Shown: piece by piece, positions 1 through 64,000 of the stretch
Layout of the letters: each line of letters begins with the position of its first letter
Numbering within the stretch: the stretch's first letter is position 1
From: Planctomycetota bacterium
GTDB lineage: Bacteria; Planctomycetota; PLA2
Direction: 5' to 3'
Length of the DNA: 64,000 nt
NCBI GenBank assembly: GCA_021776785.1
Contig: JAJFFF010000012.1
Coordinates: forward strand, 1 to 64,000
Translations under genes and position numbers: made by a program
Notes under the pieces: generated by a model
What the model was told of the DNA's origin: nothing
Databases searched by the model: none
The model's input: only the letters and a program-made list of their open reading frames with translations

Positions 1-770
<770 letters not shown>

Positions 771-838
771 TTGTTCTGGCAAACGCCTCCCCCATCCGAA
801 GACAGAGCAGGCGGGTCAGTTTGTTTTTTTTTGCTGAG

Positions 839-932
839 TCCCGCGACACAAGATCGCGGAAAACAGACAGAATTTTCAGGGCGTTACGTCCGAAGACGTA
901 ACACCGATTATGGGACGTTGTGAGAACGTCCC
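839..932 (-). promoter_or_regulatory. 16S leader with consecutive hairpins
   Basis: CCGCGA..TCGCGG (about 840-860), GTTACGTC-CGAA-GACGTAAC (883-902) and GGGACGTT-GTGAG-AACGTCCC (912-932), all just upstream of the 16S 5' end. Confidence 0.5.
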
Positions 933-944
933 AGTCGGCTCATC

Positions 945-972
945 TAATTTAAGAGTCGTCTCTAATTGTCAA
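945..972 (-). promoter_or_regulatory. Candidate rRNA promoter
   Basis: Minus strand has a perfect TTGACA (967-972) followed by an AT-rich TTAAATTAGAT segment, upstream of the 16S leader hairpins. The -10 element is not a clear consensus. Confidence 0.4.
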
Positions 973-1281
973 AGATCATTAGCGCTCTTCCGTCAACTCC
1001 GAATCCATCTTTCGATGCGTCCGTCATCAGCGGAGGGCAGACCTCTCGGCTCGCCCTATGGCGCAAGCGGATCAATGTACCGCTGCGCCCTAGGTCCGGC
1101 AAGCTTTCAAAGTCTAATTTTGTCGCTTTTCCTCAGGGTTTTTCGGCCGCTACGCGACCTCGTTCCCGCTGGGGAAGGCGCGATTATAGCGACGGTCTTG
1201 AAACGTCAATCTTTCAATCCAAAAACCTTCAAAAGTTCTTGGACGCTCTGGCCGAATCGCCCGCGCGCTAGAATCGGGGCC

Positions 1282-1935
1282 ATGGAAATCACGCGCAAGC
1301 AGGCCCGTTTGATCGACGAGGCGGCAATGCGTGATTTGGCCGTTCCGGGCCTCCTGCTCATGGAAAACGCCGCTTTTGGGATTTTTGACGCGATCCGAAG
1401 TCGCACCGCGGCGCGCACATTTTCGAAGGGTCCGGTCCTGTGCTTGGCCGGGCCGGGAAACAACGGCGGCGACGCCTTGGCGACTGCGCGCCTGCTCCAT
1501 AACGCGGGCTATGAAACGGCGATTTCGCAGCTAGGAACGCCGCCGGCCGAGAGCGACGCGGCCACGCAAGCCGCCATCATCGCGCGCCTGGCCCTGCCCA
1601 CCGCACCGATCGATTCCTGGAGCCGGTACCCCATCCTCGTCGACGGGCTTTTCGGGACGGGGCTCACGCGCCCTCTCACCGGCGCGTTTGCCGCTTCCGT
1701 GGCGGCGCTCCAGCAGGCCGGGGGCGCGATTGTGTCCATTGACATCCCATCTGGGCTCGATGCCGACACGGGCGCCGTTTTGGGCGTGGCGGTCCGCGCG
1801 GACCTCACGGTCACGATGGTGGCGCCCAAGGTCGGGTTTTGCCGCGGAGCCGGACCCGACCATGTCGGCGCCGTCCAAGTCGTAGGAATCGGAATCCCTC
1901 CAGCCTTTGTGCAAAGCGTGCTCGATCGCGCTTAG
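1282..1935 (+). CDS. nnrE: NAD(P)H-hydrate epimerase (YjeF N-terminal domain)
   Basis: MEITRKQARLIDEAAMRDLAVPGLLLMENAA...CLAGPGNNGGDALATARLL...DGLFGTGLTRPL...IPSGLDADTG. Internal ATG chosen within ORF 910..1935. Confidence 0.9.
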   Translation: MEITRKQARLIDEAAMRDLAVPGLLLMENAAFGIFDAIRSRTAARTFSKGPVLCLAGPGNNGGDALATARLLHNAGYETAISQLGTPPAESDAATQAAIIARLALPTAPIDSWSRYPILVDGLFGTGLTRPLTGAFAASVAALQQAGGAIVSIDIPSGLDADTGAVLGVAVRADLTVTMVAPKVGFCRGAGPDHVGAVQVVGIGIPPAFVQSVLDRA

Positions 1936-2079
1936 GGGGCGGAGGCGACGAACCACTTCCTTTTGCGGCAAGCCTCAACGGGTGCGCGCGGGCCGCTGGG
2001 AGGCGACGCTCGGACGGCGACGCTCGGGGGACCTTCCCCCCTTCGATTCCCCATCTTCAATTCCCGGGGCCACAGGGGG

Positions 2080-2147
2080 GGCCCCGAGCCCCGGCGCCCC
2101 CGGGCTCCCGGGCTCCCGGGCCCCCGTGCTCCCGGGCTCCCGGGGGG
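2080..2147. repeat. GC-rich tandem GCTCCCGG/CCCGGG repeat between convergent genes
   Basis: CCCCGGGCTCCCGGGCTCCCGGGCCCCCGTGCTCCCGGGCTCCCGGGGGG: about five 8-bp units, each containing palindromic CCCGGG. Confidence 0.75.
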
Positions 2148-2202
2148 ATCGGAGGCCCGGGAGAGGATCTGTGGGACCTGAGGAGGCTGTTCGCTAGCGT
2201 GT

Positions 2203-3390
2203 TTAGCGGACGATAACGATTTCGGTGCGCGGGAGGAGCCAATCGAACAGCAGTTCGACGTCGCGGTTGAGCATGCGCACGCACCCCGACGACTCCTCAC
2301 GCCCAATCGATTCGGGGTTCGCGGTGCCGTGGATGCCAAAGCCGCGGAACTCGGCTGAGTTCTTAAAACCCATCCAGCGCGTGCCCAAGATGTTGTCCGG
2401 ATGGCCGTAGGGGATTTTCACGCCCGCTTTCGGATACCAGTCCGGGTTCTTGTTCATGGAACTGAGCTCAAACGTCGCTTCCGGTGTTCCGCCCGCCCGC
2501 CCGAGTCCCACCGGGAACGAGCGCAAGTAGTTGCCGTTTAGCAGCACGTAGAGGCGATATTCGCTTTTGACGACTCGCACGCTCAGACGCCCCTTGGGCA
2601 CTTTGATCGGCTCCTGGGCGCGCAGATCGCGTGGGCTCCGCATGCCGTTCACGGTGGCGATGAATCCCGGGCCCACCCACGACCCGCGCCCGCGAAACGT
2701 CTTCACGCAAAGCTTGGCCAAGGTGTCGCCACGGCGCGGGGTGTGCATGAAATCAATGCCCTCCACGTGCCGCGGCCCAAACACCAAGTCTTGGGCCAAT
2801 TGATCGAGGCGGTCGCGAAGCTCGGCGCGGTCCGCCTCATCCGCGTCCGCCAAAAACAGCGCGCGCGTCCAATCGTGCCAGGCGCTCTTGCCGGCGGTCA
2901 GACCGCGCTTGTTCCGGCCCTCTTCCTGATAGATCGCGTACGCGGCGCGCCCGCGATCGAAATGAACCCATCCGGCGGCCCGCGAGGTCGGGTGATCGTT
3001 CAGAATCTGCGCGGCGACCTTCGCGGCAGCTTTCTCATCGCCATGCTCGATCGCGGCGTGACGCGCGGCGTCGAGTTTTGCGGCGGCCGCGTTCACCTGG
3101 CGCTCACGGCGCTTGGCCGCGTCTACCTGGCGCTTGGCGTCGAACCGAAACGACCGCGTACCCGAGCTCGCGTCGTGCCCGGCGTGCCCGGCATCGGCGG
3201 CATCGGCGCTCGCATTCGCGCCGCCGACCGAGTGGGGATCGCCACCGGTGTCGCTACCGTCGGCGCCGTCGACATGCAGTCCCCGCGGCGGTTCCTTGAT
3301 TGCGGAATCGTCGCCGTCACTGCCAAACCAGGTCGAATATAGAAAATAGCCCGCGCCTATGACGAGCAATGTGGAGACCCAGGACTTCAT
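2203..3390 (-). CDS. L,D-transpeptidase (YkuD) with LysM-like region, membrane anchored
   Basis: N-terminal hydrophobic anchor; HTPRRGDTLAKLCVKTF LysM-like; HGTANPESIGREESSGCVRM matches the YkuD HGT...SxGCxR active-site motif. Confidence 0.88.
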   Translation of the reverse strand: MKSWVSTLLVIGAGYFLYSTWFGSDGDDSAIKEPPRGLHVDGADGSDTGGDPHSVGGANASADAADAGHAGHDASSGTRSFRFDAKRQVDAAKRRERQVNAAAAKLDAARHAAIEHGDEKAAAKVAAQILNDHPTSRAAGWVHFDRGRAAYAIYQEEGRNKRGLTAGKSAWHDWTRALFLADADEADRAELRDRLDQLAQDLVFGPRHVEGIDFMHTPRRGDTLAKLCVKTFRGRGSWVGPGFIATVNGMRSPRDLRAQEPIKVPKGRLSVRVVKSEYRLYVLLNGNYLRSFPVGLGRAGGTPEATFELSSMNKNPDWYPKAGVKIPYGHPDNILGTRWMGFKNSAEFRGFGIHGTANPESIGREESSGCVRMLNRDVELLFDWLLPRTEIVIVR

Positions 3391-3523
3391 GGTCCCTCCC
3401 AGTTAGGAAGGGTACGGTTGGCGGCGGACAGGATCAGTGTATGCGTGCGTTCGAACTTAGCGAGCGCCAAGTTTCAGCGACAAAACTAACGACGCGGTAA
3501 GTCGTTCGCGCGCGCGTCTGCAC

Positions 3524-3563
3524 AAAAAAAAACACCGCGCTCGCTGGAATCCAACGAGCACGG
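3524..3563 (-). terminator. Rho-independent terminator of the pheST operon
   Basis: Minus: CCGTGCTCGTTGG-ATT-CCAGCGAGCGCGG followed by a nine-T run. Confidence 0.85.
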
Positions 3564-3823
3564 CGGCAACAGCATCCACCAGCGCCGTGTGGGACTAAGT
3601 GGTTGATCCCGAAACAAAAAAAGTGGGCGCCGCGCGGCCAAGGTTCACCGTCCCCGCCTCAACAAGGCTTGGCGGCGCAAGACCGACGGTAGGCTCCCGT
3701 TTCGAGAAAGTATCGGATCACCGAACTGTGATGCCCATCACGAACGTAGCAGACGCATCGTTTGCCATCTTACTCCTTCGGTCACATCGAGGACTATCCT
3801 GGAGTGGAGACGAACTTGTTCGG

Positions 3824-6187
3824 CTACGACCGCAACTGCCAACCGCGTTTTTTGACCAGCGCGTCAACGGACGCGCGCAGTCGCTCGACGTCGGCGGTAT
3901 CCAACGTCTTGTCCATGGCGCCGAACTCGATCGCGTAGGCGAGACTGCGTTTGCCCTCGGGCACATTCTTGCCGACGTATTCATCGAAGAGTGCAACCGA
4001 TCGCACCAACTTGCTGTCTGCCTTGCGCAGCGCTGAGGCGACTTCGCTGGACGGCGTTTTGCGATCGACCAACATGGACACGTCGTAGCGCACGCCGGGG
4101 AAACGCGAAATGGACGCCATCTTGGACTCTTTGCCCTGGGCGGCGTAGCACGCGGTCAAGTTCAGGTCGGCCAGCGCGGCGCGCCCCTCAATGTCGAACG
4201 CGCGCGCGATCTTTGGGTGAATCTCACCGACCCATCCAAAGTCCATCTTGCCGCGGCCCAGGCGAGCACAGCGGCCCGGGTGAAGGTACGCGGGCCCCTC
4301 CTGCTGGGTGAGACGCGCTCCCTTGAGACGCAGACGCTCCACGAGCGTTTCGACGGCGCCTTTCGCGCACAACGCGGGCACACCGTCGGGCGCCGCCATC
4401 ACGAGCACGAGACGCTCGGTTTCCTCCGGCAGCTGGCCCGCGCGCTCCGCGAAGACCGGCGCGATCATGTAGAGCGCGATCTCGGCGCGGTACTTTTGGT
4501 TTTGCGCAAGGACTGTGAGCGCCTTCGGCACCAAGCTCGTGGCCATGAGGTCCAACCCGGGCTGCTCGGCATTGGCCAGACGCAACGAGCCCGGCTCGAC
4601 GCCGGCGCGCGCGCACTCGTCGGCGGTCGTGAACGGGTAGCCGAAGAACTCGCTGTAGCCGTGCTCGTCCGAGAGCGCCGCACGCACCACCGCACGCGCG
4701 CGCCGCGCCGGCTCTTCGGGAACCGGTTCGAGCGCGCCACGAAGCGGCTCCGCCGGAATCTGCGCGTAGCCGTAGATCCGCCCGACCTCCTCGACCAAGT
4801 CTTCGGGAATCGAAACGTCGCGTCCGGCGCGCCACGAAGGAACGCGCACGCGACGATCGGAGCCGTTTTCCTCGATGACGAATCCGAGACGCTCCAAGAT
4901 CTTGTCGATCTGTTGCGCGGTGAGTTCGATGCCCAACCGATGCGCCACAAACCCGGCGGGAAGGTCGATGACGCGGGCCGGTTCCATCGGCTCCGCCACG
5001 TCGCACGGCCCGCCCAGCGCATGCGCGTCGGGGCAGAGTTGTTTCAAGAGCTCAAAGAAACGCCGCGCCGCCACCGGCACGTTCGCCGCGTCGAGACCTT
5101 TCTCAAATCGCGCAGACGAGTCTGTGCGCAGCCCCAACGCCTGTGCGGTCCCGCGCACCGAGGTCATTTCGAAGTTCGCGACTTCCAAAATAATCTCGGT
5201 CGTGTCCTCGCGCACATCGGAGTTGTCGAGCCCCATGACGCCGGCGATGGCGACGACCCGTTCGCTGTCGGCAATGACGCACGCGCCCTCGGGCAGCTCG
5301 CGCGCGACGCCGTCGAGCGTCGTGACGGCTTCGTCCTTCCGCGCGCGCCGGACAACAATCTTGCCACCGGCGATCTGGCGTCGATCGAACGCATGGATCG
5401 GTTGGCCGCATTCCAGCTGAATGTAGTTCGTCAGGTCCACGATGTTGTTAATCGAACGCTGCCCGGCCTGCTCGAGGCGCAAGCGCATCCAATCCGGCGT
5501 CGGCCCGACGGCGACGCCACCGATTGCCCATCCGACATACCGCGAACAAAGGTCGGGGCACGCCACCGCGACGGCGACCTGCGGCGCATCCGGCGGCAGT
5601 TCTGCACCGCACGCCAACGGCTTGAGCGGGCGATCCAAAATCGCCGCGAACTCACGCGCCGCTCCATAGTGGCCCCACAGGTCGGGACGCGTGGTGATCG
5701 CCGTGTTGTCCACATCGATCACCGCGCCGCCCGGCAAAAACTCGACGGCGGGCGTGCCCGCCGCGATGACGTCATCGAGCACCAAGATGCCCTCGTGCTC
5801 CTCGCTCAACCCGAGTTCACGCTCGCTCAACACCATGCCCGCGCTTTCCACGCCGCGAATCTTGCGGCGCGTCAACACAAGGCCGTCCGGCAGTGTGGTT
5901 CCTTCCGGCGCGAAGCAAATCGTCTGCCCCACGTCGACGTTGGGCGCGCCGCACACGACTTCGTGCTCGCGCGCGCCGTCGTTGACGGTGACCAAGCGCA
6001 GTTTGTCGGCATCGGGATGCGGACGAAGCCCGAGCACCTTGCCGGCGACGACGCCTAACCACCCTCCGCCGGGCTCGGAGACGGTATCCACCTCCGCCAC
6101 ATGCAGCGTGAACAACTCACCCAGCTGCGCGGGATCGATGCCGCCTAAATCAACGAACTCCTGGAGCCATTCGACGCTCAACAACAT
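3824..6187 (-). CDS. pheT: Phenylalanine--tRNA ligase beta subunit
   Basis: 787 aa; MLLSVEWLQEFVDL... with tRNA-binding domain (HPDADKLRLVTVN) and B3/B4, B5 and FDX-ACB regions; follows pheS. Confidence 0.97.
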   Translation of the reverse strand: MLLSVEWLQEFVDLGGIDPAQLGELFTLHVAEVDTVSEPGGGWLGVVAGKVLGLRPHPDADKLRLVTVNDGAREHEVVCGAPNVDVGQTICFAPEGTTLPDGLVLTRRKIRGVESAGMVLSERELGLSEEHEGILVLDDVIAAGTPAVEFLPGGAVIDVDNTAITTRPDLWGHYGAAREFAAILDRPLKPLACGAELPPDAPQVAVAVACPDLCSRYVGWAIGGVAVGPTPDWMRLRLEQAGQRSINNIVDLTNYIQLECGQPIHAFDRRQIAGGKIVVRRARKDEAVTTLDGVARELPEGACVIADSERVVAIAGVMGLDNSDVREDTTEIILEVANFEMTSVRGTAQALGLRTDSSARFEKGLDAANVPVAARRFFELLKQLCPDAHALGGPCDVAEPMEPARVIDLPAGFVAHRLGIELTAQQIDKILERLGFVIEENGSDRRVRVPSWRAGRDVSIPEDLVEEVGRIYGYAQIPAEPLRGALEPVPEEPARRARAVVRAALSDEHGYSEFFGYPFTTADECARAGVEPGSLRLANAEQPGLDLMATSLVPKALTVLAQNQKYRAEIALYMIAPVFAERAGQLPEETERLVLVMAAPDGVPALCAKGAVETLVERLRLKGARLTQQEGPAYLHPGRCARLGRGKMDFGWVGEIHPKIARAFDIEGRAALADLNLTACYAAQGKESKMASISRFPGVRYDVSMLVDRKTPSSEVASALRKADSKLVRSVALFDEYVGKNVPEGKRSLAYAIEFGAMDKTLDTADVERLRASVDALVKKRGWQLRS

Positions 6188-7164
6188 TAAAACTGCTCCA
6201 GAAAACGAAGATCGCCGCTGTTCATCCAGCGAATGTCATCAATCCCCCAACGCATCAGCGCGAGCCGGTCGATACCCAAACCGAACGCAAAACCGGTGTA
6301 CTCCTCGGGATCGATGCCGCCGGCGCGCAACACATGCGGATGCACCATCCCCATGCCGCAAAGCTCCATCCAGGAGCCATCGCGCAAGATGTCGCACTCA
6401 AACGACGGTTCGGTGAACGGGAAAAAGCCCGGGCGAAATCGAGTCGTCACGTCCTCGTTCAAGATCTCGCTCAAAATCGCGTTGATCGAATGAAAGAGGT
6501 GCCCCGGCGTGATGTGCTTGTCGATCACCAGCCCTTCGAGCTGGTTAAACACCGCCTCGTGGGTCGCATCGACGGCCTCGTTGCGAAACACGCGGCCCGG
6601 GAAAATCGCGCGCAACGGTGCGCCGAACCGACGCATCGCACGGATCTGCACCGGTGACGTGTGCGTGCGCAAAACGTTGCCGTCCGAGAGCCAAAACGTG
6701 TCCCACGAGTCGCGCGCCGGATGGCTCTCGGGAATGTTGAGCCCGTCGAAGTTGTGAAATTCGTCTTCGACCCACGGCCCCTCGACGACGCGGTAGCCCA
6801 TGCCCCGAAACAGGTGGTCGAGCTCCCCTTCCAAGATGGTGATCGGGTGCCGGTGGCCCTGCAGGCGCGGCGGCGGCGGCAGGGAAAGATCAAACCACTC
6901 CGTGTCCGCGATCGCCGATTCTTTCTCCGAGCGCAGCGCCGCGGCGCGTTCGTCGAGCGCCTGCTCGACCGATTGCTTCGCGCGGTTCACCGCGGCGCCG
7001 GCCGGCGCCCGTTCTTCCTTCGGAAGCTGCCCCAAGCCGCGCAGCAATGCCGTCAACGGACTCTTGCGCCCGAGATAGCGGACGCGCAACTGCTGCAGCT
7101 CGTCTTCGTTGCTCGCGACTTCGATCGCGCGCAACGCTTCGTCCAAGATGGCATCGCTTTGCAT
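6187..7164 (-). CDS. pheS: Phenylalanine--tRNA ligase alpha subunit
   Basis: 325 aa; class II motifs (GPWVEDEFHNFDGLNIPESHPARD, FGLGIDRLALMRWGIDDIR). Confidence 0.97.
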   Translation of the reverse strand: MQSDAILDEALRAIEVASNEDELQQLRVRYLGRKSPLTALLRGLGQLPKEERAPAGAAVNRAKQSVEQALDERAAALRSEKESAIADTEWFDLSLPPPPRLQGHRHPITILEGELDHLFRGMGYRVVEGPWVEDEFHNFDGLNIPESHPARDSWDTFWLSDGNVLRTHTSPVQIRAMRRFGAPLRAIFPGRVFRNEAVDATHEAVFNQLEGLVIDKHITPGHLFHSINAILSEILNEDVTTRFRPGFFPFTEPSFECDILRDGSWMELCGMGMVHPHVLRAGGIDPEEYTGFAFGLGIDRLALMRWGIDDIRWMNSGDLRFLEQF

Positions 7165-7222
7165 TTACGAAAAAGGGGCCACCTGCCGGCGGCCCCTCTC
7201 CTTAGTGGTTGTCCCGATGGAG

Positions 7223-7573
7223 TTAGAGAGCCGCTTTGGCCATCTCCACAAATCGATCGAACGCTGCTTCGTCGTGATACGCGATCGAAGCGAGTTGCTT
7301 GCGATCGACGGTCACGCCGGCCTTTTTCAGGCCGTTGATGAAGAGCGAGTAGCGCAACCCACGCTGACGGGACGCCGCGTTGAGACGCGTAATCCAGAGC
7401 GACTTGAGTTGACGCTTGCGAAGGCGGCGCCCGATGTAGGCCTGCGCGCCAGCGCGAATGATCGCTTCTTTGGCGAGCTTGATCCGACGGCGACGTGCAC
7501 CCCGGTAGCCCTTGACCTGCTTGAGAATCCGCTTGAGGCGACGGTTTTTCGCCACGCCCGGTTTAATGCGCAT
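7223..7573 (-). CDS. rplT: 50S ribosomal protein L20
   Basis: 116 aa; [37 protein letters not shown]... Confidence 0.97.
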
Positions 7574-7577
7574 GGAT

Positions 7578-7775
7578 CTAGCCTTCCCCCAACAGACGCA
7601 GGTACGTCTTGGTTTCCGCCCGGCTCACGAGGCCCGGGCGGCGCAAGTTGCGCTTGCGCTTAGTGGACCGACCGGCCAATAAGTGACGACGGTTGGTCTT
7701 GTAACGGCGCACTTTGCGGCCTTTGGTGACCTTAAAGCGCTTCCGTACGGATCGATTAGTTTTCTGCTTCGGCAT
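7578..7775 (-). CDS. rpmI: 50S ribosomal protein L35
   Basis: [47 protein letters not shown]; start moved to MPKQKT. Confidence 0.95.
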
Positions 7776-7955
7776 GACACTCACCGCCGTCGGCGGGAAG
7801 CCCGTTAGAATAGCGGCCTTTCCAGGCTTGGCAAGACCTCAACTCGGTCTTTTCCGCCAGACCGGGGCCGGAGCCCGTCGCGACCCGAATGGGCGGTGGG
7901 CCGCCCGATTCCCCACATCGTTTCCCCGAGCGGATCAGTTGTATACCCTATCGCC

Positions 7956-8960
7956 ATGCCCGCCGAGCAGCGAATCATCGGGGGAGGGCTGCTACTCACT
8001 GGCGTGGCGGTCGTCCTCATCCTTCTCTACTTCTTTGCCTTTGGAGGCGCGAGCGCCAAGGATGCGTACGACACGCTCGTAAGCGACATCCATCCCGCCT
8101 ACCAAAAGGCCCGCGAACAGCGCGATTACCTCACGCAGCGCCGCCAAGCGAGCGCCGCGATCGACCTGCTCAAGGATGCGGGCGAAACCGCCGTACTCAA
8201 GCACCTCGCCGCCGACGCCTCGTCCGGCGACAAAATGGCGCAGACCCTGCAGGCGCTCATCAAAGACGACGTGTTCAAGAACAACGCGGACGGAAAGTAC
8301 AAGTTTAACGATGCGTGGTTCACAGACACCGAGCACCGTGCGCTGTCGGGCTTAGACGCCGCGATCAGCGAGCTCAAGGAACTTCGCACGATTCGCATCA
8401 CCGCACGGGAGACAGCCGACGCAATTGCAGCCATCGGCGTGGGCTCCGGGATGACCATTGAGCTTCCCCCCGCCAAAACAAACGGCGGCGTCGGACCGAC
8501 CGCGACCTTGGACGCGGAAGCGTATCGTGTGTTCAGCGTTTCCACCGACGCCATCAAGGCGGCGCTGGATACGCCTGTGCCGCCTGCGGGGCGCGCGAAG
8601 ACCGCGCGGATCCGCTGGAACAAGTCGCGTGCGGCGTCCAGTCTCGGCAAGGATGTCGCCGCGCTGCCAGAGCGCGCCGACGCGCTCTCCTCGGCCGCAG
8701 CATCGATTCAGGCGTACGGACAGACGTTGCGGTCCCAAACGGCGACCGCGACGGCCGTCGCCGCGTTGCTCAAGACCGGCCTGAGCCATGCGGCCGCCGG
8801 ATTGAGCCCCGAAGCACGGAGAGCATTCGACGCGGGGCGCGACACGCTCGACTCGATCGTGAAGTTGGCGGATTACGCGCGCGGACAGGCAGCGCTCGTC
8901 AAGACGCACCGCACCGTCCGTGACCTCGGTCGTTTGCTCGGTCAGTCGTTTAAAGAGTAA
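7956..8960 (+). CDS. Single-pass membrane protein of unknown function
   Basis: MPAEQRIIGGGLLLTGVAVVLILLYFFAFGG anchor, then an Ala-rich helical region; 334 aa; no family recognised. Confidence 0.7.
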   Translation: MPAEQRIIGGGLLLTGVAVVLILLYFFAFGGASAKDAYDTLVSDIHPAYQKAREQRDYLTQRRQASAAIDLLKDAGETAVLKHLAADASSGDKMAQTLQALIKDDVFKNNADGKYKFNDAWFTDTEHRALSGLDAAISELKELRTIRITARETADAIAAIGVGSGMTIELPPAKTNGGVGPTATLDAEAYRVFSVSTDAIKAALDTPVPPAGRAKTARIRWNKSRAASSLGKDVAALPERADALSSAAASIQAYGQTLRSQTATATAVAALLKTGLSHAAAGLSPEARRAFDAGRDTLDSIVKLADYARGQAALVKTHRTVRDLGRLLGQSFKE

Positions 8961-9010
8961 ACGCTTTTTTGGGGCGCCCGTTGAAGTCTGCCGGACGGGC
9001 ACGGCAACGT

Positions 9011-10879
9011 ATGGGTGTGAGCAACCAGTCCGATCGCGAGAGCGCCTACCACGATCTGTTGGAACAGACCGCGTTCGTCCGCCGTCTCGCGCGGAGAGTA
9101 GCCGGACCCGATCACGAGGACGTCGCCCAGGAGACAATGCTCGCCGGATTGCGCGCGCGCCCGCGCGATGCACGAAAGTGGCGCGGGTGGCTTGCCGCGG
9201 TGGTGCGCAACCAGACGCGCATGGCCCATCGCCGTCGGACGCGGCGGACGGCGCGCGAGCGCTCTTCCGGGGCGCGACGGGACAAAACGGCGCCGTCCAC
9301 CGACGACGTCGTCGCGAAGCTGGAGCTGCACCGGCAGCTCGTCGTGGAAGCGCTCGCGCTGCGCGAACCCTATCGATCCACGATCATCGCGCGGTACTTC
9401 GAGGATCTGACCCCCACCCAAATCGCCGCGCGCGAAAAATGTCCGCGCAAGACCGTCGCGACGCGTCTCCACCGGGCGCTTGCGATGTTGCGGGAGCGAC
9501 TCGATCAACGACATGGGCAGCGCGCGTTATGGGCGCCGGCTCTTCTCGCTTGGACCCAGGACGCCGCGCGCACAGCTACGACTGCAGGCGGCGCCGCGAT
9601 CAAACAAGGAGCTATCGCCATGGCGAGCAAGGTAACGATTGCGGCTGGTGGATTTGTTCTCGGCGCGGTAACCACGTTCACCGTCACCGAGGTCATGCGC
9701 GGCGACGAGGAGCGGGCGACTCCCCGCCGCACGCAGCGCGCGGGCGCGAACTTCGCGCAACGTCCGGCTGCCCCCGACCCGGCGATCGCATCACCCGATG
9801 GCGAACGTGCTACCACCACGAAACCGGCGTCCCAGACGCCACAGACGCCGCAGGCACGGTCCAAGCCGCCCTTGACCGCGAACACTCTGCTGCGTCGCAT
9901 CAACGCCGCGCAGACCCAACAGGAACTCGGCACGATCTGGGGTGAACTATGGGCGTTGGACCACAAAGCGTCGCGCGAACTTTTGTTCGGCATCTACGAC
10001 GAGATTGAGCGACCGGACCGGCGGCACTACTTTGTGTCACGCTTCGCCGGGCTAACGGCGTACACGTTTCAATTGGAAATGGCGCACCGCGTCATTCGCG
10101 ACGGCGACTTTGAAACAAAAAACAGAGTACGCGCCCAGTTGATGCGGTATGCCCTGCTGAACTTTCGCGATAATCCGGAACTCTATCCGGAGTGGGAGCG
10201 GCGCATGCGAGGACTCCCGCGAGCGGTGGTGATGCAACGCAGCGCGCAGGAGTTCGCAGACCGCCTGAAGAGCCCCGATCCGGATCAGCTCATCCAAACG
10301 CTACACGCATTCGAGCGACCGATGCCGTCTGTCGTGAAGCTGAAGGACAAAGATCTAGTCGCCGCTCTGCTGAAGTTCACGGAGCGCCCGACGCCGCGCG
10401 ACGAGTGGAGACGAACCGGTCGTGTTCGAAAGGCGCAGCAGTTGGCGTGGCGCTGGCTCCGCGGCCTTCAAGACCCAAAGACACTCGACCAAAACATGCT
10501 CCGCCGTTGGGTGAAACGACTCGGGGATCCGACGGCCGGCGACAACGCGCACCAGGCCACGGAGACGGCCATCGCCGCGAAGTCGCCTTGGCTCTTCGAA
10601 GAGCTCCTCATCCATCTCCGCAACCCGAAAGCGGAGGAGTTCACGATTGGCAGCGCGTTCGGCGACTTAAAGGACAAGCGCGCGATCCCGTATCTCATAG
10701 CGGAAATCGCGGCGAACTCCGAACATATCTATGGATACGGGTACTTCGGGCTCGGCCGGCTCACGGGCGTTCGCTACGACAAGTCCCACGACGGCGAGTG
10801 GTGGCTGCGCTGGTGGGACACCAACAAAGCGGAACTCCCCCCGCACGTGCAGGCGCTGGACCCGCGCAAGCTGCGTTAG
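9011..10879 (+). CDS. ECF-type sigma factor fused to a TM segment and a large C-terminal domain
   Basis: Region 2-like (DHEDVAQETMLAGLRARPRDARKWRGWLAAVVRNQ), region 4-like (REPYRSTIIARYFEDLTPTQIAAREKCPRKTVATRLHRALAMLRERL), TM (KVTIAAGGFVLGAVTTFTVTEVM), then a ~380-aa helical C-terminal part. Confidence 0.85.
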   Translation: MGVSNQSDRESAYHDLLEQTAFVRRLARRVAGPDHEDVAQETMLAGLRARPRDARKWRGWLAAVVRNQTRMAHRRRTRRTARERSSGARRDKTAPSTDDVVAKLELHRQLVVEALALREPYRSTIIARYFEDLTPTQIAAREKCPRKTVATRLHRALAMLRERLDQRHGQRALWAPALLAWTQDAARTATTAGGAAIKQGAIAMASKVTIAAGGFVLGAVTTFTVTEVMRGDEERATPRRTQRAGANFAQRPAAPDPAIASPDGERATTTKPASQTPQTPQARSKPPLTANTLLRRINAAQTQQELGTIWGELWALDHKASRELLFGIYDEIERPDRRHYFVSRFAGLTAYTFQLEMAHRVIRDGDFETKNRVRAQLMRYALLNFRDNPELYPEWERRMRGLPRAVVMQRSAQEFADRLKSPDPDQLIQTLHAFERPMPSVVKLKDKDLVAALLKFTERPTPRDEWRRTGRVRKAQQLAWRWLRGLQDPKTLDQNMLRRWVKRLGDPTAGDNAHQATETAIAAKSPWLFEELLIHLRNPKAEEFTIGSAFGDLKDKRAIPYLIAEIAANSEHIYGYGYFGLGRLTGVRYDKSHDGEWWLRWWDTNKAELPPHVQALDPRKLR

Positions 10880-10895
10880 AGCGTGTCGAACGCTC

Positions 10896-10922
10896 CCCGA
10901 CGCGCGCGCTCGCCGCGTCGGG
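10896..10922. terminator. GC hairpin between convergent genes
   Basis: CCCGACGCG-CGCGCTCGC-CGCGTCGGG between the sigma-fusion stop (10879) and infC stop (10932); no T tract. Confidence 0.45.
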
Positions 10923-10931
10923 AAGCCCCCG

Positions 10932-11465
10932 TTACTTGCGCACCAACGTCATGTGCATCTTGCGACCCTCCATGTTGGGGGTCTTTTCGACCTTGGCGAT
11001 GTCTTCGAGGAGCGCCGCCACGCGGCGGAGCAAATCGGTGCCGAGGTCTTGGCGCGCGAGTTCGCGGCCACGAAAGATCACGGTGAATTGAACCTTGTCC
11101 CCGTCCTCGAGAAACTCGCGGGCGCGTTGGGTCTTGGTTTCTAAATCACCCTTGTCGGTCTTGGGGCGGAGGCGCATGCCCTTGAGCTTGTTGCCTCCCT
11201 TTTTCTGGCCACGCGTCTTCTTTTTCTGCTCGTACTTGTACTTACCGAAATCGAGGATGCGGCACACCGGGGGGCGTGCTTCGGCGGCGACTTCGACCAG
11301 ATCCAAATTTTGGTCGTAGGCCATACGAAGGGCCTCGTCGCGGGGGAAGACACCGATCTGGGCGCCTTCCTGGCCGATCACGCGAACTTCGCGGGCGCGG
11401 ATGCGTTCGTTGACGCGGGGCCCGAAAGTGCGTTGCGGCTTGGCGTTATGCGGACGTCTCGGAAT
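10932..11465 (-). CDS. infC: Translation initiation factor IF-3, AUU start codon
   Basis: AAGGAG-AAAACGACC-ATT; reads IPRRPHNAKPQRTFGPRVNERIRAREVRVIGQEGAQIGVFPRDEALRMAYDQNLDLVEVAAEARPPVCRILDFGKYKYE. In frame with ORF 10932..11381. Confidence 0.93.
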   Translation of the reverse strand: MPRRPHNAKPQRTFGPRVNERIRAREVRVIGQEGAQIGVFPRDEALRMAYDQNLDLVEVAAEARPPVCRILDFGKYKYEQKKKTRGQKKGGNKLKGMRLRPKTDKGDLETKTQRAREFLEDGDKVQFTVIFRGRELARQDLGTDLLRRVAALLEDIAKVEKTPNMEGRKMHMTLVRK

Positions 11466-11479
11466 GGTCGTTTTCTCCT

Positions 11480-13417
11480 TTATTGGATCGGGGAGTGCGC
11501 TTTTTGCGCGTATCGCTCCACGATCTCCTCAGTTACTTGGCCAACCGGCTGCGCGCCGCGGTCTTCGCCGTCGCGCGGCCTGACAGACACGGTGTCCGCC
11601 TCAGCCTCTTTGGCGCCCACCACGAGCTGATACGGAATCTTACGTCCGTGGGCATCGCGAATTTTGGCGCCAATTTTGTCGCCGCGGCGATCCACCTCGA
11701 CGCGCAGACCGGCTTCGGTCATGCGCTTCGCGACGGTCTCCGCGTACGGAATCTGTTTGTCGGTGATGGGAAGCAGGATCGCCTGCACCGGCGCCAACCA
11801 CACCGGCAACTTGCCGGCGGTGTTTTCGACGAGCACGCCGATAAACCGCTCCATCGAGCCCAGGATCGCGCGGTGAATCATCACCGGGCGATGGCGGTTG
11901 CCGTCTTGGCCCACATAGGTGAGGTCAAAACGCTCGGGCATCTGGAAGTCCAGCTGGATGGTGCCGCACTGCCACATGCGACCCAAGCTGTCTGTTAGGT
12001 AATTGTCGATTTTGGGGCCGTAGAACGCGCCGTCGCCGGCGTTGAGCCCGTAGTCGATGTCGGCGGCCCTCAGCGCGCCGGTCAGCGCGGCTTCGGCCCG
12101 ATCCCACAGCGCCTCCTCGCCCATCCGCTTCTCGGGACGGGTGGATAGAAACTGTTTGATCTCGCTGAAGCCGAACGCCTTGTAAACCACGTTCAGCATG
12201 TCCAGGCAGTCGAGCACTTCGGCTTCGATCTGCTCCGGCGTGCAGTACACGTGCGCGTCGTCTTGGGTAAACCCACGCGCGCGAAACAGCCCGTGCAACA
12301 CGCCCGACAGTTCGTAGCGGTGTACGAACCCGAACTCGCCCAAGCGCAACGGAAGATCACGGTACGAGTGCAACTCGGATCCGTAGATGATGCACGCGCC
12401 CGGGCAGTTCATCGGCTTGACCGCGAACGAGCGGTCGTCCTTTTCCACGAAATACATGTTCTCGCGGTAGTTGTCGTAGTGTCCGGACTTGCGCCACAGT
12501 TCGTCGGTCATGACGAGCGGAGTCCGAATCTCTTGATAGCCGCGCTGCTCAAGCTCGCCGCGCACGAAGTTTTCGATCTCGCGCCAGACGATCATGCCGC
12601 CTTTGTGCCAGAACGGAAACCCGGGTGCGACGTCGTGAAAACTGAAGAGGTCAAGTGCGGGACCCAACTTGCGGTGGTCGCGCTTCTTCGCCTCTTCGAT
12701 GCGTTCTAAGTGCAGATCGAGTTCTTCTTGGCTAAAGAACGCGGTGCCGTGAATGCGCTGCATCGGAATACCGGTCGCATCGCCGCGCCAGTACGCGCCG
12801 GACGCGCTCATGATCTTGAACGCGGGAATCGAACCGAACCCTTTGACGTGCGGGCCGCGACACATGTCCGAAAACACGTCGCCATTTTTGTAAAACGAAA
12901 TCACTTCGCCCGCTTGCACGAGCTCCGCCATGTACTCCGCTTTGAGGTCGTAGCCCAACCGTTTGAGTTCGGCGGTCGCATCCGCCGCGTCCATCTCCTG
13001 ACGCTCGAACGGAAGGCCTTTTTTGGCCAGTTCGCGCATACGCTTTTCGATCGCGGCTAGGTCGTCGGGCGTGAACGGCTCCTCCACGACAAAGTCGTAG
13101 TAAAAACCTTCGTCGGTCGGAGGACCGAATCCCAACTGCGCTTTCGGGAAAAGCTCCCGCACCGCCGCGGCCAGTAGGTGTGCCGCCGAGTGGCGCACGA
13201 CGCGGAGATAGTCCTCGCTCTTCTTGGTGATGATCGCGATGCGCCCGTCGCCGTGGATGCGTTGCTCCATCGACGTGAGTTCCCCGTTCCAGACGCATCC
13301 GACCGCGGCACGGGCGAGCCCGGGACCAATTTGCATAGCGACGTCGGCGCAGGTCGAGTTCTTCGGAACTTCGAGGACCTTGCCGTCGGGGAGAGTTACG
13401 CGCGCAACGGCGCTCAT
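11480..13417 (-). CDS. thrS: Threonine--tRNA ligase
   Basis: MSAVARVTLPDGKVLEVPKN (TGS), HSAAHLLAAAV, class II core, 14 bp upstream of infC. Start at ATG 13417. Confidence 0.96.
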   Translation of the reverse strand: MSAVARVTLPDGKVLEVPKNSTCADVAMQIGPGLARAAVGCVWNGELTSMEQRIHGDGRIAIITKKSEDYLRVVRHSAAHLLAAAVRELFPKAQLGFGPPTDEGFYYDFVVEEPFTPDDLAAIEKRMRELAKKGLPFERQEMDAADATAELKRLGYDLKAEYMAELVQAGEVISFYKNGDVFSDMCRGPHVKGFGSIPAFKIMSASGAYWRGDATGIPMQRIHGTAFFSQEELDLHLERIEEAKKRDHRKLGPALDLFSFHDVAPGFPFWHKGGMIVWREIENFVRGELEQRGYQEIRTPLVMTDELWRKSGHYDNYRENMYFVEKDDRSFAVKPMNCPGACIIYGSELHSYRDLPLRLGEFGFVHRYELSGVLHGLFRARGFTQDDAHVYCTPEQIEAEVLDCLDMLNVVYKAFGFSEIKQFLSTRPEKRMGEEALWDRAEAALTGALRAADIDYGLNAGDGAFYGPKIDNYLTDSLGRMWQCGTIQLDFQMPERFDLTYVGQDGNRHRPVMIHRAILGSMERFIGVLVENTAGKLPVWLAPVQAILLPITDKQIPYAETVAKRMTEAGLRVEVDRRGDKIGAKIRDAHGRKIPYQLVVGAKEAEADTVSVRPRDGEDRGAQPVGQVTEEIVERYAQKAHSPIQ

Positions 13418-13493
13418 CGGGAGAGGCTGATCAAGACTAGACACAATCGTATCACTCCAAACGCCACGTGAAAACGGCGCCAGGGGTTGAATT

Positions 13494-13530
13494 CGAGGCA
13501 AAAACGCCGGAATCTACGATTTCCGGCCAC
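13494..13530 (-). terminator. Intrinsic terminator downstream of aspS
   Basis: Minus: GCCGGAA-ATCGTAGA-TTCCGGC-G-TTTTT. Confidence 0.65.
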
Positions 13531-13555
13531 CGGAGGGCTGAGCGCGCTCAACAAG

Positions 13556-13656
13556 TCTCAACGCCGTCAGACGTTGAACCAAAAAACACCGTCTCAACGC
13601 CGTCAGACGTTGAACCAGAAAACACCGTCTCAACGCCGTCAGACGTTGAACCAAAA
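13556..13656 (-). repeat. 36-bp tandem repeat, 3 units, each forming a UGAC-tetraloop hairpin
   Basis: Plus: GTCTCAACGCCGTCAGACGTTGAACCAAAAAACACC repeated; hairpins at 13558-13577, 13594-13613 and 13630-13649 (minus: TCAACGTC-TGAC-GGCGTTGA). Confidence 0.92.
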
Positions 13657-13661
13657 AGTCA

Positions 13662-15434
13662 CTACTGGTCCGCCAAACGGATCGAAAGTTCTTCGAGCTG
13701 TTCGACGTCAACGGGGGAAGGCGATCCACTCATCAAGTCGACCGCCTTGGCCGTCTTGGGGAACGCGATCACGTCGCGGATGCTCGGCACGTCGCTCAGC
13801 AGCATGGCCAAACGATCCAGTCCGAGCGCGATCCCGCCGTGCGGCGGCGCGCCGTACTGCAACACATCGAGGAGAAATCCGAAGCGTTCCTGGGCGACGT
13901 CCTCGGGGATCTTCATCGCGCGAAAGATCGATTCCTGCACCGCGCGGCGGTGGATACGAATCGAGCCGCTCCCCATTTCGACACCGTTGAGGACCGGGTC
14001 GTACGCGAGCGCGCGCGCCTTGCCGGGGTCGGCTTCAACGAGTCCGAGGTCCTCTTCCACCGGAGCGGAAAACGCGTGGTGCGCGGGCGCCCACTCGCCT
14101 TCTTGGTCGCCCGCCAAAAACAGCGGGAAATCTACGATGAAGCACGCGGCCCAGGCGCCCGGCGCGATCAGGCTTTGCTTTTCCGCAACGGCCAGGCGCA
14201 CGTTGCCGAGGCTCCACGCCACCACGCCGACGTCCGTATCGGCAACGAACACCAAGAGGTCGCCGGCTTCCGCGCTGAACGCGGCCGGAAGATCGCTGCC
14301 CTCAAAGAACTTCGCGATCGGTCCGGTCACGCCGTCTTCGGTGACCTTCATCCACGCCAAGCCTTTGGCGCCGTGCTCGGCCGCCGACGCTTGGAGCCCG
14401 TCGATTTCTTTGCGCGAAAGCGCCGCGCCGCCGGGCACGCGGATGCCACGCACCGCGCCGCCCCCTTCCAGCGCGCCGGTAAACACCTTGAACGAGCAAT
14501 CCTTCACGACCTCGGAAACGTCTTGAATCTCAAGCCCGAACCGAAGATCCGGCTTGTCACTGCCGTAACGCGCCAACGCCTCGTGATACGGAATGCGCGG
14601 CCACGGACGCGGAAGATCGGTGGGATGTTTCGCGACCTCTTTGACGAGACCGGTCAAGAGCTCCTCGATCAGACCAAGGACGTCCTCTTGCTCAACAAAC
14701 GACATTTCCATGTCGAGTTGGGTGAACTCCGGTTGGCGATCCGCGCGCAGATCCTCGTCGCGAAAACAGCGCGCGATCTGGTAGTAACGGTCGTACCCCG
14801 CGCACATGAGGATCTGCTTGTAGATCTGCGGCGCCTGCGGCAGCGCGTAAAAACGTCCCGGGTGAAGGCGGCTCGGCACGAGGTAGTCGCGCGCGCCCTC
14901 CGGCGTCGCTTTCGCCAGGATCGGAGTCTCAATCTCCACGAATTCGCGCGCGTCGAAAAACTCGCGGATGTAGCGGTTCATGCGGTGACGACGCAGGATG
15001 CGGTCCTGCGGTTCACTTCGCCGGAGGTCGAGCGGTCGATACTTGAGCCGAACCTCTTCGGAGATTTCGTCGCCGCCCGCGATCTCAATGGGCGGAGTCG
15101 GCGAGGTGGACAACACCTCGATGTGGGTCGCGATGATCTCAATCGCGCCGGTCGCAAGCTTGTCGTTTTGCGCCGCGTCCGGGCGCGACTTAACCACGCC
15201 GCGCACACGCACGGTGTACTCCGGTTTCACCGACGACGCGACGTCGTGACTGGCCGCGTCGTCATCGCGGCTCACACTCACTTGGGTCAGGCCGTACCGG
15301 TCGCGCACGTCCAAAAAGACAAGGCCGCCCTGGTCGCGGCGGCGATGCACCCATCCGGCGAGAGAAACTTCCTGGCCGGCGTCGGCTGCGCGGAGTTCTC
15401 CGCAGGTGTGGGTTCGGTACGCGGTCTGAGTCAC
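13662..15434 (-). CDS. aspS: Aspartate--tRNA(Asp/Asn) ligase
   Basis: [52 protein letters not shown]...; GTG start at 15434 inferred within ORF 13662..15941. Confidence 0.95.
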
Positions 15435-15496
15435 GGGGATGTATACCGCCTTTGGCGCGATCGGTTCGGAAACGGGAAAAGTACCCGCCCCATCGC

Positions 15497-16864
15497 CTAG
15501 GGGCCAGAGATGGTCTCGACCGCGCGCAGGACGAAACCTGCATCCACAACGACCGGCCCGGACTTCTCCGGCGCCTGGAACGCGACGGGCTCGAGCAAGC
15601 GCTCCAAGACCATGTGCAGCCGCCGCGCGCCAATGTCGGCTAGCTCCTCGTTGAGCTTGTACGCCAACGCCGCGATCTCCTCGATCCCATCGTCGGTAAA
15701 CGTGAGATCCACGCCGTCGGTCGCGAGCAACGCCCGATACTGCTTCGTCAGCGAGTGCTGCGGCTCCGCGAGAATGCGCGCAAACTCGCCGGCGCCGAGC
15801 GGTGTCAGCGTGACGCGCAGCGGAAACCGGCCCTGCAGTTCTGGCATCAGATCTTCCGGCTTGGTCTCGTGGAACGCGCCCGCCGCGATGAACAAGATGT
15901 GCGAGGTGCTGACGGGCCCGTGGCGCGTCTGGACGGTGCACCCCTCCACGAGCGGCAAAAGGTCCCGCTGCACGCCGCCGCGGCTGACGTCGGGCCCCCC
16001 GCCCGTTCCCACGCCGACCACCTTGTCGAGCTCGTCCAAGAAAACGATGCCGGTCTGTTCGGCGCGGCGAATCGCTTCCCGCGTGATCGCCTCCTGGTCG
16101 AGCAGGCCGTCGGCCTCCTTGTTGGTCAGCGCTTCGCGGGCGCGCGCGACGGTCAGCTGCCGATCGACCATGCGCGGCGGCGCAACACGATCCAAAAAGC
16201 CCTGCATGTCCATGCCCATCTGCTCGACACCCATCGCCGAGAAAACCTCCATCGACGCGCCCGATCGATCTTCCAAACTAAGCTCGATGCGTTCGTCGTC
16301 GAGGTCGCCGCTGCGGAGCCTCTTGCGATACTCCTCACGCCGCGCGCGCCGCTCCGCACGTTCTTCCTCGTCGTCGTCGGCGGCGAACAGGTCGTCTTCG
16401 CCCAACAGCTCATCGAGCAATCGCTCCTCCGCCTGCTGATCCGCCTCGGCGCGCACGCGCTCGCCTTCTTCCCGCTTCACGATGCCGACGGCCGCCTCGA
16501 CCAAGTCGCGCACGATCGTTTCGACATCGCGGCCGAAGTAACCGACTTCGGTGTACTTGGTCGCTTCGACTTTGAGAAACGGCGCGTTCAACATCGACGC
16601 CATGCGCCGTGCGATCTCGGTTTTCCCGACGCCTGTGGGCCCGGCGAGAATGATGTTTTTCGGTAACACGTCCCGCGCGAGATCGGCGTCAAGACGCTGC
16701 CGCCGCACGCGGTTGCGAATCGCGACGGCCACCGCGCGCTTGGCGGCGGATTGGCCAACGACATATCGATCGAGGTACGCGACAACTTCGCGGGGCGTGA
16801 GATCGCCACTTTGGGTTTGGGGAGACAAGGCTCTGCCTTTCCGGCTATTCGGGAGTCTTTTCAC
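15497..16864 (-). CDS. hslU: ATP-dependent protease ATPase subunit HslU
   Basis: [35 protein letters not shown]...[13 protein letters not shown]...[16 protein letters not shown]. Confidence 0.95.
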
Positions 16865-17357
16865 CGGAGCGCTTCGCTTCCAGCGACTCGACGGTGCGGC
16901 CCGCGGCGGCCAACTGGGTGCGGAGCGCGGTGATGCGCGCTCGCTCTTTTTGCAGCGCCTGCGCGAGTTTTTTCTGCTCGGATTGCGAGACGACGATGGC
17001 GGCCTGTAGTTTCTTGTGCTCGCCCTGCGTTGTTTTGAGCGCCGCCGTAATCTTGCCGCGTTGCACCAGGGCCTCGCGCTGCTCGGCGGTCAGCTTTGCG
17101 AGCTCGGCGCGCAAACTGTCGTACTGGACGTACAGGCCGTCGCGGCGCTGTTGCAATTCGAGGAGCTGTTGCGACAAGGTCGCGGCGCGCTTCTCATCCC
17201 GCTTGATGCGCCGCGCCAAGTCGTCCGCACGGACCTGCTCGTTCTCGGAACGGAACAAGAGCCGCTCGCGCTCCAGCAAGCGCAACGAACCCGTGTTCGC
17301 GCACGCCCCCAAACCAAGCAGAGTCACACCAAGCAGAGTCACACCCAAAATCCGCAT
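16845..17357 (-). CDS. Putative coiled-coil lipoprotein
   Basis: MRILGVTLLGVTLLGLGACANTG lipobox-like signal, then Glu/Arg/Gln-rich coiled coil; 170 aa. Confidence 0.7.
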   Translation of the reverse strand: MRILGVTLLGVTLLGLGACANTGSLRLLERERLLFRSENEQVRADDLARRIKRDEKRAATLSQQLLELQQRRDGLYVQYDSLRAELAKLTAEQREALVQRGKITAALKTTQGEHKKLQAAIVVSQSEQKKLAQALQKERARITALRTQLAAAGRTVESLEAKRSGEKTPE

Positions 17358-17516
17358 TGCGAGTCCCCATTGTGAAGCCAGCGGGCAGCCTGTCATCCAA
17401 AAATTCATCTCCACACCGCTCAGAAAGAGACGCGAAAGCGGCGCGCGGTAGCTTCCTTCCTCTTCCATCGGCATTTTTTGGGCTTTTTCCGGGCTTCGGT
17501 GACAATCCCCGGCCTC

Positions 17517-17978
17517 ATGGAACGCACGCTCTTGCTCATCAAGCCCGACGGACTGCAGCGCGGTCTCGCCGGACGCATTCTCACTCGCTTCGAAGAAAAG
17601 GGTCTCAAGCTCATCGGCTTGAAGCTCATGATGTTGTCGCCCGAGCTGGCGGCAAAGCATTACGCGCCGCACGTCGAACGCCCCTTCTATCCGGGTCTTG
17701 TGAAATACATGACGTCGGCGCCGATCCTGGCCGCGGTCTTAGAAGCACCGCGTGTGATCGACACCATGCGGACGCTCATGGGCGCAACGTTTGGCTGGAA
17801 AGCGGAGCCGGGCACCATCCGCGGCGACTTTTCCAACTCGACGGCTTACAACCTCGTCCATGGGTCGGACTCGCCGGAGAACGCGGAGCGCGAGATCGCG
17901 TTGTTTTTCAACGCCGATGAGTTGCACTCCGCCGACCGCTCGATCGACACCTGGCTCGTTTCCGAAGACGACCAGTAA
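17517..17978 (+). CDS. ndk: Nucleoside diphosphate kinase
   Basis: MERTLLLIKPDGLQRGLAGRILTRFEEKGLKLIGLKL...NLVHGSDSPENAEREIALFF. Confidence 0.97.
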   Translation: MERTLLLIKPDGLQRGLAGRILTRFEEKGLKLIGLKLMMLSPELAAKHYAPHVERPFYPGLVKYMTSAPILAAVLEAPRVIDTMRTLMGATFGWKAEPGTIRGDFSNSTAYNLVHGSDSPENAEREIALFFNADELHSADRSIDTWLVSEDDQ

Positions 17979-17990
17979 ACGGCGCCGCCG

Positions 17991-19340
17991 ATGCGGCTCC
18001 CGCTCTGCGACCTTGAACGCGCCGCTTCCGAGATGGAAGCGTTGGTCCGTAGTCATGTCGACAACGTCTACCAGTGTGGACCCAAGACATTCTTGCTGCG
18101 ACTCAAGCCCGCTAAGCAGTCGCTGCTTATTGATCTAGAACCCGGGCGGGCGCGCGTTCTCGTCACCGATGCACCCCCGCCCGTTCCGGACAAGCCGCCG
18201 GTCTTCGGTGCGATCTTGCGCAACACCTTGCGCGCGGCCAAGCTGCTCCGCGTTTGGTTGCCGGCGCGCGATCGCATCTTCTATCTCGATTTTGACGCGG
18301 GCGATCGACGCCGCCTCGTGGTCGAGGCGTTGTCGCGCCACGGCAACATGCTCCTGCTCAACGAGAACGACGAGGTGCTCCGCGTCGTCGACGGCGCGGC
18401 GGCGAAACGCCGGGGCAACGGTGTTGGGTCCACGTACACGCTGCCCCAAGCGCCCCCCATTCCCGACGAACCGTCGCTGGTGACCGCCGACGTTGCGACC
18501 GGCGGCTTTGCGTTCAACTACGAACTCGACCGCATGGTGCGCGAAGAGCACAGTGCCAAGACCGAAGCGGACGACACGGCGCTGCGCAACAAGTCGATCA
18601 GCAAACTCAAAAAATCGATCGACGCGGTGCACAGCGACATCGGAAAGCTCCCGGACGCGACCGCGTTGCGCCGCGACGGGCAACTTTTGTTGAGCCACTA
18701 CGGCGAACTGCAGACCGGCATGACGAAATTCCGCGGCGTCGCGCTGGCGCCGAAGCTCTCGCCGCAAGAAAACGTGGACCGCATTTTTGAACGAGCACGG
18801 AAAGCGGACCGCGCGCGACCTCAACTCGCGGCGCGGCTCCACGACCTTCAAGCGCTGCTTGCGTCGGTGGAGGAAGGCGGGCCGATCCCCCGTCAGATTC
18901 AGGTCCGCCCCAAGGGCGCGCCGCCGCCGCCCCGCAAGGCCTACCGCGTGTTTTGGAGTGCGGACGGGCGCCGCATCCTCGTCGGAAAGGGCGGGCGGGA
19001 CAATGACGAGACCACGATGCGGGTCGCCGGGCCTCACGACTTGTTCTTGCACGTTCGCGGTTCGCCGGGCGCGCATGTGATTGTGCCGTTAATCCGCGGC
19101 GAGGACGTGCCACAGGAGACGCTGCTCGATGCGGCCACGTTGGCCGTTCACTACTCAAAAATGCGTACCGCCAAGGCAGCTGATGTGACGTACACGCCGC
19201 GCAAGTTCGTCTCGAAGCCGCGCGGTGCGAAGCCCGGTTTGGTATCGGTCCAGCGCGAAAAAGTCATTTCGTTGCGCCGCGAGCCGGAGCGCCTCAGCCG
19301 GCTGCTGATGACGGTCGGGGACGACCCGCCCCCCACCTAG
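17991..19340 (+). CDS. NFACT family protein (RqcH/Rqc2/NEMF homologue, compact)
   Basis: N-terminal NFACT-N with DR motif (LPARDRIFYLDF); C-terminal NFACT-R (RRILVGKGGRDNDETTMRVAGPHDLFLHVRGSPGAHVIVP...AVHYSKMRTAKAADVTYTPRKFVSKPRGAKPGLV). Confidence 0.88.
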   Translation: MRLPLCDLERAASEMEALVRSHVDNVYQCGPKTFLLRLKPAKQSLLIDLEPGRARVLVTDAPPPVPDKPPVFGAILRNTLRAAKLLRVWLPARDRIFYLDFDAGDRRRLVVEALSRHGNMLLLNENDEVLRVVDGAAAKRRGNGVGSTYTLPQAPPIPDEPSLVTADVATGGFAFNYELDRMVREEHSAKTEADDTALRNKSISKLKKSIDAVHSDIGKLPDATALRRDGQLLLSHYGELQTGMTKFRGVALAPKLSPQENVDRIFERARKADRARPQLAARLHDLQALLASVEEGGPIPRQIQVRPKGAPPPPRKAYRVFWSADGRRILVGKGGRDNDETTMRVAGPHDLFLHVRGSPGAHVIVPLIRGEDVPQETLLDAATLAVHYSKMRTAKAADVTYTPRKFVSKPRGAKPGLVSVQREKVISLRREPERLSRLLMTVGDDPPPT

Positions 19341-19522
19341 TCGTTCGTTGCCTAAGCCACCGGGGCTGCGAACGGTTCTCGAAGTCGATCGATCGCTCTC
19401 GTTTGCTCGCCGCGCTCCTTCGAGAGGGCGGATCGCCACGTCTGTTTCGTTTTTCGGACAGACCGGAATCCCGCGCTCCCGAGATGACGGTCCCGTGACA
19501 GCGGAACACGGACAATACGGGG

Positions 19523-20641
19523 ATGTTTCGCAACTGTCTCGGGCTCACGGCGGCATGCCTACTGCTCTCCTCCACCTTGGCGTGTCATCGCTTCGGCGAC
19601 AAAACGTCCGAGAAGGACAAAGAGCTCAGCAACTTCGCCGAGGCGCGACAGCGCGCGGCGATCTACTACGACGGCCAGGACTACATCCGCGCGTCGTTGC
19701 AGTTTCAAGAGGCGTTGAAGTACCGCCCCAAGCATGTGCCCACGCGTTTGGGGTACGGCTATAGCTTGATGTACTCCAACCAACCGAGCGCGTTGCGGGA
19801 GGCCGAGAAGGTCTTTAAGTCATTAGGCGAGCGGTCCGATCCGGCCGAAGAGGTGAAGCGCGTCTACGGACTGGGCCTTACGTATCTCGGCCTTGCGCGC
19901 AGCTACGATCGACGCGCGCGGTTGCGCGAGGACAAAGGGCGCAAGGACTTAGCGGAGAAAGACCGCAAGATTGCGCGCGCTGCGGCGGAGGCGGCGCTGA
20001 TTGAATGCGAGAAAGTGCTCAAGATCGACGCGGACTTGGCGGACCAAAAAATCTTGGCGCCGCAGCGAATCAGCGCCTCCCTTGCACCGGACGCACACAT
20101 CGGAATGGCGTGGGCCGAGATCATGATGACGTCGCCGAGCGATCTCGGGCATCTCAAGCGCGCGGAGAAACACCTCGCCGAGTTCGCCAAGACGGCCGGC
20201 AACGCGCGTGAGTTTTGGGAAAAGCAGCGCAAGCGCGTTCTCGTGACCGACCCGCTCCATGATGATGGAACGCCGGGTACGTCGAACATCGACCCCGACA
20301 CGAGGACGCGCTACGAAGCGCGCATTGCGAGCACGATCAAGCAGGAAGCCGATGCGCGCAAAGCGTTGATGCTGACGTACCTCTACCTCAATCAATATCG
20401 CCGCGCGATCGACGAAGCGACGCGGATCGTCAATCTCGATCCCGACGAGGCGGAGGTGTATGTCTACCGTGGCAATGCCTACGCGTTTTTGAAACCGCCC
20501 AACTACCGCGCGGCCGTGCAGGACCTAAAGCGTTACCGCAAGACCAAAGACCTGAGCCGTCTGACCGACGACTTGGTGCAGGTCAACCGCCGGATTCGGA
20601 TGTACGAAGAGCGACTCAAAGAGCAGGAAGCGCGCCGCTAG
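19523..20641 (+). CDS. TPR-containing lipoprotein
   Basis: MFRNCLGLTAACLLLSSTLAC lipobox; TPR-like segments (AAIYYDGQDYIRASLQFQEALKYRPKHVPTRLGYGYSL). Confidence 0.75.
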   Translation: MFRNCLGLTAACLLLSSTLACHRFGDKTSEKDKELSNFAEARQRAAIYYDGQDYIRASLQFQEALKYRPKHVPTRLGYGYSLMYSNQPSALREAEKVFKSLGERSDPAEEVKRVYGLGLTYLGLARSYDRRARLREDKGRKDLAEKDRKIARAAAEAALIECEKVLKIDADLADQKILAPQRISASLAPDAHIGMAWAEIMMTSPSDLGHLKRAEKHLAEFAKTAGNAREFWEKQRKRVLVTDPLHDDGTPGTSNIDPDTRTRYEARIASTIKQEADARKALMLTYLYLNQYRRAIDEATRIVNLDPDEAEVYVYRGNAYAFLKPPNYRAAVQDLKRYRKTKDLSRLTDDLVQVNRRIRMYEERLKEQEARR

Positions 20642-20645
20642 GCGG

Positions 20646-21071
20646 CTAGCTGTCACGGGAGCAGGCAAGGCTGCGATCTGAGCCTCCATTTCCATTCGAA
20701 CAGGTCACCACCGCATCCTGCTTGTTCGCCGGTTGCGGACCCAACAGAAATCCATACCCGCCGAGCGCGAGCAAGGCGACGGCGATCCCCAGCCGGACCT
20801 CAAAAGGAGCTTCGTGGGCTCCGAAGCAATGGCAGGCCGCGCGGGGTCCGTCTGACAACGTTGCAACGGAAAATCCGACGCCCAAGAGCACAACGCCGAG
20901 GCGAGCAATGCTGGACATCCATCCGAGCGCCAACAAGACTGCGAGCGCCACTTCCAGAACTGCCACCTGCTTATGGCTAGTCGCCAGATGACTCCAGTCA
21001 AGTGCCTTCGAAACTGCGAGCGCTACGCAGAGTGCGGCAGTCGCCCAACGCCAAATGCGCAACTTCGTCAT
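20646..21071 (-). CDS. MauE/DoxX-like redox-associated membrane protein
   Basis: 141 aa, about four TM segments, ACHCFGAHEAPFE motif typical of MauE-like proteins. Confidence 0.72.
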   Translation of the reverse strand: MTKLRIWRWATAALCVALAVSKALDWSHLATSHKQVAVLEVALAVLLALGWMSSIARLGVVLLGVGFSVATLSDGPRAACHCFGAHEAPFEVRLGIAVALLALGGYGFLLGPQPANKQDAVVTCSNGNGGSDRSLACSRDS

Positions 21072-21967
21072 TTCAGCAATCTCCGAAGCCTCGATCGCAT
21101 CTCAGTTCGAAGGCGCTCAAGCTCTCGCACAAGGCGGTCAACTTCAACACTCTCGCCAGCGCGAAATACAAACACCCCATCATGCGTCGCCAAGAACGCA
21201 CGGGCCCGGATGAAACGCCCTTGGGAGCGGTTGAGGCCCGCAACTCGCGTAAGTTCTGTCCACACGGCCGATCGCGTACGGCGTTTTTCGACCGCTCTGT
21301 CAATGTACGCTTTTCGGAACTCCCCCTTTGATGCCTCTGGCAGTGTTTGCCACTTGTGCCCTCGAGCCCCCGCCCAACGCTCGCGGTACCAGCCAGCGGC
21401 CATGTCCGCGCTGCCCGCCGCGGGGCCAAGTGCAATCTTCATCGCCCCGCCAGCGCCTCCTTCTTGGAACCCAAATGCGATGAAATCACGGCCCAATAGG
21501 GCATTCGTGGAGTGGCGGTTACGAGCAGCCGAGCGCAAAAACGCCGATTCTGCTCTTTCAAGGTAGCCGCTACGGCCACCGCGGACGTCGCCATCGACGA
21601 GATGACGCATCCACTCCTGTTCAGTGACGCCCAACGGAACCACAGGGGCGGGTCCGTACGACTTTTGATAAACATCCCGCGCATCCAAACTTTCCAAAAA
21701 CTTTTGCGCCCTCTGCTCCGCCTGTCGAAATGAGCTTTCCTGGGTCTGCTCAACCGAGCCGTTGTGCGGCGCGGGCAGACCTTCGTCAGCGCCACCTGGA
21801 AAGACGGGGTCAGTCGCTCCTGTCTTATCAAGCGCGTCGTAGCCTGCCAAGTAGCGGGTTTCTGCGCGCTCCAGCTGCTCCTGCGCGTTTGCGATGTGGT
21901 ACAGGTGAGCCGCTATCACACCGCAAAGGACCGCCCCCATAATCTGGGCGGATTTCGCCACGAGCAC
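21068..21967 (-). CDS. Membrane-anchored/secreted protein, unknown
   Basis: 299 aa with N-terminal hydrophobic segment (MLVAKSAQIMGAVLCGVIAAHLYHIANA); overlaps both neighbouring genes by 1-4 nt. Confidence 0.65.
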   Translation of the reverse strand: MLVAKSAQIMGAVLCGVIAAHLYHIANAQEQLERAETRYLAGYDALDKTGATDPVFPGGADEGLPAPHNGSVEQTQESSFRQAEQRAQKFLESLDARDVYQKSYGPAPVVPLGVTEQEWMRHLVDGDVRGGRSGYLERAESAFLRSAARNRHSTNALLGRDFIAFGFQEGGAGGAMKIALGPAAGSADMAAGWYRERWAGARGHKWQTLPEASKGEFRKAYIDRAVEKRRTRSAVWTELTRVAGLNRSQGRFIRARAFLATHDGVFVFRAGESVEVDRLVRELERLRTEMRSRLRRLLK

Positions 21968-22779
21968 TAACCACCGCCTTTCAACCTGGTATGAAAACTA
22001 TCGGCTTTGTCAGCGCCGCCAACCCTCGGTTGATACTCGCCGGTCTTGACGGGAACGAATTCACCACCCTTGCACACAAACCCAGCCATCTCTTCCGGAT
22101 CTCGATCCCGACAGGCTTGCGAAACGGCGAAAGTCAACTGCCCATAGAGAGCTTGCCGAGCGCTTTCATATTCACGGAGCACTACCAGTACCTCCGCCCT
22201 AGTCTTTTCGTGCGTAGATCTACCAGCTGTAAACCACTCCAGGGAATCTGCGGGAGACGCACTGACAAAAAAAGCGCTCCCGGGGACAACGTGCGATCGT
22301 TCCTCGAGCCCCGGAAACGCAACCGCAACCTGAAACATCTCTGCGTCCCAGGATGCTTGCCCCGCAACGTTGCGAACCGACACGAACCAGCGAAAGGCGT
22401 CCTTTTGTAGTGACCACGCGATTCTGCTCCGCTCATCGACCATTGCGGCGTCACCGAACCCGCTGAGGCCAGGGACCGCGTAATCAAGTCGAGCAAATAT
22501 CGGATTGCCTTGCCCGCCGCGAAGCGCGGCGAGCACAGCGTCGCTTGGGACTTGCTCCGCAACAGCACCGGAGACGCGAGCGAGCGTTTGCCCGTTTCCG
22601 GACGTCCTTCTGGCCGGCGACGAATCCGTCTTCACGACCGCAACACTTTTCCGCGACCGAAAATCCGGCCTTGTTCGAGCGCGAACTCGCGCAGGCCAGT
22701 AGCTTCTATCAATCCAGTAGTGCGTGAGCATTGCGCTCGTCAAGAACACGAGGACGAGCGAGACACGCCACTTTGTCAC
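21967..22779 (-). CDS. Membrane-anchored/secreted protein, unknown
   Basis: 270 aa; N-terminal anchor MTKWRVSLVLVFLTSAMLTHYWIDRSY; ATGA-type overlap with the upstream gene. Confidence 0.65.
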   Translation of the reverse strand: MTKWRVSLVLVFLTSAMLTHYWIDRSYWPARVRARTRPDFRSRKSVAVVKTDSSPARRTSGNGQTLARVSGAVAEQVPSDAVLAALRGGQGNPIFARLDYAVPGLSGFGDAAMVDERSRIAWSLQKDAFRWFVSVRNVAGQASWDAEMFQVAVAFPGLEERSHVVPGSAFFVSASPADSLEWFTAGRSTHEKTRAEVLVVLREYESARQALYGQLTFAVSQACRDRDPEEMAGFVCKGGEFVPVKTGEYQPRVGGADKADSFHTRLKGGG

Positions 22780-23219
22780 GGACAGTCACACCACGTGGCA
22801 GCAGGCGGTGTTTGACCTGAATCTTTCGGCACGCAAGCGTTTTGACACTGAAGCGAGACGCAAGACAAAGAAAATAATATTGCTCCGCCAGGCTGAGGGG
22901 TCGCATGCAGAGTAGAGTGGCAGAGCGAGTTTGCGTTGTCTGTGGTTTCATCACCGCTCTGATCAGACCTGCCCGCGGTGGGGGTTGGGTCACACACACA
23001 GTTCTGGGTGCCTCCACCGCCGGGTGTAACAGTCTCCCAGATCACACATGGGGCGCTGTTGTAACATTCTCCATCGCACTGCAATTGATAGGCGCCGCTT
23101 GCCTGTAGAACCGCACCACCGTCGGAACAACCACTTCCTTTTGCGCCTAGCGCGGTTCGTGCACCGATGAGACAGACAACCAATGCCGAGAGAATGGCCG
23201 CAATACCTACGATTCGCAT
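22776..23219 (-). CDS. Secreted Cys-rich protein, unknown
   Basis: 147 aa; signal peptide MRIVGIAAILSALVVCLIGARTALGA, then about 12 Cys in ~120 residues. Confidence 0.68.
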   Translation of the reverse strand: MRIVGIAAILSALVVCLIGARTALGAKGSGCSDGGAVLQASGAYQLQCDGECYNSAPCVIWETVTPGGGGTQNCVCDPTPTAGRSDQSGDETTDNANSLCHSTLHATPQPGGAILFSLSCVSLQCQNACVPKDSGQTPPAATWCDCP

Positions 23220-23298
23220 GATACTAGCTCTCTTTCTGTGCCGCGCGCGGACAAATGTTGCTCACTGGAGAGTCTCCGGCGCGCTTTACCCTACTTTG

Positions 23299-24036
23299 TC
23301 AACCGAGGGGGGGGGGAGGACGGATTCGACGCCTGCGACCAATGAGTTTTCGAATTGCATCGCGAGATCGGCCAACAAGTTTACCGATCAATCGGTGGCT
23401 GGCTCCGCCGAGATGCAAATCCAAAATGTACCGAACAAGCGTATTCGCCTCCACCTTGCCGACTTGCGACATCGCCCAACGACGAGCATCGAGTCCGTCA
23501 ATTCGGTCTCTCTGACCAGGGCCTACTGAATGGCGCAGCTTCTTGACCGCACGCGTCAGACGCTCACGCAATGTAGACGAATCTACGCCGAGTTGCCGCG
23601 CGGCTACCGAGAGCGATTTTCTTTGATCCACAACAAGTCGCCACGCCTCTCGTTGCTTGGAGGTGAGAGTGTCTAGATGCGTCTCCAACTCTTCTAGGGA
23701 GCCGTTCGCCGACGGGCGCGGCCCAGCGGAATACCCACACGAGGCACGCGTCGGTGGAGTATTCTCAAGGCCAATCCGTTTGAACGTCTCGGCAACCCAG
23801 GCACGCACCCACGCATCTGCGTGTGCCCGCCGTAACGCGCGCGCGTCCGGCGAAAAAGCCCGACAAAGGCACTCACTCACAAGATCGTCTTCATCAGTTC
23901 CATTCCGCATCAACCGGGACGAGGAGCTACGGAGCGCGCCTCGCTGTACAGCAGCAACCACGCGCCGGGTCGCTCCCCGTCGTCCCAAAGCCGCAATACT
24001 CTCCCAACCCGCTCCATTTGAATCCACATCTCTCAC
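23299..24036 (-). CDS. ECF-like sigma factor with extra C-terminal helix-turn-helix
   Basis: Region 2-like (TDEDDLVSECLCRAFSPDARALRRAHADAWVRAWVAETFKR), region 4-like (LTSKQREAWRLVVDQRKSLSVAARQLGVDSSTLRERLTRAVKKLR), then DLHLGGASHRLIGKLVGRSRDAIRKLIGRRRR. Confidence 0.7.
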   Translation of the reverse strand: MRDVDSNGAGWESIAALGRRGATRRVVAAVQRGALRSSSSRLMRNGTDEDDLVSECLCRAFSPDARALRRAHADAWVRAWVAETFKRIGLENTPPTRASCGYSAGPRPSANGSLEELETHLDTLTSKQREAWRLVVDQRKSLSVAARQLGVDSSTLRERLTRAVKKLRHSVGPGQRDRIDGLDARRWAMSQVGKVEANTLVRYILDLHLGGASHRLIGKLVGRSRDAIRKLIGRRRRIRPPPPLG

Positions 24037-24216
24037 GTCGCTTCATATTTGCAAGTACTTTTTGCATGTATCTACCGCCGGCGAAGAAAAGAAAGTCGAT
24101 CGAGTTCCGACTCTTTCTCCACGCGCAGCATTTTCGTTTGATGCTGGTTCGTATCCTCGTAGTGATGGATTCATGCGAACTTCGGTCAACCCATGTGTTG
24201 TCAGCCTTACGAGACG

Positions 24217-25794
24217 TTACCGCACCCACACTGAGTTTAGGCGGACCGGGTCGAGGTGGACTCGTTCCGGGTCGATTTCAATGCGGTCCACGGGTGCGTC
24301 CAGCGTGATGGACTCCCCGACCGCGACACGCTTGGTCCATGTGCGCGCGCCGCGGGTTAGCGCGATGTCTATGGTGTCGCGCGGCCACCGAGCATCTTCG
24401 ATCGTCACCTTGAGCGTTCGCTGCCCGTCGTAGTTGATCACGAAGTCCGGCAACCTCGTTTCGTTGGCGTAATAGTGCGCGATGTTGGTCAGCGCCCCAT
24501 CACCCAGCAGGGTCTCTACCGTCCATTCGCGACGCGTGTCGCGGGACGCCCACTGGCGCAACATGGCCAAGAACTGAGCGCGCCCTAACGTGTGATCGAA
24601 CCGACGCCAGACGAGCGCGCCACGGACATAGGGAACCAGCGGGTCGTCGAGGTAGCTTGCATCGCGCAGTGAAGGCTCATTGACGAATATCGTGCCGTCC
24701 TTGCTGCGACGGATATCGGCTTGGCCGAGGTACAGCTTGACCATGCGCCGCCAGAGATGTTTTTGCATCCCTCCTTCGGTGAGCACGCCGGCGACTTCGA
24801 TGCCGCACCACTGCGCGAGCCCTTCCCGAATCCACGTGCCGCCGTCGCCGATGACCGGCGTTTTGAGTCGGTAGCCCCAGTACGCGTGCGAACACTCATG
24901 CGCAAGAAGTTCGAGCCAGCGTGTGCGTCCGCGGGCGCGCTCTAAGTGCATGGAACGCACAACCGCAAACGTGTCGCCGCAATACGCGGGCATCGGACGC
25001 GCGCGCGGATCAATGATGATCCGAAACGTTTTGTGCGACAGCGGCCCGAACCATTTCGCGAGCGTCGCGAGCACCGCTTCGAGATCGTCGAGCATTCCCG
25101 CCGTCGCCTCGTCCGCTAGGCGTACGGTCGGCGGCGTCCAGATTTCTAACGTGCGGTCCGCCACGACGCGCTTCGCCACCGCGAACTCACCCACGATCAA
25201 CGGCGCGATGGCGACGGGCGTCTTGGTGCGAAAGCGCCATCCCGCGTCTTCGCGCGTGCGCACGCCGGGGGCCGTTGTCGGCAGTGCCGTGCGCACCAAC
25301 AAATCGAGATCGAACAGTTCGCCGGCCATCGCGGGTAGCCAAAACCCCGACAAATGCGTTTGGACGGCGTTCGCGCCGGCGTAGCTCCACCCCGTTCCAG
25401 GCGGCTTCCAGCGGTACGTCAGTTCGATCGTTACGGGCGCGCCGACTTTCCACCACCCTTGGCGGGGTCGCAGCGTGAGGAGTGTCGGGATGTCCGCGCC
25501 CGGTCCGGCCAGCCGCGCCGCGAGTTTTTCGATCCCGCCGGCGCCGACCGCTGCGTGGATCGCTTTGCCCCCCACGGTGGCCGTCAGCCCCTGAACGTGC
25601 GAGGAAATCAGGAATCGCACCGGGCCCGGCCGGCGCGGGCGCAGCCGGACGCGCGCCTGTACCTGCAAACCTCCATGCTTAGGCGTCGCCTCGACCACCA
25701 TCGCCTCGACGTCGTAGGAATGGAGCCTTTTGAGGACAGATTGGCCCGTAATCACGGTCCAGGGTTCTAATAAGAGAAGAAGCCAAACGGACAT
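24217..25794 (-). CDS. M1-like (gluzincin) metallopeptidase
   Basis: ELLAHECSHAYWG (HExxH) with downstream WIREGLAQW; start ATG 25794 chosen to avoid overlapping the divergent gene. Confidence 0.75.
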   Translation of the reverse strand: MSVWLLLLLEPWTVITGQSVLKRLHSYDVEAMVVEATPKHGGLQVQARVRLRPRRPGPVRFLISSHVQGLTATVGGKAIHAAVGAGGIEKLAARLAGPGADIPTLLTLRPRQGWWKVGAPVTIELTYRWKPPGTGWSYAGANAVQTHLSGFWLPAMAGELFDLDLLVRTALPTTAPGVRTREDAGWRFRTKTPVAIAPLIVGEFAVAKRVVADRTLEIWTPPTVRLADEATAGMLDDLEAVLATLAKWFGPLSHKTFRIIIDPRARPMPAYCGDTFAVVRSMHLERARGRTRWLELLAHECSHAYWGYRLKTPVIGDGGTWIREGLAQWCGIEVAGVLTEGGMQKHLWRRMVKLYLGQADIRRSKDGTIFVNEPSLRDASYLDDPLVPYVRGALVWRRFDHTLGRAQFLAMLRQWASRDTRREWTVETLLGDGALTNIAHYYANETRLPDFVINYDGQRTLKVTIEDARWPRDTIDIALTRGARTWTKRVAVGESITLDAPVDRIEIDPERVHLDPVRLNSVWVR

Positions 25795-25852
25795 GGAGAA
25801 AACGAACGGCGGCAACCGTTCCCTATACTGAAAGGATACGCCGAAACACCTT

Positions 25853-26917
25853 ATGAAACGCCTTGCCCTTTGCCTCCTTGTTGCCGTGACGGTGTCGGCC
25901 GCCGCCGGATCGATGACGATTGTCTTGCGTGACGGCAAGAAGAAGCGAACCGTGACGCCGCTGAGATTCGATGAAATCGGGTTGACGGCGCGTTCGGGCA
26001 GTGACGAGGTCGTCTTCCCGTGGGAGAAGCTCACGCCGGAGTCGGCGTTTGCCGCGCGCAACTCGCTCACGTCGTTTGAGAGCGGAACAGCGCGACTTGG
26101 TTTGGCTGAGTTTGCGCTGCGCCTGGGGTTGTTTGAACACGGCCAAGCGGAGTTCGAAGTGGCGCAGGCGTTGGGCGCGCTGACCGAAGCGGAGTTTGAG
26201 AAAAAGCTCGCCGCCTTGCGGACCAGCGAACTCGGATACTACAAGCGGCGCATCGATGGGTTGCTCAAGAAAAACGTCGAGCCGCGTCGCTGCTTGGAGT
26301 TGATTAAAAAGCTCAAGGAGCGCTATCCCGACGACGCCGTCGTGAAGGCGTACGAGCCTGCCGTTGAGAAACTCGTCGACAAGATCGCGGACAAGGCCGA
26401 TGCCAAGGTCGAGGCGGATCAAAAACGGATCGAGGACAAAGCGACGGCGCGGCTACGCAAGGCCGTTATGAAGCTCGTCGCCAAAAAGACCAAGGCGATG
26501 GCGAAGGCGGATGCGCTGATGGCGGAAGCGCCGGCGGCGATCAAGCTGCGCCAGGTGTCGCGCGTGAAGAAAAAACTTGTCGAGCCCGCGGGCGCGGAGC
26601 GCTATCTCAAGCGAGCCCGCAAGTACCTGCGTCAGATCGCGAAGGTCGATAAGAAATTCGAGATCGTGAAGAAGGCGGCGATCCAGGCCGAGTACGAAGC
26701 GATCGAAAAAAAGATGCTCGCTTGCTACCTCGACACGGCTCGCATCCTGATGAAAGAGCGCAACTACAAGGGCGCGTCGGAGTACGTGAGAAAGATCCTG
26801 TACTACGACCCGATCCACGAAGAGGCGCTCGAGATGGTGAAACAGATCCGAAAAAACCGCATCCGGTTCAAGATGTCGGACATCACCAACGCACGCCCGC
26901 GCGTGAGCGGCGGCTAG
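25853..26917 (+). CDS. Secreted Lys-rich helical protein, unknown
   Basis: MKRLALCLLVAVTVSAAAGS signal peptide, Lys/Glu-rich helices. Confidence 0.65.
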   Translation: MKRLALCLLVAVTVSAAAGSMTIVLRDGKKKRTVTPLRFDEIGLTARSGSDEVVFPWEKLTPESAFAARNSLTSFESGTARLGLAEFALRLGLFEHGQAEFEVAQALGALTEAEFEKKLAALRTSELGYYKRRIDGLLKKNVEPRRCLELIKKLKERYPDDAVVKAYEPAVEKLVDKIADKADAKVEADQKRIEDKATARLRKAVMKLVAKKTKAMAKADALMAEAPAAIKLRQVSRVKKKLVEPAGAERYLKRARKYLRQIAKVDKKFEIVKKAAIQAEYEAIEKKMLACYLDTARILMKERNYKGASEYVRKILYYDPIHEEALEMVKQIRKNRIRFKMSDITNARPRVSGG

Positions 26918-27061
26918 GCAAGCAAGGACAAGCTCCCCAAGCGAGCCAAGCCCAATCAATACGCCGGGGAGGGCCCCCATGTCAATCCGCCGAACCCAAC
27001 GCGGGACCTCGCTTTGGGCCTCGGCTTGGCCTGCATCAACGCGACCCCAAACGCAGGACCA

Positions 27062-27375
27062 CAGACCCCATTGCGGGCCCCCCATTGCGGGCCCCCCATT
27101 GCGGGAGCACAAATGCGCAAATGCGGGACCCGCAAATGCGGGACCAGGTTCCTGTGGATAACCTCATAAGTTGCGTGTTTGCAATGCGTTGTGACGGGCG
27201 CCTGCGGGATTTTTCGCGCAAAAATAGGCAAATCAGCCGGTTTTTGGCGGAAATTGCGCGCAAAATCCCGCAACCCGCCGCCACAAGCCAGGTCCCCTCA
27301 ACACGTTACGGAGTTATCCACAGGAACCTGGTCCCGCATTTTGGGTCCCGTGGTCCCGCATTTTGGGTCCCGCAT
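27062..27375. repeat. Concentric palindromic element with DnaA-box-containing arms and iteron-like repeats
   Basis: 29-bp perfect arms 27134-27162 / 27313-27341 (AAATGCGGGACCAGGTTCCTGTGGATAAC); nested arms 27204-27221 / 27254-27271 (17/18); GGTCCCGCATTT(T/G) and CCCCATTGCGGGCC repeats on the outside. Confidence 0.88.
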
Positions 27376-27916
27376 TTTGTTGGCTTCGGGCTAGTCTTTT
27401 TGTCCCTTCTTCGGCGATCGCCTCGAAGAGATCATCGAGGTCGCCAAAGATCGACCACACGGGTTCGTCCCGCTGCTGCGCGACCTGCTCGACGATGCGT
27501 TGCTCCAGCGCATCCACCCGCTTGCCCTTCCACAGTTTGTCCGACAAAGCGATCAACAACTCCTCGAACGAAACCGGCATGTCGTCGTAGCGAGCGTGAC
27601 TGACGCAGCATCGCGCAAGGGCAGAGGGCGCCCCCGCCGCCAACAAGAGCGCCTGCCCCGCCTCCTCGTGGGCGCGTCCGGCGTGCAACAGTTCGCGCGG
27701 GTGCATGATCTTGCCGGCATCGTGGATCGCAACACCCACCCGAACGAACTCCGCGTCACACGCAACCGACAATTCTTGCAGCCCATCGAGCAGCTGGTCC
27801 GCGGCCTCGCCGACCAGCTGAAGGTGCATCATCAATCGCTCCGGCGCGCCCAACGACTTGAGAAGTACTTCCGCATCCGCGCGCGAACTAAGCACGACGC
27901 CTCCTCGTTGATTCAA
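27314..27916 (-). CDS. HD-domain-like phosphohydrolase
   Basis: AIHDAGKIMHPRELLHAGRAHEEAGQALLL...CVSHARYDDMP...LIALSDKLWKGKR; C-terminal QQNAGPKMRDHGTQNAGPGSCG is encoded by the repeat element. Confidence 0.7.
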   Translation of the reverse strand: MNQRGGVVLSSRADAEVLLKSLGAPERLMMHLQLVGEAADQLLDGLQELSVACDAEFVRVGVAIHDAGKIMHPRELLHAGRAHEEAGQALLLAAGAPSALARCCVSHARYDDMPVSFEELLIALSDKLWKGKRVDALEQRIVEQVAQQRDEPVWSIFGDLDDLFEAIAEEGTKRLARSQQNAGPKMRDHGTQNAGPGSCG

Positions 27917-28992
27917 CGGCCCGAGACTACAAATGCTTCGATCAGGCGATCGTCTTCGATCTTTTGTTCGCGCTGGTCTTTTAGCGTCATCCCTTGGGGC
28001 ATCTTGCCGATGCCGCGGCCTGCGACAGCGGCGGTTGCGGCGACGCCGCCGATGATCTTCGGCGCGATGAAAACAGCGATCTGATCGACCAGATTTTTGT
28101 CGAACAGTGCGCCATGGACTTCTCCGCCGCCTTCGACGAGCACCCGTCGGATGCCCCGCGTGTGGAGTGCGCGGAGCAGTTTCTTAAGGTCAACCTTGCC
28201 GCCATGTCCGGCCACGATCGACTCCACGCGCTTGGGCGCCAAATGCGGTTCCGGGACGGCGACGATCGTTGTGGCCTCTCGGTTTAAGACCTTGGATTTG
28301 CTCGGGAGACGACGTCTCCCCGCGACGATCACGCGCAGCGGCTGCGGCCCACGCCCCGATCGGTTCGTGAGCGACGGGTCGTCGGTGCGGACCGTGCCGG
28401 CGCCGCACATGATCGCGTCGCACCGGGCGCGGTAGTGCCGGTGCGCGAACTTGCGTGACTTCTCGCAGCTGATCCAGCGCGAGTCCCCCGTGCGCGTCGC
28501 GATTTTGCCGTCCAGCGTCATCGCCCACTTCGCAATGACCCACGGGCGGTTTCGGCCCTGGGCGGTGAAGTACGGTTCCAACTGCGCGCGAATGATCTTC
28601 GACGCGCGCGCGCGCCGCACGATGACACCGGCTTCTTTGAGTCGCTTCGGCCCGACTCCCGACGTCGACGGGTTCGGATCGGTCGCCGCGAAGACAACCT
28701 CTTTCACGCCCGCCCGGATCAACGCGTCCGCGCACGGCCCGGTCTTGCCACGGTGCCCACACGGCTCGAGCGTCACGTACACCGTCGCGCCGCGCGCATC
28801 GTCCCGCGCTTGGCGCAACGCCGCCGCCTCCGCGTGGGGCCCGCCCCAGTACGCGTGAAACCCTTCGCCCACGATCTTGTTCTTGCGCACGATCACGCAG
28901 CCCACAACCGGATTGGGCTCCACGCGGAATCGACCCTGCTCGGCCAGTTCAGCAGCGCGCGCTAGAAACTCGCTATCCCGCGACTGCGCCAC
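27913..28992 (-). CDS. ribD: Bifunctional riboflavin deaminase/reductase
   Basis: NPVVGCVIVRKNKIVGEGFH...GPHAEAAAL...YVTLEPCGHRGKTGPCADALI; RibD C-terminal reductase domain. Confidence 0.95.
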   Translation of the reverse strand: MAQSRDSEFLARAAELAEQGRFRVEPNPVVGCVIVRKNKIVGEGFHAYWGGPHAEAAALRQARDDARGATVYVTLEPCGHRGKTGPCADALIRAGVKEVVFAATDPNPSTSGVGPKRLKEAGVIVRRARASKIIRAQLEPYFTAQGRNRPWVIAKWAMTLDGKIATRTGDSRWISCEKSRKFAHRHYRARCDAIMCGAGTVRTDDPSLTNRSGRGPQPLRVIVAGRRRLPSKSKVLNREATTIVAVPEPHLAPKRVESIVAGHGGKVDLKKLLRALHTRGIRRVLVEGGGEVHGALFDKNLVDQIAVFIAPKIIGGVAATAAVAGRGIGKMPQGMTLKDQREQKIEDDRLIEAFVVSGR

Positions 28993-30286
28993 GCAAGCTC
29001 ACCGGAGTGAAATCGGTGACCGACACGTCGACGAGTTCACCCGCAAGGTCGACGCTCCCGGCAAAATGCACAAGGTGGTTGCCGCGCGTGCGACCAGTTA
29101 GCACCGACTTGTCTTTTTTGGACGGCCCTTCCACCAACACCTCATACGTGCGTCCGACCATCGCCGCATGCTTCTTGCGCGAGATCGCTTCCTGCGTCTT
29201 GAGCAACCGCATGTTGCGCGCGGCCTTGATCGGCAACGGCACGTCGTCTTCAAAGTGGATCCCGCTCGGCGTCCCCGGCCGCGACGAATAGCGAAAGATA
29301 AAGCTCTGCTGGAACTTCACTTCGTGCATTAACGAAATGCTCTGCTCGAAGTCATCTTCGGTCTCGCCCGGGAAGCCGACGATGAAGTCCGCAGCGATCT
29401 CACCTTCGGGGAAGCGCCGGCGAAACTCGTGCGTGATATCGAGGTAGCGCTCGCGCGTGTAGCCGCGCGCCATTCGCTTGAGCACACGGCTCGAGCCCGA
29501 CTGCGGCGGAATGTGCAACGCACCGCACAGTTTCGGCAAGTTGGCCATGTCGTCGAAGATCTCGACCTGCATGTCTTCTGGGTGGCTGGTCACAAACCGC
29601 AGGCGCTTGAGACCGTCGACCGCGTGGCACGCGTGCAACAAGTGATGCAGGTCTTCGCCCTCGGGGCGATCCTTGCCGTACGAGTCGATGTTTTGGCCAA
29701 GCAGCGTCACTTCGACGACGCCGTCGGCAACCAACTCCTTCACCTCAGCGACAATGCCGTCGAGGGGGCGACCCTTCTCGCGGCCACGCGTGTTGGGTAC
29801 GACGCAGTACGTGCACGCGTGGTCGCACCCGCGCGAGACGGCAATGAACGCGCGATACGGATCCTGACGCACGCTGACGTCCCGATCCGGCGGCGGGCGG
29901 TCATGCCCGATCGAGATGACCGCGTCGGTCCCGTCTTTCGCGGCCGCGGCGAGATCCAAAATGTCACCGAACGACCGCGCCCCCGCGATGATGTCGACAT
30001 ACGGAGCGCGCTGCGCGATTTCGCGCCCCATGCGCTCCGCCATGCACCCGGTAACCCCCAACAACAGAGCGGGGTTGGTTTTTTTGTGTCGGCGCAGTTC
30101 GCCGAGATGGGAGAACACTTTCTCTTCTGCGTGCTCGCGGACGGCGCACGTATTGACCAAGATCACGTCGGCATCCGCCGGATCGTCCGAACGCGCGTAG
30201 CCCCGCCGCTTGAACGCCGACGCCATGAGCTCGCCGTCATAGACGTTCATCTGGCAGCCGAAGCTAATGAGGTGAAGACGCTTCAT
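28973..30286 (-). CDS. miaB: tRNA-2-methylthio-N6-dimethylallyladenosine synthase
   Basis: SFGCQMNVYDGELM...VNTCAVREHAEEKVFSHLGEL...SRGCDHACTYCVVPNTRGREKGRP; C-terminal TRAM. Confidence 0.96.
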   Translation of the reverse strand: MKRLHLISFGCQMNVYDGELMASAFKRRGYARSDDPADADVILVNTCAVREHAEEKVFSHLGELRRHKKTNPALLLGVTGCMAERMGREIAQRAPYVDIIAGARSFGDILDLAAAAKDGTDAVISIGHDRPPPDRDVSVRQDPYRAFIAVSRGCDHACTYCVVPNTRGREKGRPLDGIVAEVKELVADGVVEVTLLGQNIDSYGKDRPEGEDLHHLLHACHAVDGLKRLRFVTSHPEDMQVEIFDDMANLPKLCGALHIPPQSGSSRVLKRMARGYTRERYLDITHEFRRRFPEGEIAADFIVGFPGETEDDFEQSISLMHEVKFQQSFIFRYSSRPGTPSGIHFEDDVPLPIKAARNMRLLKTQEAISRKKHAAMVGRTYEVLVEGPSKKDKSVLTGRTRGNHLVHFAGSVDLAGELVDVSVTDFTPVSLRGAVAG

Positions 30287-31125
30287 CCGATTTGTTCCTG
30301 TAGCGCGAGACGCTCGGCGCCCGCACGGGAGGCCAAGCGATCCAACTCGCTTATCGTCTCACGAACTTTTTGCGCATGCGACGACCGCGCTTGCGCCTCT
30401 TTTCCCAGCGACGCCGCCCCGAGGCGAGCACATTGCTCCGCCTCGTCGAAGAATCCGGCCTTGAAAAACGATCGCGCCACGCGGTGGTAGCCCTCGGCCG
30501 CCCCCTGCTCCGGGAACATGTTTGTCAAAAAGCGCGTGAGCCCGGACTTAGGGTTGTCCGGCCACATCTCCTCGCGGAACAAAAAGCACGACCGCAAAAC
30601 GATCGTGTCGCCCGCGAAACCCGGCAGGATTTCGATCAACCGTTTTTGGGCGCGGGCGAAGAGTTCCTTCATCCGCCGCAGGCGCTGCGGGTAGTACTCC
30701 GACACTTCCCGAAACAGCCGCGCAAACGGACGCGCCCCGCCGGTCCGCGGAAACTCGCGCACGCTCAAGTGCTCTTCCAGCAAAATCGCGAGCTCGTGAA
30801 AGACGCGCGAGATGTACGAGTCGTAAGGGTCCACCTCAGCGGCACTGCGAAACAACGCGCGTGAAGCGTTGTGCAGCGGCCCTATGTGGCCGTCGAACAA
30901 CTCCTTGAGCCGCCACGTATCAAACAGATCCTGCGTCGCGCTCGCGGTGAGCTTGATATCTTCGCGCGGTTGACCGCGCTCCTTTACCAGGCGAGCCACC
31001 CGCGCTTCGTATTCGCGAAAGATCGCATGGAGCGAACGCCGACTCTCGAAGTGCAGATGCAGCACGGACCAGACCAGTCCGAGGCGCCCGTCACTGTGCC
31101 GACCTTCGCCGCGTCGAGGACGCAC
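30283..31125 (-). CDS. Conserved-looking protein of unknown function
   Basis: 280 aa from GTG 31125; overlaps miaB start by 4 nt. Confidence 0.6.
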   Translation of the reverse strand: MRPRRGEGRHSDGRLGLVWSVLHLHFESRRSLHAIFREYEARVARLVKERGQPREDIKLTASATQDLFDTWRLKELFDGHIGPLHNASRALFRSAAEVDPYDSYISRVFHELAILLEEHLSVREFPRTGGARPFARLFREVSEYYPQRLRRMKELFARAQKRLIEILPGFAGDTIVLRSCFLFREEMWPDNPKSGLTRFLTNMFPEQGAAEGYHRVARSFFKAGFFDEAEQCARLGAASLGKEAQARSSHAQKVRETISELDRLASRAGAERLALQEQIG

Positions 31126-31130
31126 GGGAA

Positions 31131-31223
31131 TCAATCCTCGACCGGCTCGCGGACAGCGAGCCGGTCGATGAGGATCATCAGCAGATAAAAAATCGAGGCG
31201 TAAAGCAGCAAGCTCAACCACAT
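31131..31223 (-). CDS. 30-aa putative single-TM peptide
   Basis: MWLSLLLYASIFYLLMILIDRLAVREPVED*, between rplQ and the next gene; too short for the ORF track. Confidence 0.45.
   Translation of the reverse strand: MWLSLLLYASIFYLLMILIDRLAVREPVED
31139..31167. promoter_or_regulatory. Perfect 12-bp stem hairpin within the 30-aa ORF
   Basis: CGACCGGCTCGC-GGACA-GCGAGCCGGTCG. Confidence 0.6.
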
Positions 31224-31232
31224 GGGTCGCGC

Positions 31233-31673
31233 CTACTCTTCCGCCGCCTCCTCGTCGCTCGCCACCACGGCCACGGTATCGACCAACTGCAGCAACGCGA
31301 GCGGTGCTTTGTCGCCCAACCGAGAGGTGGAGAGTCGGAGGATGCGGGTGTATCCGCCGGGGCGATCCGCCGCCGCCGGGGCCACCTCGTGGAACAACTT
31401 GTGAACCGCAGGCTTGTAAGGCATCAACGACGCCACACGCCGCACCGCGTGCAGGTGCGCGGCTACGCCTTCCGGCGTGCCCTCGGCCTTGCGTGCGATG
31501 CCGCGACGAGCGATCGTGATCAGCTTCTCGGCGAACGGCCGAAATGCCTTCGCCTTGGTGATGGTCGTTTCGATCGAGCCGTGCTCGAACAACGCCGCGA
31601 CGAAGTTGCGACCCATCGCACGTTTGTGAGAGGGGGAAACACTGAGTTGTCCCCGACGTTTCCGGTGGCGCAT
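31233..31673 (-). CDS. rplQ: 50S ribosomal protein L17
   Basis: MRHRKRRGQLSVSPSHKRAMGRNFVAALFEHGSIETTITKAKAFRPFAEKLIT. Confidence 0.96.
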   Translation of the reverse strand: MRHRKRRGQLSVSPSHKRAMGRNFVAALFEHGSIETTITKAKAFRPFAEKLITIARRGIARKAEGTPEGVAAHLHAVRRVASLMPYKPAVHKLFHEVAPAAADRPGGYTRILRLSTSRLGDKAPLALLQLVDTVAVVASDEEAAEE

Positions 31674-31677
31674 GGAA

Positions 31678-32778
31678 CTACGAGACTCCGCCGTCGACGT
31701 CCTGGCCGAGACGCAAGCCCAAGTGGGCCAGCTTCTGCTCGACTTCGCGGAGCGACGTTTTTCCAAAGTTTTTCATGGTGAGCATGTCGTCGACTTTGAG
31801 CCGGACAAGATCGCCAATCGTTTTGATGTTTTCCGATTCGAGGCAGTTGCTCGCACGCACCGACAGATCGAGGTCCGAGATGGGAAGCGCCATGCGCTCC
31901 CGCACCTGCAGGTCCTCGCGGCTGGGCGCAGCGACGCCGCCACCCGTTGCCATGCCGCCGCCCATGCTGCTGGCGCCCACGGCGCCCGCACCCATCACGC
32001 CAGCACCCATCGCGTCCGGATCCGGCAACGTGACCGGCTCGGGCATATGACGGGGCTCTTCCGGCGTGAGTTCGGCACCTTCGATGCCGTACTGCACAAA
32101 CGGATTGAGGTGCTTGCGGTAGATCTTGCTCGCCTCAACGAGAGCGTCTTCCGGCGGCACGGTGCCGTCGGTCCAGATCTCTAAGACCAACTTGTCGTAG
32201 TTGGTGAGCTTACCGACACGAGTGTTCTCGATGCGGTAGCGCACGCGGTGCACCGGCGAAAAGATCGAGTCGATCGGAATCATGCCGATCTCGCCATCCG
32301 GATCCGCGTTTTCCTCGGCAGTCACATAGCCGCGGCCCCGACGCGCGGTGAGTTCGCAATGGAACTCGGCGTCTTCGGCCAACGTGCAGATGTGCTGCTC
32401 GGGGTTGACGATTTCCGCGCCCGGGTCGCATGTGACGTCCGCACCCGTGATCGCACCCTTCGTGTTGCGCTCGATGCGCAACGTCACAGGGCCGTCGCGG
32501 TGCAAACGCACCAACAACTTCTTAATGTTTAGGACGACATCGGTGATGTCTTCCACCATGTACGGCAGAGCCGTGAACTCGTGACGAACGCCAGCAATTT
32601 TGACGTGCGTGACGGCAGAACCCTCGATGGACGAGAGCAGCACGCGACGCAAGCCGTTGCCGACGGTAGTGCCGAAGCCGCGCTCAAACGGCTCCGCCAC
32701 AAAACGACCAAAGACACCATTGGTGTCACTGGCGACGACACGGTTGGGGAGTTCGAGATTTCTCCAACGGATACGCAT
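31678..32778 (-). CDS. rpoA: RNA polymerase alpha subunit
   Basis: MRIRWRNLELPNRVV...GFGTTVGNGLRRVLLSSIEG...; C-terminal DLDLSVRASNCLESENIKTIGDLV; Gly/Met/Ala-rich linker. Confidence 0.97.
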   Translation of the reverse strand: MRIRWRNLELPNRVVASDTNGVFGRFVAEPFERGFGTTVGNGLRRVLLSSIEGSAVTHVKIAGVRHEFTALPYMVEDITDVVLNIKKLLVRLHRDGPVTLRIERNTKGAITGADVTCDPGAEIVNPEQHICTLAEDAEFHCELTARRGRGYVTAEENADPDGEIGMIPIDSIFSPVHRVRYRIENTRVGKLTNYDKLVLEIWTDGTVPPEDALVEASKIYRKHLNPFVQYGIEGAELTPEEPRHMPEPVTLPDPDAMGAGVMGAGAVGASSMGGGMATGGGVAAPSREDLQVRERMALPISDLDLSVRASNCLESENIKTIGDLVRLKVDDMLTMKNFGKTSLREVEQKLAHLGLRLGQDVDGGVS

Positions 32779-32800
32779 CGTGACCTTCCCTTCGCTCCCC

Positions 32801-33427
32801 TTAGCGGGAGCAGTATTCGACGACCAGGTTTTCGTTGACGGGGAGCGACACGTCTTCGCGTGTCGGCATGCCGACGACTTTGCCGCGCGGCGGCTCCTCC
32901 CCACGCTCCAGCCAGGCCGGTGTGCGGCCCTGGAGCCCAACGTCGATGCTGCGCTTGGCCAACTTTTGGCTGCGCTCGCGGGAGTGGACGGTGATCTCGT
33001 CGTTGTGTTTCACCACGTACGACGGAATCTTCATTTTGCGTCCGTTCACCAAAACATGGCCATGCGCAATCATCTGACGCGCCCCGTTCATCGACGGAGC
33101 GAAGCCAAGTGTTGCGACCACACTCATAAGACGGCGCTCCAGCAATTGCAGGAGGTTGCCGCCAGTGTTGCCCGGCATGCGCTTGGCACACTCGAACATT
33201 CGCAAGAACTGCCGATGGCTCAAGCCATACGCACGCTTAAGCTTCTGCGTTTCGCGTAGCTTGACACCGTATTCGGTGAACTTCTTGCGACGATATACGT
33301 GCTGTCCGGGAGGATATTCCCGGCGCTTGATCGGATCTTTCGCGGCAAATGCGTTCGCACCCTTGATGTAGAGTGAAACGCCTTCACGGCGACAGAGTTT
33401 CCAGAACGAATTGAAGGTGCGCGCCAT
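32801..33427 (-). CDS. rpsD: 30S ribosomal protein S4
   Basis: KEKKAYG-like QKLKRAYGLSHRQFLRMF...GNTGGNLLQLLERRLMSVV; S4 domain. Confidence 0.97.
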   Translation of the reverse strand: MARTFNSFWKLCRREGVSLYIKGANAFAAKDPIKRREYPPGQHVYRRKKFTEYGVKLRETQKLKRAYGLSHRQFLRMFECAKRMPGNTGGNLLQLLERRLMSVVATLGFAPSMNGARQMIAHGHVLVNGRKMKIPSYVVKHNDEITVHSRERSQKLAKRSIDVGLQGRTPAWLERGEEPPRGKVVGMPTREDVSLPVNENLVVEYCSR

Positions 33428-33472
33428 GTCTCCCTCAGCGGACAGCCAAACCCATCATCATACCCATAGTGC

Positions 33473-33853
33473 CTAGACCCTGCGCCGCTTGCGCGGCCGA
33501 CATCCGTTGTGCGGAAGCGGGGTTACGTCTTCGATCGACTTGACCTTGAGGCCCCGCGCTTGGAGTGACCGGATGGCCGACTCACGGCCCGCTCCGGGGC
33601 CTTTCACGCGGACGTCGATCTCTTTTACGCCCATCTTGATCGCGATGTCGGCTGCCTTTTCCGCGGCCCGCTGGGCGGCGAAAGGCGTCGATTTACGCGA
33701 CCCTTTGAATCCAATCGTTCCGGACGAAGCCCAGGACAAAACGTCCCCGTTGGGATCCGCGATCGTAACGATGGTGTTGTTGAACGAAGCCTGAACGTGC
33801 GCGACCGCCTTCGGGACGCTGCGTCGGACCTTGCGTTTTTTGCCGGTTGCCAT
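33473..33853 (-). CDS. rpsK: 30S ribosomal protein S11
   Basis: [49 protein letters not shown]. Confidence 0.97.
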
Positions 33854-33861
33854 GTGTTGCC

Positions 33862-34242
33862 TTACTTACCCTTGACGCCCTTCTTGCCGGCCACCGTCTT
33901 ACGGGGGCCCTTGCGCGTTCGAGCATTGGTTTTCGTGCGTTGGCCGCGCGCAGGCAGGCCACGCCGGTGGCGGATGCCCCGGTAGCACGCAATGTCTTTC
34001 AACCGCGTGATGTTCGAGCCAACTTGACGTTTCAGCTGGCCCTCCACTACGTGGTTCTTTTCGAGTTCACCGGCGATTCTGGCGACCTCATCCTCGGTTA
34101 GCTCGTGGGCGCGCTTGTAAGCATCTAGCTTGCACGCCTCGATGAGCTTGGCCGATTGAAATCGACCAATACCGTGGATGTAGGTCAACGAGATCCACAC
34201 CGGCTTGTTATTGGGAATGTCGACACCGACGATACGCGGCAT
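33862..34242 (-). CDS. rpsM: 30S ribosomal protein S13
   Basis: [36 protein letters not shown]...[25 protein letters not shown]. Confidence 0.97.
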
Positions 34243-34247
34243 TCTCT

Positions 34248-34361
34248 CTACCCCTGACGTTGTTTGTGGCGCTTGTTCGTGCAGATGACACGCACCACGC
34301 CCTTGCGCCGGATGACCCGGCAGTTTTCACACATTCGCTTTACGGAAGCTCGGACCTTCAT
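34248..34361 (-). CDS. rpmJ: 50S ribosomal protein L36
   Basis: [37 protein letters not shown], 37 aa, zinc-binding form; not in the ORF track. Confidence 0.95.
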
Positions 34362-34579
34362 GATCCAGCCCTTTCTGCCTTGCCCATGATCCGGCCTTTG
34401 CTCGGATCTCTAGGCGAAGACTCCACCAAAACCGCGTCCCCGGGGAGCACACGCACAAGTGTCATGCGAGCGTTACCGGCAACGTGACAGATGATTTCCT
34501 TACCGTCCTCGTCGCTGCACAAAAACCGCGAGTTCGGAAGTGTGGACACGACGACGGCGCGAATCAATGTTTCGCTCAT
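34358..34579 (-). CDS. infA: Translation initiation factor IF-1
   Basis: [64 protein letters not shown]. Confidence 0.92.
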
Positions 34580-35346
34580 GCCGTCACTCCATTCCAACGT
34601 GTCAACACATCCACGCCCCGCGCCGTGAGTGCGATCGAGTGCTCAAAATGCGCCGAGAGCCCGCCGTCGGTGGTGACCACTGTCCAGCCGTCGGCCTGCG
34701 TCCGCGTCCGCCCCGTTCCGATGCACAGCATCGGTTCGATCGCGATTACGAGCCCCTCTTCTAACGTGACATCATGCCGCCGCAAGTTGTCATCGACGTA
34801 ATTCGGAACTTGCGGCTCTTCGTGCATCTGGCGACCAACGCCGTGGCCCGCGTAATCGCGCACCAGCGCATAGCCGTGGCGCTCGGCCACTTCTTGCACG
34901 GCGCGCGCGATCTCGCTGAGCTTGCCGCCGACGCGCGCCGCCGCGATCGCCGCTTCCAGCGATGCTTCGGTCGTGTCCAAAAGCGCCTGCGCCTCTTTCG
35001 AGATCGTTCCAACCGCGAACGTACGGGCGGTGTCGCCGACGAAGTCCTTGTAGCGCGTGCCCACGTCGATGGCGATCACGTCGCCTTCACGTAGCTCGCG
35101 CGGGCCCGGAATCCCGTGGACGATCTCGTCGTTGACCGACGCACAGATCGAGGCCGGGAAGCCGTGGTAGCCCTTAAACGCCGGCGTCGCGCCGCGCGCG
35201 CGGATGATTTCTTCCGCACCCGCATCGAGTTCGGCCGTCGTGCGTCCGGGAACCGCGTTCTGCCCGGCCCACGCCAACGCCTCAGCGGCGATCTGACCTG
35301 CTTCGCGCAAGATCTCGATCTCGCGTTCCGTCTTGAGGACCATCAT
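34576..35346 (-). CDS. map: Type I methionine aminopeptidase
   Basis: MVLKTEREIEILREAGQIAAEAL...GFPASICASVNDEIVHGIPG...GHGVGRQMHEEPQVPNY. Confidence 0.96.
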   Translation of the reverse strand: MMVLKTEREIEILREAGQIAAEALAWAGQNAVPGRTTAELDAGAEEIIRARGATPAFKGYHGFPASICASVNDEIVHGIPGPRELREGDVIAIDVGTRYKDFVGDTARTFAVGTISKEAQALLDTTEASLEAAIAAARVGGKLSEIARAVQEVAERHGYALVRDYAGHGVGRQMHEEPQVPNYVDDNLRRHDVTLEEGLVIAIEPMLCIGTGRTRTQADGWTVVTTDGGLSAHFEHSIALTARGVDVLTRWNGVTA

Positions 35347-35894
35347 CGGATGAGTCCTCCCACGGCCGCGCGCACCGCCGACGAAACATCGTCGATCGAA
35401 CGGTCGCCGTCGATCTCGTGGAGCAAGCCGCGCATGCGGTAGTACCCGACCAGCGGCTCGGTCTGCTCGCGATACACCGTCAGGCGGTCGCGCACGACCT
35501 CCTCGGTGTCATCTTTGCGTCCCTCGCCGCGACCCAGGATGCGCTGCACCAAAATCTCGTCTTCGACATCGAGGAAGAGCGCGGCGTCGATCTCGGCGGC
35601 CTTTGAAAGCACCTCAACCTGCGCCAAGTTGCGCGGGTAGCCGTCGAGGATGTAGCCGGCTTGGGCATCATCCATCGTCAGCCGTTCCTTAACCAACGCG
35701 TCCACGACCCGGTCCGGTACAAGCTGTCCCTTTTCCATAAACGACCGGGCCGAGAGCCCTGTCTCCGTGCCGCGTTGGATCGCGGAACGAAGCATGTCGC
35801 CTGTGGACAGGTGCAAAAGCCCAGCATCACTCGCGAGGAGCTTTGCTTGGGTGCCTTTGCCAGCGCCCGGAGGTCCTAAGAACACGAGCTTCAT
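35343..35894 (-). CDS. adk: Adenylate kinase (short form)
   Basis: MKLVFLGPPGAGKGTQAKLL...HLSTGDMLRSAI...YILDGYPRNLAQVE. Confidence 0.96.
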   Translation of the reverse strand: MKLVFLGPPGAGKGTQAKLLASDAGLLHLSTGDMLRSAIQRGTETGLSARSFMEKGQLVPDRVVDALVKERLTMDDAQAGYILDGYPRNLAQVEVLSKAAEIDAALFLDVEDEILVQRILGRGEGRKDDTEEVVRDRLTVYREQTEPLVGYYRMRGLLHEIDGDRSIDDVSSAVRAAVGGLIR

Positions 35895-37244
35895 CTAGTC
35901 GTCTCGACGACTTTCCTTGCCGGTACGAAGGAATCCTTCGTAGTTGCGCATGACGAGATACGAGTTGAGCTTGTCGACCACGTCGAGCGCAACCGACACC
36001 ACGATCAGAATCGTAGTACCACCGAGATAAATGGTGAGCATGTCCGGCAGCCCGAGGCTGTCCGCGATGATCACCGGCAAGATCGCGATGAACGCCAGGA
36101 AGGACGCGCCCGCCAGCGTGATCCGGTTCATGATCTTCTCGAGATGCTCCGCCGTCGGACGACCCGGGCGGATGCCCGGAATGAAGCTTCCGTACTCCTT
36201 CATGTTCTTGCTCATCTCAACCGGGTTGAACATGAGCGCGACCCAGAAGAAGGCGAAGAAGAACGTCAAGACGACGTACAGAAGCGACCAGAGGAACTTG
36301 CCGTAGCCGAGCGCTGCCGAGATGGTGTCGAGTCCGACCCACTCAAACAGCAGCGGCGGAAACGCCAAGAGCGCCGACGCGAAAATCACGGGCATGACGC
36401 CCGCCATGTTGACCTTGAGCGGCATGTAGTGACGCTGCCCACCCATGACCTTGCGGCCGCGGGTGATCTTGGCGTACTGCACTGGGATCTTGCGCTGGCC
36501 CTTCGTGATGAAGACCACGCCCAAGATGACGACCACGAACAAGCCGGTGAGCAGAAATCCTGCAGCGGCGCTGAGGTTGGCGGCAAACAGCGTTTGCGGA
36601 AGCTGCGCCACAATGCCGGCCATGATCAGCAACGAGATGCCGTTCCCGACGCCGGTCTCCGTAATCTGTTCGCCAACCCACATGAGGAACATCGTTCCTG
36701 TGGTCAACGTGAGGATCCACCCCATCGAGAGCCACATCCCAGGCAGCTCACTGCCAAAGATCAGCGACTGACTCGCCGTGCCTAACGACGCTCCGGATAC
36801 CGGATCGAGTACGGGCAGCGGCACGAAGCCGCGGAACTGTTGAATGGTGAACGCCGCTTGGACGATGCAGATCGGAATGGTCGCGTAGCGCGTCCACTGG
36901 TTGATCTTGCGCTGTCCCGCGCTGCCCTCCTTGGAGAGCTTCTCCAGCGCCGGGATCACCTTCACGAGCAGCGAGAAGATAATGCTCGAACTGATGTAGG
37001 GCATGATGCCCAGGCTGAACAAAGACGCCTGCTGCAACCCGCCGCCGCTGATGATGTTGAGGAATTCAATCAGCGGGTTACCCCCGCCTTGATTACTTTC
37101 CTGCAACAACCGCAGCTTCTCCGGGTCGATCCCGGGCATCGGGATGTTCCAGCCGATGCGATACACCCCCAACAACACAAACGTCATGAACAGACGCTTG
37201 CGCAGCTCAGGGATGCGGAAGATATTGACGACGGACTGGAGCAT
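35895..37244 (-). CDS. secY: Preprotein translocase subunit SecY
   Basis: 449 aa polytopic; RLFMTFVLLGVYRIGWNIPMPGID...LFSLGIMPYISSSIIFSLL. Confidence 0.97.
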   Translation of the reverse strand: MLQSVVNIFRIPELRKRLFMTFVLLGVYRIGWNIPMPGIDPEKLRLLQESNQGGGNPLIEFLNIISGGGLQQASLFSLGIMPYISSSIIFSLLVKVIPALEKLSKEGSAGQRKINQWTRYATIPICIVQAAFTIQQFRGFVPLPVLDPVSGASLGTASQSLIFGSELPGMWLSMGWILTLTTGTMFLMWVGEQITETGVGNGISLLIMAGIVAQLPQTLFAANLSAAAGFLLTGLFVVVILGVVFITKGQRKIPVQYAKITRGRKVMGGQRHYMPLKVNMAGVMPVIFASALLAFPPLLFEWVGLDTISAALGYGKFLWSLLYVVLTFFFAFFWVALMFNPVEMSKNMKEYGSFIPGIRPGRPTAEHLEKIMNRITLAGASFLAFIAILPVIIADSLGLPDMLTIYLGGTTILIVVSVALDVVDKLNSYLVMRNYEGFLRTGKESRRDD

Positions 37245-37687
37245 CAGGCTGTGAGCGCCGAGCCTCCGGCGCCTTCGATCTTTTCTTTCGCCGATTTCGA
37301 GAATCGGTCTGCGGTAACGTTCAACTTCTTCTTGATGTCGCCGCTACCGAGCACCTTAATGGGACCTTGGCGCGCGTTGACGAGACGTGCTTCACGAATC
37401 GCTTCGGCGTCCACGGTCGCGCCATCTTCAAACGCCGTTTCCAGTTGGCCGACGTTGACGATGGCGTATTCCTTGCGGAACTTGTTGTTGAAACCGCGCT
37501 TGGGCAGGCGGCGATAGAGCGGGGACTGTCCACCCTCGAAGCCGAGCGGCGTTCCGCCTCCCGACCGAGACTGTTGTCCCTTCACACCGCGCCCAGCGGT
37601 CTTGCCTTTGCCCGAGCCCGGGCCACGGCCGACACGCTTGCGCTTCTTGCGCGGAATAAAAGCCGCGCGGATATCCGCCAGATTCAT
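37244..37687 (-). CDS. rplO: 50S ribosomal protein L15
   Basis: [29 protein letters not shown]. Confidence 0.97.
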
Positions 37688-38193
37688 CGGATCGTCACCC
37701 CCCGACGGCGTTCGACACTCTTCTTCGTGCGCAATTGCGCAAGACCGTCAAACGTCGCCTTCACCAGGTTCACGGGGTTCGTGGAACCGTAGACTTTGGT
37801 CAGGATGTCGCGGATGCCTGCCGACTCGAGAACGGCGCGCACAGCTTGGCCGGCGATGACACCGGTTCCGGGCGCGGCCGGGATCAAGTAGACCTTGCTC
37901 GAGCAGTAGCGTCCGATGACTTCGTGCGGAATCGTGGTGCCGACGGTGGGAACGCGAACGAGGCGCTTGCGGCCATCCTTCACACCCTTTTCCACTGCGT
38001 TCGGAACCTGCACCGCCTTGCCGAAGCCGTAGCCAACGACGCCCGCCTGATCACCAACGGTCACCAAGGCGCTGAAGGAGAAGCGTCGGCCACCCTTCAC
38101 CACCGCGGCGCAGCGGTTGATCTTGACGACGGTCTCGTTGAGCGTGAGGCCTTCGGGGCTCACCTGGTCGCGGAATTCATGCCGTCGAGCCAT
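37684..38193 (-). CDS. rpsE: 30S ribosomal protein S5
   Basis: [41 protein letters not shown]. Confidence 0.97.
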
Positions 38194-38550
38194 TTAGAAC
38201 ACCAGTCCCTTCTCGCGTGCGGCATCAGCTAACGCACGGACACGTCCGTGATAGCGGTAGCTGCCGCGATCGAACTTAATCGCTTTGATGTTGAGTGCTT
38301 GTGCCTTCTCGGCCACGTCTAAGCCCACTTTCTTGGCGTGCTCGACGGTGCCGCCGTACTCGCCGCACAGGACGCGGCTCGACGAAGCACAGATCGTGAC
38401 GCCGCGCTCGTCGTCGATGAGCTGGGCGTAGATATGTTTGTTGGAGCGGTGCACGGTCAGGCGCGGACGCACAGCGTCGCCCTGCACGCGCTTGCGCGTA
38501 TGAAACGCGCGGCGCTCTCGTTGTTTGTTGATTCTCTTTTGGCGCTGCAT
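38194..38550 (-). CDS. rplR: 50S ribosomal protein L18
   Basis: RPRLTVHRSNKHIYAQLIDDERGVTICASSS...FDRGSYRYHGRVRALADAAREKGLVF. Confidence 0.97.
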   Translation of the reverse strand: MQRQKRINKQRERRAFHTRKRVQGDAVRPRLTVHRSNKHIYAQLIDDERGVTICASSSRVLCGEYGGTVEHAKKVGLDVAEKAQALNIKAIKFDRGSYRYHGRVRALADAAREKGLVF

Positions 38551-38552
38551 CG

Positions 38553-39098
38553 CTAATCACTTCCGACGAACGACTTACCTTGCTTGCGCTCGATCTGCTC
38601 ACCGCGGTAACGCACACCCTTGCCCTTGTACGGCTCGGGCTTACGTGACGACCGCACCTCGGCCGCAAACTGTCCGACCTTTTGCTTGTCGGGGCCCGTC
38701 ACCACGACGCGCGTGGGGTTGGGCAGCTCGACTTTGACTCCATCCGGAATCGTCACCGTCAGCGTGTTCGCGTATCCGACTTTCAGCGACAGCACTTTGC
38801 CGTTGCTACTCGCCTGATACGAGACGCCGTGAATCTCGAGCTCTTTTTTGTATCCATCAACCACGCCTTGGACGTGGTTGTTGAGGAGCGAACGGATCAG
38901 GCCGTGCAGCGCCCGCGACTTCTTGTCGTTGTGACGCCGCGTAACCACGAGGCTGCCATCCTCAAGCGCCACAGAAATCTGCGCCGGGATGTCTTGGGTC
39001 AGCGTGCCCAACTTGCCTTTGATCGTGACGACGCTGCCGTCAATTTTGGCGTCGACGCCACTCGGCACCGGAACCGGCTGTTTGCCGATACGTGACAT
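38553..39098 (-). CDS. rplF: 50S ribosomal protein L6
   Basis: MSRIGKQPVPVPSGVDAKIDGSVVTIKGKLG...EPYKGKGVRYRGE. Confidence 0.97.
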   Translation of the reverse strand: MSRIGKQPVPVPSGVDAKIDGSVVTIKGKLGTLTQDIPAQISVALEDGSLVVTRRHNDKKSRALHGLIRSLLNNHVQGVVDGYKKELEIHGVSYQASSNGKVLSLKVGYANTLTVTIPDGVKVELPNPTRVVVTGPDKQKVGQFAAEVRSSRKPEPYKGKGVRYRGEQIERKQGKSFVGSD

Positions 39099-39102
39099 AT
39101 CG

Positions 39103-39501
39103 CTACCAGACCTTTCCGATGTATTCGCCGCCGAGGCGCTGCTCGCGACAGAGCGAGTCTGTCATGACGCCGCGCGACGTCGAGTAGATGCCAATGCCCA
39201 TGCCGCGCAGGACGCGCTCGATGTTGTCGGCGCGCTTGTAGACACGGCAACCGGGCTTGGAAACACGACTGATTTTTTCGATGATCGACTTGCCGTCGTC
39301 GTCGCGGCGCAGATACACGCGCATCCGCTTGCGACCTTCGACTTCAGTCACCTGCTTTTCACGAACGAATCCTTCGGCGACGAGTACGTCGACAATCGAT
39401 TCCTTCATCTTGCTATAGGGCATATCGACTTTGTTTCGACCCGCTTCTCCGGCGTTGCGGATGCGTGTGAACAAGTCGGCAATGGGATCCGTCATCGTCA
39501 T
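39103..39501 (-). CDS. rpsH: 30S ribosomal protein S8
   Basis: MTMTDPIADLFTRIRNAGEAGRNKVDMPYSKMK...GIGIYSTSRGVMTD. Confidence 0.97.
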   Translation of the reverse strand: MTMTDPIADLFTRIRNAGEAGRNKVDMPYSKMKESIVDVLVAEGFVREKQVTEVEGRKRMRVYLRRDDDGKSIIEKISRVSKPGCRVYKRADNIERVLRGMGIGIYSTSRGVMTDSLCREQRLGGEYIGKVW

Positions 39502-39511
39502 AAAACGTCTC

Positions 39512-39781
39512 CTACCAACTCGCCTTGGTCATGCCCGGGATCTGTCCCAGCAGCGCGAGTTCGCGCATCATGATTCGGGAGACGCCGAAGCGGCGGTAAT
39601 AGCCGCGTGAACGACCGGTCAAAGAACAACGGTTGTTGAGCCGCGAAGGGCTCGAGTTGCGCGGAAGTCGGGCCAGTCCAAACCAGTCGCCTTGCTCCTT
39701 GAGCTCGGCGCGCTTGGCTGCGTACTTTTCGTAGAGCGCGCGGCGTTTCGCTTCGCGTGCTATCCATGATTTTTTCGCCAT
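39512..39781 (-). CDS. rpsN: 30S ribosomal protein S14 (non-zinc form)
   Basis: [16 protein letters not shown]...[42 protein letters not shown]; no CxxC pairs. Confidence 0.96.
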
Positions 39782-39785
39782 CGCC

Positions 39786-40337
39786 CTATCTCCGCTCGTC
39801 CGGCCGACGGAACGGGAAACCGAGCTGCGCGAGTGCGTCGCGGCTCACTTCGTCCCTGCCACCGGTAAAAGTCATGATGATGTTCATTCCCTGATGGTGC
39901 TCGATGCGATCCGCATCGACCTCGGGGAACACGATCTGATCGCTCAGGCCCATCGAGTAATTGCCACGGCCGTCGAGCTTGTCCTTCAGGCCGCGAAAGT
40001 CACGAATACGAGGAACGGCGATCGAAATCAGCCGGTCCAAGAACTCCCACATGCGCTTGCCGCGCAACGTGACGCGACAACCGACCGGGTACCCCTCGCG
40101 CAGATGGAACTGCGCGATCGACTTGCGTGCGCGGGTCACCACCGGGCGTTGACCCGTGATGCGACCCATATCCCGCATCGCCTCTTCGAGGTGCTTCGGG
40201 TTGTCGCGCGCCTTGCCAATACCCATATTGAGGGTGATCTTTTGGAGCTTCGGTACGGCGTGGATGTTGTCGTAGCCGAACTTCTCTTTCAGACTGGGAC
40301 GAACCTCAGTCCGATATTTTTCCATCAATCGAGCCAT
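39786..40337 (-). CDS. rplE: 50S ribosomal protein L5
   Basis: [43 protein letters not shown]. Confidence 0.97.
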
Positions 40338-40340
40338 CGC

Positions 40341-40721
40341 TTACGACTCCTCGTCCTTCTGGCCGTCACCCTTGGAGTCGGCTTTTTTGGACGCTGCTTT
40401 GCCCGCCGCGGTAATCGGCTTGCCCGTTTTGCGCGCGATACGAGTCTTGCGGCCGTCGATGACGGCCGAACCGACTCGCGTCCGCACATCCGCCGTTTCG
40501 TCCACGAGCATGACATTGCTCATGTGAACCGGCGTCTCACGGCGCACACGCCCACCTTGGGGGTGCTGCTGACTCTTCCGCATGTGTTTCCAGCGCAAGT
40601 TCACGCCTTCGACGGCCACGCGGCCTTTGTCGTTAAGAACACGAAGGACCCGTCCGCGCTTGCCGCGGTCGTTGCCCGTCACGATCTCAACCAGATCGCC
40701 TTTTCGGATCCGAGCCATCAC
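40341..40721 (-). CDS. rplX: 50S ribosomal protein L24 with C-terminal extension
   Basis: [27 protein letters not shown]...[34 protein letters not shown]. Confidence 0.96.
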
Positions 40722-41086
40722 ACCACCTCCGGTGCAAGCGAGATGATCTTCATAAAACGCTTCTGGCGCAGCTCGCGCGCCACCGCGCCAAAAATACGAG
40801 TGCCCTTCGGGTTCCCATCGCCGTCGATTACGACAAGCGCGTTGGAATCGAAACGCACATACGAACCGTCGTCGCGTCGCAGGTTCGCCCTCTGGCGAAC
40901 GATGACACCGCGAATGACGGAACCGGGCTTGATTTCACTGCCCGGAATAGCCTTCTTGACCGAACACACGATCACGTCGCCGATGCGTGCATAGCGACGG
41001 CGCGTGCCGCCGAGCACCTTGATGCACATCACGCTCTTGGCGCCGCTGTTGTCCGCGACTTCGAGGCGACTCTGCATCTGAATCAT
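40718..41086 (-). CDS. rplN: 50S ribosomal protein L14
   Basis: [55 protein letters not shown]. Confidence 0.97.
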
Positions 41087-41355
41087 CGGGCGCTCTCCTT
41101 GGTGGGCGCACGCGTGACGATCTCCGTGAGGCGCCACCGCTTGTTCTTGGAAAGCGGGCGCGTCTCCGCGATGACGACAGTGTCGCCGGGGAGCGCCTCT
41201 TCGTTGACGTCGTGAGCCATGTACCGCTTGGTTGACTCGATGAACTTTCCGTACTTGGGATGCGCAAAGCGACGGACGACATCGACCGTAATGGTCTTTG
41301 TCATCTTGTTGCTCTTAACGACCCCTTTCAGGACCTTGCGATTATGAATACGCAT
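41083..41355 (-). CDS. rpsQ: 30S ribosomal protein S17
   Basis: [42 protein letters not shown]. Confidence 0.96.
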
Positions 41356-41359
41356 GCGA

Positions 41360-41563
41360 CTACGACTCCTGACCGACGCTCTTGCGCTCGGTCATGACCG
41401 TGAGAATGCGCGCAACATCACGCCGCATCTTTCGGGTCTTTCCACGCTCTTCAACTTCGTCTTGTCCCGCGCGGAACTGGGCCTGAAACAAATCCTTGCG
41501 CAACTCGCTAAGCGTCTCGCGCAACTCCCCATCCGACTTCTCGCGTAGTTCAGTGGCTTTCAC
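41360..41563 (-). CDS. rpmC: 50S ribosomal protein L29
   Basis: [33 protein letters not shown]. Confidence 0.95.
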
Positions 41564-41973
41564 AGCGCTTCCTTTCGGCGAAGCAGCTTCACCTTGATCG
41601 GGAGCTTGTGGCTCATCCGGTTGAACGCTTTTTTCACGACTTCTTCGTCGGAACAGCCACCGATCTCGAAGAGAACGGTGCCCGGCTTGACGACGGCCGC
41701 CCAGTACGAGATGTCTCCCTTGCCCTTACCCATGCGCGTCTCTTCGGGAAGCGACGTCACCGGCTTGTGCGGGAAGATGCGAATGAACAAACGGCCGCGA
41801 CCGGCCAACGCGCGCGTCGCCGCGACACGTGAGGATTCAATTTGTGCTGCGGTGATCCACGTCGGCTCGAGCGCCTGCAGGCCGTAGTCGCCGTAAGCGA
41901 CGGTGTGGCCTTTGGTGGCGTTGCCTTTGATGGTACCGCGCTGTTGTTTGCGCCAGCGAACGCGTTTAGGCAT
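41560..41973 (-). CDS. rplP: 50S ribosomal protein L16
   Basis: MPKRVRWRKQQRGTIKGNATKGHTVAYGDYGLQALEPTWITAAQIE. Confidence 0.97.
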   Translation of the reverse strand: MPKRVRWRKQQRGTIKGNATKGHTVAYGDYGLQALEPTWITAAQIESSRVAATRALAGRGRLFIRIFPHKPVTSLPEETRMGKGKGDISYWAAVVKPGTVLFEIGGCSDEEVVKKAFNRMSHKLPIKVKLLRRKEAL

Positions 41974-42649
41974 CAGGGCCATTGTTGCGTCGCTCCTTTC
42001 TCAAGACTCCGTCTTCCTTGACCTCGCCGAAGCGGCCACGGTAGATCCATGCCTTGCATCCGATCGTGCCGTACTTGGTACGGGCGATCGCGTATCCATA
42101 GCGAACGTCTGCGCGCAGCGTCTGCAAGGGAACCTGGCCCCAACTCTGCTTCTCGGTGCGCGCGATTTCCGCGCCGCCCAAACGGCCACTGATCTGAAGT
42201 CGAACGCCCTTGGCGCCGCGCTCGCGGCAGAGCTCCAACATCTTCTTCAGCGTGCGGCGGAACGGCATGCGCCGCAAAAGCTGATCGCTGATCTGCTCCG
42301 CGACGATCTGGCCTTCCAGTTCGGGCTTGTTGATCTCAAAAATGTCGAGCTGCACGCGCGAACCCAGCATCTTGGTCAGATCCTGGCGCAGCGCATCCAC
42401 CTTGACGCCCTTGCGGCCGATGAGCACGCCGGGCTTGGCACAATGAACCAAGATGCGCACCAACTCACGGCTGCGCTCGATCTCGATGCGCGGAATCTGC
42501 GCTCCGTAGAACAACTTCTTGATGTGCTTGCGGATTTCGAAGTCCTGCTTCAACAGGCGCGGGAAATCTTTTTTGTGTGCGAACCAGCGGGAGTCGTGAC
42601 GACGGGTAATGCCGACACGGAAACCGATGGGATGTGTTTTTTGACCCAT
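41966..42649 (-). CDS. rpsC: 30S ribosomal protein S3
   Basis: MGQKTHPIGFRVGITRRHDSRWFAHKKDFPRLL... Confidence 0.97.
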   Translation of the reverse strand: MGQKTHPIGFRVGITRRHDSRWFAHKKDFPRLLKQDFEIRKHIKKLFYGAQIPRIEIERSRELVRILVHCAKPGVLIGRKGVKVDALRQDLTKMLGSRVQLDIFEINKPELEGQIVAEQISDQLLRRMPFRRTLKKMLELCRERGAKGVRLQISGRLGGAEIARTEKQSWGQVPLQTLRADVRYGYAIARTKYGTIGCKAWIYRGRFGEVKEDGVLRKERRNNGPDA

Positions 42650-42654
42650 AGCCG

Positions 42655-43083
42655 TTACTCCGATGCCTGTTCAGTCGTCGCGACGGCCGTTGCGTCGTCT
42701 TCCGCTTTCGAGCGCCGCGAAGAGCGGCTGCTGTCTTCCATGAGCCCAACAATGAGGTGAGCTGTGCGCTTGCGAATCGGTGTCGCACGGCCCATCGCAC
42801 GCGGGCGCCAACGCGGGCGGCCGCCGAGGAGCGGGCCCATGTCGACGCGAGACTCGTGCACAATCAACGCCTTGAGATCGACATCCATGTCGTTGCTCGC
42901 GTTGGCCATGGCTGACCGAATCACCTTGTGCAGGAGGTACGCAGCGCGACGCGGATGCGCGCCGAGCACCGACAACGCATCGTTGACGGGCATGCCGCGC
43001 ACCATGTCGGCGACCAAACGCGCCTTTCGCGGTGAGATGCGCGCCCAACGGTGCGCCGCTCGATAGATCTTGGGTTGCTCCAC
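42655..43083 (-). CDS. rplV: 50S ribosomal protein L22
   Basis: RISPRKARLVADMVRGMPVNDALSVLGAHPRRAAYLLHKVIRSAMANA...RATPIRKRTAHLIVGL. Confidence 0.96.
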   Translation of the reverse strand: MEQPKIYRAAHRWARISPRKARLVADMVRGMPVNDALSVLGAHPRRAAYLLHKVIRSAMANASNDMDVDLKALIVHESRVDMGPLLGGRPRWRPRAMGRATPIRKRTAHLIVGLMEDSSRSSRRSKAEDDATAVATTEQASE

Positions 43084-43085
43084 GT

Positions 43086-43361
43086 CTATCTCCGCTCTTC
43101 CTTCTTATTGGTGTGGCCACGAAAAGTGCGCGTGGGTGCGAACTCGCCGAACTTGTGGCCCACCATGTCTTCTGTCACGAAGACTTTGAGGAACCTGTTG
43201 CCGTTGTGCACAAGAAACGTGTGCTGCACAAACTCCGGCACAATCGTGCAGGAGCGCGCCCATATCTTGATGGGATCGCGACGGCTCTGCTGATCGAGAA
43301 TCTCGACCTTGCGCAGAATTTTTTCGTCCACATAGGGACCTTTTTTGAGGCTGCGACTCAT
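43086..43361 (-). CDS. rpsS: 30S ribosomal protein S19
   Basis: [20 protein letters not shown]...[47 protein letters not shown]. Confidence 0.97.
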
Positions 43362-43363
43362 AC

Positions 43364-44206
43364 TTACCTCTGGTGCTTACCGCGCTTGCGACCGCGCAAA
43401 ATGCGACGACTCGTCGGCTTCCTCTTCTTACGCGTCTTCCCGCCCTTCGCGGGGACGCCGCTGAACGAGACCGGATGACGTCCGCCGGCACGACGACCCT
43501 CACCACCGCCCATCGGGTGGGCAACGGGGTTCATCGCGCTACCGCGGACCTTCGGGCGACGCCCGAGCCAGCGGTTGCGTCCCGCCTTACCGATCACAAT
43601 CAGGTTGTGCTCAATGTTGCCGAGCTGACCGATGGTCGCGCGACACTTCAAGTTGATCTTCATGATCGCGCCGCTGGGCAGCAAGACGATGCCGTAGTTG
43701 CCGTCTTTCGCCTGAAGCTGCGCGACACCACCCGCCGCACGCACGAGCTGACCGCCCTTGCCGGGGGTGAGCTCGACGTTGTGGATCTGCAAACCGACCG
43801 GAATGTCGCCGAGCGCTTTGCAGTTTCCGACCTTCGGCTCCGCATCGGGACCGTTGCTGATCATCTGCCCCACTTCGAGTTTGAGCGGCGCCAAAATGTA
43901 GCGCTTCTCGCCGTCTAAGTAGTGCAAGAGAGCAATGCGGCACGAACGGTTCGGGTCGTACTCGATCGCTGCGACCTTGGCGGGAACCCCGTCCTTGGTG
44001 CGCTTGAAATCGATGATGCGGTACTTGCGTTTGTGACCACCACCGCGACGACGCTGCGTCATCCGGCCGAGGTTGTTACGCCCGCCTGATTTCTTCAGCG
44101 GTCGGAGCAACGACTTTTCGGGTGTCGACTTCGTGATTTCTTTGAAGTCGTATCCCGAGCCGCCACGGCGTCCGGCGCTGGTAGGTTTGAATTTCTTTAG
44201 GCCCAT
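43364..44206 (-). CDS. rplB: 50S ribosomal protein L2
   Basis: [16 protein letters not shown]...[16 protein letters not shown]...[25 protein letters not shown]. Confidence 0.98.
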
Positions 44207-44225
44207 CGGAAGAATCCCCTAACGA

Positions 44226-44519
44226 TTAATAGAAGTCCTCGATCGCGTGCCCGTCTTTGAGCACGACAATCGCCTTCTTCCAGGCCGGGCGACGACCGAA
44301 ATGCCGGCCGAGGCGCTTGAGTTTGCCAAGGTAGTTTTGCGTACGCACTTTCTGCACGCTCACGCCGAAGATCGCTTCCACCGCTTGGCGGATCTCGACC
44401 TTGTTGGCCTCGCGCGCAACCTCAAACGGGTACGCACGGTGCCGCTCAACCATCTTCAGGCCCTTTTCCGTCACGCGCGGCTTGCGCACGATCGAGTAGT
44501 AGCGATCCATCTCAGCCAT
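44226..44519 (-). CDS. rplW: 50S ribosomal protein L23
   Basis: [60 protein letters not shown]. Confidence 0.96.
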
Positions 44520-45138
44520 TGAATCGATCCTCCAAGGCCTGGTACGCACCGGCCTCAAACACCACGTACTTGTGGCGGAGGAGCTCGTACGCGTTCAAGT
44601 TTTCCGCGGTGCAGTAGCCAAAGCCCTGCACGTTGCGCAGCGAACGCCAAGTCGCGTCCTCATGCTTGCTGGGAACGATCAAACAGGTGCCGTTGAGGCC
44701 AAGCGGCGCGACTTTGGCCAAAAACCCGCGCGTGCTCGGCGCCTTCATGGCAAAGCTCTCGGCGATCCGGACTTCGCCGTCTTCTAGCTTGCCGTGAATG
44801 GCCGCTTCCAAAGCGGCACGACGCGCTTGCTTGGGCATCGCCCAGCCGTAGTTGCGCGGCTTCTTCGCAAAGGCGACGCCACCACCACGGAGCTGAGCCG
44901 CTTTGCGGTTGCCGTGGCGGGCGTTGCCGGTGCCCTTTTGCCGATACATCTTGGCAGTGGTTCCGGCGACCTCGGCACGAGTAAGCGCGGAGTGGGTACC
45001 CACTCGCTTACGCGCTTCCATCATGACGATGTATTCCTTCAGCAAGACCTTCTTGCCGCGGCGCCGGAATTGCGATGCATCGATGGAGCGCTCGCCTAAG
45101 CGACCGCTGTCATCGAGGACGGGGACAGTGACATCCAT
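44512..45138 (-). CDS. rplD: 50S ribosomal protein L4
   Basis: [69 protein letters not shown]. Confidence 0.97.
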
Positions 45139-45158
45139 CTCAGTACTTTCTCGTTCGA

Positions 45159-45461
45159 TCAGACTTTGATGCGGATATCGACACCGGCGGGCATGTTGAG
45201 CTTGCTCAACGCGTCCACAGTTTTCGGTGTCGGCTCCTTGATGAAGATGAGCCGCTTGTGCGTGCGAATCTCAAACTGTTCGCGCGACTTTTTGTCGATA
45301 TGAGGAGAGCGCAAGACGGTGTAGCGCTCGATACGCGTGGGCAACGGCACAGGGCCGACCGCTTTCGCGCCCGTGCGCTTCGCGGTGTCCACGATCTCAA
45401 GCGCCGACGAGTCCAAGGACTCGTGGTCGTATGCCTCCATGCGGATCTTGATTTCATCCAT
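45159..45461 (-). CDS. rpsJ: 30S ribosomal protein S10
   Basis: [72 protein letters not shown]. Confidence 0.97.
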
Positions 45462-45905
45462 GACTGATTCGGTCTCTTCTCTTTCCGGTGGCCATGCTCA
45501 GCTTTGAAGCAAACTCGCATCGAGAGCCCGTCTGGTTTCACTCCGCAAGGCGGGAACACAAAACGGGCGGGGCAGTGAGCCGACTCTTGGTCGGACTCCA
45601 GCCTCGCATCCGCTTGGCGCTCCTGCTGCGGGGTTTTCGACAACGAACTGTTGCCGAAAGGGCAGATAGGGGAACTCGCGAGTTTTCTCCAGGCAGAGCC
45701 CGGGAAACCGCGTAGTTTACCGATTCAGCAGCGAGCGCAAGGATTTATGGGCGACGAACTTGGAATCGCGCTCGCTCTTTTTCGCCCTGCGCCGCCCCCA
45801 CTCAAGCGACACCCAGTGGGTCGGCGCCGCGCCGCTCGATATCGTGCGGGGCGCGGGCCTCCAACTGCTCGTTGCCGTCGTGTTTCGTGACTTTTTCAAC
45901 GACGG

Positions 45906-47966
45906 TTAGATGAGACCGCGGGAGCGCTCGGGCGGGACGGCCTGATACCCCGTGGGCTCCATGCCGTGCGCGGCGCGCCCCTGCGTGAGACTCCGCAACG
46001 TCCCGACGTACCCAAACATCTCGCTGAGCGGCACGGTCGCTTCCAATTGGGTGGTCCCGTCGTCGCAGGCTTCGGTGCCCGAAATCATGGCGCGACGGCG
46101 GTTGAGATCACCCAAAACCTCGCCCACATAGTCATTCGGCGTGCGAATCTCCACATTCATGATGGGCTCAAGGAGCACACGCCCCGCCGCCTCGACCGCC
46201 GCGTCGATCCCGCGCGACGCGGCCACCTCAAACGCCAGGTCGGTGGAGTCCTCTTCCGAGAAAGCACCGCCCAACACCGTCATCTTGATCCCGATGAGCG
46301 GGTAGCCCAGGCCGGCGCCGGATCGCGCTGCCTCCTCCAGACTCCGTTCGACGGCGGAGTGGAATGCGGGCGGAATGGCGATTTGGGCCGAAGCGGTCCA
46401 TTCGACCTCCGCGCCCTCCAACTCCGCGAGAGGCTCCACGCGCATGTCGACCTTGCCGAACTGCCGTTTGTTGGCCGTCTCTTGGTCAAACGTACCGCTT
46501 CCGCGCCCGCCCTTGGCGACGGTCTGCCGGTAGGAGACGCGCGGGCTGCCCACGTTCGCGGGCACCTGGAAATCGCGCAGCATCCGGTTTTTTAAGACCT
46601 CGAGATGCAGCTCCCCCATGCCGGAGATGATGGTTTGGCCGGTTTCCGCGTCCTCGCGCACGTCAAACGTGGGATCTTCGATGCGCAGCCGCTCGAGCAC
46701 TTCGCCCAGCCGGTCCCGATCGGCCGAGCTCTTCGGCTCGATCGCCATCGAGATCACGGTCTCGGGAAAACGGGCCGGCTCGAACTGAACGGGGGCGGCT
46801 TTGGCGCAAAGCGTGTCGCCCGTGCGCGCAAACTTCAGCCCCGTGACGGCAACGATGTTGCCGGCCGGCACGACCGCAATGCGCTCGCGGCTCGCGGCAT
46901 GCATGCGATAGAGCTGCTGGATTTTTTCGCCCTTTGAAACCCGCGGGTTGAAGACGTGTCCGTTCTCCTTGAGCTGACCGCTGTACACGCGCAGGTAAAT
47001 CAGGTTGCCGTGGCGGTCGGCAAAGCTCTTAAACACCAGCGCGGCGAACGGGGCGTCCGGATCGCAGGGGCGCTCAAGCGGCGCGCCCGTTTTCGGGTCC
47101 TGGCCGGTGGCACCCGGCACATCGACAGGAGACGGCAAGTAGGCCACGACGGCGTCGAGCAGTGGTTGAACGCCCTTGTTGCGCAGCGCCGACCCGCAAA
47201 ACACCGGCGCGATCTTGCCCGCGAGCGTCGCCCGCCGGAGACCGCGTTTGAGCAGTTCCGCGCCGACCGGCTCGTCGGCCAAGTACTGCTCCGCGACCTC
47301 GTCGTCGAGATCCGCGATCGCTCCGACCAGTTCCATCCGGTTGAGCTCTGCGTCTTCTTGGAGCTCGGCCGGGATCGGTCCGACGTCGAATTCTTCGCCT
47401 TGCCCGTCGTCGTCTTTCCAGACATACGCCTTTTGTTCGACCAAATCGATCACGCCACGGAGCTCGCGCTCCAATCCGATCGGGATCTGGCAGATCACGG
47501 GCGGCTTGCTCAACCGCTTGCGAATCGAGTCCACGGCTCGTTCAAACGACGCGCCCGCGCGGTCGAGTTTGTTGACAAAGCAGATGCGCGGGACGTGGTA
47601 GCGATCGGCCTGGCGCCACACGGTCTCGCTTTGCGCTTCGACGCCGTGCACGCCGTCGAACACGACCACGGCGCCATCGAGGACGCGCAGCGAACGCTCG
47701 ACCTCGGCAGTGAAATCGACGTGGCCCGGCGTATCAATCAGGTTGATGTCGTAGCCCGCCCACTCGATCGCTGTGGCCGCGGCGGTGATCGTGATCCCGC
47801 GCGCTTGCTCCTCCTCCATCCAGTCCATCGTGGCGCCGCCCTCATGGACCTCGCCGATGCGGTGCTCTTTGCCCGTGTAGTAGAGGATGCGCTCGGTCAC
47901 GGTGGTCTTGCCGGCATCAATGTGCGCAATGATGCCGATGTTGCGCGTCTGGCGGATGTCGGACAT
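45906..47966 (-). CDS. fusA: Elongation factor G
   Basis: 686 aa; [66 protein letters not shown]. Confidence 0.98.
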
Positions 47967-47981
47967 AGCGAACCGAGGATT

Positions 47982-49349
47982 ATGCCTGAAGACGACAGCG
48001 TTTCTTATGAACTGTCGAGGCTCTATCTCGGAACGGTTGGTCGCTACGCAGTCGGTCCGAAAGCGCGGCCGCTGCGAAGAGAGAGCCTAGTCCGGACGCG
48101 ATTCGTGGAGCTGCGTGCGCGCATGCTCTTTCCGGACCGCTACAATGACTGGATGGACTCCGACGCGCCGCGCGAGGACGCACCCGCGCAGTGGCTCGAA
48201 GCAACCGCGTTCGGCCTCGTTCCGCGTGCCAAAGGTCAGTGGGGCCTCCTGCGAGCCGATCCCGATCAAGGGGACAAGATCGATTTGGTGCCGTCGAACG
48301 ACCCGTTTGAACTCGCGGACGCCCTTGCAAGGGCGGACCCGGCCCCCGAACTCGGGTGGAGTCCGGAGAGTCCGTATTTCACAACCGTGTACGAGATGGA
48401 AGCGATCGCCGCACCGGTGGTGGCGCGCGGGCTCGAACAACAGGAAGCGCGCTTGCAAGACACGCTTCCGACAGCAGGCATGGCGATCGCCGTGGCGGTT
48501 GGCGCCGCGCTCCTGTGGCCGCGCGTTCCGCAGTACCAAATGCTGATCGTCCTCGGCATGGTCTTCGTTTGGGTGCCGCTCTGGCAGCGCGGCGTCGAAG
48601 CATCGTGGGATGCGTGGAGCCATCGCAAGAAACTGCGCACCAAACCCGATGCGTGGCGCCGCGCGCAAGCGGTTCGCTACCGATTTTGGTGGTTGAGCGA
48701 AACGCCGCGACCTTACGTTGCGATCGGCTTGATCGCGTTGTTCATCGTGTTCTTTTTGGCGTCGCACGTGGTCGGAATCCGGGAAGCTGTCTCTCGACTG
48801 GGGCTCCTTAAGCCGCTCAACGGAGATTGGTGGCGCCTGTTTACATGCGCGTTCCTCCACGGCGATCCGGTCCACATCGGCCTCAACTCCTATGTCGCCT
48901 ACGATCTCGCGCGAATCGGACGTCGCGTTATTGACGAGCGTCGTTTGCTCATCGCGTTTGTCGTGAGCGTGCTTTGCGGATCGCTGGCCAGCGTCGCGTT
49001 CACGAATGCGGCGAGCATCGGCGCGTCGGGCGGCGTTCTCGGTTGGGGCGGCATGTTGTTGGCGATCTCGCGCCATCACGCAGGGATGCGCGGCTCAGGT
49101 CTGGGGTCGGCACTCTTGCGCTGGGTCGTGTTGTTGGCGATCGTGGGCGGAGCGGGCGCGAGCTTCATCGACAACGCCGCGCACGCGGGCGGGTTGCTCG
49201 GCGGCTACGCAGCGGGACTCTGGTTCATCCGCGACAAAAAGACCCGCCTGCCCATGGGGACCAACCCCAATCGTTCCGCATGGATCGGGATGGCGGCGAT
49301 CGCGGCTTTGTGCGCGGCGGCGATGTTGTTTCATTTGCTGCGCCGCTAA
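47982..49349 (+). CDS. Rhomboid-family intramembrane serine protease with N-terminal extension
   Basis: [36 protein letters not shown] (catalytic Ser), [16 protein letters not shown] (catalytic His). Confidence 0.88.
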
Positions 49350-49418
49350 CGCGCACGTGCAACCGACCGATGGAACACCCCGGTCGTACGCGCGGGGCCG
49401 ACGCCGGGCCGAACATGT

Positions 49419-49658
49419 CTAGCCGCCAAACAAGAAGTCCAACACGTCCATCCCGGTGTCATGGTCTTCCAAGATCTCTGCGTTGTAGAACTCGGTAAAG
49501 CCGCACCGGTTGCACGAAGCCGCGGCATACTTGTTGTGTTGGATATTGAGCAGCCTTGAGATGCCTGTGCCGGCGAGCGCAACACGCTTTACGCGCGCAC
49601 CCCGTGCCTGACACTTGGCGCACACAAATCGCGCCGCGAGTTCCTGATCGAGACTCAT
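49419..49658 (-). CDS. Small zinc-ribbon protein
   Basis: 79 aa; FVCAKCQ...ISRLLNIQHNKYAAASCNRCGFTEFYNAE. Confidence 0.75.
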   Translation of the reverse strand: MSLDQELAARFVCAKCQARGARVKRVALAGTGISRLLNIQHNKYAAASCNRCGFTEFYNAEILEDHDTGMDVLDFLFGG

Positions 49659-49897
49659 GACGATCTTTACTCACGGCGCGCGAAACTATTCCTTCCGAAA
49701 CCGGCGACCAACGTCTACAGCGCCCTACCGATACTGTGGCCGCGCTCGCAAAGTGTCACGTAGGGAATACGAGGCACGGCGTTGGGGGCAAAAAATGAAT
49801 TGCAACTCGTGCAAAACGTGAGTTGATGGGTGTAGGGACCGTGCAATGCGGGCCGCGAGTAAATCGAGTCCGGGCCGATTCGAGAGAGGGGTTAAGA

Positions 49898-51916
49898 ATG
49901 CGAAACTTGGTTTGTTTCGTGCTCGCGCTCATCGGCCTCGCGGCCAGCGCCTACGCACAGTGTCCGGGCAACGCGCCGCCACCTCCGCCGCCTCCCCCGC
50001 CGCCGCCTAAGGATCCTCCAAAAGCAAAGGCGCCGGATTCGACGGCGGTGCCGCCTGGAATGCTGCCGACCGGATTGCGTGATCCGTTCGACCCCGAGCC
50101 CGAGAGCGACGATCCGGAGCCGCCCGCAACACCGGGACCCGAGACACCCGGTGACGGTCCGGCCCCGGCGCCGATCCCGGTTCCTCCGGACCCGGGCGTT
50201 CCGACGCCGCCGACCGGTGGCGTTCCCGCCGCCCCGACGCCGGATGCAGCACCCGGCACCCCGGGCGCTGGGCCGACTTCGCGTCGTCCGCGACGGACGA
50301 GCAATGTCTCGCGCAACGGCTGGCGTTTTTGGTGGGAATTCAACCGCGATTCGCTGGTGGGCACCCGCCGGCTCATCCCGGGCCGCGCCCTCACCGGCGT
50401 GACGACCGGCGTTTTTGATCCGTTGGGAGAACGGCGCGGTCCCGTCCTGGACGAGCTCCGCGCGATCGCTCGCAACGAGGGGCTGACGAATGCTCTTCGT
50501 GGCGCCGCGCTTGTGGCGTTGGGTCGAGCGGGTGGAGACGCCGACGCGACGTTTTTGCTGGGCGTCGCCACCAATCAAAAAATGCCGACAAGCTTGCGCG
50601 AACAAGCGGTGTTGGCTCTCGGTCTGCTGCCGGAAATCAAGGACCCCGCGGTGCGCGCCCAGGTGCGTCGTTCGTTCCTCGATCTCACGGGCGCGAAAAA
50701 CCTCAGTTTGTCGAAGCGCGGGGATCGACACGTGCAAGACATCGCGGTATTGGCCGCTGGCATGCGCGGTCGCTCGGACCGCGATATCCGAAGCGACCTG
50801 ATCGGCCTCACGCTGAAACAGCGAAACGCCCACATGAGTGCGCTGTATGCACTCGCCGGCGCGATGGCCGGCGATCGGCTGTTATCACCCGAGCGGATGC
50901 GCGGCGCCGCGCGCGGCCGCGTCGGCAGCCACCAATTGAATGACGTGGAGCGCTCGCACGTCGTCCTCGCGCTCGCACGGAGTGGCGAACATGGCGCCGT
51001 CACGACACTCCTCAAGCTCTCCCGCGCACGCAGTGTCGGAGTGCACACCAAGCGCAGCGTGGCGCTCGCTCTCGGAGAACTCCTTCGGAGCGCGGGCGAA
51101 CAACACGCATGGAGCGACCGCGTTCGCAACGCGTTGGTGCGGACGTTGAAGAAGGGGAGCGACCCCGTGCTGCGCGGTTATGCCGCGCTGGGCCTGGCGC
51201 GCAACGCCCGTTCCAGCGACCTTTCGGTATTGAGTGCACTCACAAACGATCCCAATGCGGATGTGCGACCGTATGGCGCGCTCGCGCTGGGCGTGGCCTG
51301 CGGCGCGCAACGCGAAACCAATGCCGTACGCGCGGCCAAGGGTGTTGACGATCTCGTTCGAGCGCTGGTTCGTTCGAAGGATCCGGAGTTTCGTTCGGCC
51401 GCGTGTATCGGCGTCGGACTCGCGGGAAGCACCAAGCACCTGGGCCTGTTGCTCGACGTTGTGTCCACCACCAGAGAGCCCGCCGTCGTCCGTGGCGCCG
51501 CCGCCAACGGCGCCGGTCTGCTCGGGCGCGACTCGATGCGCGCTTCGCAGGTGTTGCTCGATGCCGTCATGACGGGATCGCCCCACCTCGCCGGCGAGGC
51601 TTCTTTGGGCCTTGGGTTCATGAGCGCTCGCAACTCGGTCAGCGTGTTGTTGCTGACGATGCAACGGACCAAGTCCGGGCTGACCCGCGCGCGCATCATC
51701 CGCGCCCTCGGACACATCGGACATCGACGCGCCGTAAAACCGCTGTTCGAAATCCTGACATCCAAACGCTGGAGCCCCCGCATGCGCGAGCAAGCGGCAA
51801 CGGCACTCGGAATGATCGGAAACCTACGCGACACCGATCCGCTGATGGAGTTCGGATTCGATTTCAACCACTACGGCACACTTCCCGTGACGTACGACAT
51901 CTTGAACCAGCTGTAG
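49898..51916 (+). CDS. Secreted HEAT-repeat protein with poly-Pro N-terminal linker
   Basis: MRNLVCFVLALIGLAASAYAQ signal, PPPPPPPPPPPKDPPK linker, repeated Arg/Ala/Leu-rich HEAT-like segments; SD GAGGGG. Confidence 0.8.
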   Translation: MRNLVCFVLALIGLAASAYAQCPGNAPPPPPPPPPPPKDPPKAKAPDSTAVPPGMLPTGLRDPFDPEPESDDPEPPATPGPETPGDGPAPAPIPVPPDPGVPTPPTGGVPAAPTPDAAPGTPGAGPTSRRPRRTSNVSRNGWRFWWEFNRDSLVGTRRLIPGRALTGVTTGVFDPLGERRGPVLDELRAIARNEGLTNALRGAALVALGRAGGDADATFLLGVATNQKMPTSLREQAVLALGLLPEIKDPAVRAQVRRSFLDLTGAKNLSLSKRGDRHVQDIAVLAAGMRGRSDRDIRSDLIGLTLKQRNAHMSALYALAGAMAGDRLLSPERMRGAARGRVGSHQLNDVERSHVVLALARSGEHGAVTTLLKLSRARSVGVHTKRSVALALGELLRSAGEQHAWSDRVRNALVRTLKKGSDPVLRGYAALGLARNARSSDLSVLSALTNDPNADVRPYGALALGVACGAQRETNAVRAAKGVDDLVRALVRSKDPEFRSAACIGVGLAGSTKHLGLLLDVVSTTREPAVVRGAAANGAGLLGRDSMRASQVLLDAVMTGSPHLAGEASLGLGFMSARNSVSVLLLTMQRTKSGLTRARIIRALGHIGHRRAVKPLFEILTSKRWSPRMREQAATALGMIGNLRDTDPLMEFGFDFNHYGTLPVTYDILNQL

Positions 51917-51924
51917 AAACCACG

Positions 51925-51953
51925 GGGCGGGCCGTTAAGGTCCGCCCTTCTTC
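51925..51953 (+). terminator. Candidate intrinsic terminator
   Basis: GGGCGGGCC-GTTAA-GGTCCGCCC-TTCTTC directly after the HEAT-repeat gene. Confidence 0.6.
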
Positions 51954-51984
51954 GCGTCGGTGCGCCGCGCTGCCAGCGCGGTGC

Positions 51985-52746
51985 CTATTGACCTGCGTTT
52001 TCGGCGTTCCGGAGTTGTTTCCAGAACGCATACCGGAGCTTTTGCCCCACGCCGGCGTCGCGGTTAGAGCGCCACCTGTTTCCAAGCCGCCTGTGCGCGG
52101 AAGCGCGAACCTCCAAGAGTTGAAGTTGATCGACCTGTCCCGGCCACTCCACAAGGAATTCCGTGCACCGGGCGACAATCGACTTCAGTGCATCCCGCTC
52201 TCCGTCCAGGCCGCCAATTGCCCATGCGAAAAACTCGCGTCGATCTTCCGCGGCCTTCGCTTCCATCGGATGGCCTATCGCGTTGCAAGCCTCGCGGAGC
52301 GCTTCGTAGATCCTTTCGGTACTTCCCGACCATGCACCTTCTTCAACCAAGCACCGGTCGGCGTTGTGAATGACATGGGACCACTTTCCCTGTCCTGCTT
52401 CGCCTAGATACCAGGGCATGATCAGTCCCGAAAAGATCCATGGTCCGTCTTTCTCTTCGCTGACGGTATCGACGATCCAATCTTCGATGCCAACTTCGCA
52501 CAGCTTCTCGCGCGTCGGTGCATCAAACCCGACCGGCGCGAATTTCCATGCGCTGTCGTGGTCTTCATCAACAACTCGATGTCCTTGATCGACAACCTGC
52601 GGCCCCCGAGTCGTACAACCACAACAAGGGCAATACACAAACGGAACGTCATCCGGCCGGCTCAGGAGAATGAACGGCTCGCCCGTAAAAACAAGACAAA
52701 GCCCGGCCGTGTACAACTGCACGTGCGTCGGTTGCTCCGCCATCAC
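51985..52746 (-). CDS. Protein of unknown function with CPCCGC zinc-ribbon-like motif
   Basis: 253 aa, distinct composition from neighbours; VPFVYCPCCGCTTRG. Confidence 0.55.
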   Translation of the reverse strand: MMAEQPTHVQLYTAGLCLVFTGEPFILLSRPDDVPFVYCPCCGCTTRGPQVVDQGHRVVDEDHDSAWKFAPVGFDAPTREKLCEVGIEDWIVDTVSEEKDGPWIFSGLIMPWYLGEAGQGKWSHVIHNADRCLVEEGAWSGSTERIYEALREACNAIGHPMEAKAAEDRREFFAWAIGGLDGERDALKSIVARCTEFLVEWPGQVDQLQLLEVRASAHRRLGNRWRSNRDAGVGQKLRYAFWKQLRNAENAGQ

Positions 52747-53063
52747 TCCACCCTAACCGTCGCGTGACCCAAGTCGAGCAGCTCGTTAGGCCGGGAAGTC
52801 CGGCCCACTGAAGGGCGGGCCGGAAGGCCGAGGTCAGAGGAGCCTTCGTTGTTCGCGCGCCGGACGGCTCAGTGTTCGGCTGTCGTTGTGTGTACGCACA
52901 ACCCCGCCTTCGCCACGGCTACGGCGGGTCGTCCGCGCCTCGCGAGAACGACAACTCATTCGCCGCACGCACAACCCGCGCGACGCAACGAACACCCAAA
53001 GCCAAGCCGCCAGAGGCGACGAGGCGCGCCCAAAGGCATGCCAAACCGATCGAACGTCGGGCT

Positions 53064-53083
53064 ATGACATCGTCAGATGTCAT
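53064..53083 (-). repeat. Hairpin A1
   Basis: ATGACATC-GTCA-GATGTCAT, perfect 8-bp stem. Confidence 0.9.
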
Positions 53084-53091
53084 GCACCGCG

Positions 53092-53111
53092 TCAACATCG
53101 TCAGATGTTGA
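53092..53111 (-). repeat. Hairpin B
   Basis: TCAACATC-GTCA-GATGTTGA, perfect 8-bp stem; 5' flank on the minus strand CTGGCTCAAC matches the aspS array CTGGTTCAAC. Confidence 0.9.
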
Positions 53112-53159
53112 GCCAGAGATACTGCACATAAGGCCTTTGGTCACATGCCTCGGCAGACG

Positions 53160-53186
53160 AAAAAGGGCCGCACAACCGTGCGACCC
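53160..53186 (-). terminator. Second copy of the rpsG terminator
   Basis: AAAAAGGGCCGCACAACCGTGCGACCC, identical to 53598-53624. Confidence 0.75.
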
Positions 53187-53335
53187 TCTTGGATCGTAAG
53201 CAAAGCGAAAAGTTGTGCGTCCGCCCAACAAGAACCCGCACGCACAACTCACGCCCGAATCGAACACCCCGGGCCAAGCCGCCAGAGGCGACGAGGCGCG
53301 CCCAAAGGCATGCCAAACCGCCCAAACGCCGAGCT

Positions 53336-53355
53336 ATGACATCGTCAGATGTCAT
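53336..53355 (-). repeat. Hairpin A2
   Basis: ATGACATC-GTCA-GATGTCAT. Confidence 0.9.
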
Positions 53356-53533
53356 GCAGAGAACACATAAGAAGTTCAGGCACTTCGCTCGCGGTACGAA
53401 AAAAGGCCGCCTTGTGCCTACGCACAACAAAAAACGAGCGCACAACTCACGCCCGAATCGAACACCCAAAGCCAAGCCGCCAGAGGCGACGAGGCGCGCC
53501 CAAAGGCATGCCAAACCGATCGAGCGACGAGCT

Positions 53534-53553
53534 ATGACATCGTGAGATGTCAT
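53534..53553 (-). repeat. Hairpin A3 (loop variant)
   Basis: ATGACATC-GTGA-GATGTCAT; loop UCAC on the minus strand. Confidence 0.9.
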
Positions 53554-53597
53554 GCAGGAAACACATAAGGCCTTTAGCCACTTTGCCTCGGCAGACG

Positions 53598-53624
53598 AAA
53601 AAGGGCCGCACAACCGTGCGACCC
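53598..53624 (-). terminator. Rho-independent terminator of rpsL-rpsG
   Basis: Minus: GGGTCGCAC-GGTT-GTGCGGCCC-TTTTT. Confidence 0.85.
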
Positions 53625-53652
53625 TCTTGGATCGTAAGCAAAGCGAAAAACG

Positions 53653-54126
53653 CTACCAGGCAAAGTGGCTAAAGGCCTTATTGGCCTCCGCCATCTTATG
53701 AACGTTCTCACGAGTAGTCATAGCCCCACCCTCACCGTTGTACGCGGCGATCAACTCGTCGGCCAACGCGCGGGCGATCGGGCGGCCCTTCTTGCCTCGT
53801 GCGGACGTCAAGATCCACCGGACCGCGAGCATCTGCGCGCGGCGGCGGTTCACTTCCATCGGCACCTGGTACGTCGCACCACCGACGCGCTTGCTGCGCA
53901 CCTGGATCATCGGCTTGACGTTGTTCAGTGCTTGCGTGAACACCTCAAGCGGGTCCTTGTCCTTCATGCGGCCTGCGATGATATCGAAGGCGCCATACAC
54001 CGCTGCTTGCGCGGTGGATTTTTTGCCGTCGCGCATGACGGAGTTGATGAACTTGCCCAACAACTTGTTGTTGTTTTGGGGATCCGGCTTGAGGTAGCGC
54101 TCGGTTGATTTGTAGTTACGCGGCAT
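53653..54126 (-). CDS. rpsG: 30S ribosomal protein S7
   Basis: MPRNYKSTERYLKPDPQNNNKLLGKFINSVMRDGKKSTAQAAVYGAFD... Confidence 0.97.
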   Translation of the reverse strand: MPRNYKSTERYLKPDPQNNNKLLGKFINSVMRDGKKSTAQAAVYGAFDIIAGRMKDKDPLEVFTQALNNVKPMIQVRSKRVGGATYQVPMEVNRRRAQMLAVRWILTSARGKKGRPIARALADELIAAYNGEGGAMTTRENVHKMAEANKAFSHFAW

Positions 54127-54141
54127 CTTGAATGCTTCTTA

Positions 54142-54513
54142 TTACTTGGGGCGTTTGGCGCCGTACTTGGAGCGGCCCTGACGACGGTCTTCCACACCCG
54201 AAGCATCCAGTGTGCCGCGGATCACGTGATAGCGCACACCCGGAAGGTCGCGCACCTTTCCACCACGCACGAGCACAATCGAGTGCTCCTGCAGGTTGTG
54301 CCCCTCACCCGGAATGTAGGCCGTAACCTCTTTTCCGTTCGAGAGACGCACGCGCGCGATTTTGCGCAACGCGGAGTTCGGCTTCTTGGGCGTCATGGTC
54401 TTGACCTGAAGGCAGACGCCGCGCTTGGCCGGACAACTGTCCAGGGCGGGCGACTTGCTGCGATAGACCTTCGGCTTGCGGCCGTGGCGGATGAGCTGAT
54501 TGATAGTCGGCAT
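54142..54513 (-). CDS. rpsL: 30S ribosomal protein S12
   Basis: [78 protein letters not shown]. Confidence 0.97.
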
Positions 54514-54613
54514 AATTCGAATCGTCCAAGATAGCAACGCCGCCCCCTGAGCACCAGATTCGAGGTGCCCGATTCGAGCGCCGGGATCCGCTCGGCCGAA
54601 AAGACCGACGGTT

Positions 54614-54652
54614 CCCTGGGAGCCGTTCCGTTGCCGAAACGAGCTCCCAGGG
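54614..54652 (-). promoter_or_regulatory. Strong hairpin in the rpoC-rpsL intergenic region
   Basis: CCCTGGGAGC...GCTCCCAGGG (10 bp) with inner CGTT/AACG pairing; no U tract immediately after. Confidence 0.55.
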
Positions 54653-54685
54653 CACTCGATGGGGAAAATCGCTGCTGCTGGCTCC

Positions 54686-57600
54686 TTAGGCGGCGCCTCC
54701 GCCGAGGTTTTCCGGCGCGAAGGGGTCTTCGAAGTCGAAGCCCTCCTCGTCCAGCGAAATCGAGCGCTTCAAGCGCGCGTTGTTGTACCAATTAAACCCG
54801 GTGCCGGCGGGGATCAAGTGACCCAAGATCACGTTCTCCTTCAGGCCGACCAGGTTGTCGATGCGGCCCGCCAGGGCGGCTTCCGTCAAGACCTTGGTGG
54901 TCTCCTGGAACGACGCCGCCGAGATAAACGAGTCGCTTTGCAAGGACGCCTTGGTGATGCCCATGAGCAACGGAGTCGCGCGGGACGGACGACCGTTCTC
55001 CTCGATGACCGTCTTGTTGGCCTCGCGGAAACGGAACTTGTCCACGACCGAACCCGGCAAGAACTCGGTGTCGCCCGGATCTTCGATGCGGACCTTGCGC
55101 ATCATCTGAGACACGATGATTTCAATGTGCTTGTCATCGATCTTCACGCTCTGCGACCCGTAAACATCTTGAACCTGACGGACCAAGTACGCCTGCACCG
55201 ACTCTTCACCGGTGATGCGCAAGATGTCGTGGGGAACGAGCGGGCCCTCGGTCAGCGGCTCCCCGGCGCGCACGCGGTCACCGTTGTGCACGAGCAGGTG
55301 CTTACCCTGCGGGATGAGGTGCTCTTTTTCGATGCCCGATTCCGTGCGCACGCGCAAGACACGCTTGCCGCGCTTTTTCTCACCGAGTTCGACCGAACCG
55401 TCGATCTCCGACATGACCGCCGGCTCTTTGGGCTTACGCGCCTCAAACAGCTCGGTCACACGCGGTAGACCACCGGTGATGTCTTGCGTACCACTGATCT
55501 CACGCGGCGTCTTAGCGATGAGCGTTCCGGCTTTGATCTTCGCGCCATCCGCGACCTCTAGGTACGCACGCTCCGGAATCGGATACAGCGCCAGCGGCTG
55601 ATCATCCTTATCCACCATGACGATCTGCGGGTGCAGGTCGCCCTTGTGCTCAACGATCTGTCGGCGGGTGACACCTGAGTGGGCGTCTTTCTCCAACTTC
55701 ATCGTCTTGCCTTCGACGATCTCGTCGTAACGAACCACGCCGTCGCGCTCGCAGAGGATCGGCACGTGGTGAGGGTCCCAGCGGCAAAGGATCTGACGTT
55801 CCTTAACGCGCTTGCCCTCTTCGACCAACAGCACAGCACCCGCAGGCACCAACTGACGATCGACTTCGCGACCCTGGTCGTCCTCGATCAAGATGTCGGC
55901 GTTACGGTTGAGACAGATCGTCTCGCCGGCGTCGTTCTTGACCGCTTTGAGTTTGTCAAACCGCACGACGCCCTTAAAGCGCGTGCGAATCTCAGCTTCT
56001 TCCACCGTCTTGTGCGCCGTACCACCGATGTGGAACGTACGCATCGTGAGCTGCGTACCCGGCTCACCGATCGACTGGGCGCCGATGATGCCGACCGCGA
56101 GGCCGAGCTCCACCAACTTGCCGCGCGAAAGGTCCATGCCGTAGCAACGCGCGCACACGCCGAGCGGCGCTTCACACGTGAGCGGGCTGCGCACACGAAT
56201 TTTCTCGTAGCCCATGCCATGAATGCGGCGGGCGACATCTTCGGTGATGACGGCGTTCTCGTGCACAACCTCTTCGTCACTGATGACGTCGATGATCGTG
56301 TCGCGTGCAATGCGGCCGCCGATCGAGTCCGCCAAGCTCAGTTCGACCTTGTCGCCCTTGTAGATCGTGCCCTTCGAGATTCCGTTGAGCGTGCCGCAGT
56401 CGTCCATCGTGATCACGACGTTTTGCGCGACGTCCGCGAGCTTACGTGTGAGGTATCCGGAGTCCGCGGTCTTAAGCGCCGTGTCCGCCAAACCCTTACG
56501 CGCGCCGTGCGTACTGGAGAAGTACTCCAGGACCTTCAGGCCTTCGCGGAAGTTCGCCTTAATCGGCGTTTCGATGATCTTGCCCGACGGTTTCGCCATC
56601 AAGCCGCGCATGCCCGCCAACTGGCGGATCTGTTCGACCGAACCACGAGCGCCGGTCTCCGCCATCAAGTAGACCGGGTTGAGGTACGGCTTGCCGTCCC
56701 GCGTGTCGGTCTTGAGCTCGGCCATCATCTCCTTACCGATCGTCTCGCGAGCGGCGGTCCAGCAGTCGATGACCTGGTTGTAACGCTCGCCGTCGGTGAT
56801 GACGCCGGAGCGGTAGTTCTTCACGATCTGATCCGCTTCGGCTTGCGCTGCGGCGATGATCTCGTTTTTCTTGGACGGCGTGCGCATGTCGTCTTTAGCG
56901 AACGACACACCGGCGCGTGTTGCCGACTTGAACCCGATTTCCTTAATCGCGTCGAGCAGCTTCACCGTCGCCTCGCGGCCCAAGATTTTGTGGCAGTCCG
57001 AGATCACGTCTTGGATGTACGCCTTGGTTAGCGAGAAGTTATAGAACGGCATCCGGTCCGGCAGGATGTCGTTGAAGATGACCCGTCCCATCGTCGTGGT
57101 GACGAGTCCGTCCACCGCTTTCGCGTCGCCGCGCGCTTCCGTGATGATCTTGCGATCGCCCAAACGCAAACGCACATTGCTGTGCGTGTGCAGACGGCCG
57201 GTGCCATACGCGAGAAACGCTTCATTGATCCCGCCCACCGTGAGCGGATCGCCCTCGACCAGGTCGTGATCGACGGTTAGGTACCCGATGCCGAGGACGA
57301 TGTCCTGGCTCGGCGCAATGATCGGCTTACCGTTGGACGGCGAGAAAATGTTGTGCGGCGCAAGCATGAGCGTCGTCGCTTCAATCTGCGCTTCAAAGGA
57401 CAGCGGTAGGTGCACCGCCATCTGGTCGCCATCGAAGTCCGCGTTAAATCCGGTGCAAACCAACGGGTGAATACGGATCGCGTTGCCCTCGACGAGCACG
57501 GGCTGGAACGCCTGAATACCGACGCGGTGAAGCGTCGGCGCGCGGTTCAACAAAACCGGGTGGTTTTGAATGACCTCTTCCAAGATGTCCCAGACCTCTT

Positions 57601-58801
57601 CGTCGCGACGTTCGAGCATCTTCTTGGCGCTCTTGATCGTGTCGGCCAAGCCCATCTCTTTGAGGCGACGAATGATGAACGGCTGGTACAGCTCCAGCGC
57701 GATCTTTTTCGGCAAGCCGCATTGGTGCAGCTTCAGGTCGGGTCCGACCACGATGACGGAACGCGCACTGTAGTCGACGCGCTTTCCGAGCAGGTTCTCG
57801 CGGAAACGACCCTGCTTACCCTTGATCATGTCCGTCAGCGACTTGAGCGGCCGGTTGCTGGAACCGAGCACCGAGCGTAGGCAACGGTTGTTGTCGAACA
57901 ACGCGTCCACCGACTGCTGCAGCATGCGCTTTTCGTTGCGGATAATGACTTCGGGCGCGTTGAGGTCGAGCAGCTTCTTCAAGCGGTTGTTGCGGTTGAT
58001 CAAACGACGGTAGAGGTCGTTTAGGTCCGACGTCGCAAAGTTACCGCTCTCGAGCAACACGAGCGGACGTAGGTCCGGCGGAATGACCGGAATCACGTCG
58101 AGAATCATGTACTCGGGCTTGTTCTCGGACTCGCGGATCGCATCCACGAGCTTCAAACGCTTAATGATGTCTTTTTGGCGCTGGCGTGACTTGGTGGATC
58201 CCAATTCGACGCGCAGCTCCTCGGAGATTTCGTCAAGATCGATATCGCGCAAAAGATCGCGCATCGACTCCGCGCCCATCGACGCCTTGAACGAATCGCC
58301 GTACTTCAAACGGCACTCGCGGTACTGCTCCTCCGTGAGCAATTGCAACCGCTTCAGCGGTGTATCGCCTTCTTCCGTGACAACGTAGTCTTGGAAATAG
58401 ACCACGCGCTCGAGCGCGTTTGTCTTCATGCCAAGCATCGTGCCCAGTCGGGACGGCATCGCTTTGAAGAACCAGATGTGCACGATGGGCGCCGCGAGGC
58501 TGATATGCCCCATGCGCTTTCTGCGCACGCGGCTGTGCGTCACTTTGACGCCGCAGCGGTCGCAGATGATGCCCTTGTGCTTGATGCCCTTGTACTTGCC
58601 GCAGGCACATTCCCAGTCGCGTTCCGGGCCAAAGATGCGCTCACAGAAGAGGCCGTCTTTTTCGGACCGGTACGTACGATAGTTAATCGTCTCGGGCTTT
58701 TTGACTTCGCCGTAAGACCACGAACGAATGTCGTCCGGAGACGCGAGGCGAATCTTGACCGCGCTGTAGTCGTTAATGCGGTTGTAGAGAGTTTCAACCA
58801 T
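54686..58801 (-). CDS. rpoC: RNA polymerase beta' subunit
   Basis: 1371 aa; contains [16 protein letters not shown] catalytic motif and zinc-binding [21 protein letters not shown]. Confidence 0.98.
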
Positions 58802-58810
58802 TGATAGCTC

Positions 58811-61800
58811 CTAAAACGCCTGCTTGACGAGCTCTAAGTTGAGCGCCAAGCCCTTGATCTCGTTCGTCAACACCTCGAACGACACCGGGGTGCCGGCTTC
58901 GAGAATGTTTTCGCCCTTGACCATTGCTTCGTAGATCTTCATGCGGCCGTCCACGTCATCGGATTTGACGGTGAGTAGCTCCTGAAGAATGTTGGCTGCA
59001 CCGTATGCCTCGAGCGCCCAGACCTCCATCTCACCGAAGCGCTGGCCGCCGAAGCGCGCCTTACCGCCGAGCGGCTGCTGCGTAATGAGGGAGTACGGGC
59101 CCGTGGCACGCGCGTGGATCTTGTCGTCCACCAAGTGGTGCAGTTTGAGCATGTACATGTAGCCGACGGTGACCTTTTGCTCGAACGGCTCGCCGGTGCG
59201 GCCGTCGATCAAGATCGACTTGCCGTCCTTCGGTAGACCCGCACGCTCGAGGAGCGCTTCGACATCGGTCTCCTTGCAGCCGTCAAACACCGGCGTCACA
59301 ACCTGGTAGCCAAGCGCCTTGGCCGCAAAGCCCAGGTGCGTCTCCAGGATCTGACCGACGTTCATGCGGCTCGGCACGCCGAGCGGGTTCAGAACCATCT
59401 GCACCGGCGTCCCGTCTTGCAAGTACGGCATGTTCTCGATCGGCATGATGCGAGAGATGACGCCCTTGTTTCCGTGGCGGCCGGCGATCTTGTCACCCAC
59501 CGACATCGTGCGCTTGGTCGCGACATACACCTTGACCATTTCGAGCACGCCCGTCGGTAGCTCGTCACCGCGGCTGAGGCGGTTGACGCGCTTGTTCTTC
59601 TCGGACTCCGCGCCGTCGATGCGGTCGTACGAGTCCTTCAAGAAGCGGAGACGCTTGTCACGCGTACGCGACTTCTTCTCCTTCAACACCTGACCGCGCA
59701 AACGGTCGCGGATCTTTTTGAATTCGGCTGCACTCAGCACCGCACCCACCGTGAACGGCTTACGGGTGTCGGGATCCTTCATGACCCCTTCGCCCGATTC
59801 CGTCATCTCCTGGATGCCGGTTTCCAAGATCTCCTGGTAGGTGACCAGGAACTCGCGCTCCAAGCGCTTGATCTCGGCGAGGTTGCGCTGGCGTTCCTCC
59901 TCGGTGAGGTTGACCTTGCGCGAGAACTTCTGCGCGTCGATCACGATGCCTTCGACACCGCTGGGAACGTCGAGCGAGTCGTTTTTCACGTCCTCGCCCG
60001 CACGACCGAAGATCGCGTGCAGGAGTTTTTCTTCCGGAGACAGCTCGCTCTTGGACTTCGGCGAGACCTTACCGACCAAAATATCGCCGGGTCGGACGAA
60101 CGTACCGATGCGAACGATGCCCTCTTCGTCGAGGTTGCGCAGAGCGCGTTCCGAGACGTTCGGGATGTCGTTCGTGAACTCCTCGCGACCGAGTTTGGTC
60201 TCGCGGATTTCAATCTCGAACTCTTCGATGTGAATCGAGGTGTACGTGTCTTCGCGCAGCAACTGCTCGGAGATGAGCACCGCGTCCTCGAAGTTGTAGC
60301 CGTCAAACGGCATGAACGCGACGAGGATGTTTTTGCCCAACGCCAACTCGCCCTGATCGGTCGCGGCGCCGTCGGCGAGGATCTGACCCTCTTCGACTTT
60401 GTCACCCGAACGGACGATCGGCTTTTGGTTGAGGCACGTGCGCTCGTTGAGCCCCACGTACTTCTGCAACGGATACGTGTGTTCGCTGCGGCCGTTTCTG
60501 ACGACGATCTCGGTTGAGGTCGCCTTCGCCACGGTCCCCGCTTCGCGCGAACGCGGCAACATGCCGGAGTTCTTCGCGACCGCACGCTCCATCCCCGTCG
60601 CGACCAGCGGCGGTTCGGTGCGCACAAGCGGCACAGCCTGACGTTGCATGTTGGAGCCCATCAGCGCGCGGTTGGCGTCATCGTGCTCCAGGAACGGAAT
60701 GAGTGACGCCGAAACGCCGACCAACTGCATCGGGCTTACGTCTACGTAGTCGACCTGGCCCGGCTCGACGAGGAACAGGTCCTCGTTTTGACGCGCGAGG
60801 ACGACGTCTTCGGCGAACTTCCCACTCTCTTTGAGCTTGGTGTCCGCCGGCGCCATGATCTTGTCGCGCTCTTCGTCCGCACGGAGGTACACGATCTTGT
60901 CGAGCACGCCGCCGTCCTTCGCCACGCGATACGGCGTGACGAGGAACCCGTACGGATCCGCCTTCGCGAAAATACCGAGCGACGAGATCAGACCGATGTT
61001 TGTGCCTTCCGGCGTTTCAATCGGGCAGATGCGTCCGTAATGGGAAATGTGTACGTCGCGCACTTCGAAGCCGGCGCGCTTGCGGTTTAGACCGCCAGGG
61101 CCGAGCGCCGAGAGACGACGTTCGTGCGTGAGCTGACTGAGCGGGTTGGTCTGGTCCACCACCTGGCTCAGTTCGCCGCGACCGAAGAAGTAATCGATGG
61201 CCGAGCTGATCGTCTTGCTGTTGATGATCGAACGCGGCGTGATCGTCTCGCGGTTTTCGATGTTCATCCGCTCTTGCGCCGTGCGGCGGAGCTTGAGAAA
61301 GCCCTTGCGGATCTCATCGCCCGCCAACTCCGCGATCGTGCGGATCCGGCGGTTACCCAAGTGATCAATATCGTCGATTTCGCCGTTGCCCTCGCGGAGC
61401 GTCAGCAAGTATCCGACCGCGTTAACCAAGTCGTCGCGCTGCAAGACCTGCACGTCTTCGCCGGTCGTCTGGCTGAATTTGCGGTTGAGGCGGAAGCGCC
61501 CCACCTTGCCCAAACGGTAGCGACTCTCGTCGAAGAACTTCTCGCGGAACAGGTCACGCGCCTTTTCGAGTTGCGGCGGGTTGCCCGGACGCAGTCTCGA
61601 ATAGAGGCGCAGCAACGCGTCTTCGTGCGACGTCGTCGTGTCCTCGGCGAGCGTGTTCAGCAGAATCGGGTCCTCGAGCGAATCGATGACCTCGACGTGC
61701 TTGATGTTGGAACGCTGGATGATCTCGGCGTGCGCCTCGGAGATGGCGTCACCCGCGGGAACGAGGATCTCGCCCGTCGCTTCGTCGACGACATCTTCCA

Positions 61801-62491
61801 CGCAGTAACGGCCGGCGATCTTGTTGAGGAAGCCACGCGCCGTTCGCTTGACCTTCGACGTCTTGTGGAACAGGCGGATGATGTCCGCGTTGGTTGAGTA
61901 CTCTTCGCTCAGTGCGCGCAAAAGACTCGTCGCCGGGAACTTGCCCGACTGATCGATGCGCACCTGCATCGTGTCCTTTTTGGACACGTTGATCTCAATC
62001 CAAGAGCCGCGCTCCGGGATGATCCAGCAGGAGTGGAGCTTCTTGTCCGAAGAGTGGATCTCGACACTGAAGTCGACACCGGGTGAACGGTGAAGCTGCG
62101 TGACGATCACGCGCTCGGTTCCATTGATGATGAACTCGCCGCCGCCGATCATGATCGGCAGCTCTCCGAGGTACACCTCTTCTTCGATCGGCTCTTCCTT
62201 GTTGAGCCGAACGCGGATCTTGAACGGCGAACCGTAAGTCAACCGCAGACGCCGGCACTCTTCGGGCCGGTACCGCGGGGCACCGAGCTCGTAGCCCAAG
62301 AAGTCCAGCGACATCGTTCCGTCGTAGGACTCAATGGGGAAGATTTCGCCGATGATCGACTGGAGGCCGATCTTGTCGCGCTCAGAAAACGGAAGGTCGG
62401 ACTGCAAAAACGCGTCGTAGGACGCCGTCTGCAGTTCGGCAAGGTTGGGAAGGTCAAACGGTACCGTGCGACCGTACTTGAGAATCTCCAT
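58811..62491 (-). CDS. rpoB: RNA polymerase beta subunit
   Basis: 1226 aa; [41 protein letters not shown]. Confidence 0.98.
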
Positions 62492-62779
62492 CGGGGGAGT
62501 CTTCTCCTAGATGTAAAGAGAGCGAAGACACGAACGTCTCCATCCCCCGTACCGGCGGCCCCGCGTGCCCACTGATTGCAGCCCCGAGTCGTCTGACCGG
62601 GAAGCTTGCAACGTGGTACTCGCGAGGAAAGGCCGAAACGTAAGGACAGGGATCGCCGTTACCCCAGCAACCACCGCACAAAACGGGGCAGCCAGGCCAT
62701 AAACTCGTTCCGCAACCGCGTTTCTCGGCCCGTCGGCCATCTTCACGGTACGTCGAATCGTAACCCGGACTTCCCCCGA

Positions 62780-62813
62780 CCGGTCATTTCGCCGACAAAA
62801 GCGAAACGACCGG
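62780..62813 (-). promoter_or_regulatory. 13-bp stem-loop in the rplL-rpoB intergenic region
   Basis: Minus: CCGGTCGTTTCGC-TTTTGTCG-GCGAAATGACCGG with one G-U pair. Confidence 0.65.
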
Positions 62814-62850
62814 CGGGAGAATTGCGCCAAAGCGCCGTACAAACGTCGCA

Positions 62851-63258
62851 TTAAGCGAGTTCGACGGTCGCTCCTGCGTCCTCCAGATCTTTTTTGACCT
62901 TCTCGGCTTCGTCCTTGGACGCGCCTTCTTTGATCTTGCTGGGGATGCTGTCCACCATGTCTTTGGCCTCCTTGAGGCCGAGACCGGTGATGGCACGAAC
63001 GGCCTTGATGACGGCGATCTTCTTGTCGCCCGCCGCCTTCAAAATGACGTCGAAAGCGGACTTTTCCACCGCCTCGTCGCCACCGCCACCGGGTGCTGCC
63101 ATCGCTACGGCCGCGGGTGCCGCGGCGCTAACGTTCCAGCGCTCTTCAAGAGCTTTCACGAGCTTCGCCGCACGACCCAAGGGAAGGGCGTCTAGCTTTT
63201 GGAAAATCTCTTCGAGTTCGCCGTCGAGCTCAATCGTCTGCGTGTTTTCTTCGGACAT
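62851..63258 (-). CDS. rplL: 50S ribosomal protein L7/L12
   Basis: [71 protein letters not shown]. Confidence 0.97.
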
Positions 63259-63335
63259 CTCTGGCTCCGTATCTAACGGTTAGTGTTTTGTTTTGCTTCC
63301 GGCGGGCAACCCGACGGATCGTTTCAATCGTCGCG

Positions 63336-63866
63336 TTACTCGCCGCCTTCGGCGGCATCGCCGGCGTGCTCGCTTAGGCAACGAGCAAGACCGGTTCCAA
63401 GCCCCGAGATGGCAACGGCGAGGCCGCGGCCGGGGGCCAAAATCGTGCTGGCGAGCATGCCGCGCAGCGTCTGTTTGTCCGGGCTATTCGAAAGCAGCGT
63501 CACACCGGCCTGGTCGATGATCTCGCCATCGACATAACCGCCGCGCACTTCGAACTGCTTTTTCTTCGCCGCGACCATGACGGCTTTGGCCACGTTGACC
63601 AAGTCGGGATCTTCGCCGGGCAAAAGCGCGAGTGCCGTTTGGCCCTCGAACTTGTCCGCCAGCGCTTCACGCCCCTCACCCAACGCATAGCGCGCGGTGC
63701 GGTTGTGGACGACCCGGAACCGGGCGCCCATCTGGCGCAACTCGCAGCGAAACGCGTAGTTGTCTTCCGCCGTCATGCCGGAAAGGCTGACGACGTACAT
63801 GTTGTCTACGCCGTCGAGCGCTTCACGCAGCTCGGCCGCCATGAGGTCTTTGATGAATTTTGCCAT
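63336..63866 (-). CDS. rplJ: 50S ribosomal protein L10
   Basis: MAKFIKDLMAAELREALDGVDNMYVVSLSGMTAEDNYAFRCELRQMGARFRVVHNRTARYAL. Confidence 0.9.
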   Translation of the reverse strand: MAKFIKDLMAAELREALDGVDNMYVVSLSGMTAEDNYAFRCELRQMGARFRVVHNRTARYALGEGREALADKFEGQTALALLPGEDPDLVNVAKAVMVAAKKKQFEVRGGYVDGEIIDQAGVTLLSNSPDKQTLRGMLASTILAPGRGLAVAISGLGTGLARCLSEHAGDAAEGGE

Positions 63867-64000
63867 CACGCCACCGCCACTTGGACGCCGGGGCACATCG
63901 TCGAGGACAGATATGCACCGAGCAGGTAGTTGCCCTTGGTGGATGTGGGACGGAGCGACATCACATGGCTGACAAACGCTTCCACGTTGTCCACCAGCTT
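63866..64000 (-). CDS. rplA: 50S ribosomal protein L1, C-terminal end (truncated by window)
   Basis: KLVDNVEAFVSHVMSLRPTSTKGNYLLGAYLSSTMCPGVQVAVA*; TGATG overlap with rplJ. Confidence 0.9.
   Translation of the reverse strand, partial: KLVDNVEAFVSHVMSLRPTSTKGNYLLGAYLSSTMCPGVQVAVA

Follow-up and report, generated by a model that had tools for sequence, protein, structure and literature searches.

REP-like structured repeats behind co-oriented genes and tRNAs in a Planctomycetota lineage: candidate RNA hairpins of 3' trailers

Two hairpin arrays behind rpsG and aspS

The analysed window is a stretch of 64,000 nucleotides from a genome of the phylum Planctomycetota (5.0 Mb in 57 contigs, denoted G000). 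Two of its genes, aspS and rpsG, are each followed by an array of short hairpins in the same orientation. The features are as follows; R1 is the covariance model of the unit described below.

13558–13577, minus strand: aspS array, hairpin A copy TCAACGTC-UGAC-GGCGTTGA (R1 match 13545–13591, E 3.3e-9)
13594–13613, minus strand: aspS array, second hairpin A copy (sequence and R1)
13630–13649, minus strand: aspS array, third hairpin A copy, 12 nt past the aspS stop codon (R1)
13662–15350, minus strand: aspS, class II aminoacyl-tRNA synthetase with a GAD domain, co-oriented and upstream of the array at 13.6 kb (Pfam; start from a home-made gene caller)
52999–53097, minus strand: full unit of about 100 nt, with linker, hairpin A, middle and hairpin B containing CGCC-UCU-GGCG (R1, 84.2 bits, E 3.3e-21)
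53064–53083, minus strand: hairpin A copy ATGACATC-UGAC-GATGTCAT, the first of the initial annotation
53092–53111, minus strand: hairpin A copy TCAACATC-UGAC-GATGTTGA, labelled B in the initial annotation, with the linker CTCTGGC before it on the minus strand
53271–53368, minus strand: full unit of about 100 nt (R1, 85.5 bits, E 1.4e-21)
53336–53355, minus strand: hairpin A copy ATGACATC-UGAC-GATGTCAT
53469–53566, minus strand: full unit of about 100 nt (R1, 84.5 bits, E 2.6e-21)
53534–53553, minus strand: hairpin A copy with a UCAC loop, ATGACATC-UCAC-GATGTCAT
53598–53624, minus strand: terminator-like hairpin with a T tract (GGGTCGCACGGTTGTGCGGCCC-TTTTT), in the gap that separates rpsG from its array
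53653–54126, minus strand: rpsG, ribosomal protein S7, co-oriented and upstream of the array (Pfam PF00177, E 9.8e-57)

The initial annotation had listed seven hairpins, and all of them lie where it placed them, with the sequences it gave (plus-strand starts 53064, 53092, 53336, 53534; 13558, 13594, 13630). The A-U to G-C change and the U·G wobble that it described in the aspS copies are both real. At that, its seven copies are not seven independent cases: the three ATGACATC copies sit in a locally duplicated unit of about 100–150 nt (three copies, spacing 272 and 198), and, being parts of one local duplication, are counted here as one lineage. The terminator-like hairpin GGGTCGCACGGTTGTGCGGCCC-TTTTT likewise has a second copy at 53160–53186, within an exact 66-nt duplication. 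The aspS array has a tandem period of 36 bp.

Another short palindrome, GTTGTGTGTACGCACAAC, adjoins the arrays at 52886–52903 and 53412–53428 of the window; it is also found at L065:2315, with flanks common to both genome places. Elsewhere in the window, a 6S RNA gene occupies positions 3569–3758 of the minus strand (Rfam RF00013, 71 bits), and the region 27066–27372 contains direct repeats of 14–15 bp (CCCCATTGCGGGCC, CGCAAATGCGGGACC) facing the repeats TGGTCCCGCATTTTGGG, with a DnaA-box-like TTATCCACA on both sides; this region is possibly a replication origin.

Structure of the repeat unit

Read on the strand with the TGAC loop, the copies align over about 100 nt. The 8-bp hairpin proposed initially as the element is real but forms only one part of this unit, which consists of a linker, hairpin A, a bulge with additional pairs, a middle region and a second hairpin, B. 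The linker is T-rich, similar to GTGTTTYTTGG, and the consensus of hairpin A is YCAACATC-TGAC-GATGTTGR. After hairpin A come a one-base bulge and RCY; the latter pairs with GGY before the hairpin, so that the stem is extended by 2–3 pairs. Further on are the conserved middle, TTGACGTTCG..CGGTTTGGC, and hairpin B with the apex CGCC-TCT-GGCG. In tandem, the units are either full-length or trimmed to hairpin A (spacing 29–36 nt). Among copies that neighbour each other within 400 nt, 74 pairs share a strand and no pair is split between strands; neighbours are always direct repeats. At one place (region L035:16436–16500), short repeats of the type CACGTCAAGT have arisen by expansion of the stretch beside one hairpin.

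The loop is nearly invariant. In the sense reading, UGAC is observed in 117 of 126 copies, UCAC in five, and UAAC, UGAU, UGAG and UGGC in one copy each; hence 123 copies have the UNAC-type loop, as suggested initially.

Copy number

The sequence TCAACRYCGTCAGRYGTTGA, with up to three mismatches, has four matches in the window, compared with 0.05 expected. In the whole genome the exact core ACRYCGTCAGRYGT has 123 matches, and a reversed-pattern control has none. The covariance model yields at least 146 matches in this genome and 96 in a genome of the sister genus (G002), and thus the hairpins indeed form a dispersed family. In 808 kb of G000, the GTCA/TGAC loop accounts for 89 of 154 perfect hairpins with an 8-bp stem and a 4-nt loop, the next most common loop being seen four times, although this ratio is enriched, as the 808 kb were selected around the copies. 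The idea that these are chance palindromes is already refuted by the excess of matches in the window, the empty control, the loop excess and the covariance-model copies, and we assign it a negligible probability.

No Rfam family matches over the arrays at the gathering threshold; the best hit of one search (35.7 bits, with a cut-off of 90) lies outside the units. Literature searches on planctomycete intergenic repeats returned nothing relevant.

Covariation and the probable strand of action

Over 17 pairs in 46 units, 95.9% of the cells are paired. Changes on both sides are observed at nine pairs and in 61 cells, compared with 4.3 pairs and 17.8 cells in shuffled alignments, and none of 500 shuffles reaches these values. 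All slid registers score far lower than the true one. Hairpin A thus has the property expected of a structured cis RNA, stem covariation exceeding both types of controls, and the paired changes postulated in the initial annotation are upheld. Both controls leave the relatedness of copies in, and the independent events are fewer than the cells, since much of the covariation at pairs 16–38 and 17–36 reflects two subtypes. In the pairing of RCY with GGY, columns 16–38 of the alignment contain CG in 26 units, TA in 15 and TG in two, and columns 15–39 are GC in 44 of 46.

Hairpin B behaves differently. Its outer stem shows no covariation beyond the apical pairs, and the energies of the real arms are no better than those of chimeras made from arms of different copies; we therefore rejected hairpin B as a long covarying stem. 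Helix B has 43 cells with G·U on the sense strand, compared with four where G·U would be formed only on the other strand, although some of these pairs may simply have been fixed in an ancestral copy.

Taken together, the fixed orientation, the direct repeats, the sense UNAC loop and the G·U bias favour action as RNA. They bear directly on an explanation at the DNA level, by which the element is a site at the ends of busy transcription units, similar to the gyrase-binding BIME/REP sequences of enterobacteria, and the palindrome, bound as a duplex, relieves supercoils or blocks runaway polymerase. The position behind heavily used genes and tRNAs and the clusters of one to five copies agree with such a site. 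However, a duplex-bound palindrome gives no reason for a fixed orientation, a UNAC loop or sense-biased G·U pairs, and the inverted pairs of the BIME type are absent; hence we consider this explanation improbable.

Position relative to genes

Genes were identified by a home-made codon-usage caller and ARAGORN, and the orientation was measured on stretches around the copies. The copies form 52 clusters of one to five, and the upstream feature is known for 50 of them. When these are read with the loop as UGAC, 44 come immediately after a gene or tRNA of the same orientation (binomial p 3e-8), which bears out the initially suggested orientation bias relative to genes. One of the exceptions, at L061:11154, has a Gly-rich frame, missed by the caller, that ends just upstream in the same orientation. 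Two clusters overlap a weakly supported predicted frame, and no copy is clearly inside a gene. Hence, none of the outcomes named in the initial annotation as refuting it (no further copies, no covariation, no orientation bias) has occurred.

The genes upstream of the clusters in G000 include rpsG, aspS, infA, frr, ssb, trxA, mreB and dnaB, as well as genes for an OmpA-type protein, OprB porin, a transketolase-type protein, transaldolase, thiolase and FBPase. At least ten of the 48 tRNA genes of this genome have the element behind them on their own strand, as judged by comparing their positions with those of the copies. The codon bias of the host genes differs little from that of other genes (p 0.018). 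The initial suggestion of a structured RNA or 3'-UTR repeat therefore holds with respect to the family, its covariation and its orientation, but the element is not confined to 3'-UTRs of mRNAs, being present also behind tRNA genes and, in one other MAG, in the 16S–23S rRNA spacer.

The median gap between the upstream feature and the cluster is 44 nt, and in 13 of 44 cases it does not exceed 30 nt. This proximity, together with the T-rich linker included in the unit, could suggest that the element itself is the transcription terminator of the upstream genes. However, the T-rich stretch is situated 5' of hairpin A, on the wrong side for a canonical terminator, and no T tract follows the hairpin, the next sequence being RGMCTTTGACGTTCG; thus the element lacks the attributes of an intrinsic terminator. 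Moreover, in the array between 16S and 23S rRNA described below (L078), termination would cut the operon. The terminator explanation is accordingly very improbable.

Canonical terminator-like hairpins are found within 100 nt at 12 of 40 element-bearing 3' ends, compared with 20 of 306 others (p 5e-5), and such a hairpin often stands before the element. Given this order, the RNA of the element may often be present only in read-through transcripts. In one case (L059:9664–9820), a single hairpin A copy stands immediately behind a c-di-GMP-I riboswitch aptamer, with a terminator-like hairpin between this copy and the next gene.

Relatives and distant occurrences

The covariance model finds no copies in the other three genomes of the family, nor in the other twelve genomes of the order; the family's other two genera lack the repeats. 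In the sister-genus genome G002, the linker (AGTGTYTTYTGGY) and hairpin A are retained, while the second module is different: it consists of hairpin stems such as GCTTAGCGG/CCGCTAAGC, GGTTGGCGG/CCGCCAACC and GTTTCGCGG/CCGCGAAGC with a loop like RGGAA, situated 34–42 nt further on. In five of the G002 loci (L135, L136, L138, L143, L154), the hairpin A that goes with this covarying second hairpin and its RGGAA-like loop is of the TCAACGGC type. The orientation bias in G002 is weaker, 27 of 38 clusters being behind a co-oriented feature, with a few weak matches included; the host genes include those of EF-G, EF-P and DnaK. Four orthologous positions are common to G000 and G002, namely those behind rpsG, infA, the gene of a 105-aa protein and the OprB porin gene, compared with about 0.26 expected for a random draw from about 4000 genes, a null model that ignores a preference for busy genes.

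At larger distances the occurrences are scattered. The core with the GGY linker is present once in each of two genomes of a distant family, 60–90 nt behind tRNA-Met (L166, L167). In the latter place (genome G165, region L167:1501–1620), the single core copy is flanked by inverted copies of a tRNA 3' end. In Planctomycetota MAG-27 (L105), an array lies 13–16 nt behind tRNA-Phe, and in L093 the core follows tRNA-Ser and a terminator-like hairpin. Finally, a contig binned as Oligoflexia (L078) has three tandem copies between 16S and 23S rRNA, with a covarying stem (ATC/GAT to CGC/GCG); transcription is expected in this spacer. Contigs with rRNA are often misbinned, and hence the host label of L078 is uncertain.

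Other exact matches were set aside. A viral origin was rejected, as the exact 20-mer is found in five viral stretches, all without the GGY linker. Most matches outside the phylum (Paenibacillus, Pseudomonas, Eubacterium, Bowmanella, Bacteroides) lie in one common sequence context resembling a conserved coding stretch, and those in Bacillus, Rhizobiales and Marinicaulis have no linker.

The patchy distribution also fits a mobile repeat, and the main rival of the 3'-trailer RNA reading is a selfish palindromic repeat of the REP or MITE kind, inserting in one orientation and preferably downstream of terminator hairpins and of genes for stable RNAs. If so, the position and orientation would reflect target choice, and the paired changes would arise because the hairpin is recognised as single-stranded DNA. 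This agrees with the conserved core scattered over distant bacteria, with the abundance of copies (hundreds in two genera) next to close relatives that have none, with the association with terminator hairpins, and with the copies at contig ends and in tandem arrays. On the other hand, no dedicated enzyme has been found. Mobilisation by RAYT is not supported: none of the five Y1 transposase loci of G000 has such a hairpin in the surrounding 1.8–3.3 kb, Y1 (REP-type) transposase genes are present also in element-free relatives, and G165, although it contains a core copy, yielded no Y1 transposase. Further, several of the 13 copies starting within 30 nt of a gene end are too close to it for a target terminator to fit in between, the two genera have four orthologous positions in common, and the G·U asymmetry points to sense RNA. 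We consider the selfish repeat possible, though less likely than the RNA reading.

Interpretation

The element has many copies, a stem with paired changes, a sense UNAC loop and an arrangement in direct arrays, and it is situated behind co-oriented housekeeping and tRNA genes and, in another MAG, behind 16S rRNA. From these features we infer an action at the RNA level, within the 3' trailer or the read-through transcript that extends from the upstream gene; most likely, the element is a 3'-trailer hairpin of sense-strand RNA. Its presence in the rRNA spacer and in tRNA trailers speaks for a function in 3' trailers or processing rather than in termination.

In the proposed mechanism, the sense transcript would fold, behind the T-rich linker, into hairpin A with its bulged stem and UNAC-type loop, and a putative protein or RNase would recognise it. 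At genes in heavy use, such recognition may assist in setting or processing the 3' end or in preventing read-through. Tandem duplication would enlarge the arrays, and the second module seems to be exchangeable between genera.

Hence our tentative conclusion, to which we assign somewhat less than an even chance, is that one Planctomycetota lineage has its transcription units marked on the 3' side by a family of REP-like structured repeats, and that these act in the 3' trailer as RNA hairpins which a 3'-end factor recognises. A broader version is possible but doubtful: several bacterial groups would use the bulged UNAC hairpin as a dedicated 3'-trailer RNA signal, placed directly behind genes for tRNA, rRNA and housekeeping functions and recognised by a putative 3'-end processing or termination factor, and one Planctomycetota family would have amplified it to hundreds of tandem modules in which the second hairpin can be exchanged.

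Palindromic repeats are a common feature downstream of genes, and it has long been asked whether they work as DNA or as RNA, or are selfish. In the present family, the fixed orientation, the direct arrays, the strand-specific loop and G·U bias, and the placement behind tRNAs and in an rRNA spacer yield unusually sharp predictions for 3'-end mapping. If the preferred reading is true, this is a transcript-end element of Planctomycetota with no description in Rfam or in our literature searches.

Comparison with known repeats and loops

BIME clusters of E. coli are hairpin clusters behind genes with alternating orientation. The clusters considered here are also hairpin clusters behind genes, but each has a single orientation. 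The similarity to hairpins with UNAC or UMAC loops, such as phage boxB RNA, is limited to the tetraloop, which is UNAC; neither an N-like protein nor antitermination is known to accompany our repeats, and the likeness is in the loop type alone. UNAC and UMAC loops have been discussed as GNRA-like (PMC12550061). Integron attC sites were set aside as well: CCAAC/GTTGG resembles the R boxes, but the element is far too short and is not located between gene cassettes.

The GTAG REP/RAYT systems (PMC3733652) are similar in being palindromic, dispersed and intergenic, behind genes, but GTAG is absent from the 12 most common tags, which together account for 118 of 126 copies.

Of the described classes, the CGTC-1 REP family (PMC3733652) comes nearest to our repeats. 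Both have an 8-bp stem with a 4-nt loop, a CCA tail (in the GTCA reading, RCCA is present in 95 of 126 copies, as GCCA in 50 and ACCA in 45), and many copies, mostly 3' of genes, without a dedicated transposase. The unpaired 5' tag CGTC (or TGTC, CCTC) is, however, not characteristic of our repeats: CGTC precedes seven of 126 copies, the most common tags being AGCT (36), AGTC (19) and GGTC (19). Stem positions 1–2 are A-T pairs in CGTC-1, while here they are TC in 60 copies, CC in 48, AC in 13 and AT in three. CGTC REPs form mainly head-to-head inverted dimers, head-to-tail ones being negligible (Di Nocera et al. 2013, PMC3733652), whereas our tandem copies are only direct, and our hairpin belongs to a unit of about 100 nt with a second hairpin. 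The five phyla listed with CGTC repeats do not include Planctomycetes (PMC3733652, Results). Thus, the element is REP-like in that it is an extragenic palindrome situated behind genes, and CGTC-1 is its closest relative in form, but it should be filed neither as a CGTC nor as a GTAG REP.
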